A DNA stretch of 38,344 bases, from positions 1-38,344 of the forward strand of contig JAAXVR010000017.1 of assembly GCA_013335405.1 (NCBI GenBank). The letters run 5' to 3'. The translations under genes and the position numbers were made by a program. Position 1 is the first letter of the stretch. Each line of letters begins with the position of its first letter. This stretch comes from Chlorobiaceae bacterium. Its GTDB lineage: Bacteria > Bacteroidota > Chlorobiia > Chlorobiales > Chlorobiaceae. The notes below the pieces were generated by a model. The model was not told where the DNA came from and searched no databases. It saw only the letters and a list, made by a program, of their open reading frames with translations. Positions 1 through 38,344 of the stretch are shown piece by piece.

Positions 1-10
1 AGCGGCAAAG

Positions 11-53
11 AAAACAAAAAACCCGGTTATGCCTCACTGCTGCGGTATCCGGG
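11..53 (-). terminator. Rho-independent terminator after the alpha/beta hydrolase gene
   Basis: Read on the minus strand, CCCGG (complement of 49-53) pairs with CCGGG (complement of 22-26), with weaker pairing inside. A T-rich run, the complement of the A-tract at 11-20, follows immediately. It lies just downstream of the hydrolase stop codon at 60 and probably ends the minus-strand run that starts at 4861. Confidence 0.6.
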
Positions 54-59
54 AGGAAA

Positions 60-938
60 CTATTTTCCTGCCAGTTCGACAAGCTTCGGATAAACGACGT
101 CGGTGCGCTGGCCTTTCTGGTCGAGGGCGACGAGGTCATGAGGGAGCATGAGCCCGGCATCGAAAGAGAAGGTGGAGACATTTGCTCCGTGGGTTTTCCA
201 GAGTGCGGCGATTTTTTCGGACATATCGTTGTTCACCATGTCATCGCTCGGGTTAAGTACCATGACGATCTTTTTCGCTGCAGGAGGCTTTTTGGCGGCG
301 TCGTCTTTTACTGCGAATCCCAGGCGAAGCAGTTGGGTGAGGGCATGGCGCGAATATTTCGGATAGGCATAGGACGGGGCGCCGTTTTCCTTCGCTTCAG
401 GGTCCCACCAGACGAAAGCGTCGGGAAGCAGTCCGAAGAGAAGCATGGCTGAACGGGTCAGTCGCTCGGGTATTTTCCTGAACCCGAAGGCGGGGGAGAT
501 GATGATTGAGAGATCGAGATCTTTTCTGTGTTGCGCTGCCCAGGCGGCTGTCACTCCTCCCATGGACAGACCCATGATGGTTACGCGGTTGCCGAGGCCT
601 GCTGCGACGTCGAGGGTTCGGTCGGCGAAGGCGGCAAGCTCTTCGGCCGTCAGCCCGCCGTGTACTCGGGTCATCCTTTCCGCAAGGCCGTGGCGCGGCA
701 GAGGAGACATGAGGACGTTGAAGCCTCTCTGGAAGAATTCATGTCCAAGAGTATGGAACTGCGGAGGTGCACTGGTATATCCGTGAACGAGCACAATGGA
801 GCGTTCCGTCCGGAAGCCCCGGGTCAGCAGCTGGTTCCGGCACAGAGGGTTCATTCCCTGTGGTTCCTGAGTGCGCAGTGTTTCAAAAAGCCTGATGGCG
901 CTTTCATAATTTTCTGCCGGGTTCGGACGGGATATCAT
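60..938 (-). CDS. Alpha/beta hydrolase (carboxylesterase/lysophospholipase-like)
   Basis: This 292-residue protein has the alpha/beta-hydrolase fold signature. The oxyanion-hole motif LVHGYTS is near residues 50-56. The nucleophile elbow GLSMGG carries the likely catalytic Ser125. A probable acid lies in SDD (residues 231-233) and the catalytic His is in MLPHDL (His267). No signal peptide is visible, so it is probably cytoplasmic. The substrate cannot be told from sequence; carboxylesterase, monoacylglycerol lipase and lysophospholipase relatives all share this pattern. A purine-rich AAAGGAG lies about 12 nt before the ATG. It is the last gene of the minus-strand run containing the ATP-grasp/alpha-E/transglutaminase cassette, 48 nt after the TPR gene, so co-transcription is plausible but unproven. 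Confidence 0.85.
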   Translation of the reverse strand: MISRPNPAENYESAIRLFETLRTQEPQGMNPLCRNQLLTRGFRTERSIVLVHGYTSAPPQFHTLGHEFFQRGFNVLMSPLPRHGLAERMTRVHGGLTAEELAAFADRTLDVAAGLGNRVTIMGLSMGGVTAAWAAQHRKDLDLSIIISPAFGFRKIPERLTRSAMLLFGLLPDAFVWWDPEAKENGAPSYAYPKYSRHALTQLLRLGFAVKDDAAKKPPAAKKIVMVLNPSDDMVNNDMSEKIAALWKTHGANVSTFSFDAGLMLPHDLVALDQKGQRTDVVYPKLVELAGK

Positions 939-986
939 AATCAGGCTGAACTCCTTTTCCGGAAGGATGAAAAAAGTGAAAAAGTG

Positions 987-1349
987 TCATGGTTTTCCGG
1001 AACGGGACTCTTCGTTCTTGTCCCAGCTGTATCCGAGGATACCGAGGATTCGCTGTGCATCCCTGTCGCCGAGGCGAGCGGCTTTCCTCGCATCCTCGAG
1101 AGCTCCTTCCTTATCGCCGAGCTTGCGTTTGGCAGCTCCGCGGCTGCCGAAAATTCTCGCCACATCGGGGGCCAGTTTCGCGGCTTTGTCGTACTCCTGA
1201 ACAGCGCCCGCAAAATCGCCGTTGTGGTATTTCTCCTTTCCCCTCCAATAGTAATCGTCAGCGGTCATTCTGACGGCCTGGGGTCTTGCGCCGCAGAGGA
1301 AAACCGATAAAACAATTGCTGACCCGTAACGAAACGCACTTGCTGACAT
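987..1349 (-). CDS. Small exported TPR-repeat protein
   Basis: From the ATG at 1349 the product is about 120 residues. It begins with a hydrophobic segment (FRYGSAIVLSVFLCG) that looks like a signal peptide or anchor. A tetratricopeptide pair follows: YYWRGKEKYHNGDFAGAVQE and then GSRGAAKRKLGDKEGALEDA, both with the usual helix-turn-helix W/G/Y/A/A spacing. TPRs bind other proteins, so a scaffolding or partner-binding role in the envelope is likely. The reading frame stays open to an ATG at 1469, directly after the transglutaminase stop, giving a 160-residue alternative. I prefer 1349 because the added 40 residues place charged sequence ahead of the signal-like segment, but neither start has a convincing ribosome site. 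Confidence 0.7.
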   Translation of the reverse strand: MSASAFRYGSAIVLSVFLCGARPQAVRMTADDYYWRGKEKYHNGDFAGAVQEYDKAAKLAPDVARIFGSRGAAKRKLGDKEGALEDARKAARLGDRDAQRILGILGYSWDKNEESRSGKP

Positions 1350-1469
1350 GAGAAACAAGAGGTGTTTTTTATGACAGACAAGAAAATCACTTCCCGCCAG
1401 TGGAATAAAATAGCCTTCCGTGTTTGAAAATCCGGGGAGTATTTTCCGGAAATTTTCCGGACGGGACAT

Positions 1470-2291
1470 TTATTCCATAGCGTTCACCCTTACAGAAACA
1501 CTCAATTTCTCTTTGGCGTTTCCCTTGTAGGTTCCCCTGACCGGCGGAACATCGGAATAATCCCTCCCGGAACCGATCTTGATGTACCTTTCGTCAGCAA
1601 AGAGGGTTTTGTGGGTCGGATCCATACCGATCCATCCCTTCTCCCTGCCGCAGTAAACCTCGCACCATGCGTGGCTCGCTTCGTCCCGGCCTTCCGGCGT
1701 ACTTCCTCCTCCGAAGAGGTAACCGCTGACGTATCGGGCAGGGACCCCGAGGTGACGGCAGGCAGCGAGCATGATATGGGCGAAGTCCTGGCATACGCCC
1801 CTGCCGAGCGCCATCACTACGGCACTTGTGCTGTGGACGTCGGTAACGCCGGGTTCGTAGATGAAGGTGCCGTTTATCTCCCTGCAGATATTTTCGGCAA
1901 GCTGGCATGGGTTTTCGAGGGTAGTGAACATGGACGTGAACTCGCGGATTCCCTGGTCGAAATGCACGTAACGGCTTTCGCAGGAAAAATCGGTGAGCAG
2001 GATATCATCATCCTCTCCGGCCCGGCTGTTGCCGTTGCCGGTATCGACTACCGATGTTGCAAGTATTTTGACTTTTTTGTGGCTCTGGAGGATATTGAAG
2101 TGGTTGACCACATTTCCGTAGAAATCGGTGTAATCGAATATCGTGGCCGCAGGTTCGACCTGGAGGTTGAAACTTGCACATCGCTGAGGGGAGAGCGGGC
2201 TGGTGTCGGGGTGAAGCCGCACTTCTGTGGCCGTTTCGTAAATTGGCGTGTCGTATTCGAAGATGGTGGTATGTTCGACCTTGAGGATCAT
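1470..2291 (-). CDS. Transglutaminase-like cysteine peptidase, amidoligase-cassette type
   Basis: This 273-residue protein starts with the beta-rich N-terminal domain typical of bacterial transglutaminase-like proteins (LKVEHTTIFEYDTPI, then the VRLHP segment). The papain-like transglutaminase core follows. The catalytic triad is visible as Cys167 in GRGVCQDFAH, His207 in SHAWCEVY and Asp224 in GWIGMDPTH. Such enzymes hydrolyse or transfer amide/isopeptide bonds. The gene follows the alpha-E gene by 23 nt and the ATP-grasp gene is next upstream, a neighbourhood known from many bacteria and proposed to make and process a small peptide tag or peptide metabolite. A weak GAAGAG ribosome site lies upstream. 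No signal peptide is seen, so it probably acts in the cytoplasm. Confidence 0.92.
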   Translation of the reverse strand: MILKVEHTTIFEYDTPIYETATEVRLHPDTSPLSPQRCASFNLQVEPAATIFDYTDFYGNVVNHFNILQSHKKVKILATSVVDTGNGNSRAGEDDDILLTDFSCESRYVHFDQGIREFTSMFTTLENPCQLAENICREINGTFIYEPGVTDVHSTSAVVMALGRGVCQDFAHIMLAACRHLGVPARYVSGYLFGGGSTPEGRDEASHAWCEVYCGREKGWIGMDPTHKTLFADERYIKIGSGRDYSDVPPVRGTYKGNAKEKLSVSVRVNAME

Positions 2292-2314
2292 GGGTTCTCT
2301 TCAATTGGGTTCTG

Positions 2315-2342
2315 TTATTGCTGCTGCTGCTGATGTTGCTGG
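2315..2342 (-). repeat. CAG/CAA microsatellite at the alpha-E stop codon
   Basis: The plus strand carries repeated TTG/CTG triplets with one ATG interruption, ending in the alpha-E stop codon. On the coding strand this is CAG CAA CAT CAG CAG CAG CAG CAA TAA. Such a run can change length by slippage without changing frame. Confidence 0.75.
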
Positions 2343-3391
2343 GCCTGGCTCCATATTGCCCTGCCGCCTCCGACTCCGGTGAACGGAAGGGCTTCTTCGA
2401 CACCGTTCGGTTCTATTTCGGGTGTATGGTAGGCGAAATAGGTGAGGTGAACCTGCTCACCGATCCTGACGAGCTGCTTTTCAAGGTCCTCGAGGTAATC
2501 ACGCAGGCCATCCGACACGATCTCTTCAATGGCCGCATAGCCCAGTGCCGCTTCCATTTTGCCGATCAGCCTGTCGGCGTTGTTCACATACCTGTGGCGC
2601 GAACTTCCGGATATGCGCCACAGGGCATCCTCCGCTGCGCAGATCGAGAAATTGATGCTGCGGGGGAATGTTCTGTCGAGGATGAGGAAGCGCAGGATGT
2701 TTTCGGGATCCAGTTTTGAAAGGTAGACTTTGCGGAACGCTTCGAGGGCGCTGCAGCTTTTCAGTACGGCCATCCACTGGATGATATCGTCCGATTCTAT
2801 GGTGATCTCCTTTTTCTCCTCTGTTTCAGGAAGGAGCATGTGGTATTTCACGTCGATGAGCCGGGCCACGTTGTCGGCCCTTTCGAGGTATTTGCCGATC
2901 TGTATGAAGTCCCAGCCTTCGTTTCGCGAAAAGGTATTGTCGGTGATCCCCTGGAAGAGGTGCGAAGCGTTCTTGATCTCCCTGTAGAACCCTGAAGGGT
3001 CGTTATGGACCGCATGCGGGGTCGCTCCCTGCAGGAAATGGTAGAGGTTGTTGATCTGTTCCCACATTTCGCTGGAGATGCTCTCGATGATGCTCCTTGC
3101 ATTTTCCCTTGCAAGGCTGATACAGGAGGTGATCGAGTTGGGATTATCCCGGCTGAAGACGAGATAGTCCGTAACGGTCCGGGCGTTGTATTCCGGGTAG
3201 AGTTCGTCGAACCTGTCCTTATGACTCGTAACGAGGATGAGCGCTATCCAGTAATTCGGGTTCTCGACGGGCGAGATCCTGTTCAGGTCGAGCAGGAGAT
3301 TGAAATTCACGTCGAGAAATCTCGCGGTATTTTCTGCGCGCTCGAAGTATCGGCTCATCCAGAAAAGTGATTCTGCAACACGGCTTAACAT
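2315..3391 (-). CDS. Alpha-E domain protein with a glutamine-rich tail
   Basis: This 358-residue, predominantly helical protein opens with the family signature MLSRVAESLFWMSRYFERAE. The family (alpha-E, formerly DUF403) has no established biochemical activity; it nearly always accompanies a circularly permuted ATP-grasp enzyme and a transglutaminase, as here. Internal family segments such as ARENARSIIESISSEMWEQ (about residues 113-131) and YLERADNVARLIDVKY (about 188-203) are present. The extreme C-terminus is QQHQQQQQ, written by a CAG/CAA repeat, and looks like a lineage-specific extension. The spacing to its neighbours (21 nt upstream, 23 nt downstream) indicates one operon. No membrane segment is visible. 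Confidence 0.92.
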   Translation of the reverse strand: MLSRVAESLFWMSRYFERAENTARFLDVNFNLLLDLNRISPVENPNYWIALILVTSHKDRFDELYPEYNARTVTDYLVFSRDNPNSITSCISLARENARSIIESISSEMWEQINNLYHFLQGATPHAVHNDPSGFYREIKNASHLFQGITDNTFSRNEGWDFIQIGKYLERADNVARLIDVKYHMLLPETEEKKEITIESDDIIQWMAVLKSCSALEAFRKVYLSKLDPENILRFLILDRTFPRSINFSICAAEDALWRISGSSRHRYVNNADRLIGKMEAALGYAAIEEIVSDGLRDYLEDLEKQLVRIGEQVHLTYFAYHTPEIEPNGVEEALPFTGVGGGRAIWSQAQQHQQQQQ

Positions 3392-3412
3392 AGTATTGAC
3401 TGTATTGAAATG

Positions 3413-4861
3413 TTATTCGTCGACAACCCAGGTATCTTTACTTCCCCCGCCCTGGGAGGAGTTGACAACGAGTGAGCCCCGTTTGAGCGCCACCCTGGTA
3501 AGCCCGCCGGGTACGATGGTGATGTTCCTGCCGTAAAGCACGTAGGGTCTCAGGTCTATATGGCAGCCGTGCAGTTCACTTTCGTTGATGAAGCTCGGGT
3601 GTCTTGAAAGCGATATCGTCGGCTGGGCTATGTAATTGCGGGGGTTCGCAACGATCATTTCGGCGAATTGTTCCTGTTCGGCGATCGTCGATTCCGGGCC
3701 GATGAGCATGCCGTATCCTCCGGATTCGTTCGCAGCCTTGACGACCAGCGTGCCGATATTCTCGAGGATGTATTTCAGGTCGGAAGGGTTGCTTGCCAGC
3801 CAGGTCGGGACATTCTGCAGGATCGGTTCCTCTCCGAGGTAGTAGCGGATTATTTTTGGCACGAAACTGTAGATGACCTTATCGTCAGCGACGCCGGTAC
3901 CGATAGCGTTGGCGAGTGCGACATTCCCTTTCCGGTAGGCGTTGATGAGCCCCGCGACACCGAGCATCGAGTCCGGGCGGAAGACGAGCGGATCGATGAA
4001 CGAATCGTCAACCCTGCGGTAGATCACGTCGACACGTTCCAGTCCGCGGGTGGTCCGCTTGTAAACCTTGTTGTTGTTCACGACGAGGTCCTTGCCTTCG
4101 GTTAGCTCGATTCCCATCTGCCTGGCAAGGAAGCTGTGTTCGAAATACGCGGAGTTGTATATCCCGGGGGTGAGCACCACGACGTTTGGCTCCTGCTTCG
4201 AGTTGGGAATGATTTCCTGGAGCGTCCGCAGAAGTTCCTGCGGATAATTTTCGATCGGACGGACCTTGTATTTTTCGAAAACGACAGGAAATGCCCTTTT
4301 CAGGGCCTGCCTGTTCTGAAGCATGTAAGAGACCCCGCTCGGGGTACGCAGGTTGTCCTCGAGCACGAAGTAGTTGCCGTCATTGTCGCGTATAATGTCG
4401 CTGCCCGTTACATGGATATAGACGCCGAGAGGCGGGCTCACTCCCACGAATTCCCTGGCGAAATGCTTGCTTCCGAGGATCAGCTCGGCGGGAACGACTT
4501 TGTCCTTCAGGATCTTCTGGGTGTGATAGATATCGAAAAGGAACTCGTTGAGGGCGGTGATTCTCTGAGTCAGCCCTTTTTCGATGGTCTGCCACTCTTT
4601 TGCGGGCAGGATTCTCGGAATGAGGTCGAAGGGAAAGATCCTTTCTATCCCTTCGTCCACGCCGTATACCGTGAAGGTGATGCCCTGATTGCGGAAAAAG
4701 ATATTGATGATTTCCTTTCGGGCGTTTATCTCTTCCTGGGAAAACTGACCGAAGCGCTGCAGAAGTTTACCGTAATGGGGGCGGGGTTTGCCTTCCATCG
4801 AAAAAACCTCGTCGAAGAACCTCTCTGATTCAGCTTCGTAACGGTTAAAAAAGCGTTTCAT
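3413..4861 (-). CDS. Circularly permuted ATP-grasp protein (DUF404/DUF407 type)
   Basis: This 482-residue protein matches the circularly permuted ATP-grasp type 2 family. Recognisable segments are [20 protein letters not shown] near residue 60, the [13 protein letters not shown] and [18 protein letters not shown] region (about 145-180), and the nucleotide-loop-like [12 protein letters not shown] (about 371-382). ATP-grasp enzymes couple ATP hydrolysis to ligation of a carboxylate with an amine; in this context an amidoligase building a small peptide is the standard proposal, but the substrate is unknown. It is the first gene of a tight operon with alpha-E and transglutaminase. The cylindrical peptidase Anbu, which sits beside this cassette in some bacteria, is not present here. 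Confidence 0.92.
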
Positions 4862-5159
4862 GCGGTAATGCTCTCGAATAGTTCATGGATCGTTCTCTTT
4901 GCCGGAAACCCGTGTTGCGATTAAATAATTATGGAATATATCAAAAATTGCCTAAAAAATTACAAATATGTGGAAAATATTATTTTTGATTTTCGGCAGG
5001 ACCGGGCATGGTTCAGGTATCGGGAGCGATTACTTTTTTCAACGACTTCATCGACGGACAGGGAATATTTTCGCCAGAGTTGCGTTGTGATTTGTAAGTT
5101 CCTGCAGAATTGTGTTTCATGGAAAGAGATCTGCCCGACAACCATCAATCGAAGCGGAA
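4862..5159. other. AT-rich divergent intergenic region
   Basis: About 300 bases separate the start of the minus-strand ATP-grasp operon from the plus-strand small membrane protein. The part at 4920-4995 is markedly AT-rich and is the natural place for promoters in both directions. I could not pick a convincing -35/-10 pair. Short open frames here lack family features and a ribosome site, so I call no gene. Confidence 0.4.
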
Positions 5160-5384
5160 ATGGAAGAAAAAAACACCTCTGACGCGCGCAGGGTCGTGGT
5201 TACCGATATCCGGATGCCTTTCTGGTCCATGGTAACCTTCATGGTTAAATGGTCTTTCGCGAGCATTCCGGCGATCATTCTCCTGTCAATAGTAATCGGG
5301 ATCATCATGGCGGTGGTGACGGCACTTTTCGGAGCCATGTGGGGAGTCCACGGCCTCATGTTCCGCGATGGCTCCGCGTTTTGA
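5160..5384 (+). CDS. Small single- or double-pass membrane protein, hypothetical
   Basis: From the ATG at 5160 the product is 74 residues. A short polar N-terminus with several charged residues (MEEKNTSDARR) is followed by one long or two short hydrophobic segments, about residues 19-58 (FMVKWSFASIPAIILLSIVI, then GIIMAVVTALFGAMWGVHGL), and a short tail. I do not recognise a family. The frame is open upstream to 5112, but the added residues are polar and unlike a leader, and a purine-rich GAAGCGGAA precedes 5160. It stands 72 nt before the UspA-like gene on the same strand and could share its transcript. Confidence 0.6.
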   Translation: MEEKNTSDARRVVVTDIRMPFWSMVTFMVKWSFASIPAIILLSIVIGIIMAVVTALFGAMWGVHGLMFRDGSAF

Positions 5385-5456
5385 ATTCCTGTCCGTAAGC
5401 GGGCTTCAGGAAGGCGATTTTGCACGAAATCTTTCGAACTCTAATCCTCTACGGTC

Positions 5457-5900
5457 ATGTTCAAAATTCGCACCATTCTCTGTCCGATCGATTTTTCAGA
5501 CGCTTCGCTCAAGGAAGTGAGCTATGCGAGGGAATTTGCCGCAAGTATGGGGGCCGAGATTTATTTACTCAACGTTCTCGATATTCCGGTGGATGTTCTT
5601 GTGAACAACCTCCCGCTCGAAGAAAAATTTGAAAAACGTGAGCTGGAAAAGCTGGAAAAGATCAAACAGCAGCTTGCTTCGGAAGGAGTGAAGGTGGAAG
5701 GATCCGTGGAGTTCGGTAAGACTGAGGATGCGATACTCGATAAGGCCCGGGAACTGGGAGCGAACCTCATCATTATGGGATCGCACTGCAAGAGCGGCTT
5801 CAGCCGACTTTTCCTCGGAAGCGTGACGGAGCATGTAATGCGAAGGGCGAACTGCCCTGTGCTTGTCGTAAAGAGCCACGAAACGGAGTTTATCGAGTAG
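5457..5900 (+). CDS. Universal stress protein, UspA family
   Basis: This 147-residue protein has the Usp fold. The N-terminus ILCPIDFSDAS is the conserved beta1/phosphate-side region with its Asp. The C-terminal half has LIIMGSHCKSGFSRLFLGSV, then HVMRRANCPVLVV. ATP-binding Usps carry G-2x-G-9x-G-S/T; here the second glycine is Cys (GSHC), while the later GS is kept, so nucleotide binding is possible but not assured. A charged helix rich in Glu and Lys occupies about residues 55-80. These are cytoplasmic stress-responsive proteins of loosely defined function. No strong ribosome site precedes the ATG. Confidence 0.9.
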   Translation: MFKIRTILCPIDFSDASLKEVSYAREFAASMGAEIYLLNVLDIPVDVLVNNLPLEEKFEKRELEKLEKIKQQLASEGVKVEGSVEFGKTEDAILDKARELGANLIIMGSHCKSGFSRLFLGSVTEHVMRRANCPVLVVKSHETEFIE

Positions 5901-5994
5901 TGTTATTTCCCGGATAACCGCATGGTTTTCCCTTTGGCGCGGGAGCGTGAGCAGGAGTTCACCCGGTCAATTCACCAGAATCCGTTTTTTTGCA

Positions 5995-7152
5995 ATGGCC
6001 CTCTCTTTAAGTACGCGTCACGGTTGTGTTCTTCAGTCCGAGATACGCAACATGTCTCTTGAATGCTCGAGGATCGGCGGAATAAATCTGTCGCAGGGAG
6101 TGTGCGATACGCCTGTTCCCTCAGAGGTTCTCAGGGGAGCCTCGGAGTCAGTCGAGCATGGAGTCAATACCTATACGCACTATGCGGGGCTTTTCCGTCT
6201 CAGGAAAGCCATAGCGGAAAAGCAGCTGAGATTCAGCGCTATGGAGTGTGATCCCGAGAGCGAGATCATCGTGAGCGCCGGTGCGACAGGCGCAATGTAC
6301 TGTGCTTTCCAGGCTCTGCTGAACCCTGGTGACGAAGTGATCGTCTTCGAGCCATTCTATGGTTACCATATCACGACGCTGCTGGCAGCGGAAGCAGTGC
6401 CGGTTTTCGTGCCTCTCAGCCTTCCCGGATGGACCTTCGGCAGTGAAGACCTTGAACGGGCTGTTACTCCGAAGACCCGCGGCATCATTCTCAATACTCC
6501 CGCAAACCCTTCGGGAAAGGTTTTTTCGCTCTCCGAGCTCACGCTGCTTGCCGGATTTGCAGAACGTCACGATCTGTTTGTGTTTACCGACGAAATTTAC
6601 GAGCATTTCATTTATACAGGCCATGAGCACCGCTCTTTCGCAACGCTTCCCGGCATGAAAGAGCGCACCATAACCATTTCCGGTGCTTCGAAAACATTCA
6701 GCGTCACGGGGTGGAGGATAGGGTATGCCATCTGTGACTCCCGATGGGCGAAGACGATCGGGTATTTCAACGACCTTGTCTACGTCTGCGCCCCGGCTCC
6801 ATTGCAGGCCGGAGTGGCGAGGGGGATGCAGGAAATCGGTGAAGGTTACTATCAGGGCCTTGCCCGCGAGTATGAAGCAAAACGTGACCGTTTCTGCCGG
6901 GCGCTTTCCCGTGCGGGGCTTCCTCCGTATATTCCTGACGGGGCCTATTACGTGCTTGCCGATGTATCCCGGTTTGCCGGCAAAACCGCTAAAGAGCGGG
7001 CGATGCATATTCTTCGCACTACCGGTGTTGCGAGTGTTCCCGGAAGCGCCTTCTTTCATGGTGAAAAAGGGAATTCGACGGTGCGCTTCTGTTTCGCCAA
7101 GGAGGATACGGTCCTCGATGAAGCTATCCGCCGCCTTCAGCTTCTGGCATAA
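5995..7152 (+). CDS. Pyridoxal-phosphate aminotransferase, class I/II (fold type I)
   Basis: From the ATG at 5995 the enzyme has about 385 residues. Class I aminotransferase landmarks are in order: INLSQGVCDTPVP near the N-terminus, NTYTHYAGLFRLR (substrate/cofactor loop), NTPANPSGK (cofactor Asn), FTDEIYE (Asp pairing the pyridine nitrogen), SGASKTFSVTGWRIGY with the Schiff-base Lys, and a C-terminal NSTVRFCFA with the substrate-carboxylate Arg. It is cytoplasmic. It resembles the aspartate/methionine/kynurenine group, and amino-acid preference cannot be decided. The frame extends to a GTG at 5947 that has a GGGAG only 1 nt away; the added residues are not family-like, so I chose the ATG. 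Confidence 0.88.
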   Translation: MALSLSTRHGCVLQSEIRNMSLECSRIGGINLSQGVCDTPVPSEVLRGASESVEHGVNTYTHYAGLFRLRKAIAEKQLRFSAMECDPESEIIVSAGATGAMYCAFQALLNPGDEVIVFEPFYGYHITTLLAAEAVPVFVPLSLPGWTFGSEDLERAVTPKTRGIILNTPANPSGKVFSLSELTLLAGFAERHDLFVFTDEIYEHFIYTGHEHRSFATLPGMKERTITISGASKTFSVTGWRIGYAICDSRWAKTIGYFNDLVYVCAPAPLQAGVARGMQEIGEGYYQGLAREYEAKRDRFCRALSRAGLPPYIPDGAYYVLADVSRFAGKTAKERAMHILRTTGVASVPGSAFFHGEKGNSTVRFCFAKEDTVLDEAIRRLQLLA

Positions 7153-7232
7153 GGATGTTCCATCACTGTTACCGTGCTTCATGGCGACAGTCCCGTCAGC
7201 GGTTTTCACAACAACAATAAAAAACTCAATCC

Positions 7233-8054
7233 ATGGCGTTGAAGTATTTGGTGAGGTTTGGCGGCATTCTGGTTCTTCTCGTGACCCTTGCCGGCTGTTT
7301 CGAGGTCAGTACTGTCGTGAGTGTGAAGCCGGATGGTTCCGGTACCGTTTCCGAAAGGATGCTGATGTCGAAGGAGTCGCTTTCACAGATGAAATCCCTC
7401 GGGGAGGGCGACAGGAAAGAAAAGCAGGGAAGTGTGCCCGAGAAGGAGTCGCTTGAGAAAAAATCCTCCGACTACGGCGAAGGAGTGACCTTCATCGGTG
7501 TACATCCGGTCAAGACCAAAACACATGAAGGGTACGAAGCGGTTTATGCGTTCACGGACATCAACAGACTCAGGGTCAGCCGTACCCCCGATACGGCGTC
7601 ATCTGCCGATACATCTTCAGTTACCCCAAAAAAAGAGAAGGAGTACGTCCGGTTCAGATTCGAGAAGGGATCTTCATCGAGGCTTCTCGTAGAACTGGAC
7701 CAGACGCAGGAAAAGGGCGGCGCTTCTTCTCCCGCTCCGGCTTCGTCCGCAACAACGCCCGAGCAGCAGAAAATGGCGGCGGAGCTGATGAAACAGTTTT
7801 TCAAGGGGATGAGGGTTTACCTTGCCGTGGATGTCCAGGGCAGGGTGACCGGCACCAGCGCAACGTATCTATCCGGAAACAGGATTACCCTCGTAGACAT
7901 GGATTTCGACAAGCTGATGGCCCATCCGAAGCAGTTCGCGGCATTCAACGCCCTGGGGCCGAACCCTTCACCGGAGCAGATGCAGAAAATCGTCAGGACA
8001 ATTCCGGGATTGAAGGTGGAAACCAGGAAAGAGCTTGAAGTCAGGTTCAAATAA
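7233..8054 (+). CDS. Secreted lipoprotein, hypothetical
   Basis: This 273-residue protein has a textbook lipoprotein signal: positively charged start, hydrophobic core GGILVLLVTLAGC and lipobox LAGC with lipidated Cys22. The mature part is polar, with a low-complexity Ser/Ala/Pro stretch (about residues 165-175) and a VSVKPDGSGTV segment right after the anchor that recalls envelope lipoproteins of unknown function. No catalytic motif is seen. The protein should sit on a membrane facing the periplasm. It follows the aminotransferase by 80 nt and precedes the CPxCG gene by 41 nt. Confidence 0.85.
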   Translation: MALKYLVRFGGILVLLVTLAGCFEVSTVVSVKPDGSGTVSERMLMSKESLSQMKSLGEGDRKEKQGSVPEKESLEKKSSDYGEGVTFIGVHPVKTKTHEGYEAVYAFTDINRLRVSRTPDTASSADTSSVTPKKEKEYVRFRFEKGSSSRLLVELDQTQEKGGASSPAPASSATTPEQQKMAAELMKQFFKGMRVYLAVDVQGRVTGTSATYLSGNRITLVDMDFDKLMAHPKQFAAFNALGPNPSPEQMQKIVRTIPGLKVETRKELEVRFK

Positions 8055-8095
8055 CCGGAATCCCGGTCTTTCATTCAAATCAGAAGGAGCGCAGC

Positions 8096-8287
8096 ATGAA
8101 CATTATCGAGCCGGTATCAGTCCAGTGTCCCTACTGCGGGGAGATGATGGATCTCGAGGTTGACTTGTCGGAAGGAAATCAGGAGTATACCGAAGACTGC
8201 CCGGTCTGCTGCAAGCCGGTCACGGTGAAGGTAAGCGTCGGTGAATACGGTATAGAATCGGTCGAGGCGAAACCCGAGGACGACTGA
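8096..8287 (+). CDS. CPxCG-motif cysteine-rich small protein
   Basis: This 63-residue protein carries QCPYCGE (Cys11, Cys14) and EDCPVCCKP (Cys35, Cys38, Cys39), the two cysteine pairs of a small zinc ribbon. The family is annotated as CPXCG motif-containing cysteine-rich protein and its role is unknown. Between and after the knuckles the chain is acidic. A GAAGGAG ribosome site lies about 8 nt before the ATG, one of the best in the window. It is followed within about 20 nt by the 3' end of rnpB on the opposite strand. Confidence 0.88.
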   Translation: MNIIEPVSVQCPYCGEMMDLEVDLSEGNQEYTEDCPVCCKPVTVKVSVGEYGIESVEAKPEDD

Positions 8288-8303
8288 AGAGAATAAAAAA
8301 AAA

Positions 8304-8712
8304 GCTGAAACCGAAGATGTAAGCCGAATTCTGTGGATTGCCCGGAATCCGGGCAAAACTGCAGCCATTTATCTGATGCGGCTTACCCGAAAGCTCTCCT
8401 TGCGGAATTGAACGGGCCGCTCTCTTCCCCCCTTGGGGGGAAAGCTTTCCTATTTAGCCTTGCTTCGGGGAGGTTTGCCTAGCGCACTCCATTACTGAAG
8501 AGCCTGGTGGTCTCTTACACCGCCGTTTCACCCTTACTCCGGTTGCCCGGAGCGGTCTGCTTTCTGTTGCACTGTCTGTCATGAGCGGTTTGCACCGTCA
8601 TTCCCGGACTTGAGCCCCGGAAGGCTCTCGGCCGGCACCCTGCCCTGTGAAGTTCGGACTTTCCTCTGCACGGCCCTTAGCCGTACAGCGGCTGCACACT
8701 TGCGGTTCCAGC
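8304..8712 (-). ncRNA. rnpB: RNase P RNA (bacterial class A)
   Basis: Read on the minus strand, this contains the universal 5' core GAGGAAAGTCCGAAC (P4 region, near 8660) and the matching 3' core ACAGAATTCGGCTTACA near 8320-8336. The ends GCTGGAACCG and CGGTTTCAGC pair as helix P1 (8703-8712 with 8304-8313), which fixes the limits to within a few bases. A run of nine T follows the 3' end (complement of 8295-8303) and would terminate transcription. The RNA is the catalytic subunit of RNase P, which matures tRNA 5' ends. Its length of about 409 nt is normal for class A. Confidence 0.96.
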
Positions 8713-8728
8713 TATAATGAAGAACATG

Positions 8729-8758
8729 CCCGGTCAAGGGAGCGTTCCCTTGACCGGG
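8729..8758 (-). terminator. Perfect 13-bp hairpin between the zinc-ribbon gene and rnpB
   Basis: The arms 8729-8741 and 8746-8758 are perfectly complementary with a 4-nt loop. The hairpin lies 12 nt downstream of the zinc-ribbon stop codon. Only a mixed T-rich stretch (GTTCTTCATT) follows on the minus strand, so termination efficiency is uncertain. It would separate the upstream message from rnpB. Confidence 0.6.
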
Positions 8759-8770
8759 TTGAATTCGGTA

Positions 8771-9571
8771 TTATTCCGCGGCCTCTTCGAAAAGTCTTTC
8801 GTGGACAACGATCCGTCCGCACGATTCGCAGAGGTAGAAGCCACCCTGGACGATCATGGTGTGACGGTTGGTCGGTACTCTCGTGTTGCAGCCCGAACAT
8901 GCGTTGCGGTTCAGTTTCACCACGGCGTTCTGCATCGTGCCGCTTTTGAGGTGGTCGTATTTGTCAAGGAGCCTTTTCGCTTCTTTTTCGATAAGCTTAC
9001 GCTGATCGTCGATCTTTTTGCGGAGCTGGTCTACATCCTCGGCGGTTTCCACGACAATGCTGTCCAGTTCCTCTTTTTTCTGGTCGACCTGTTTCTGCAG
9101 GTCTTCAAGCTGCTGGTGGAGTACATCGTCGGGCATCATATCTTCGGAGATCTCGTCGTAACGGTTCTCGGCGATAAGCTGGCGGCCTTTCTGCTGGATC
9201 TCCTGCATGCGCTGTTCCGCATGGGCGATATCCTGGAGCTGGATTTCCGCATGGGCGATCTCTTTTTCCTCGTATTCTATCTGCTTGGAGAGAGCATCGT
9301 ATTCCTTGTTATTGCGGGCGAGTGCCTGTTTTTCCTTGAAGCCCCTGATCTTCTCCCGGCAATCGTTGATGGTCTCGTGCAGCTTCAGCCTGATTTTCTG
9401 GTTGTCGTCCGCGACTTTTTTCCTGGATTCGATCTGGCGTTTCGTGAATGCGAGATCGTCGTCGAGAGCGGATATTTCCTCGGGAAGTCCTTTCTGCAGG
9501 CTGACGATGTTTTCTATCAGGTTGTCAAGGTACTGGAGCTTGACAAGAAGGTTGATTTTGGTGTGATCCAC
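8771..9571 (-). CDS. Coiled-coil protein with C4 zinc ribbon
   Basis: This 266-residue protein is a long helical hairpin followed by a small metal-binding domain. Residues about 5-205 are a near-continuous coiled coil rich in Glu, Lys, Gln and Asp, including the conserved ARNNKEYDALSKQIEYEEKE at about 85-104. Residues about 222-260 form the ribbon: NACSGCNTRVP then LCESCGRIVV, two CxxC pairs. The family (C4-type zinc ribbon, CT398-like) is broadly conserved; links to nucleic-acid or secretion partners have been proposed but no firm function is known. It is cytoplasmic. A strong terminator lies upstream, so it has its own promoter or reads through from the tRNA region. Confidence 0.9.
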   Translation of the reverse strand: MDHTKINLLVKLQYLDNLIENIVSLQKGLPEEISALDDDLAFTKRQIESRKKVADDNQKIRLKLHETINDCREKIRGFKEKQALARNNKEYDALSKQIEYEEKEIAHAEIQLQDIAHAEQRMQEIQQKGRQLIAENRYDEISEDMMPDDVLHQQLEDLQKQVDQKKEELDSIVVETAEDVDQLRKKIDDQRKLIEKEAKRLLDKYDHLKSGTMQNAVVKLNRNACSGCNTRVPTNRHTMIVQGGFYLCESCGRIVVHERLFEEAAE

Positions 9572-9603
9572 TACGTCTGATGTTTTTTTTATTAATTAAC
9601 AAA

Positions 9604-9637
9604 AACATAAAAAAAGCACCTTCTCAGTCAAAGGTGC
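9604..9637 (-). terminator. Rho-independent terminator after tRNA-Leu
   Basis: On the minus strand, GCACCTT pairs with AAGGTGC across an 8-nt loop (9616-9637) and runs straight into TTTTTTT. It ends the rpmG/tRNA-Leu transcript and insulates the zinc-ribbon gene. Confidence 0.88.
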
Positions 9638-9738
9638 ACTTCTGGATTTTTATGGAAAACATCCCGGTCAGGACATTACAATTAAAGATACTTGCGATTT
9701 TCCCGTCTTTGTTCATTTGCATACGCTGAGGTATTTAT

Positions 9739-9823
9739 TGGTGCCCGAAAGGAGATTCGAACTCCTACACCTTGCGGCGCTCGTCCCTGAAACGAGTGCG
9801 TCTACCAGTTCCGCCATTCGGGC
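9739..9823 (-). tRNA. tRNA-Leu, anticodon CAG
   Basis: The minus strand reads GCCCGAATGGCGGAACTGG at the 5' end and closes with CTTTCGGGCACCA. The anticodon stem CTCGT/ACGAG encloses the loop TTCAGGG, giving anticodon CAG, which reads CUG leucine codons. A long variable arm (class II) and the GTTCGAATC T-loop are present. The 3' CCA is encoded in the gene. Length is 85 nt including CCA. Confidence 0.96.
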
Positions 9824-9888
9824 TTTGCGATATGCTCAGAATTGAAAAAGAAACAATCTTGTACTTGTAAAAGCTTCTGATACAGCGG

Positions 9889-10071
9889 TTACTTGATCTC
9901 CTTGTGCAGGGTATGGCGCTGCAGGTTCGGATTGTATTTCTTCAAGATAAGACGATCCGTGGTATTTTTCTTGTTTTTTGTTGTCGTATAGCGGGAAACA
10001 GGCTTTCCTTCCTTTTTTGCTTCCGTGCATTCGAGCGTGATGACGATTCTGTTTTCTTTTCCTTTTGCCAT
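9889..10071 (-). CDS. rpmG: 50S ribosomal protein L33
   Basis: This 60-residue basic protein starts [18 protein letters not shown] and continues with [10 protein letters not shown] and [18 protein letters not shown], the L33 family pattern. It is a small protein of the large ribosomal subunit near the E site. Only one Cys is present, so it is the zinc-free (C-minus) form lacking the CxxC pairs. It lies 65 nt upstream of tRNA-Leu on the same strand, before the shared terminator. The upstream region is shared with lysA, which is transcribed away from it. Confidence 0.95.
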
Positions 10072-10189
10072 GATAACTTCGTTCAGGAATGAATTGTAAA
10101 GAGCAGTGAATATAACACCTCAGTGCAGATTTTGCAAACCGGGGTTTTTTCTTTCCGTGATAATGAAACAAACGCTATTTTAAAGTTCA

Positions 10190-10195
10190 TATAAT
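10190..10195 (+). promoter_or_regulatory. Possible -10 element for lysA
   Basis: A consensus TATAAT stands 22 nt before the lysA GTG start, in an AT-rich divergent region shared with rpmG. The hexamer 17 nt upstream (AACAAA) is not a good -35, so this is only a candidate. Confidence 0.3.
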
Positions 10196-10217
10196 CATAA
10201 ATACAAGTATTTCTGCC

Positions 10218-11471
10218 GTGTTCGATACCATCCCTTTTCAATATACAGACGACACGCTCGCGTGCGAGGACGTGCGGCTCGACGAGCTTGCCGCGACATA
10301 CGGGACACCGCTTTTCGTCACCTCTTCAAGAAGCCTCGTCGAAAGCTACACCGCTTTCGAGCTGGCTTTTGCCGGCCTGCCCCATTTCACCTGCTACTCG
10401 GTGAAAGCCAATTTCAACCTGAACGTGATCAGGATTCTCGGCGAACTCGGCTGCGGTTGTGACGTCAATTCAGGGGGCGAGCTCTTCCGTGCACTGAAGG
10501 CCGGCATCAAACCTGAAAAAATCGTGTTTGCCGGCGTCGGCAAGAAACCCGAGGAAATCGCTTCTGCCCTCGAGGCCGGTGTGCTCCTCATGAAAGTCGA
10601 GTCGGTTTCCGAGCTGCACGCGATCGATCGTATTGCAGGGGAGCTTGGAATGGTTGCTCCGGTCGCGGTCAGGATCAATCCTAATGTTACCGCCGAAACG
10701 CATCCCTACATTACTACCGGTGACAGCAAGGAAAAGTTCGGAATCGATGAAGCCGAGCTCGAAGAGGTTTTCGGGCTGCTCGGCAAACTGAAGAATGTTA
10801 CGCTCAAGGGCCTCGACATGCATATCGGTTCACAGATTTTCGATCCGGATTTTTACGTGGAGGCATCCGTGAAGCTGCTCGATATCTTCAACTCGGCGAA
10901 AGAACTCGGATTTTGTGTTGATTATCTCGATATCGGTGGAGGGTTTCCGGTAACCTACGATCCGTCGAAACCGGCGACGCCGATCGGGCAATTCGCCGAA
11001 AAGCTGATTCCGATACTCGCGCCAACGGGCGCGAAAATCATTTTCGAGCCGGGCCGCTACCTCGTGGCGAACGCATCGGTTCTTTTGACCAGGATTCTGT
11101 ACAGGAAGCGCAACCATACCGGCAAGGAGTTTTTCGTGGTCGATGCGGCCATGACCGAGCTGATCCGGCCGGCGCTCTACCATTCGCACCATGAGATCCT
11201 TTCGGTTGTCCGCCATGACAGCACGATCAAAGCCGACGTGGTCGGTCCCGTCTGCGAATCGAGCGACTTTTTCGCCCGCCACCGGGAGATCGACGCGGCC
11301 GGGGAGGGGGAACTTCTTGCCGTTCTTTCCGCAGGAGCCTACGGTGCGGTCATGAGCAGCAACTACAACGGGAGGCTGAGGCCTGCCGAGGTGCTTGTCA
11401 GCGGCAGCGAAGCGAAGCTGGTGCGCAAGCGCGAAACCCTCGAGCAGCTCATCCAGAACGAGGTGTTCTGA
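10218..11471 (+). CDS. lysA: Diaminopimelate decarboxylase
   Basis: This 417-residue enzyme removes the D-centre carboxylate of meso-diaminopimelate to give L-lysine, the last step of the pathway. It is a fold-type III pyridoxal-phosphate enzyme. The Schiff-base Lys63 is in CYSVKANFN; HIGSQI (about residues 200-205), the glycine-rich GGGFP (about 239-243) and EPGRYLV (about 276-282) bind cofactor and substrate. GPVCESSDFF carries the active-site Cys contributed across the dimer, and YGAVMSSNYNGRLRP is the conserved C-terminal signature. Length is normal. The start is GTG with no clear ribosome site. It is a single-gene unit followed by convergent transcription. Confidence 0.96.
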   Translation: MFDTIPFQYTDDTLACEDVRLDELAATYGTPLFVTSSRSLVESYTAFELAFAGLPHFTCYSVKANFNLNVIRILGELGCGCDVNSGGELFRALKAGIKPEKIVFAGVGKKPEEIASALEAGVLLMKVESVSELHAIDRIAGELGMVAPVAVRINPNVTAETHPYITTGDSKEKFGIDEAELEEVFGLLGKLKNVTLKGLDMHIGSQIFDPDFYVEASVKLLDIFNSAKELGFCVDYLDIGGGFPVTYDPSKPATPIGQFAEKLIPILAPTGAKIIFEPGRYLVANASVLLTRILYRKRNHTGKEFFVVDAAMTELIRPALYHSHHEILSVVRHDSTIKADVVGPVCESSDFFARHREIDAAGEGELLAVLSAGAYGAVMSSNYNGRLRPAEVLVSGSEAKLVRKRETLEQLIQNEVF

Positions 11472-11616
11472 AATTCACCCTGCCGGCTTTCCCCGCTGTT
11501 TTCCGGGATCGAATGGGTCCATTCCCGGCAATGAGAGCCTATGGTTTCAAAGAATTATTCATAGTCAGAAACAAGTCAAGAGAGCCTGATTGTCGGAGAC
11601 TCGAAGGTTTAATACA

Positions 11617-11669
11617 GATACAGAGGCGGCCTCGATGTTCCTTCCGGGACCGCCTTTCATCAGTGTATC
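11617..11669. terminator. Imperfect long hairpin between convergent genes
   Basis: AGGCGG (11624-11629) pairs with CCGCCT (11650-11655), and outside it GATACA (near 11617) pairs with TGTATC (11664-11669). It sits between lysA (plus) and the PASTA gene (minus). The T-run is short, so it is a likely but not certain bidirectional terminator. Confidence 0.4.
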
Positions 11670-11699
11670 CCGTTAAAAATCAAAACGTGAGCTGTTGTT

Positions 11700-12080
11700 T
11701 TACCTTCCGAGTGCATTAACTGTTCCTTTCGTATCCCCATCAGAACCGGCCTGGCTGAAAATATACAGGGTAAGGGTTACTGTTGAGCCGCGGAAGGCAG
11801 TTGTTCCAGCTGCAGGAGATTGACTGGCGATAATTGCATTCTTGTTGGGGTCGGGTGTTGGGATTCCCTGGGGTGCATATGCCCATTTCAGGCCTGCATT
11901 CCCTATCGCTGTTCTGCCTCTGCCTCCAAGCATTCCGACAACGTTGGGCACCGCTACATTGAAAGAATTGACGGCTCCTTTCGTATCATCGTCTGAGGGT
12001 ATTACTGCGCTTTCAGCCTTCATTGCGAATGCGGAAGAAAGCACTGTTGCAGTAATGCCGATAAAAAGGAATTTTTTCAT
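11700..12080 (-). CDS. Small secreted protein with a single PASTA domain
   Basis: From the ATG at 12080 the product is 126 residues. It has a clear signal peptide (MKKFLFIGITATVLSSAFA) and then one PASTA-like domain: VPNVVGMLGGRGRTAIGNAG, ending in SQSPAAGTTAFRGSTVTLTL. PASTA domains usually occur in tandem on penicillin-binding proteins and Ser/Thr kinases, where they sense muropeptides; here there is no other domain. The motif DTKGAVN precedes the domain and DTKGTVN follows it, just before the stop. The frame extends to 12119, but the extra residues sit in front of the signal peptide. The gene lies alone, converging on lysA. Function is unknown; a periplasmic cell-wall-associated role is an inference. 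Confidence 0.75.
   Translation of the reverse strand: MKKFLFIGITATVLSSAFAMKAESAVIPSDDDTKGAVNSFNVAVPNVVGMLGGRGRTAIGNAGLKWAYAPQGIPTPDPNKNAIIASQSPAAGTTAFRGSTVTLTLYIFSQAGSDGDTKGTVNALGR
11724..11987 (-). repeat. 12-bp direct repeat flanking the PASTA domain
   Basis: TCCTTTCGTATC occurs at 11724-11735 and again at 11976-11987, 252 bases apart (exactly 84 codons). On the coding strand both encode the DTKG peptide in the same frame. The repeats bracket the PASTA domain. Confidence 0.8.
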
Positions 12081-12303
12081 TGCAAGGTTGCTGATTTGAT
12101 TGATCCATCGATATTTCAAGGAAAAAAATAAAAAAATATAAAATGCTAAAGAAATATACCGCTTATTTGCCGCATATGGCGCATATATAACGTACTATCT
12201 TGTTGTTTTTGCGGCTGTTGAGAAGTGTCTTGCATTAACGTTGATCATGATTTCCCCTTTTCATTTGAGTGAACCTTCATCTCCCTGAAAGGAGAAGTGC
12301 GAT

Positions 12304-12462
12304 ATGCGCCATGCAATCATTTCCGAAAACCCTGTTTCTGCTCCACGTCCGCTCCCGGTCCTGTTCATCCATGGCATGTGGTTTGCGGCATGGTGCTTGA
12401 GTCCGCATGGCAGAAGGTGGCGGACAGGATCATCGAAGGTTTGCGGAGTCCGGGGTTTATGA
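12304..12462 (+). pseudogene. N-terminal remnant of an alpha/beta hydrolase
   Basis: The frame from ATG 12304 encodes 52 residues ending at TGA 12460-12462. It includes PVLFIHGMWFAAWC, the beta3-strand and oxyanion-hole HG segment of an alpha/beta hydrolase. After that the sequence loses family character (CLSPHGRRWRT) and stops. No nucleophile-elbow Ser or catalytic His follows in any frame I read. A good ribosome site (AAGGAGAAG) lies about 8 nt before the ATG, which suggests that an intact gene once began here. It is probably the stump left by a deletion or frameshift; expression of the 52-residue peptide is possible but has no evident function. Confidence 0.6.
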
Positions 12463-13034
12463 GCCCCTGTCCCGGCAGAAAGGAAAGATACCTGCCTGAA
12501 GTTTCATGTTTTCCGGGCTATCGATTAGCCGTCATACGCACAGGGAAATCTGCAGGATACAGGAACAATTTATGCGGTTGCCACGCGGGATCGCATTTCT
12601 CTTGTTCGCTACCGCTCGGATTCTCCCGCAAAAATGCTATCTTAGTCGTTTTCGACTTTGACGTTGTACTTGCCCCTTTTCAGTGATTTGCCGGCGGTGA
12701 CGGATATCGGGGAAACCCGCGGCGCACATGATGGCGCTCCGCAGGATCGAACGATCCGGTTTGCCCGAACCCGCAACCTGCCTGTCCGCGGATTGGTGGT
12801 AACTCTTTATTCTACCGGATTCCATACTCTCTTTTATTCCGGGATACGGCCGGCTTTCTGCACGGTACCGGTTTCCCGGTGAAACTATTGTTGCCGGCGG
12901 CGGCTTCCTGTCGACCCGTAATGATTGTCGCAGGATTGGTCATATGCTGCCTCGACTCTGCAGCGTTTCCGTCCGGTCAGACAGTCGGCGGATGTGAAGC
13001 GGTTTTTCCCGAATTTCAATGCACTTGAAAACGC
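12463..13034. other. Gene-poor region after the hydrolase remnant
   Basis: About 570 bases between the hydrolase stump and the biotin carboxylase gene. I see no intact gene, RNA or mobile element. Open frames on both strands are short and lack family features. On the minus strand a frame ending near 12654 reads KSLKRGKYNVKVEND before its stop, which has protein-like composition, but I could not extend it into a recognisable gene. The promoter of the carboxylase operon should lie here; none is clear. Confidence 0.4.
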
Positions 13035-14495
13035 ATGATGGATAAAAAAATCAGAAAGGTTCTTGTCGCGAACCGCAGCGTACCTGCGGTACGGGTCATT
13101 CAGACCTGCCAGGACAGGAAAATCCCGACGACGGCAGTGTACAGCACGCCGGACCGCCTCGCGGCCCACGTGTTCATGGCTACCGATGCGGTCCATATCG
13201 GTGAAGCACCTCCGATAGAATCGTACCTCAACATGGAAAAGATCATCGCTGCGGCACGCAAGAGCGGAGCGAATGCCATTCATCCGGGCTGGGGCTTTCT
13301 CTCCGAAAACACGAAGTTCGCCCGTATGGTCGTCGATGCGGGTCTTATCTGGATCGGGCCGAGTTCGGATGTCATCCATATGATGGGCGACAAGATCGAG
13401 TCCAAGAAAATCGCCATTGCAGCCGATGTCCCCACCATTCCCGGAATCAACTCGCCGAAAAACGCCGAGGAGATCCGCCGGTGGATGAAGGAAGAGGATG
13501 TTGCCTTTCCTGTCATCATCAAAGCCTCTTCGGGCGGTGGCGGCAAGGGCATGGTGAAGGTCAGCAGCGATCCGGAAATCGAAAACGCCCTTGCCCAGGC
13601 CCGTTCGGAAGGGAAAAAATCGTTCGGCAACGACGAGGTGCTCGTTGAAAAATTCATCGAGAAAGGCCGTCACATCGAGGTGCAGATCATCGCCGACCAG
13701 CACGGCAACGTCATCCACCTCTACGAGCGTGAGTGCACACTGCAGCGCCGCAACCAGAAAATCATCGAGGAAGCGCCATCTCCAAGCATCGACGACGACA
13801 TCCGCCGCTCCATCTGCGAAACGGCTGTCCGTCTCATGCAGAAGATAGGCTACTCGTCTGCCGGGACGGTCGAATTCCTTTTCGATTCCGCAACAAGCAG
13901 GTTCTATTTCCTCGAAGTGAATACCCGCCTGCAGGTCGAACACGGCATCACCGAGCTTGTGACCGGCGTCGATATCGTGAGCCTGATGCTCGATGTCGCC
14001 GAGGGCGAGAAGCTTCCTTTTGCCCAGGAAGACATCAATCCCAACCGCTGGGCACTTGAAGTGCGCCTCAATGCGGAGGATCCTGCCACTTTCAGCCCTT
14101 CGTTCGGAAACATCAGCAGGCTGCACCTGAACCTCTATCCGGGAGTCAGGGTATCGCAGGGCGTCTATGAAGGGTCGGACATTCCGCCATACTACGATTC
14201 GCTCATCATGCTGCTGATGACGAGCGGCCCGGACCGCGAAACCGCCATCATGAAGATGGACAGCATCCTCTGCCGAAATTTGAGGGTCGAAGGGGTCAAA
14301 ACTCTCGCCCCGATGCTCCTGAGCATCATACGGCATGAAGATTTCATCAGCGGCGATTTTTCCACGCGCTTCATCGAAGAGCACATGGACGAACTTGTCT
14401 CTAAATTCACCGAGGACGACAGCGAGGAAGAGGCACTTAAAATCGCAAGGTACGTCGCCGAAATTTCCGCACTTGGAACACCGAACTGGATTTAA
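13035..14495 (+). CDS. Biotin carboxylase subunit of a biotin-dependent carboxylase
   Basis: This 486-residue ATP-grasp protein carboxylates biotin using ATP and bicarbonate. Visible elements are AIHPGWGFLSEN (81-92), the ATP-loop KASSGGGGKGM (163-173), GRHIEVQ with His213, and the active-site strand FLEVNTRLQVEH, whose Glu294, Asn296, Arg298 and Glu302 align with the metal and bicarbonate residues of E. coli AccC. Arg344 in ALEVRLNAEDP matches the AccC active-site Arg. The usual N-terminal ANRGEIAVR is ANRSVPAVR here, and HPGYGFL is HPGWGFL, so it is a divergent member. Length is slightly above the roughly 450 of AccC. The carboxyltransferase gene starts 5 nt after its stop, so the two are co-translated partners. 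Confidence 0.9.
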   Translation: MMDKKIRKVLVANRSVPAVRVIQTCQDRKIPTTAVYSTPDRLAAHVFMATDAVHIGEAPPIESYLNMEKIIAAARKSGANAIHPGWGFLSENTKFARMVVDAGLIWIGPSSDVIHMMGDKIESKKIAIAADVPTIPGINSPKNAEEIRRWMKEEDVAFPVIIKASSGGGGKGMVKVSSDPEIENALAQARSEGKKSFGNDEVLVEKFIEKGRHIEVQIIADQHGNVIHLYERECTLQRRNQKIIEEAPSPSIDDDIRRSICETAVRLMQKIGYSSAGTVEFLFDSATSRFYFLEVNTRLQVEHGITELVTGVDIVSLMLDVAEGEKLPFAQEDINPNRWALEVRLNAEDPATFSPSFGNISRLHLNLYPGVRVSQGVYEGSDIPPYYDSLIMLLMTSGPDRETAIMKMDSILCRNLRVEGVKTLAPMLLSIIRHEDFISGDFSTRFIEEHMDELVSKFTEDDSEEEALKIARYVAEISALGTPNWI

Positions 14496-14500
14496 CCGAT

Positions 14501-16531
14501 ATGATAGATTCTGTTTTCGTCAAACCCGGGATGTCCCCGAAAGAGATCGTTTCCTGCGTCCGCAATCTTGGCGCCATAGCACTCACATCGACCGGGATGA
14601 GGGATGCCGGGCAGTCGGACTACAAAAACCGGCTGCGCATGCGCGATCTTTCAACACTTTCCTCCGAATATGATGCAATGGGGCTCTTCAGTTCGGAGTG
14701 TCATGGCGGGGCGAGGTGGCATGTCGGCATCATGAACCGCCGCGAAAGCCCTTTCGAGGAGATAGCGCTGCTCAGGGAAAAAATGCCGAATGTTCTTTTG
14801 CAGACGCTTGTCCGCGAAACCAACCTCTGGGGATACCGGCCTTATCCGAAAAACATCATCGAGCATGTGATCTCTCGCGTCGATATCGATGTCTGGCGCT
14901 GTTTTTCATTCCTCAACGATGTACGCAACATGCGCACCGTTGCGGAAATCGTCATGAAGCGGGGTCGCCTTTTCCAGCCGGCCATTTCCTTTACACAGGC
15001 CGACTGGACGACCAACGCCTACTACCTCGGCCTCGTAAGGGAGATGGTCGACCTCTGCGGAGGAACCGACGAGATCATCCTCTGTGTCAAGGATATGGCC
15101 GGCGTGGGGAGCCCAAGGCGTATTCATTCCCTTTTCGATTCCATCAAGCAGGCCTGGCCCGATCTCGTCCTGCAGTATCATCGCCATGCCACCGACGGTC
15201 TCGCCCTTCCGGCAATTCTCGCCGCCGCCCAGGCCGGTGCCGGTATCGTCGATGTTGAAGAAGATTCCCTCACCCGTTTCTTCGGGCAGGCCCCGCTCCT
15301 CAGCGTTGCCTCGTATCTCGAGGAATCCGGCCTGAAAGTCCATCTCAATCGCAAGGATGCGGACGTGGCCGTTCAGAAGGTTCGCGAATGGATCGGTCAC
15401 TACGAATGGGCGGAGTCTCCCTTCAAGGGATTCGATTACGGTGTCGTCATGCACCGTATGCCCGGCGGAGCCTTTCCAAGCTCCTTCGAGCAGGCCCAGA
15501 AAGGAGGCTTTCTGCACCTCATGCCTGCAATACTGAAGGTGATGTCGCTTTACAACCAGATTGTGAAGTATTTCGACGTGACCCCCGGCTCCCAGGTGAC
15601 CTGGGTTACCTGCAGCGGCATCGTTAACCACTATGCCAAGGAACGCGGCATGGCAGGCGTCAATCATGTGATCCAGCTTCTCGCACGGTTCGTCGAAGAG
15701 AAAAACCAGGAGTTCGATGCCCTCATGCCTGAAGACCAGGAAGAACTGCTCCATCTGTTCAGGACAGCTCCCGGGGATTTCAGGCAGCTCATCATGGGCA
15801 ACTATGGGAAACTTCCCATGGGCTGGCCGGCCGACTGGGTCTACACCAGCACTTTCGGAGATGAAGGCAGAGAGAAAATCGGCCAGCGGCGCGAAGACTC
15901 TCCGCTGGATGCGCTGCCCGACGAGGACCTGGCCCGCATGCGCCACGAGCTTACCGAACAGCTCGACCGCTCTGTGAGCGAGGAGGAGTTCATCCTCTAT
16001 CTCATGCATCCGAAAGATGCGCTCGATTTCATCAGGTTCCGCGAAAAGTACGGTGATGCGCCGCGCGTCCTGCCGACCGATGTCTGGCATTCCGGCCTGA
16101 AGAGAGCGGGAGCGAAGGTGGAGTTCGAGTACAGGGGAGTTCCCTATTCCATCGAGCGCGTGTCGATCGGTGCGGAACATGACGGCATCATCCATGCGGT
16201 TATGAAAGTCAACAACCAGATGCGGGTTTTCAAGATCGAAACGCCACGGGCGAAAAAAGAGGAGATCCGGATGGCCAAGGGCCTTTCCGACATCGGCGCC
16301 CCGATCAACGGCACCGTATGGCGCATCGGCAACCCGGAAAGGGGAGCGGTCAAGGCTGGCGATATCGTTCACAAGGGCGAAGAGATCGCGAACCTCGAAG
16401 CCATGAAGATGGAGAACGCGATCTTCGCTCCATACGACGCCCAGATTGTTGAAATACCGGTTAAGATCAACCAGATGGTCAGGCAGGGTCAGCTTCTTTT
16501 TGTCCTCGAAGAGGTGAAGCAAGTGGAGTGA
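14501..16531 (+). CDS. Carboxyltransferase-biotinyl fusion (pyruvate carboxylase B/oxaloacetate decarboxylase alpha-like)
   Basis: This 676-residue protein has an HMGL-type TIM-barrel carboxyltransferase (about 25-300), a PYC/OADA helical region (about 310-530) and a C-terminal biotinyl domain (about 595-672) with biotin on Lys636 in EAMKMENA. The likely metal ligands survive: Asp35 in MRDAGQ, the carbamylated Lys197 in VKDMAG, and His227/His229 in YHRHATDG. Gln38, Arg105 in TLVRETN and Thr361 in DVTPGSQ match substrate and catalytic positions. The consensus around them has changed: DTTLRDAHQS reads STGMRDAGQS, WGGATFD reads HGGARWH, HTHDTSG reads HRHATDG. It takes CO2 from carboxybiotin made by the upstream subunit. 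Pyruvate is the default acceptor guess, but the altered pocket leaves this open. Confidence 0.85.
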   Translation: MIDSVFVKPGMSPKEIVSCVRNLGAIALTSTGMRDAGQSDYKNRLRMRDLSTLSSEYDAMGLFSSECHGGARWHVGIMNRRESPFEEIALLREKMPNVLLQTLVRETNLWGYRPYPKNIIEHVISRVDIDVWRCFSFLNDVRNMRTVAEIVMKRGRLFQPAISFTQADWTTNAYYLGLVREMVDLCGGTDEIILCVKDMAGVGSPRRIHSLFDSIKQAWPDLVLQYHRHATDGLALPAILAAAQAGAGIVDVEEDSLTRFFGQAPLLSVASYLEESGLKVHLNRKDADVAVQKVREWIGHYEWAESPFKGFDYGVVMHRMPGGAFPSSFEQAQKGGFLHLMPAILKVMSLYNQIVKYFDVTPGSQVTWVTCSGIVNHYAKERGMAGVNHVIQLLARFVEEKNQEFDALMPEDQEELLHLFRTAPGDFRQLIMGNYGKLPMGWPADWVYTSTFGDEGREKIGQRREDSPLDALPDEDLARMRHELTEQLDRSVSEEEFILYLMHPKDALDFIRFREKYGDAPRVLPTDVWHSGLKRAGAKVEFEYRGVPYSIERVSIGAEHDGIIHAVMKVNNQMRVFKIETPRAKKEEIRMAKGLSDIGAPINGTVWRIGNPERGAVKAGDIVHKGEEIANLEAMKMENAIFAPYDAQIVEIPVKINQMVRQGQLLFVLEEVKQVE

Positions 16532-16567
16532 GATCCTGTCGGCAACATCACGCTCCCGCTACTGTAC

Positions 16568-16599
16568 AAAAAAGCCTGCACTCCCTGCAGGCTTTTTTT
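16568..16599 (+). terminator. Strong Rho-independent terminator of the carboxylase operon
   Basis: AGCCTGCA and TGCAGGCT form a perfect stem over a 5-nt loop. An A-tract precedes it and TTTTTTT follows. It lies 36 nt after the carboxyltransferase stop and could work in both directions. Confidence 0.92.
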
Positions 16600-16919
16600 G
16601 TCATCCCTTGAACCCGGGAAGAGTCAATTGAAAATAACAGGAAAACAGCTCCGGAAAGCGTGATAACTGGTCATTTGCATGCAGATTTTTGCTGAAACGG
16701 CTTGTAAATATATATCGAAACAGTTATATAGTTATTGTTAACAATTGTTAGCTATATTGACCGAATGGTTGCAGATGCTTTTGTTCCCATCTCGAGCAAC
16801 CATCCCCAGCACTCCTCCTGTACAGCACTCCGTAAATGGCGCCATTGCGCTTTCGGGGATACGTGTGCCGGGTTTCGGGCGCACGGTCCTTATTTACGCA
16901 ACCCTTAAATTCAACCATC
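16600..16919 (+). other. Upstream region of the FadL-like gene with an AT-rich palindrome
   Basis: About 320 bases between the terminator and the porin start. The stretch 16701-16760 is very AT-rich and contains the perfect palindrome TTGTTAACAA (16735-16744), followed by a second TTGTTA (16745-16750). This looks like a promoter region with a possible dyad operator, but no regulator can be named. No gene is called here; the porin frame is open from 16836 but reads as non-coding leader before the signal peptide. Confidence 0.4.
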
Positions 16920-18338
16920 ATGATTCGTAAAACCGCATGTTCGGCTGCGGCATTGCTTGTGCTTGCCGGAACCACCCCGGCTTTCGCCACGAACGGCATG
17001 AACCTCGAAGGATACGGAGCAAAGTCCCTTGCGATGGGCGGCACCGGCATGGCATACGATACCGGTAATTCAGCTGTCATGAACAACCCCGCAACACTTG
17101 GTTTCATGGAGGAAGGTTCTTCAGAAATCGGTATCGGCATCAGGGGACTTCATCCCGATGTCTCACTTTCGTACGGTCCGTACACGGAAAAATCAGGTGC
17201 AACGGCATTTTACATGCCCTCCCTTTCCTACATGCGCAGGGACGGCAGGATAAGCTGGGGTGCTGCAGTGCTTTCCCAGGGTGGCATGGGTACCGATTTC
17301 GGAAGCGATTCGCAGATTTTTGCCGGAGGGCTTTCCATGATGGGCAGCATGGTGCCCATGAGTGGAGAGTCAATCCGAACCGAGGTGGGTGTCGGCAGGG
17401 TAATGTTCCCGATCGCATACCACCTGACAGAAAACACCACCATCGGCGGATCGCTCGATGTTGTCTGGGTAGGGATGGACCTGCAGATGGATATGGATGG
17501 AGACCATTTCGGGCGGATGATGACGGGAGTTGGCGGTTCTGTCGGCGGATCGATGGCGGCAACGCTTGGTTCCATGTTGAGCCCTTCAGGCCCGATTACG
17601 GACATCAATTATGCCCGTTTCGATTTTTCGAATGCCAGTCAGTGGACAGGCGAGGCGAAAGGGTACGGCGCCGGTTTCAAGCTCGGTTTCACGCACCGCT
17701 TCAGCAAGGAGTTCTCCATCGGGGCGGTCTATCACTCCCAGACAAGCATTTCAGATCTTGAAACCAGCAAAGCTGTTCTTGCTTTCGAAGCACAAATGGG
17801 ATCAACTCCCTTTTACCAGTCGGTAACCGGTACGATCAAGGTGCATGATTTCGAATGGCCCGCAACGTTTGCCGCCGGAGTGGCGTTTCGCCCTTCGGAT
17901 CGTCTGATTGTTGCCTGCGATGTGAAACATATAAACTGGTCGTCTGTCATGCAGAGGCTCTTCATGACCTTTACAGCTGACAACACGGTATCGAACGGCC
18001 CTTTTGCCGGACAGACGCTTGACGTGAAGATGACACAGGACTGGAAAGACCAGACAGTATGGGCTCTGGGGTTGCAGTATATGGCGACCGACCGCCTTGC
18101 ACTGAGGGCCGGAGCGAGCTTCTCGGGAAATCCGGTGCCGGACCTCTATCTCAACCCGCTCTTTCCTGCTATCACGAAGGATCATTACACCTGCGGTCTG
18201 GGCTATCGCCTGAGCAAGGTTTCGAGCATCGCTGCAGCTTTCAGCTGGGCGCCGGAGGTCAAAACGGTCAACGGCGACGGCATGGTCATTACGCATGGCC
18301 AGAGCAACTGGGCGCTCAACTATGTCTATCAGCTTTGA
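16920..18338 (+). CDS. Outer-membrane transport protein, OmpP1/FadL/TodX family
   Basis: The 472-residue product from ATG 16920 has a signal peptide (MIRKTACSAAALLVLAG through AFA) and then the family N-terminus TNGMNLEGYGAKSLAMGGTG with the downstream NNPATLG. Much of the rest alternates as in a beta-barrel, and the chain ends WALNYVYQL with a hydrophobic last residue typical of outer-membrane proteins. FadL-type channels carry hydrophobic substrates such as fatty acids or aromatics across the outer membrane; substrate is not predictable here. A methionine- and glycine-rich insert occupies about residues 185-225. An in-frame ATG at 16836 would put 28 extra residues before the signal peptide and was rejected. 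Single-gene unit. Confidence 0.9.
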   Translation: MIRKTACSAAALLVLAGTTPAFATNGMNLEGYGAKSLAMGGTGMAYDTGNSAVMNNPATLGFMEEGSSEIGIGIRGLHPDVSLSYGPYTEKSGATAFYMPSLSYMRRDGRISWGAAVLSQGGMGTDFGSDSQIFAGGLSMMGSMVPMSGESIRTEVGVGRVMFPIAYHLTENTTIGGSLDVVWVGMDLQMDMDGDHFGRMMTGVGGSVGGSMAATLGSMLSPSGPITDINYARFDFSNASQWTGEAKGYGAGFKLGFTHRFSKEFSIGAVYHSQTSISDLETSKAVLAFEAQMGSTPFYQSVTGTIKVHDFEWPATFAAGVAFRPSDRLIVACDVKHINWSSVMQRLFMTFTADNTVSNGPFAGQTLDVKMTQDWKDQTVWALGLQYMATDRLALRAGASFSGNPVPDLYLNPLFPAITKDHYTCGLGYRLSKVSSIAAAFSWAPEVKTVNGDGMVITHGQSNWALNYVYQL

Positions 18339-18812
18339 AGACGCTACCCTGTCTTTGGTGAATTCTTTATGAAGGCGATACCGATCGTTTCCGAACTCCA
18401 TCATTGAAATAGTGGAACGAGGCCGTCTCAAATGGCCGACAGTAATACAATGGGCTGCCAGACAAGGTGGCCCATTGCATTTTCATCAGTTGTACATGCA
18501 TTGCTATCTGCAGCGGGAATTCCATACCCGCTTGCGCTCCTGCCATGCCGGGTTCGAGATGGCCGGAACAATTCCCTGTGTTTACGGAAACTGCACTTCG
18601 CGTTGTTCGGAAAAAGAGGCAGTGATTCCGGAGCCCATCCCTTCAAATTAAATATCTGTTTGTAAAAAACGTATAAAAAGCGTAAATAATTCACTGGGAG
18701 TATTTTTTTTGTCGTCACTCCCGGTATGGGGAATCGGGCCGGTAAGGCACCTGTTCTTCGAGCTGCCAGACAATTGCCGAAGCTCGAAGTTCAGACAAGC
18801 AGAGGGGGAGTA
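18339..18812. other. Convergent intergenic region with several inverted repeats
   Basis: About 470 bases between the porin (plus) and metF (minus). Three hairpins are visible: CAATGGGC/GCCCATTG (18448-18455 with 18470-18477); a 9-bp stem with one wobble pair around 18692-18726 whose loop holds a T-run; and the perfect 9-bp CTTCGAGCT/AGCTCGAAG (18756-18764 with 18781-18789), close to the metF stop. None has a textbook T-tract, but they probably end the two converging transcripts. No gene is supported here. Confidence 0.45.
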
Positions 18813-19682
18813 TTACGCGTGGATGTTCCTGAAAATTTTCAGGGTGGCGTCGGCCATGTTGAGCGTGTAGAAGTGTATTCCCAGGATGTGGTTATCAATA
18901 AGCTCCTGCACCTGGCATGTCGCCCATTCGATGCCGATCGAAGCGACTTCCGCATCATTCGTGGCAGCGAGGACCTTTTTCAGGAGCTGTGCGGGAATCC
19001 TCGCTCCCAGAGCAAGCTCGGACATCCTTATCATGCCCTTGCGGGTGGAGACAGGCATGATTCCAGGAATGATCGGCACGTTGATACCTGCGATTGCGCA
19101 GCGTTCCGCAAAATCGAAGAAATCACGGTTGTCGAAATAAAGCTGGGTGACGATGTAGTCGGCGCCAGCGTCGACTTTTTCTTTGAGATGCTCGATTTCC
19201 TTCATCCTGTTCGGGGTTTCGGGATGCCCTTCAGGGAATCCGGCAACACCGACGCCGATCGAGGGAAAGTTTTTCTTGATGAACCTGACAAGGTCGACGG
19301 CATGCGGAAAATCCTTGATCGCCTCATCGAGCGTCGCTATGCCGGCAGGTTTATCGCCCCTCAGAGCGAGGACGTTGTTTATACCGTTTTCCACGTAGTT
19401 CTGCAGGATGGCGGAAGTCTCTTCCATGCTCGAGCAGATGCAGGTGAGGTGCGAGACAACAGTCAGGCCTGTTTCTTTATGAATCCTCGTCACGAGGTCG
19501 TGCGTTCTCGAGCGCGTCGAACCGCCTGCCCCGTACGTAACGCTGACATAGGAGGGATTGAGTGGCGACAGTGCGACGATGGTATCGAACAGCGTATTCC
19601 AGTCCTCGTCTTTTTTCGGTGGAAAGAACTCGAAGCTGAAGACAGGTTTCGACGCGGAACTCAGGATCTCTTTGACAAGCAT
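18813..19682 (-). CDS. metF: 5,10-methylenetetrahydrofolate reductase
   Basis: This 289-residue FAD enzyme reduces methylene-THF to methyl-THF, the methyl donor for methionine synthesis. Family landmarks are FSFEFFPPK with the catalytic Glu18, VSVTYGAGGSTR, SHLTCICSS, LALRGDKP (folate/FAD region), QLYFDNRDFFDF and PGIMP. It forms the typical TIM barrel and is cytoplasmic. I placed the start at ATG 19682, directly before MLVKEILSS, because the open frame further upstream encodes a hydrophobic Phe-rich stretch absent from the family. The start codon overlaps the proposed comEC start on the other strand. No SAM-type riboswitch was recognised upstream. Confidence 0.94.
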   Translation of the reverse strand: MLVKEILSSASKPVFSFEFFPPKKDEDWNTLFDTIVALSPLNPSYVSVTYGAGGSTRSRTHDLVTRIHKETGLTVVSHLTCICSSMEETSAILQNYVENGINNVLALRGDKPAGIATLDEAIKDFPHAVDLVRFIKKNFPSIGVGVAGFPEGHPETPNRMKEIEHLKEKVDAGADYIVTQLYFDNRDFFDFAERCAIAGINVPIIPGIMPVSTRKGMIRMSELALGARIPAQLLKKVLAATNDAEVASIGIEWATCQVQELIDNHILGIHFYTLNMADATLKIFRNIHA

Positions 19683-21978
19683 GCAGACAGCAACGGTTAT
19701 AGTCTTGAAAAAAAGAAAGAATATACAAAACAATGATTTGCCCGGAATAAAAAATATCGCGCAGGCAACCGGGTTTCCCAAGGTTTCCCTTGCGCCCTAT
19801 CCGGCATTGAAGCTTCTGTTGCCGGCCATTGCCGGAATCGTTGCGGGAGTATATTTCCCGGCCGGCCTCTCTTGGTGGCTATGGGGCTGCGCTGCTGCCG
19901 GAATTGCATTGCTTGCCGGTCTGGTCTTTGAAAAAGCGAAACGAACGGGTTCCGTTCCTCTTCCCTTCAACGTTTTTTCGTTCCTGTGTTTCATCTGTTT
20001 ATCGTTCGCCGCTTCCGCCTGTTACAGGTACGCATACGTTCCGCAAAACGGTCTGCTCGCCTATGCGGACAGGCAGGTCATCCTCACGGGGCGTATCGCC
20101 ATGCGTCCTGAAATGTCTTCGAAAGGGGTCGGGATGCTTATGGAAACCGGGGAGGTTTTCTGTGCGGGAAAAACCGCGAACGTCAGGGACAGGTGCAGGG
20201 TGTTTGTCCGCAACCTCACGGGTTCGTCCCCTGAGTTCCGGTACGGTGATATGGTCCGGGTGAAGGGGACGCTCGATACTCTCGCTGCCGCCGCGAACCG
20301 CGGCGAATATTCACCGCGCCAGGCCGGGAGGCTGGAGCAGGTTTCCGTGCAGCTCTTTGCCGCCGGTCCATGGCTGGTTCAGAACGCCGGGCCTCCGAAG
20401 CTCGACTTGCTGGACCGTTACGTCGTCCTGCCGGTTTACGGCTACATCGTTCAATCCATGCGCAGACTCATGCCCGAGGGTAACGAGCGCAGGCTTTCAG
20501 CCGGTGTGCTGACAGGAGAAAAAGAGTTCCTGCCGGAAGAGATTTTCGAAGAGTTCAAAATTACCGGTACAGCCCATATCCTCGCGGTTTCCGGTCTCAA
20601 TGTCGGTCTGCTCGCGCTTCTTGTCCATGTTGCGCTGCAGCGGTTGAAGGCCACTTCGGCAGGACGGTGGATTTCCTTGCTGCTGGTGCTTTTCCTGCTC
20701 CTTGTCTACAGCAGGGTGACCGGGAACTCGTCCTCTGTGGTCCGCGCCTCCATCATGGCTGCCGTATTCGCGACCGGGCAGGCTGCGGGCAGGAAAACCT
20801 ACCCATTGAACTCGCTTGCCCTGTCGGATTTTCTCATCCTCGCATCGAATCCGCTCGACCTTCTTGGTCCGGGATTTCAAATGACCAACGGCGCGGTTAT
20901 TTCGATACTTCTTTTCAATGCCTTCTCCAATAGACACAGCTCCGGGAACGGAGGGGTGCTCAAACAAACAGTCCGGTTTTTCCGGGAGAGCTTCGTGGTA
21001 ACATTGGCGGCGATTATCGGTGTATCGCCGGTCATCGCATATTATTTCGGCACCTTTTCTCTGGTGAGCATCGTCGCCAACATTCCTGTCGTGCTGTTTT
21101 CAACGCTGCTGATGTATGCGCTTCTGCCCATGCTGATGGTGAATCTTGTCTCAGCCGGGGCTGCTTCGTTCTTTGCCGAAAGCGCCATTCTTTTCGCAAA
21201 GCTTACTCTTGCCTCGGCCGGATTCTTCAGCGCTTTTCCCCTGGCATCGGTCAGCGTGAAACCCGATCTTGCCGATCTCATGATCTACTATGCCACGCTT
21301 GTCGCGGCACTGTATTTGATTTCCGGCAAGGCGTGGGGAAAGCTTGCCGTAACGCTGCTTCTCGGCACGAATCTCATATTCTGGCATGAGTTTTTCCGTT
21401 TTCCATCCGACCCCCCATCCCTCGTGACGGTAAACCTCGGAAGGAATATTGCCACGCTCTGTACTGCGGGAGGCCGGACAGTCCAGATCGATGCGGGCAG
21501 TGCCCGGCGGGAAGAAAAAAGAATCCTTCGTCAGTGCGGGGAATATGGCCTTTTCCCACCGGATGCCGCTGTGCAGTTTTTTTCGGCAGATTCGGTCGTT
21601 TCGGCCGTTCCCTCAAGGTGCCATATGCTGAAAGCCGATTCGCTTCTCGTCCTGCCATCAATGGTTGTCTCGAGGCCGGGGGAAAAGATACTCAGGATCT
21701 CTTCGAGGGAGCGCTCGGTGCTTTTCGTTTCGGGGACGAGCCGCCTGAAAGAGAACGTGAGCTGCACGGGCGATATCGTTTTCCTCTGGGTTTACCGGTT
21801 CGACGCAAAACAGAGGGACCGCTTCGAAGCGTGGCTGGAGTATGCTCATCCGAAACGATGCGTTCTCGTACCGGGATCGTTTCTTTCCCGTTCCGCTCTT
21901 GATGAACTGCTGCGTTTCGTTGACAGCCGCTCCGGCCTTGAAATCCGCTCGAAAACCCGGCAGGTCGTCATCCCGTGA
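19681..21978 (+). CDS. comEC: ComEC/Rec2-type DNA-uptake channel protein with a degenerate C-terminal domain
   Basis: About 765 residues from ATG 19681. The N-terminal DUF4131-type region has hydrophobic segments (LLLPAIAGIVAGVYFPAGLS) and a soluble OB-like part. The competence domain follows, with the conserved ILAVSGLNVGLLALLVH, SSVVRASIMAAVF and DLLGPGFQMTNGAVISI segments and many membrane helices. ComEC carries single-stranded transforming DNA across the inner membrane. The C-terminal about 190 residues sit where a metallo-beta-lactamase-like domain normally lies and keep its start (VTVNLGRN, TVQIDAG), but no HxHxDH metal motif is present. The start is uncertain: the ATG overlaps the metF start codon, and TTG codons at 19705 or 19738 are alternatives. 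Confidence 0.87.
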   Translation: MQTATVIVLKKRKNIQNNDLPGIKNIAQATGFPKVSLAPYPALKLLLPAIAGIVAGVYFPAGLSWWLWGCAAAGIALLAGLVFEKAKRTGSVPLPFNVFSFLCFICLSFAASACYRYAYVPQNGLLAYADRQVILTGRIAMRPEMSSKGVGMLMETGEVFCAGKTANVRDRCRVFVRNLTGSSPEFRYGDMVRVKGTLDTLAAAANRGEYSPRQAGRLEQVSVQLFAAGPWLVQNAGPPKLDLLDRYVVLPVYGYIVQSMRRLMPEGNERRLSAGVLTGEKEFLPEEIFEEFKITGTAHILAVSGLNVGLLALLVHVALQRLKATSAGRWISLLLVLFLLLVYSRVTGNSSSVVRASIMAAVFATGQAAGRKTYPLNSLALSDFLILASNPLDLLGPGFQMTNGAVISILLFNAFSNRHSSGNGGVLKQTVRFFRESFVVTLAAIIGVSPVIAYYFGTFSLVSIVANIPVVLFSTLLMYALLPMLMVNLVSAGAASFFAESAILFAKLTLASAGFFSAFPLASVSVKPDLADLMIYYATLVAALYLISGKAWGKLAVTLLLGTNLIFWHEFFRFPSDPPSLVTVNLGRNIATLCTAGGRTVQIDAGSARREEKRILRQCGEYGLFPPDAAVQFFSADSVVSAVPSRCHMLKADSLLVLPSMVVSRPGEKILRISSRERSVLFVSGTSRLKENVSCTGDIVFLWVYRFDAKQRDRFEAWLEYAHPKRCVLVPGSFLSRSALDELLRFVDSRSGLEIRSKTRQVVIP

Positions 21979-22431
21979 GGATTGTCTGATTGAATGGTCA
22001 TTTCATGAGCTATCGATACGATTGCGGTTTCATGCCTGTTTTTTCCGGGAACCGCAGCTCCCGGGAAAGGAGGGAGAGGTCAGTGTCCGGAAAATTAATT
22101 AGTGGTGATACAACAGTGCCAGAATGATGCTGTAACCATGAACCGATTCCTTTCCTGGCGGCATGAAACAGTGTCCACTGTTCCGTTATCCGCATGTATT
22201 TATGACACAACAGCTATGGTTCTTTGATCGGTGATGACAAATCCCGTGAACTTGTCCGGTAGTATCGCCGGTGTCGTGAGTATTGGTATGAATTTTGCAA
22301 TAAATACGGAGGCGGAGGGTTTTCGGGCTCAAAGCCGGATTTACCCTGAACAGTGCTTTCAGCTGCGCGGCAAGGTATGGAAAGGGATGAGAGCGTAACC
22401 GGCAGCAAAACAGTTATCCTTTTACGAAGAG
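21979..22431. other. Intergenic leader before the PAS/GAF kinase
   Basis: About 450 bases. A short inverted repeat CCGGGA/TCCCGG lies near 22050-22070 after comEC, preceded rather than followed by T residues, so it is a poor terminator. The part from about 22210 to 22431 precedes the kinase and may hold its promoter and leader. I recognised no riboswitch, RNA or gene. Confidence 0.35.
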
Positions 22432-25284
22432 ATGAAACAACACCAGTTTCATGATACGTTGACAGAGCATGCGATCAGTTCCTTTCTCGAAGCCTTGCCG
22501 ACCTCGGCGGTCCTTATCGGTGCAGGTGGTTGTATCGCAGCAGCCAACAGCAGGTTTTCCCGGCATTTCGGACTGCCTCCGTCAGTTTGTCCAGGAATGG
22601 ATCTATTTGAGCTGGTTGCAGGTATTTTCAGTCCCGGGCGACTGGCTTTCATAAGGGCATGCTGTCACGGAGCCGCTTCTACCGGTAAATCCGTTTCTTT
22701 TGAAGAGCCCGGAAAGGATAAAATCCTGAAAGCCACCATAAATCCGGTCCGATCGGTCGAGGACGATTTGCCGCAGCTCCTCGTCACACTCGAAGACATA
22801 ACAGAGCATAAGCTTCTTGAGCAGAACGCCGTGGATGCAAAGCTGAGGTACGATCTCGCCCTGAAAATGTCACGTACGGGCATTTGGGAAATCGATCTCC
22901 GGAGCGGCAAGGGCCTCTGGTCGGATACCACCTGGGAGTTATTCGGCCTTGATGGCGGAAAACTCGAGGCATCCACTGACCTGTTGATCGGGATCATCCA
23001 TCCGGACGATCGTGAAACGGTTTTTCAAATCACGGAATCAGCGAAAAGCCGAAAAACCGAAATCGATCTGGAGTACCGGGTATGTCTTCCGGATGGTTCG
23101 ATACGCTGGTGCATGGTGCGCGGCATGCCCATCAACGACAGTACCGGTTATGCGACCCGCTACCTCGGTATCGTATCCGATATTACCAGCCGCAAGCTTG
23201 CGGAAGAGGCCATTTCGGAAAGCGAGCTCCTGTTCAGGAGCATGTTCAAGGAGCATGCGGCGGCCATGATGATCATCGATCCCGATTCGGGACGCATCGT
23301 CGATGCAAACAGGTCGGCGGCTGATTTCTACGGTTGGCCGAAGGAGAGGCTCCGCACGATGTTCATCCAGGAAATCAACACCCTTCCTCCCGGAGAGGTG
23401 ATACAGGCGATGGAAACAACCAGGTCTTCACGGCAGTGCTATTACCGCTTCCGGCACCGTCACGCAGACGGCTCACTGCGTGACGTGGATGTGTTCAGTT
23501 CCAGTATCAGGATCGAGCAGAAAGAACTTTTGTACTCGATCATCCATGATGTGACAAATAAAATCAGGATCGAACAGAAACTGAAAGAGAGTGAAGAACT
23601 CTTCAGGAGCATGTTCGCAGACCATTGTGCATGCATGCTGGTCGTCGATCCCGAGACAGGAGGGATTGTCGATGCCAACCAGGCGGCATCGGACTTTTAC
23701 GGCTGGCCGATCAACAGGCTCAGGATGATGAACATAACCGATATCAACTGCGCGTCCGCTGAATTCGTGCGTTCGGATATCAGGCAATGGGGAACCCTGA
23801 CGCATCGACAGGTTGTTGCCAGCCACAGACGGGCGGATGGTTCAGTGAGAACTGTCGAGATTTATGCAAAAAAGCTCGACATCAAAGGCCGTGCACTGAT
23901 TTACGATATCATTCATGACGTCACTGAACGGAAACGGCTGGCATCCCTCGCCACTATCAGGGTGAATCTTCTGGAAAAGGTCGACAAGATGGATGTCGAG
24001 GAACTCCTGCGAGTCACGCTCGATGAAATCGAGCAGGTGACGGACAGTTCGATAAGTTTCTTTTTCTATGTCTCGAAAGATCAGGACAGGATATCGTTAC
24101 AGGGTGTTTCGAGCAATACGCTCGCTGTCATGTCCGGCGTAAGGGCAAGGCTCGATCGATACCGTCTGGACAAAGCCGGCGTCTGGGCGGATTGCGTAAG
24201 GGAGCGAAAGCCGGTGATCCATAATGACTATTCCTCGCTCAGCCATCGCAAGGGATTGCCGGAAGGCCATATTGACATCATTCGTGAAATGGTCGTTCCT
24301 GTCATTCGGGGTGATCGGGTTGTTGCAGCTTGCGGAATCGGCAACAGGCCTTTCGATTACGACATGGATGATGCCGGGTGGATCAACGTCGTGGCCGACA
24401 TGGTATGGGATATTCTCGAAAGGAAGACTGCCGAAGAGGAGTACCGAAAAATAGAAAAGCGTCTCCAGCATTCCCAGAAGATGGAGCTGGTAGGGCAGCT
24501 CGCTGCGGGAATCGCGCACGAAATCAACAATCCGCTGAATTTCATCCAGCTCAATTTTGCTGCCCAACAGGGCTGTTTCGCTGATTTTCTCAATCTGTTC
24601 AATGGATATCGCGATCTGGCAAAGCAATCGGACAGGCTCTCTGACGGTTCGGCATCCGAACTGCAGAGACTTCAGGGTATCGAGGAGAAAATCGGATTCG
24701 ACGAGCTTCTGTCCGAGATGAACGATATCGTTATCGAATCGCAGCGAGGAATCGACCGGATCAGGAAGATAGTCGAAGGGATGAGAAGCCTCTCTTCACG
24801 TCAGGATTCTGCCAGCAAGGTCTTTTCTGATATCAATCGGGTTGTCCATGAATCGCTTGCCATGGCGAAAGGTGAATACCGGTTCTGTGCAGAAATTGAA
24901 ATCAGACTTGAAGAGATCCCTTCCGTTCCGTGCGTTCCGGACGAGATCAACCAGGTGCTTCTCAACCTGATTGTCAACAGCGCGCATGCCATACAGTCCC
25001 AGTTTCGCTCTGAAAAAGGCCGGATCGGCATAAAAACCTGGTCGGAGAGCGGAAAAGTACACTGTTCGGTTGCCGACGACGGTCCCGGCATGCCTGAGGA
25101 AATACGAGACAGAATCTTCAATCCTTTTTTTACTACCAAGAGTGCAGGAAAAGGCTCCGGGCTTGGGCTTTCTATCTCATATGACATTATCGTCAACAAA
25201 CATCAGGGGGAGATTTTCGTCGAATGTCCTCCGGAAGGTGGAAGCGTATTCACGTTTTCATTGCCGGTCACCTGCATTCAGTAA
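22432..25284 (+). CDS. PAS/GAF sensor histidine kinase
   Basis: This 950-residue soluble kinase has, in order, four PAS domains (about 18-130, 140-260, 265-380, 390-500), a GAF domain (about 515-665), a HisKA domain and a HATPase. The phosphoacceptor is His696 in [12 protein letters not shown]. The ATPase keeps its N-box ([12 protein letters not shown]), G1 (DDGPGMP) and G2 (GSGLGLSIS) motifs. PAS3 and PAS4 share the AxDFYGWP core and ADGSxR motif with PAS domains of the hybrid kinase on the opposite strand. No transmembrane segment is visible, so it senses a cytoplasmic signal such as redox, ligand or small molecule. The stand-alone receiver starts 15 nt after its stop and is the obvious partner. 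Confidence 0.93.
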
Positions 25285-25299
25285 AACAGCTATGACGAT

Positions 25300-25698
25300 A
25301 TGAAAAACATCTCCGATATCCGGGTCCTTTTCGTCGATGATGAGAGTGATACGATCAGCGGGCTGAAAAGATTCTTCCGCACGAGCCCTTTCGGCAAAGC
25401 GTTTGCCGGATCCGGCGCAGAAGCGTTGCAACTGCTGGAATCGCAAGGTGCTGATATCCTGGTTACGGATGCCCTCATGCCGGGCATGAGCGGCATTGAT
25501 CTGGTAAGTCACGCGAAAAGAAGACATCCCGAGCTCCTGTGCATGCTGGTGACCGGTTCAAACGACGTTGGGAAGATCGTCGTATCGGCCGGTTCCGGGA
25601 ATATCTATGGTTATGTAACGAAACCCGTCGATCCCGAATCGTTCAGAAAAAACATTGAGAGCGCAGTGAACCATTGCCGAGATCCTCATGGAGAGTGA
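25300..25698 (+). CDS. Stand-alone receiver-domain response regulator
   Basis: This 132-residue protein consists of one CheY-like receiver. The acidic pocket is FVDDES (Asp13-Asp14), the phosphoacceptor is Asp57 in LVTDALMPGMSG, the switch Thr85 is in MLVTGS, and Lys108 in YVTKPVD completes the site. It has no output domain, so it acts by protein contact or passes phosphate onward in a relay. It follows the PAS/GAF kinase by 15 nt and should be phosphorylated by it. The downstream gene is convergent. Confidence 0.93.
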   Translation: MKNISDIRVLFVDDESDTISGLKRFFRTSPFGKAFAGSGAEALQLLESQGADILVTDALMPGMSGIDLVSHAKRRHPELLCMLVTGSNDVGKIVVSAGSGNIYGYVTKPVDPESFRKNIESAVNHCRDPHGE

Positions 25699-25790
25699 CA
25701 TGCATCAACCATACACTGTTATTGTGCAACACTATGGCTGTTTCTCTTGTCCATCCGTCGGTCAACCGGGATCTCCTTGACACAGGTGAA

Positions 25791-25814
25791 CCCGGCAGAC
25801 TGCGATTTGCCGGG
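25791..25814. terminator. Hairpin between convergent signalling genes
   Basis: CCCGGCA (25791-25797) and TGCCGGG (25808-25814) pair over a 10-nt loop. It is 2 nt beyond the hybrid-kinase stop codon and about 90 nt past the receiver gene. No strong T-run follows on either strand. Confidence 0.45.
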
Positions 25815-25816
25815 CA

Positions 25817-28800
25817 TCAATGGTTCGCCGCAACAACGTCATTGATTGCAGATACCATAGTATCAAGCCTGACCGGCTTTTTCAGCAGGCGGCGGATGCC
25901 ATACCTCTCAAGATCTGATGCACTGTCGATGTATTTTCCGTACCCAGTCATCATGATGACTGGCAATTCGGGCCTGTACTTGTGAATTTCCGAAGCCAGT
26001 GTGACCCCGGTCATTTCCGGCATAGTCAGGTCGGTAATGACCAGGTCGAATGCATCCGGGTTCAGCTTCAACTCATCAAGCGCCTGCCGGGGGGAATTCA
26101 GTGCTCGCATCCGGTAGCCAAGTTTAGTGAGCATCAAGGTCATCATTTTCAGTGTCGCCTGTTCGTCGTCGACAAGGAGGATGCTCGCATTTCCGCCGGG
26201 AACGTTTTTTCCCTTTTTTTCGGGGGTAATTATTTTGTCGATAACCGGCAGAAAGATATGAAAATCACTGCCTTTGCCCGGCTGGCTTTCAACGTCGATC
26301 GCACCCTTGTAACCGGTAATGATACCATGAACGACCGAAAGCCCGAGACCTGTCCCTTTATTGACCGGTTTTGTTGTGAAGAAGGGTTCGAAAATGTGGT
26401 TCATGGTCGGTTTGTCCATGCCGCATCCTGTATCGGTTACGGTGAGCTTTATATAAGGCCGCTCATGCAGTTCCGGAAACATTTTCATGAAGTCCTTGTC
26501 GGGAATGATCTCCTTGAGCTCGATGCTGAGGACACCCCCTGAATTTTCCATTGCCTGGTAAGCGTTGGTGCAGAGATTAACGATAGCCTGGTGAATTTTG
26601 GATGAATCTGCCAGGATATTCCTGCAGGCGCTGTCGATGTGCCGTTCGATCGTGATGGTGGAGGGTATCGACGGGCGCAGGAGCTTCAGCGCTTCATTGA
26701 TGACGGACTGAACATTCACGACGGACAGTTCGCTTTCCTGAGCCTTGCCGAAGGCCAGAATTTGTGAAACGAGGTTTTTTGCCCGTTCAGCTGCCAGCAT
26801 GATTTCAGTGAAGTATTCGTGGAATGGATTTTCATCCGGCAGATTTTTCACAGCCATCTCCGAATAGCCGAGAATCGGGGTAAGGATGTTGTTGAAATCG
26901 TGGGCGATGCCTCCTGCGAGCGTACCAATGGTCTCGAGGCGTTCCGACTTGAGGATTCGCGATTCCAGCTTTTTCTTTGCTTCCTCCTCCAGCTTTCGTT
27001 CGGTGATGTCGAGCGTAATGCCGACAAATTTAAGGACTTTGCCACAGGCATCTTTATACGGGGTTCCCTTGGCCATGAGCCAGCGTATGCCTCCGTCCGG
27101 ATCTCGGACCCTCCAGCTGCAGTTGAACTCGGCCGCATTTTTTACAGCCACGGTAAAAGTTTGTTCAATCGTTGGCCTGTCTTCCGGAACGATAGTGTTC
27201 AGCCAGTTCTGAAGTGAGGGAGTGCAGCTGTCCGGTTCAATGCCGTAGAGGTGCCATATTTCATCTGACCAGCTGCTTTCATTGGAGTCGAGGACAGTTT
27301 CCCATGTTCCGGCATTGGTGGAATTCAGGATGACATGCATCCGTTTATTACTCTCAAGAAGCGCTTCCTGAAACTGCTTGCGTTCGGTGATATCGTGTAC
27401 AATGGAATAGAGCAGGGATTTTCCTATGAGGGTGATGGGACCGCTTACCACTTCGACATCCCTGACAGAGCCGTCTGCCTTTCGATGACGGAAATTAAAA
27501 TAGTTGCGTTCCAGGTCCCGGGCTTTCTGCATCTCTGCTTTCACTTCCGACTCTGAAAGTGTGTTGATCTGGGTGACTTTCATCTTGAGCAGTTCGTTCC
27601 GGGTCCATCCGTAGAAGTTTTCCGCAGCAGGGTTGGCATCGATGACCTGTCCATCCTGGGGATCGAAGATCATCATTACCGTGTACCTGTTCTGGAACAG
27701 GGAGCGGTATCGCTCCTCGCTCTGGCGAAGTTCTTTTTCCGCAAACTCCATTGCGTTACGGTTCCGCAACATTGTTATTCCGAACGCAAGATTTTCAGCA
27801 AGTGTGAGCAGAAGCGTTATTTCATCTTCATTGAATGCATCAGGTTTGCTCGAATACATGTTTATAACCCCGAAAACATGGTTATCTGTTTTCAGCGGGA
27901 GACAGAGAGATGATGCATAACCACGTTTAATCGCTTCATTGCGCCAGGGCATGAAGCTTGAGTCAAGCAGCATGTTCTGTGTTACTTCAGGCTGACCGGA
28001 GCGGATTGATCTACCGGCCGGGCCTTGACCGCGTTCGGTATCAGCCCGGGTGATTTTGAGGGTCTCCAGATAACCGTCATCAAATCCGGCTTGTGCTACA
28101 GGCAGGACACTTTTTGCCTGATCCTGTTCCGCATATCCGACCCATACCATCATGTAGCCGCCGTCGGCAAAGATAGCGCGGCAGATACCGTCGAGCAGTT
28201 CCTTCTCGTTGCTTGCATGCAGAAGCTGAAGATTGCAATCGTTGAGAACCATAAGTGTCCGGCTCAGTTTTTGCAATTGATTTTCTGCCAGTTTGCGATC
28301 GGTAATATCATGAACGATCGAATAGAAGAGTTCTTTTCCATCGATATCGATTGCGTTGCTGAATACCTCAACGTCTCTGACCGTCCCATCCGCTTTACGA
28401 TGTTGTGATAAAAACTGATGTATCCCTGACGATTTCCTTTTTTCCAGCTCTCCGACAACTTTCTCAGGAGAACGTGTATTGATTTCCTGAATACGCATCC
28501 TGCAAAGTTGGTCAACTGACCAGCCATAAAAGTCAGCAGCCGCCTGATTCGCGTTCATGATGTTCCCGTTGTGAGGGTCGATCACCAGCTTTATGGCGGA
28601 ATGCTTCTCGAACATCACTCTGAAGCGTTCTTCACTCTTCCTCAGCTGATCTTCTGCCTGCTTGCGTTCAGTGATATTGATTGTTGTGCCGATTATTCTG
28701 CAGATACGTTCTTTTTTGTCTCGAACAGGGTTCAGGGATGTTTCCCACCACATGTCGTTGCCAAGAAACGGCAGAAACTCAATGAAATGTATTGTCTGGC

Positions 28801-29650
28801 CTGCTCTGATACAGGCATCATAGTTGGCGATAACCTGTCTGGCGATTTGTGGATCAAATACCTCTTCAGGAGCTTTTCCGATCAGTTCTTCATTGCTGAT
28901 GCCAATCAGTTTTTCATTTGTTGCGTTATGTCCTCTGTACCGGTACGTGCCGTCAGCCAGAACGTCAACGACAAAAATCGAATGATTGACATCATCGTAG
29001 ATACTCTTTAAAAACTGTTCGTTGCGGAGTATTTTCTGCTCGTATTGCAGCCGGATGTTTTCCTGATTTTTTCTTTGAGTGATATCCGAAAGAATAATCC
29101 GGCAGGCATCAGCCTTGTCACTTGTTGAAGCATCAATCCGAAAGGCATGTCCGGCAAGAGATTGTGCCTGCTTCAATGGTTCAGCTGGAAGAGCAGAAAA
29201 CTCAACCTCAATGTAACCGGACACCTTCTCTTTTAACACCTTTTCAAGCAGTGCATCAAGTTCACGGTGGTCTTCATGGCGGATAAACATTTTCAATGGA
29301 ATGCCATATACTCGGGAGCGATCAACACCGAGCATTATTGCGGCAGTCAGGTTCAGTTCAAGTACTTTACTGTCCAGCGCTATTGTCATATAACCCAGAG
29401 GTGCAAAGTCATAAAGATCAGTATACCGGCACAGGCTCTTCTCCAGTTCAGATCTCGAGTGAACCAGTTCTTCCTGCTGTATCTCGAGTTCTATCTGATG
29501 AACGCTGAGCTCATGGATCATCCGGAGCATTTCATCCGGTGACGAGAGTAACTCCGGTTTATTCTTGTTCCCGAGTTTCAGACGAGTTTCAGCGAGAGTT
29601 CTTAACTCATCGGAATAATATGATGTATTGCCATCCGGCTTTTTTTGCAT
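25817..29650 (-). CDS. Large PAS/GAF hybrid histidine kinase with fused receiver
   Basis: At 1277 residues this is the largest protein in the window. After an N-terminal helical segment with MIHELSVHQIELEIQQEEL come PAS domains (about 75-190, 215-335, 345-465), a GAF domain (about 475-640), two more PAS domains (about 655-775, 785-895), HisKA with His917 in GGIAHDFNNILTP, a HATPase (NLCTNAYQAM, DTGCGMD, GTGLGLSVV) and a C-terminal receiver with Asp1207 in ITDLTMPEMTG. No membrane helix is visible. The GAHDFNN-type H-box and fused receiver mark a hybrid kinase that feeds a phosphorelay. It converges on the kinase/receiver pair at 22432-25698. No DNA-binding output or phosphotransfer protein is encoded nearby. 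Confidence 0.93.
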   Translation of the reverse strand: MQKKPDGNTSYYSDELRTLAETRLKLGNKNKPELLSSPDEMLRMIHELSVHQIELEIQQEELVHSRSELEKSLCRYTDLYDFAPLGYMTIALDSKVLELNLTAAIMLGVDRSRVYGIPLKMFIRHEDHRELDALLEKVLKEKVSGYIEVEFSALPAEPLKQAQSLAGHAFRIDASTSDKADACRIILSDITQRKNQENIRLQYEQKILRNEQFLKSIYDDVNHSIFVVDVLADGTYRYRGHNATNEKLIGISNEELIGKAPEEVFDPQIARQVIANYDACIRAGQTIHFIEFLPFLGNDMWWETSLNPVRDKKERICRIIGTTINITERKQAEDQLRKSEERFRVMFEKHSAIKLVIDPHNGNIMNANQAAADFYGWSVDQLCRMRIQEINTRSPEKVVGELEKRKSSGIHQFLSQHRKADGTVRDVEVFSNAIDIDGKELFYSIVHDITDRKLAENQLQKLSRTLMVLNDCNLQLLHASNEKELLDGICRAIFADGGYMMVWVGYAEQDQAKSVLPVAQAGFDDGYLETLKITRADTERGQGPAGRSIRSGQPEVTQNMLLDSSFMPWRNEAIKRGYASSLCLPLKTDNHVFGVINMYSSKPDAFNEDEITLLLTLAENLAFGITMLRNRNAMEFAEKELRQSEERYRSLFQNRYTVMMIFDPQDGQVIDANPAAENFYGWTRNELLKMKVTQINTLSESEVKAEMQKARDLERNYFNFRHRKADGSVRDVEVVSGPITLIGKSLLYSIVHDITERKQFQEALLESNKRMHVILNSTNAGTWETVLDSNESSWSDEIWHLYGIEPDSCTPSLQNWLNTIVPEDRPTIEQTFTVAVKNAAEFNCSWRVRDPDGGIRWLMAKGTPYKDACGKVLKFVGITLDITERKLEEEAKKKLESRILKSERLETIGTLAGGIAHDFNNILTPILGYSEMAVKNLPDENPFHEYFTEIMLAAERAKNLVSQILAFGKAQESELSVVNVQSVINEALKLLRPSIPSTITIERHIDSACRNILADSSKIHQAIVNLCTNAYQAMENSGGVLSIELKEIIPDKDFMKMFPELHERPYIKLTVTDTGCGMDKPTMNHIFEPFFTTKPVNKGTGLGLSVVHGIITGYKGAIDVESQPGKGSDFHIFLPVIDKIITPEKKGKNVPGGNASILLVDDEQATLKMMTLMLTKLGYRMRALNSPRQALDELKLNPDAFDLVITDLTMPEMTGVTLASEIHKYRPELPVIMMTGYGKYIDSASDLERYGIRRLLKKPVRLDTMVSAINDVVAANH

Positions 29651-30157
29651 AGCGAATCATCTTGAATCGTTCAGCCTGAAAATGAAAATTTATCGTATAC
29701 AACGATTACGCACCTCTTTTGCGTCAGTGGAATACATCGCACCATAATCTTTGAACAGCTTAAAACTGCTTTATTGGGGAAGCAGTCAGTTTTTATGCAA
29801 GGCACAGAATATTAAAATAACAAAGGGAGGAGTTGAACCGGTATCCTTTTTTTACTTTAAAACGCTGTCACAATGACTCATGTGCACACTCAGGGTGCAG
29901 ATACATCCATGTTCAGTGCCGGTTCCATGCATGAATACTCTGTGGCTGATGCTGGAAATGGTTGTGAAAACCCGGAGATCGGATGTCCCTTCAGTTTACT
30001 GCGGGTTGAAATGATCTATTGCGGATCCGGGTTGAATAACTGATGCTGTTAAATGCTGCACGCATGTTTTCTTGTTCTTGATCCGGATCGGATTTCTTGT
30101 ATGCTAACCTGATAACCGAAGTGCTCCAGATGGCGGATAACAGTTTACTTTGTTGAC
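29651..30157. other. Divergent intergenic region between the hybrid kinase and the beta-lactamase
   Basis: About 500 bases that should hold the hybrid-kinase promoter (minus) and the beta-lactamase promoter (plus). A hairpin ACTGCTT/AAGCAGT lies near 29767-29790, flanked by short A and T runs. An AGGGAGGAG at about 29823 looks like a ribosome site, but only a short unrecognised TTG frame follows too closely. I call no gene. Confidence 0.4.
30078..30105 (+). promoter_or_regulatory. Candidate sigma70-type promoter for the beta-lactamase gene
   Basis: TTGATC (30078-30083) and TATGCT (30100-30105) are separated by 16 nt and lie about 50 nt before the start codon. The -35 overlaps the palindrome GATCCGGATC. 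The match is fair, not diagnostic. Confidence 0.38.
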
Positions 30158-30934
30158 ATGCGTTTTCTTTTTTCCCTCTTGTTCATGTTCGCTATGCAGC
30201 TGCCTGCATTCGCAGAAGACCGAGAACTGGCGGAGCTGTTCAGGCAGCGCGGGGTGGAAGGCACGATGGTCATCCGCTCGCAGGAGACGAAGAAGAGCTT
30301 CGTTCACAACGACCGGCGGGCGAACCACAGGATATCGCCTGCATCAACCTTCAAGATATGCAATACCCTCATAGCCCTGGAGGAAAAAGCGGTAACAGCA
30401 GAGAACAGCCTGCTGAAATGGGACGGCACTCGCTACGATTTTCCGGACTGGAACCGCGACCAGACGCTCGAGAGCGCCTTCAGGGTTTCATGCGTCTGGT
30501 ATTACCGGGAAATCGCACGGAGGGTCGGTGCAGTGAAATACCGAAGGTATCTCGACGAGGCCGGCTATGGAAGGTTACGCGAACCCTTCGACACAACCGC
30601 TTTCTGGCTTGACGGTTCCCTCGTGGTAAGTCCCTTCGGACAGGCAGAGTTCCTGGAGAAGGTATACCGGAGAAAGCTTCCGTTCAGTATTTCTTCCTAT
30701 GAAAAGTTGGCGGACATCATGATAAACGAAAAAGGCCCCGGCTATACCATACGGGCCAAGACCGGCTGGGCTGTGAGGATGGAACCGCAGATCGGCTGGT
30801 TTGTCGGATATGTTGAGACTGCTGGTGATGTATGGTTTTTCGCCATGAATATCGATATCCGTACTGAAGCAGACCTTCCGTTACGAAAGGAGCTCGTTCT
30901 CGAAGCACTGAAAATCAAGGATATCATAAAGTAA
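30158..30934 (+). CDS. Class D (OXA-type) beta-lactamase family protein
   Basis: This 258-residue protein has a signal peptide ending near AFA-ED (residue 19). The serine-lactamase motifs are in place: STFK with nucleophile Ser63 and Lys66 (carbamylated in active class D enzymes), SCVW (Ser111, Val113), the AFWLDGS segment with Trp150 where OXA enzymes use a Trp to steady the carbamate, and KTGW (Lys201). The usual YGN motif reads YGR. It should act in the periplasm on beta-lactams, or on a cell-wall-related substrate. It has no LysR regulator or mobile element beside it, so it looks like a resident chromosomal gene. Close relatives sometimes hydrolyse beta-lactams poorly, so activity needs an assay. 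Confidence 0.92.
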   Translation: MRFLFSLLFMFAMQLPAFAEDRELAELFRQRGVEGTMVIRSQETKKSFVHNDRRANHRISPASTFKICNTLIALEEKAVTAENSLLKWDGTRYDFPDWNRDQTLESAFRVSCVWYYREIARRVGAVKYRRYLDEAGYGRLREPFDTTAFWLDGSLVVSPFGQAEFLEKVYRRKLPFSISSYEKLADIMINEKGPGYTIRAKTGWAVRMEPQIGWFVGYVETAGDVWFFAMNIDIRTEADLPLRKELVLEALKIKDIIK

Positions 30935-30946
30935 TCGGCCCTTCTT

Positions 30947-31222
30947 TTATCCCCGTCTGTCTTTGCTGAAGAGGCTGCTGTTGACAAGGCTGTCTATAAT
31001 TTTTGCCGTTTCATGTTCGAGGCCCGGTGGATTGATTTTTGCTATCACCTGGGCAAGGGTGAATATTTTACCTTCCAGCGGCAGGAATTTGTTCACAACC
31101 ACCACATTGTCCTCTCTCACGCGGCAGTCGCCGCCGAGGAAGTTGCCTTTTTCATAACGGATGGTGTATCCGAGCGACCTTATCGTGGATTCAAGCAGGG
31201 TGAGCTGTGCCGTTTTTTTCAT
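30947..31222 (-). CDS. Conserved hypothetical protein, 91 residues
   Basis: The protein includes IRYEKGNFLGGDCRVREDNV and VVVNKFLPLEGKIFTLAQVI, a pattern I associate with a small conserved family of Bacteroidota/Chlorobiota of unknown function. It is soluble and mixed alpha/beta by appearance, with one Cys and no known catalytic motif. The C-terminus is charged (SKDRRG). It converges on the beta-lactamase gene with 12 nt between the stop codons, and lies 69 nt after the permease gene on the same strand, so it may be co-transcribed with the permease. Confidence 0.72.
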   Translation of the reverse strand: MKKTAQLTLLESTIRSLGYTIRYEKGNFLGGDCRVREDNVVVVNKFLPLEGKIFTLAQVIAKINPPGLEHETAKIIDSLVNSSLFSKDRRG

Positions 31223-31291
31223 CTGGTTTGTCCGCGCGTCTCATTGTTCATCCGCCGCACTGTCTTCCCGGGTCGTTGCCTGACGTTATCG

Positions 31292-32737
31292 CTATCCCCT
31301 CATTCTCGGGTCGAGGGCGTCGCGCACTCCGTCGCCGATCAGGTTGAAGCAGACAACCGTGGAGAGGATCGCGATGCCTGGAAAGGTCGATATCCACCAG
31401 TAATTCAGGAGACTGTCGCGCCCTTCGTTGATGATGTTGCCCCAGCTCGGAACCGGAGGCTGGACGCCGAGTCCCAGAAACGAAAGCCCTGCTTCGGTGA
31501 GGATGATGCTTCCTATCCTCAGTGTTGCCGCGATGATGACCGGCGTAAGGGTATTGGGAACGAGATGTCTGAAGATGATTCTCCCGTCCGAGAGTCCGAG
31601 CGATCTTGCAGCGAGGATGAACTCCTGCTCCTTGAGCGAAAGAACCTGGCTCCTTACGATCCTCGACACACCCATCCAGCCTGTGAACGAAAGCGTTGTC
31701 ACGATGAGGTAGATGGAGTTGCCGAACGTGGCTATGATGATGAGAATGAGGAAAAGCGCCGGAAAAGCGATAAGTACGTCGACTATCCTCATGGTGACGG
31801 CGTCGATCCACCCTCCGAAATATCCCGAGGAGACACCGATGACCGTACCGAGCGTAACGGAGATGAGCACGACGAGAAAGCCTATGGAAAGCGAAATCCT
31901 CGAACCGTAAATGACCCTGCTGAGAATATCCCTTCCGTACTGGTCTGTACCGAGGATGAAGGTGCGGGAGCTGACGAATGCGGGCCGCGCTTCTTTTGCT
32001 GTTTCAGGATGAACAAGGCTGGCGAGCGGAAGTTCCCTGTTTCTGATTCCCTGCCGGTAGACGATTCTGTCACCTGCGATGTGGTATTCGTTGACAAACT
32101 TGAGGGCATGAAGTTCATTGCGCGTCCTGAGAGACTGAAAATCACCGATGAGGCTGTTGGCAAGTCCGGTTTCCGCTGTATTGCCCGACTGCAGCGGAAT
32201 GGAAAGGTTTTTTTGTTCCTTCAGCACCAGTACGTCAAGGCGGGTAAGGGGTTGCTGATAGGCGGTGACGAGGAAGTCCTGCTGGTCATACGGGTTGAAA
32301 GGCGCAATGAAAGGCGCGAGGAAGGCTGCGGAATAAAGAACGAAGATGACGGATGATGCGTACAGTGCTATCGGGTTTTTTTTGAAAGCCCTGAAACTGA
32401 TTTTGCCGAGGCTCAGTTCTTCCGGCTGGCCTGAAGCATTAGCCGTTCTTTTTTTTCCGGACGACCGGACGAAGAGCAATAGAAGGACAACAGGCACGGA
32501 AACGAGGTAGATAGCCCCGATCCAGAACTCGATGATGTCTGCGGTGAATATTTCATACAATTTGTCGGGACTTTCGAAGAGGAGGCGCGTCGCTGTAAAG
32601 AGCGAACTGAAACTGGTTGAAACGAGTTCGCGGCGGATGTAAAGTATCGCCAGAAAGACCGAGAAAACGGCAATCGTGAAAAGGTATGCGCCAATGTTTC
32701 TCCGATGCTTCGTTTCTTTTTTTCTCGATGGTTTCAT
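31292..32737 (-). CDS. ABC transporter permease, OppC/DppC type, with extended N-terminus
   Basis: The C-terminal 220 residues are a standard peptide/nickel permease: LGTDQYGRDILSRVIYGSR (262-280), several membrane helices, and the EAA loop LAARSLGLSDGRIIFRHLVP (375-394) that docks the ATPase, ending GDGVRDALDPRMRG. Ahead of it are two extra membrane segments (about 15-34 and 68-90), the normal first OppC helix (about 124-144), and a large outside loop (about 145-260). At 481 residues it is well above the roughly 300 of DppC. No OppB, OppD, OppF or binding protein lies in the window, so partners must be encoded elsewhere. It moves peptides or similar solutes; direction and substrate are not predictable. 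Confidence 0.92.
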   Translation of the reverse strand: MKPSRKKETKHRRNIGAYLFTIAVFSVFLAILYIRRELVSTSFSSLFTATRLLFESPDKLYEIFTADIIEFWIGAIYLVSVPVVLLLLFVRSSGKKRTANASGQPEELSLGKISFRAFKKNPIALYASSVIFVLYSAAFLAPFIAPFNPYDQQDFLVTAYQQPLTRLDVLVLKEQKNLSIPLQSGNTAETGLANSLIGDFQSLRTRNELHALKFVNEYHIAGDRIVYRQGIRNRELPLASLVHPETAKEARPAFVSSRTFILGTDQYGRDILSRVIYGSRISLSIGFLVVLISVTLGTVIGVSSGYFGGWIDAVTMRIVDVLIAFPALFLILIIIATFGNSIYLIVTTLSFTGWMGVSRIVRSQVLSLKEQEFILAARSLGLSDGRIIFRHLVPNTLTPVIIAATLRIGSIILTEAGLSFLGLGVQPPVPSWGNIINEGRDSLLNYWWISTFPGIAILSTVVCFNLIGDGVRDALDPRMRG

Positions 32738-32843
32738 GTGCGTTGACGGAGTGCCGTTTTATAGAACATCGGAAGTGCTCCCGGTTGCCCTGATTTTGCT
32801 GCAGTTCAAGAAACACTCAAAAGACCGTAAAATCGAACGTTAA

Positions 32844-32882
32844 TAAAAAAAGCCGCTTTCCGGAAAAAGAAAAGCGGCTTTT
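32844..32882 (-). terminator. Rho-independent terminator after rplY
   Basis: AGCCGCTTT (32851-32859) and AAAGCGGCT (32871-32879) form a perfect stem. On the minus strand it runs into TTTTTTT. It lies about 45 nt past the rplY stop. Confidence 0.9.
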
Positions 32883-32925
32883 CATGATCTGTTTTGCAAA
32901 CCGAAGGACTCGGTGCACGAGAAGT

Positions 32926-33525
32926 TCAGCCTGCGGTCGTTTCAGCGGCCTCGCCCGTTTCTTCTGTTTCTGTCTTCGCGCCCTGTACGGTGATAACCGG
33001 TGTCGCGGGGTCGTCCATGATGGTGAGCCCCGGATAGTTGTCCATCGGGATCTCCCTGACATGGATCGAATGGCCGATCTCAAGCGATGTCACATCGATG
33101 AAGAGATGATCCGGCATTTCATCCGGTTTGCCTTTCAGTGTCAGGGTATGCAGGCTGATGAGAATCTTCCCGCCTTTTTCAACGCCGATGCTGTTGCCGG
33201 TGACCGTCACAGGAACCTCAAGCTCGACGATTTCGTCTGCCGAAAAGAGCTGGAAATCGGTATGGATGATCCTGTCGGAAACCGGGTCGAACTGGACATC
33301 CTTGATTACCGAACGCTTGATTTTGCCATCGGGAAACTGGAGGTCGATAATATGTGATTCCGGTGTGTGGACAAGTTTGGTCAGGGCGATTTCGTTGACG
33401 CTCACGGGAATGGTTTCTTCGCCTTTATGATAGATGACTCCGGGGACTTCGCCGTTGCTGCGCAGTTTAGACGCCCCGTTTTTGGCGATCGTGCGGGGCT
33501 GCACTCCTAAGACTATAGTTTCCAT
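32926..33525 (-). CDS. rplY: 50S ribosomal protein L25/general stress protein Ctc (TL5 type)
   Basis: This 199-residue protein has the L25 5S-rRNA-binding domain at the N-terminus (GASKLRSNGEVPGVIYHKG, about 18-36) followed by the TL5 beta-domain (for example MPDHLFIDVTSLEIGHSIHV, near 138-157). It is the long two-domain form found outside the enterobacteria. The tail is acidic (TETEETGEAAETTAG). It binds 5S rRNA in the large subunit. An AAAGGAAC ribosome site lies about 7 nt before the ATG. It follows prs by 32 nt on the same strand, the common prs-rplY arrangement, and has a strong terminator downstream. Confidence 0.95.
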   Translation of the reverse strand: METIVLGVQPRTIAKNGASKLRSNGEVPGVIYHKGEETIPVSVNEIALTKLVHTPESHIIDLQFPDGKIKRSVIKDVQFDPVSDRIIHTDFQLFSADEIVELEVPVTVTGNSIGVEKGGKILISLHTLTLKGKPDEMPDHLFIDVTSLEIGHSIHVREIPMDNYPGLTIMDDPATPVITVQGAKTETEETGEAAETTAG

Positions 33526-33557
33526 GCTGTTCCTTTCTTTCCTTTTATCTCTGGTGT

Positions 33558-34541
33558 TTAATGAATATTCGAAAGTTTTTCGTAGATGTCCTTGCTGTCG
33601 AAGAGACAGCTGACGGAATCGTCTTCGTAAATCCTCTTGATGGCTTCGCCGAAAAGCTGACTGACGGATACGGTTTCGATTTTTGAGGAATAATCGTGTT
33701 TCGTGATGAGCGAATCGGTGACGATGACTTTTTCGAGCACCGAGTTGTTGATCCTCTCGATGGCAGGGCCGGACAGGATCGGATGTGTTGCTGCAGCGTA
33801 AACCTTCAGGCCGCCGGCTTCACGGATGGCTTTCGCGGCATTGACGAGTGTTCCTGCGGTATCGACCATGTCGTCTACCAGGAGTACGTTCTTGCCCCTG
33901 ACGTCACCGATGATGTTCATGACTTCGGCCACGTTCGCTTTCGGGCGGCGTTTGTCAACAATGACGAGGTCCGTGCCGAGTTCCTCGGCGAATTTTCTTG
34001 CGAGCTTTACGCCGCCGACGTCCGGGGAGGCTACGACGAGGTTGTCACGGAAATCCCTGTGGCGGAGATCGTTGATAAGGACAACGCTTGAATAGAGGTG
34101 ATCGAACGGAATATCGAAAAATCCCTGGATCTGCGCGGCATGCAGGTCCATAGTGAGAATACGGTTCGCTCCGGCCTCGGTCAGGAGGTTCGCGACGAGT
34201 TTGGCGGTAATGGCAACGCGGGGCCGGTCTTTCCTGTCCTGGCGGGCATAGCCGTAATAGGGCATGACAGCGGTTATCCTGGCAGCGGAAGACCTTCTGG
34301 CGGCATCGATCATGATAAGGAGTTCCATGAGGTTGTCGCCGGGCGGGTTGGTGGACTGGATGATGAAAAGGTCGGATCCCCGGACCGATTCATTGTAGTT
34401 GACCGAAATTTCCCCGTCGGAGAAGTTTTCCACCTTTGCATTGCAAAGCGGCATTTTAAGGTACTGGGCGATTTTTTCCGCAAGCTCGGGATTGCTGCGG
34501 CCTGCGAAAATTTTGATCGGTTTTACCATCGAGTCCAGCAT
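33558..34541 (-). CDS. prs: Ribose-phosphate pyrophosphokinase
   Basis: This 327-residue enzyme makes PRPP from ribose 5-phosphate and ATP for nucleotide, His, Trp and NAD synthesis. Visible motifs are FAGRSNPELAEKIA (N-terminus), GEISVNYNESVRG (about 43-55), MPYYGYARQDRKDRPR with the flexible-loop residues, TMDLHAAQIQGFFDIPFDHL (about 129-148, ATP and subunit contacts), and the PRPP-binding loop LLVDDMVDTAGT (about 220-231). Length and order are normal. Two ATGs, at 34541 and 34529, are both possible starts; neither has a clear ribosome site. It heads the prs-rplY unit and diverges from lpxD. Confidence 0.96.
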   Translation of the reverse strand: MLDSMVKPIKIFAGRSNPELAEKIAQYLKMPLCNAKVENFSDGEISVNYNESVRGSDLFIIQSTNPPGDNLMELLIMIDAARRSSAARITAVMPYYGYARQDRKDRPRVAITAKLVANLLTEAGANRILTMDLHAAQIQGFFDIPFDHLYSSVVLINDLRHRDFRDNLVVASPDVGGVKLARKFAEELGTDLVIVDKRRPKANVAEVMNIIGDVRGKNVLLVDDMVDTAGTLVNAAKAIREAGGLKVYAAATHPILSGPAIERINNSVLEKVIVTDSLITKHDYSSKIETVSVSQLFGEAIKRIYEDDSVSCLFDSKDIYEKLSNIH

Positions 34542-34716
34542 TGTTACTTATGGAAGGAATTATTTCACCGCTGTTTCAAATTCAATGCCCCGGGTTTCCT
34601 GCGGCAATTATTTTGTTCCCGAAGACGAAAACAATTGACTTGAAATATAATGAAAAAGAGAAAATTTTTAACTAAATTTTTACTTGTGCAAAAGTACAGT
34701 TATTTACTGATAAAAC

Positions 34717-35772
34717 ATGACTATTCAGGATATCCGGGATTATCTGGGCAGGTATTTTGATGCCGTTGAGCTTGTTGGCGATTACGATGGTCCAATCACC
34801 GGACCGGCAAAAATCGAAACTGCCCGACCAGGACAGGTCAGCTTCATAGCGAATGAAAAGTACCTCAAGTATCTGGATCAGACCAACGCTTCGCTTGTTA
34901 TTGTAAACGCTTCGCTTGCTCTCGACGGTTTCAAAACAGAGACCGCCTTCCTGAAGGTCCGTGACCCCTATAGCGCATTTGTTTTTCTGCTGCAGAAATT
35001 TGCCGGACCGCGGACTGTTGCTGCAAAAGGCATTTCTCCCACTGCCGTCATCGGAGAGGGGGTTTCGATAGGCGATGGGGCATCAGTTGGCGAGCATGCC
35101 GTTATCGGTGACCGGTGTTCCATCGGCAGCAATTCGGTGATCGGATCAAATACGGTTCTTATGCACGATGTGACCGTAGGTGATGACTCGGTCCTCTGTC
35201 CGAACGTAGTCTGTTACGATGGCACGAAGATCGGCCGGAGGGCGATGATTCATTCCGGAGCCGTTATCGGGGCTGACGGTTTCGGGTTTGCGCCCCAGAG
35301 GGATGGTTCCTATGTGAAGATACCACAGATGGGCATTGTCGAAATCGGAGATGATGTCGAAATCGGAGCGAATACGACAATCGATCGGGCAACCATGGGC
35401 AGTACCGTGATCGGCAACGGCGTGAAAATCGACAATCTCGTACAGGTGGCCCACAACTGCAGGATTGGTGACCATACAGTCATTGCCGGACAGGCGGGTA
35501 TCTCCGGAAGTGTCACTGTCGGAAGTCATTGCATGATCGGCGGTCAGGCCGGGTTTTTAGGCCATCTCGAACTTGCGGACAGGATCCATGTCGCCGCGAG
35601 GGCTGTCATCACGAAATCATTTCCCGAACGGGGTGTTGCCGTTCGTGGTTATCCGGCTCAACCAATGCGGGAACAGCTCAGATATGAAGCCATGCTGAGG
35701 GGTATCGGCGCCATGAAGGAAAAGATCGAACTTCTCGAAGGGGAAATGCAGCAGCTGAAAAACCAGGGTTGA
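34717..35772 (+). CDS. lpxD: UDP-3-O-acylglucosamine N-acyltransferase
   Basis: This 351-residue enzyme adds the second 3-hydroxyacyl chain to UDP-3-O-acylglucosamine in lipid A synthesis. The N-terminal uridine-binding domain ends near residue 100. A left-handed beta-helix of hexapeptide repeats (VIGEGVSIGDGASVGEHAVI and onward, about 111-310) follows. The catalytic His246 is in VQVAHNCRIGDHTVIAG. The C-terminal helix MKEKIELLEGEMQQLKN is typical of the trimer. It acts in the cytoplasm with acyl-ACP as donor. Its presence shows a lipopolysaccharide-bearing outer membrane. It stands alone, diverging from prs, and no ribosome site is strong. Confidence 0.96.
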   Translation: MTIQDIRDYLGRYFDAVELVGDYDGPITGPAKIETARPGQVSFIANEKYLKYLDQTNASLVIVNASLALDGFKTETAFLKVRDPYSAFVFLLQKFAGPRTVAAKGISPTAVIGEGVSIGDGASVGEHAVIGDRCSIGSNSVIGSNTVLMHDVTVGDDSVLCPNVVCYDGTKIGRRAMIHSGAVIGADGFGFAPQRDGSYVKIPQMGIVEIGDDVEIGANTTIDRATMGSTVIGNGVKIDNLVQVAHNCRIGDHTVIAGQAGISGSVTVGSHCMIGGQAGFLGHLELADRIHVAARAVITKSFPERGVAVRGYPAQPMREQLRYEAMLRGIGAMKEKIELLEGEMQQLKNQG

Positions 35773-35805
35773 ACCGGTGATGTTATCTCTTCGGGGCGGT
35801 ATCGG

Positions 35806-35852
35806 GACAAGACATCCTGAGAAGCGTTTTTTATCGAGGAGGATGACTTGTC
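35806..35852. terminator. 13-bp inverted repeat between lpxD and the NTF2-like gene
   Basis: GACAAGACATCCT (35806-35818) pairs with AGGATGACTTGTC (35840-35852) with one A-A mismatch over a 21-nt loop that contains TTTTTT. It lies between convergent genes and is a likely bidirectional terminator, though the T-run is in the loop rather than after the stem. Confidence 0.5.
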
Positions 35853-35873
35853 GGGAACCGTATGCGCCGTTGC

Positions 35874-36266
35874 TCAGGAGAGGTTTCTCGGTACCTGCGA
35901 AGAGTGGTGGTGGATGATCGGTTTCTCCTGCGATATATCGACGACGAACGTGAAGCGGGAAGGAAACGAGAGCGGTACCTGGTCAACTTCGAATTCGAAT
36001 GAATAGATGCCGCTCAGCGTGTGCAGTGTTCCACTCAGCTCCTGTTTTCTCAATGCCTTGCTGTGGAGGCGTACCCCGAGGCCGTCTCTTGTCGCGAGCT
36101 GCGCGAAATAGTTCCTGATCCCTTCCCCGGCCGTTACGGTATGTGGGGAAAAGGTGGGAATGAGGACTGCGGATGCATGGTAGAGTGCTGTGATTTCATC
36201 GGGATTCCCCGTGCAGACCCTCGTGACCCATTGATAAAGCACTTCATCGGCATTTTTGAAGTACAT
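35874..36266 (-). CDS. NTF2/SnoaL-like protein (CaMKII-association-domain type)
   Basis: From ATG 36266 the product is 130 residues. It has the NTF2-like cone pattern: an N-terminal helix MYFKNADEVLYQWVTR, then YHASAVLIPTFSPH (a start of the DUF4440/CaMKII-association type), GEGIRNYFAQL and a strand-rich C-terminal half ending in PIIHHHSSQVP. Such domains bind small ligands or oligomerise; some are enzymes, many are not, and no activity can be assigned. The frame is open to 36344 with two more ATGs; the upstream residues are not family-like, so the short form is preferred. The next gene on this strand (36465) encodes another NTF2-like protein. Confidence 0.72.
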   Translation of the reverse strand: MYFKNADEVLYQWVTRVCTGNPDEITALYHASAVLIPTFSPHTVTAGEGIRNYFAQLATRDGLGVRLHSKALRKQELSGTLHTLSGIYSFEFEVDQVPLSFPSRFTFVVDISQEKPIIHHHSSQVPRNLS

Positions 36267-36464
36267 GGTGTGACCGTGTTTTATTAATCGTGAGACGCCA
36301 GGCATAAAAAAGGCTTTTTTCAAAACCGCCTGACATGGCGGCAAATGTACACATTTTTCGTTTTACCGGTCAAGCCAAAAATAAAGCACGTGAATATGGA
36401 CCCCTGGCAGCAGTGTCTCTGTGCATTTCAGAGGGATTGTTCCAGGTAAACGGTGCTGTCTGCA

Positions 36465-36824
36465 TCATTCATCGGTTCCGGCAATCCCCCTCAGTATCGT
36501 TGCATCATAGACAAGAGTTATTCCGGATATTTTGCCCTCACGGACCGTGAAAAATTCGGCAAACCTGATGATGCCGGCAGGGGTGTCTGTGCTGCATTCA
36601 TAGAGCAGCGCGGCGCACTCTTTTTCGAAAAGGCTTTCCTGCAGGGTGACGTCCGTCACCATCCGCCTGAACCGGATGAGTGTCCCGATGAAGTCATCAG
36701 CCGTTGAAAACCTGTTGATACTGCCCTGAAAATCAAGGTCATCGGCAAGAACACTGCGGGCTGTTGCAAAGTCACCGTTCGTCCATGCCTTGTGATGGGT
36801 TTCGATCAATTCCCGGGTATCCAT
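36465..36824 (-). CDS. NTF2/SnoaL-like protein
   Basis: This 119-residue protein starts MDTRELIETHHKAWTNGDFA, a classic SnoaL opening (helix, then the ARSVLADDLDFQGS strand). It continues with FRRMVTDVTLQESLFEKECA and a strand-rich end GKISGITLVYDATIL. The fold is a small ligand-binding cone; function is unknown and could be a polyketide-cyclase-like enzyme or a binding protein. An AAGGAG ribosome site lies 8 nt before the ATG. It shares strand and fold with the gene at 35874, but the two are too different to be a recent duplication by eye. Confidence 0.85.
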   Translation of the reverse strand: MDTRELIETHHKAWTNGDFATARSVLADDLDFQGSINRFSTADDFIGTLIRFRRMVTDVTLQESLFEKECAALLYECSTDTPAGIIRFAEFFTVREGKISGITLVYDATILRGIAGTDE

Positions 36825-36876
36825 ATTGCATCTCCTTGCAGTTGAAAGTCAGGTGAAAAGGTTATCGGAACGGTTG

Positions 36877-37971
36877 TCATGCTGTAGCAATTTTTCGCTG
36901 CTTTCCGATCGCATCCGCTGCGAGGATAGCCTCCAGCACTGTTTCCGGCGTGACCGTTACAGGTTCGTGATGGATGAACTCCCGGGGTGAGGAAGCTTTT
37001 TCGGCGGCGGCCATCAGCCTGCCGTGCCCCGTTTCGAGTACTCCGATATCGGCAAGCGTGGTCGGGAGCCCGACATTTTCACAGAAAGCATAGACGGTTT
37101 CAACCTCTCCAGGTGGAGAGCCGGTGAGCAGGAGGCCGGCCAGAAGGCCGAAGGCGACTTTTTCCCCATGGTAGTACGCATGTGTTTCCTCGAGCGCCGT
37201 CAGGCCGTTGTGGATCGAATGCGCCGATGCGAGTCCGCCGCTTTCGAACCCTATGCCGCTCAGGAGAATGTTCGCTTCCACGATGTTCTCCAGGGCGGGT
37301 GTCACGGTCTGTCGTTCTGCGGCGATTTTCGCCTCGGGTCCGTATCGGAGAAGGGTGTCGTAACAGAGCCTTGCAAGGGCCAGTCCGGTCATGGTGCCGA
37401 GTCCGCCGCATTCGTTCGGGGATTGCGTTTCGCTGCAGCTTTTCGCCTCGAACCATGTGGCGAGTGCATCCCCCATTCCTGCGACGAGGAATCGCACCGG
37501 GGCCTTCGCGATGATGTCCGTATCGACAAGCACCGCTGCCGGGCTGGATTTCTGGTAAACTGCCGTTTCGAAAACGCCGTTTTCCGTATAGACGACCGCG
37601 CATCCGCTGCAGGGCGCGTCACTGGATGCTATCGTGGGCAGGATGATGACCGGGATGCCTGCACGGTCGGCGGCGATTTTCGCCGTATCGATTGTTTTTC
37701 CCCCTCCCATGCCGACAAGGACATCCGCCCTGTTTTCGCGGATGATGGCTGACAGCCTTGTCAACTCTTTTTCACAGCACTCTCCGCCGAACCGTTCCGC
37801 AGCCAGAGGGTTTCCATGATGATTCAGGCCGCTTTTCTGCAGGATGGTGTGCGCTGTCGGAGAAGCGAGAATCATTCCCCTGTTGCCGAAAAGCGTGATC
37901 AGTGACGTCAGTTCGTTCAGGGCACCCTGACCCTGAAGGTATTTTCCGGGGAACAACGCTTTTTTCAGCAT
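36877..37971 (-). CDS. gldA: Glycerol dehydrogenase-type iron/zinc alcohol dehydrogenase
   Basis: From ATG 37971 the enzyme has about 364 residues, the usual GldA length. The N-terminus LFPGKYLQGQGALNEL leads to the NAD loop GMGGGKTIDTAKIAA and TIASSDAPCSGCAVVYTENG. Metal ligands match GldA: Asp in VAGMGDALATWFEAKSC, His in ASAHSIHNGL and His in YYHGEKVAFG. The family oxidises glycerol to dihydroxyacetone with NAD in the cytoplasm; related enzymes use glycerol-1-phosphate or other polyols, so the exact substrate is probable rather than certain. A GTG at 38022 extends the frame by 17 residues, but the family starts near the chosen ATG. Confidence 0.87.
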   Translation of the reverse strand: MLKKALFPGKYLQGQGALNELTSLITLFGNRGMILASPTAHTILQKSGLNHHGNPLAAERFGGECCEKELTRLSAIIRENRADVLVGMGGGKTIDTAKIAADRAGIPVIILPTIASSDAPCSGCAVVYTENGVFETAVYQKSSPAAVLVDTDIIAKAPVRFLVAGMGDALATWFEAKSCSETQSPNECGGLGTMTGLALARLCYDTLLRYGPEAKIAAERQTVTPALENIVEANILLSGIGFESGGLASAHSIHNGLTALEETHAYYHGEKVAFGLLAGLLLTGSPPGEVETVYAFCENVGLPTTLADIGVLETGHGRLMAAAEKASSPREFIHHEPVTVTPETVLEAILAADAIGKQRKIATA

Positions 37972-38344
37972 ACGGATGGGGATGGTGGTAAACGGGACTC
38001 TCCTTACAGAATATAAGAACACCAGCCGAATGAACTGCAGTTGCTCGAGAGAGATGAAGCCGGAAATGGTGCGGCAGAGGGGAGATAATACGGTAGCGTA
38101 AGGTGTGAAAACGTATGATGAGTGACGTCTTATCAGGGTAAAAAGTTTGACGAATTCGTGACAATCATTGGAGGAGAATATTTTATATTATTTCATTTTA
38201 TAATGTTATGTGTTTTATGGCATTCGGAAGACAAGGGATTTTCTGACATGAAATACCCGGATTGCATTTTTATTATTTGTATGTAGTCCGGTTTTTCCTA
38301 TCATCATCCCCTGAACAGGGCATGGAGGCAACTTTTTCCGGTAC
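37972..38344. other. Upstream region of the glycerol dehydrogenase gene at the window edge
   Basis: The last about 370 bases hold no supported gene. The part near 38160-38215 is AT-rich and could carry the dehydrogenase promoter, but no clear element stands out. Any gene further on begins outside the window. Confidence 0.35.

Follow-up and report, generated by a model that had tools for sequence, protein, structure and literature searches.

A small, probably exported protein of Chlorobiaceae with a single PASTA domain between two conserved peptide tags

The PASTA domain, which folds as one helix and a three-stranded sheet, is carried by the kinases PknB, PrkC and StkP and by PBP2x, PBP1 and PonA2. 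Binding of muropeptides or beta-lactams is known for PknB, binding of DAP muropeptides by PASTA is reported for the same protein, which has an array of four units, and PonA2 of M. tuberculosis is described with a single PASTA domain, as in the protein presented here (PMC3145798). A survey published in 2005 has no Ser/Thr kinase entry for Chlorobium tepidum (PMC1262709), and no title or abstract opening that we found dealt with a free protein with a single PASTA domain in green sulfur bacteria. The gene that we describe, henceforth gene A, has the same domain as these kinases and penicillin-binding proteins by sequence and by predicted fold. Unlike them, it has no kinase or transpeptidase attached: the domain is free, probably exported, and bears a tag at both ends. 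Gene A is in this sense ordinary in its domain and unusual in its layout.

The window, i.e. the whole stretch of DNA that was analysed, comprises 38,344 nucleotides from a Chlorobiaceae bacterium whose assembly (G000 in our set of 86 Chlorobiaceae genomes) amounts to 2.47 Mb in 62 contigs. According to the list of open reading frames and their translations, gene A lies on the reverse strand (11700..12080) and encodes 126 amino acids plus a stop codon. In the direction of translation, and with all features on the reverse strand, the product starts with a Sec-type signal peptide, read by eye, at about residues 1–25 (12006..12080; cleavage after AFA or ESA), followed by the tag DTKGAVN (residues 32–38, 11967..11987), one PASTA domain (residues 42–105, 11766..11957, from Pfam and the predicted fold), a second tag, DTKGTVN (residues 116–122, 11715..11735), and the stop. 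Pfam assigned the domain to PF03793 (E 6.3e-7, 29.7 bits versus a cut-off of 23.2). It is the only Pfam domain in the product and occupies one stretch, so there is no tandem array. No kinase or penicillin-binding domain was detected in the chain by Pfam, and the NCBIfam kinase model reached 17.9 bits against a cut-off of 450. The earlier note, made from the letters of the window, had described a free-standing protein consisting of a signal peptide and one PASTA domain, flanked by DTKG-A/T-VN peptides and a 12-bp repeat exactly 84 codons apart, and both parts of that description held up. The product is probably a small exported, periplasmic protein. A sigma-70-like promoter was not found for the gene, which says little.

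A first fold model of the full-length product, built with five sequences, was poor (pLDDT 42.9). The mature protein modelled with 26 sequences reached a mean pLDDT of 73.6, with 72–90 in ten-residue blocks over the PASTA domain and 47–57 at the ends; the tags are at low confidence. The model contains a helix and strands in PASTA order, and a Foldseek search against the PDB (best 50 of 75 matches) placed PASTA-bearing chains (PknB, PrkC, StkP, PBP1, PBP2x, PonA2) at ranks 1–28, with a best E-value of 1.6e-3 and none below 0.001. Among PDB entries the alignment profile also matches PonA2 and PASTA kinases, a result that is not independent, since the alignment contains PASTA domains of other bacteria. 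The predicted fold of the gene A domain is that of PASTA, and not the different structure that would have spoken against the original reading.

Gene A is convergent with a gene for a PLP-dependent decarboxylase of the Orn/DAP/Arg type (10218..11471, forward strand), which we take to be lysA and which served to anchor the locus in relatives. This neighbour gives no functional support beyond the DAP-related type of the enzyme. Further along, at 12304-12458 on the forward strand, the window holds the remnant of an alpha/beta hydrolase gene that occupies the same place in relatives. Compared with the protein of G043, from whose Pfam match the hydrolase identity is taken, residues 1–35 are recognizable (E 7.6e-10), residues 239–262 weakly so (E 0.06), and the middle is missing. 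In G076, where no gene A is present between decarboxylase and hydrolase, two successive hydrolase frames lie 3' of the decarboxylase (L086, G076:C143, 542-2068, forward strand), the first of which looks internally shortened relative to the second.

PASTA matches to the Pfam profile were present in all 86 genomes, and by a hand count among the matches listed 66 of them have exactly four. Most of the frames listed are of about 250–280 or about 650–700 amino acids, and a single-PASTA frame of the latter size is probably a penicillin-binding protein. The core membrane protein of G000 (about 250 amino acids) has three PASTA domains by Pfam and no DxKG tag. Gene A and its paralogue B (see below) belong to the same domain family and are found in the same genomes as these core proteins, to which they are extra: of the matches listed, G000 has six, G076 has five, G043 has seven (with one left over after the core, A and B) and G036 and G040 have four each.

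Intact copies of gene A were recovered from only two of the 86 genomes, some of which are incomplete: G000 and G043. The G043 product is 71% identical, is encoded beside the same decarboxylase gene, and has both tags at the same 84-codon spacing. Paralogue B, 36–38% identical to A, was found in three of the 86 (G000, G043 and G076; the same incompleteness applies), at a common locus that adjoins a formyltransferase gene, presumably purN, and a radical-SAM gene, presumably queE. The B proteins carry one PASTA domain flanked by the tags TDEKGPVN and DTDTKG(P/R)VT, which are spaced 78 codons apart, and together with G043 A all three pass PF03793 (26.9–31.7 bits). All five proteins of the two paralogues keep D, K, G and V in each tag without exception, and the flanking repeat, whose absence from homologues would have weakened the original proposal, is carried by the intact ones. 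Rough dN/dS values for the mature part, rough in that dS is saturated (about 1.5–2), are 0.076 for A and 0.055–0.062 for B (G000 versus the other two), with 0.169 for the close B pair and 0.395 for the start of A versus G036. B is absent between the same neighbours in G036 and G040, where frames of less than 45 amino acids were not displayed but the tag pattern was unmatched on the contigs concerned. From this distribution A and B appear as a rare, lineage-restricted and dispensable pair. Because B repeats the motif–PASTA–motif layout of A, one PASTA unit between two D(T/E)KGxV(N/T) tags looks ancestral.

A decarboxylase match was obtained in 81 genomes, and downstream DNA was examined in 35 of them plus the window. 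Among these 36 loci, a tag behind a signal peptide occurs only in the window, G043, G036 and a broken copy in G040. The G036 locus encodes an intact frame of 42 amino acids made up of a signal peptide, SDSDTKGTVNSFGR and the stop, with one DTKGTVN. Its left arm aligns, with a score of 114, to the start of the window gene, the N-terminal tag and the upstream DNA. For the part that begins with the tag, the C-terminal flank and 3' DNA of the window give a score of 51, and the N-terminal flank and PASTA domain one of 34, owed to the tag alone. Past the tag, the match to the C-terminal end and 3' DNA of the window (score 27) was equalled in 0 of 5000 shuffles and that to the PASTA side in 925 of 5000, which is not significant. 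The junction is weaker when G036 is compared with G043 (past the tag the right side is equalled in 126 of 5000 shuffles, and the score of the left arm is 21). No convincing remnant of PASTA was found in the G036 locus, the best tblastn match having an E-value of 0.20 at 32% identity. Since the left side of G036 matches the upstream flank and the right side the downstream flank, the window gene and G036 differ by exactly one PASTA unit, and both junctions fall within the repeat. The suggestion that copy number can change at these repeats was thus right in one respect, as a difference between species (G036 lacks the unit that G000 and G043 have), and found no support as regards collapse from a longer array. 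The G040 copy of the gene carries a frameshift. It resembles G036 as far as the tag and then again from about 200 bp further on, on another contig, and may or may not share the unit difference.

We give a rough probability of two in three to the reading that gene A encodes a dispensable single-PASTA protein, probably periplasmic and restricted to a lineage, whose terminal tags are conserved, the repeat of the tags acting as a joint for loss of the unit. In its favour stand the layout shared with B, the conservation of the tags and the unit difference itself. The most likely ligands of the PASTA domain would be muropeptides or the stem peptides of peptidoglycan; the flexible tags could hold a partner or help to keep the protein at the wall. 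Selection on the protein would maintain the tags, with the direct DNA repeat as a side effect, and recombination or slippage between the repeat copies would then remove the PASTA unit in frame, the simplest account of the 42-amino-acid tag-only gene of G036. On grounds of parsimony, given that A and B have the same tag–PASTA–tag layout, the G036 state would most simply have arisen by loss. With this locus nature offers a comparison between sister species, one side having the PASTA unit and the other lacking it, for a PASTA domain free of kinase or penicillin-binding protein; it would let one ask what a lone PASTA domain does in a Gram-negative phototroph. A more modest lesson is that a conserved repeated peptide can mimic a recombination scar and may also act as a recombination joint.

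Change in the opposite direction, with an ancestral short gene of signal peptide and tag, as in G036, receiving a PASTA unit and a copy of the tag, would agree with the intact reading frame of the short form. It would agree too with the DNA tree of the locus, which is unrooted and has five rows, four intended outgroups having given no sequence by motif search: in this tree G036 and G040 group together, apart from G000, G043 and G076, and G043 falls with G076. We nevertheless regard a gain as unlikely, because the identical layout of B would require it either to predate the split of A and B and then to be undone, or to happen twice, and because the G040 copy of the gene is decaying, as expected after loss of function.

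The preferred reading, with the tags kept by selection on the protein, also bears on what the repeats themselves record. The earlier note took them for scars of a gene that had contained several DTKG–PASTA units and been shortened by recombination. Exact direct repeats in the gene A frame reach at most 12 bp, and the longest lies within a 30-bp repeat whose copies are 77% identical and 252 bp apart; one 30-bp copy adjoins the stop codon (11715..11744, with the exact 12 bp at 11724-11735) and the other lies ahead of the PASTA domain (11967..11996, with the exact 12 bp at 11976-11987). The 12-bp repeat alone means little, because 82 of 1861 other 381-bp segments of the same sequence contain one. 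The best 30-bp self-match of gene A was equalled in one of 300 codon shuffles. When both peptides were kept and their codons redrawn synonymously from local usage (20,000 draws), the 30-bp match was equalled or bettered in 13% of draws, and the identical 12 bp appeared in 2.8%. The two copies in the window gene use the same codon at five of the six residues that they share, and the corresponding counts are 2/8 in G043 A and 1/7, 4/8 and 5/8 in B of G000, G043 and G076. Judged by the two redraw frequencies and the five shared codons, the DNA repeat appears to follow mostly from the repeated peptide, and the small excess leaves room for some shared DNA history. The 12-bp identity and the codons likewise leave room for a recent exchange between the two copies, which may have taken place. 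As a whole, the flanking repeats appear to be conserved protein sequence rather than the remains of a longer protein.

A collapsed array could draw on the exact spacing together with the 30-bp repeat, on the codon agreement and the rarity of the 12-bp identity among redraws, and on the G036 difference, by which the repeats are seen to be able to serve as junctions. Multi-PASTA exported or membrane proteins, moreover, do occur in the family. Exported-type proteins with a C-terminal membrane segment (segments read by eye) have three PASTA domains in G002, G003 and G016 and at least two in G027, and a partial one is present in G015. They resemble A and B in being exported-type and non-enzymatic, and some are weakly similar to them in sequence. 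They differ in having two or more units, a membrane segment and no DTKG tags: DxKGxV was absent from the extra PASTA proteins of G002, G003, G015, G016 and G027, those of G001, G011, G013, G034, G038 and G063 being left out. Relatives with two or more DTKG–PASTA units, which the earlier note had expected, were found in none of the 86 genomes by protein search, by the tag DNA pattern or among the Pfam profile matches listed. Added to this, A and B have one unit each, the 30-bp similarity recurs in 13% of redraws and codon agreement is lower in the other proteins, all of which makes descent from a multi-unit gene quite improbable.

Outside A and B, the overall frequency of the tag pattern is close to chance. 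As DNA it gave 50 listed matches, in 34 of the 86 genomes, against about 40 for a reversed control (hand count). Nine of the 50 correspond to A, B, G036 and G081, and a wider tag family was rejected, as the other 41 are at background. Among the matches read, only one further small exported protein has a tag beside the signal peptide, that of G081 (L123/L152, G081:C253, forward strand), in which DTKGRVVLP and DAKGPVN come just after the signal peptide. This protein has no Pfam match, and the tags are missing from its relatives in G036 and G040. The remaining matches read included a lipoprotein-like frame of 208 amino acids (L055, G054:C17) with DDKGYVN about 26 residues past the cysteine, whose DNA pattern is also present in G069, an exported-looking repeat protein with DNKGAVT inside the chain (L059), a long surface-type frame (L053), and otherwise MraZ-like proteins, long unrelated proteins or short frames. 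A likeness between the B tag DTKGRVTLP (L002) and the DxKGRVxLP strand of MraZ-type proteins, with a sub-threshold Pfam score (11.7 versus 23 bits), is probably a coincidence.

One could conceive of D(T/E/A)KGxV as a mobile tag of small exported proteins that docks to a common partner and provides a joint for domain loss or exchange, in which case the unrelated G081 protein and the tag-only peptide of G036 would both be products of the tag process. The argument for this is the single case of G081, and with the tag pattern near chance it seems highly doubtful. A mobile or viral origin of gene A was rejected as well: no plasmid relative appeared at E 0.01, and none was present among 40 viral-contig pattern matches. 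That gene A should be a fast-turnover small gene without function, its tags a chance repeat, accords with its patchy presence, the abundance of 12-bp repeats and the near-chance frequency of the tag pattern across genomes, but is scarcely credible in view of the low dN/dS, the invariant D, K, G and V of both tags and a 30-bp self-match that codon shuffles so seldom equal.

Among the multi-PASTA proteins, that of G015 (L239/L028, G015:C66) has successive units that by eye are near-identical, and as a candidate for copy-number change it may surpass the window gene.
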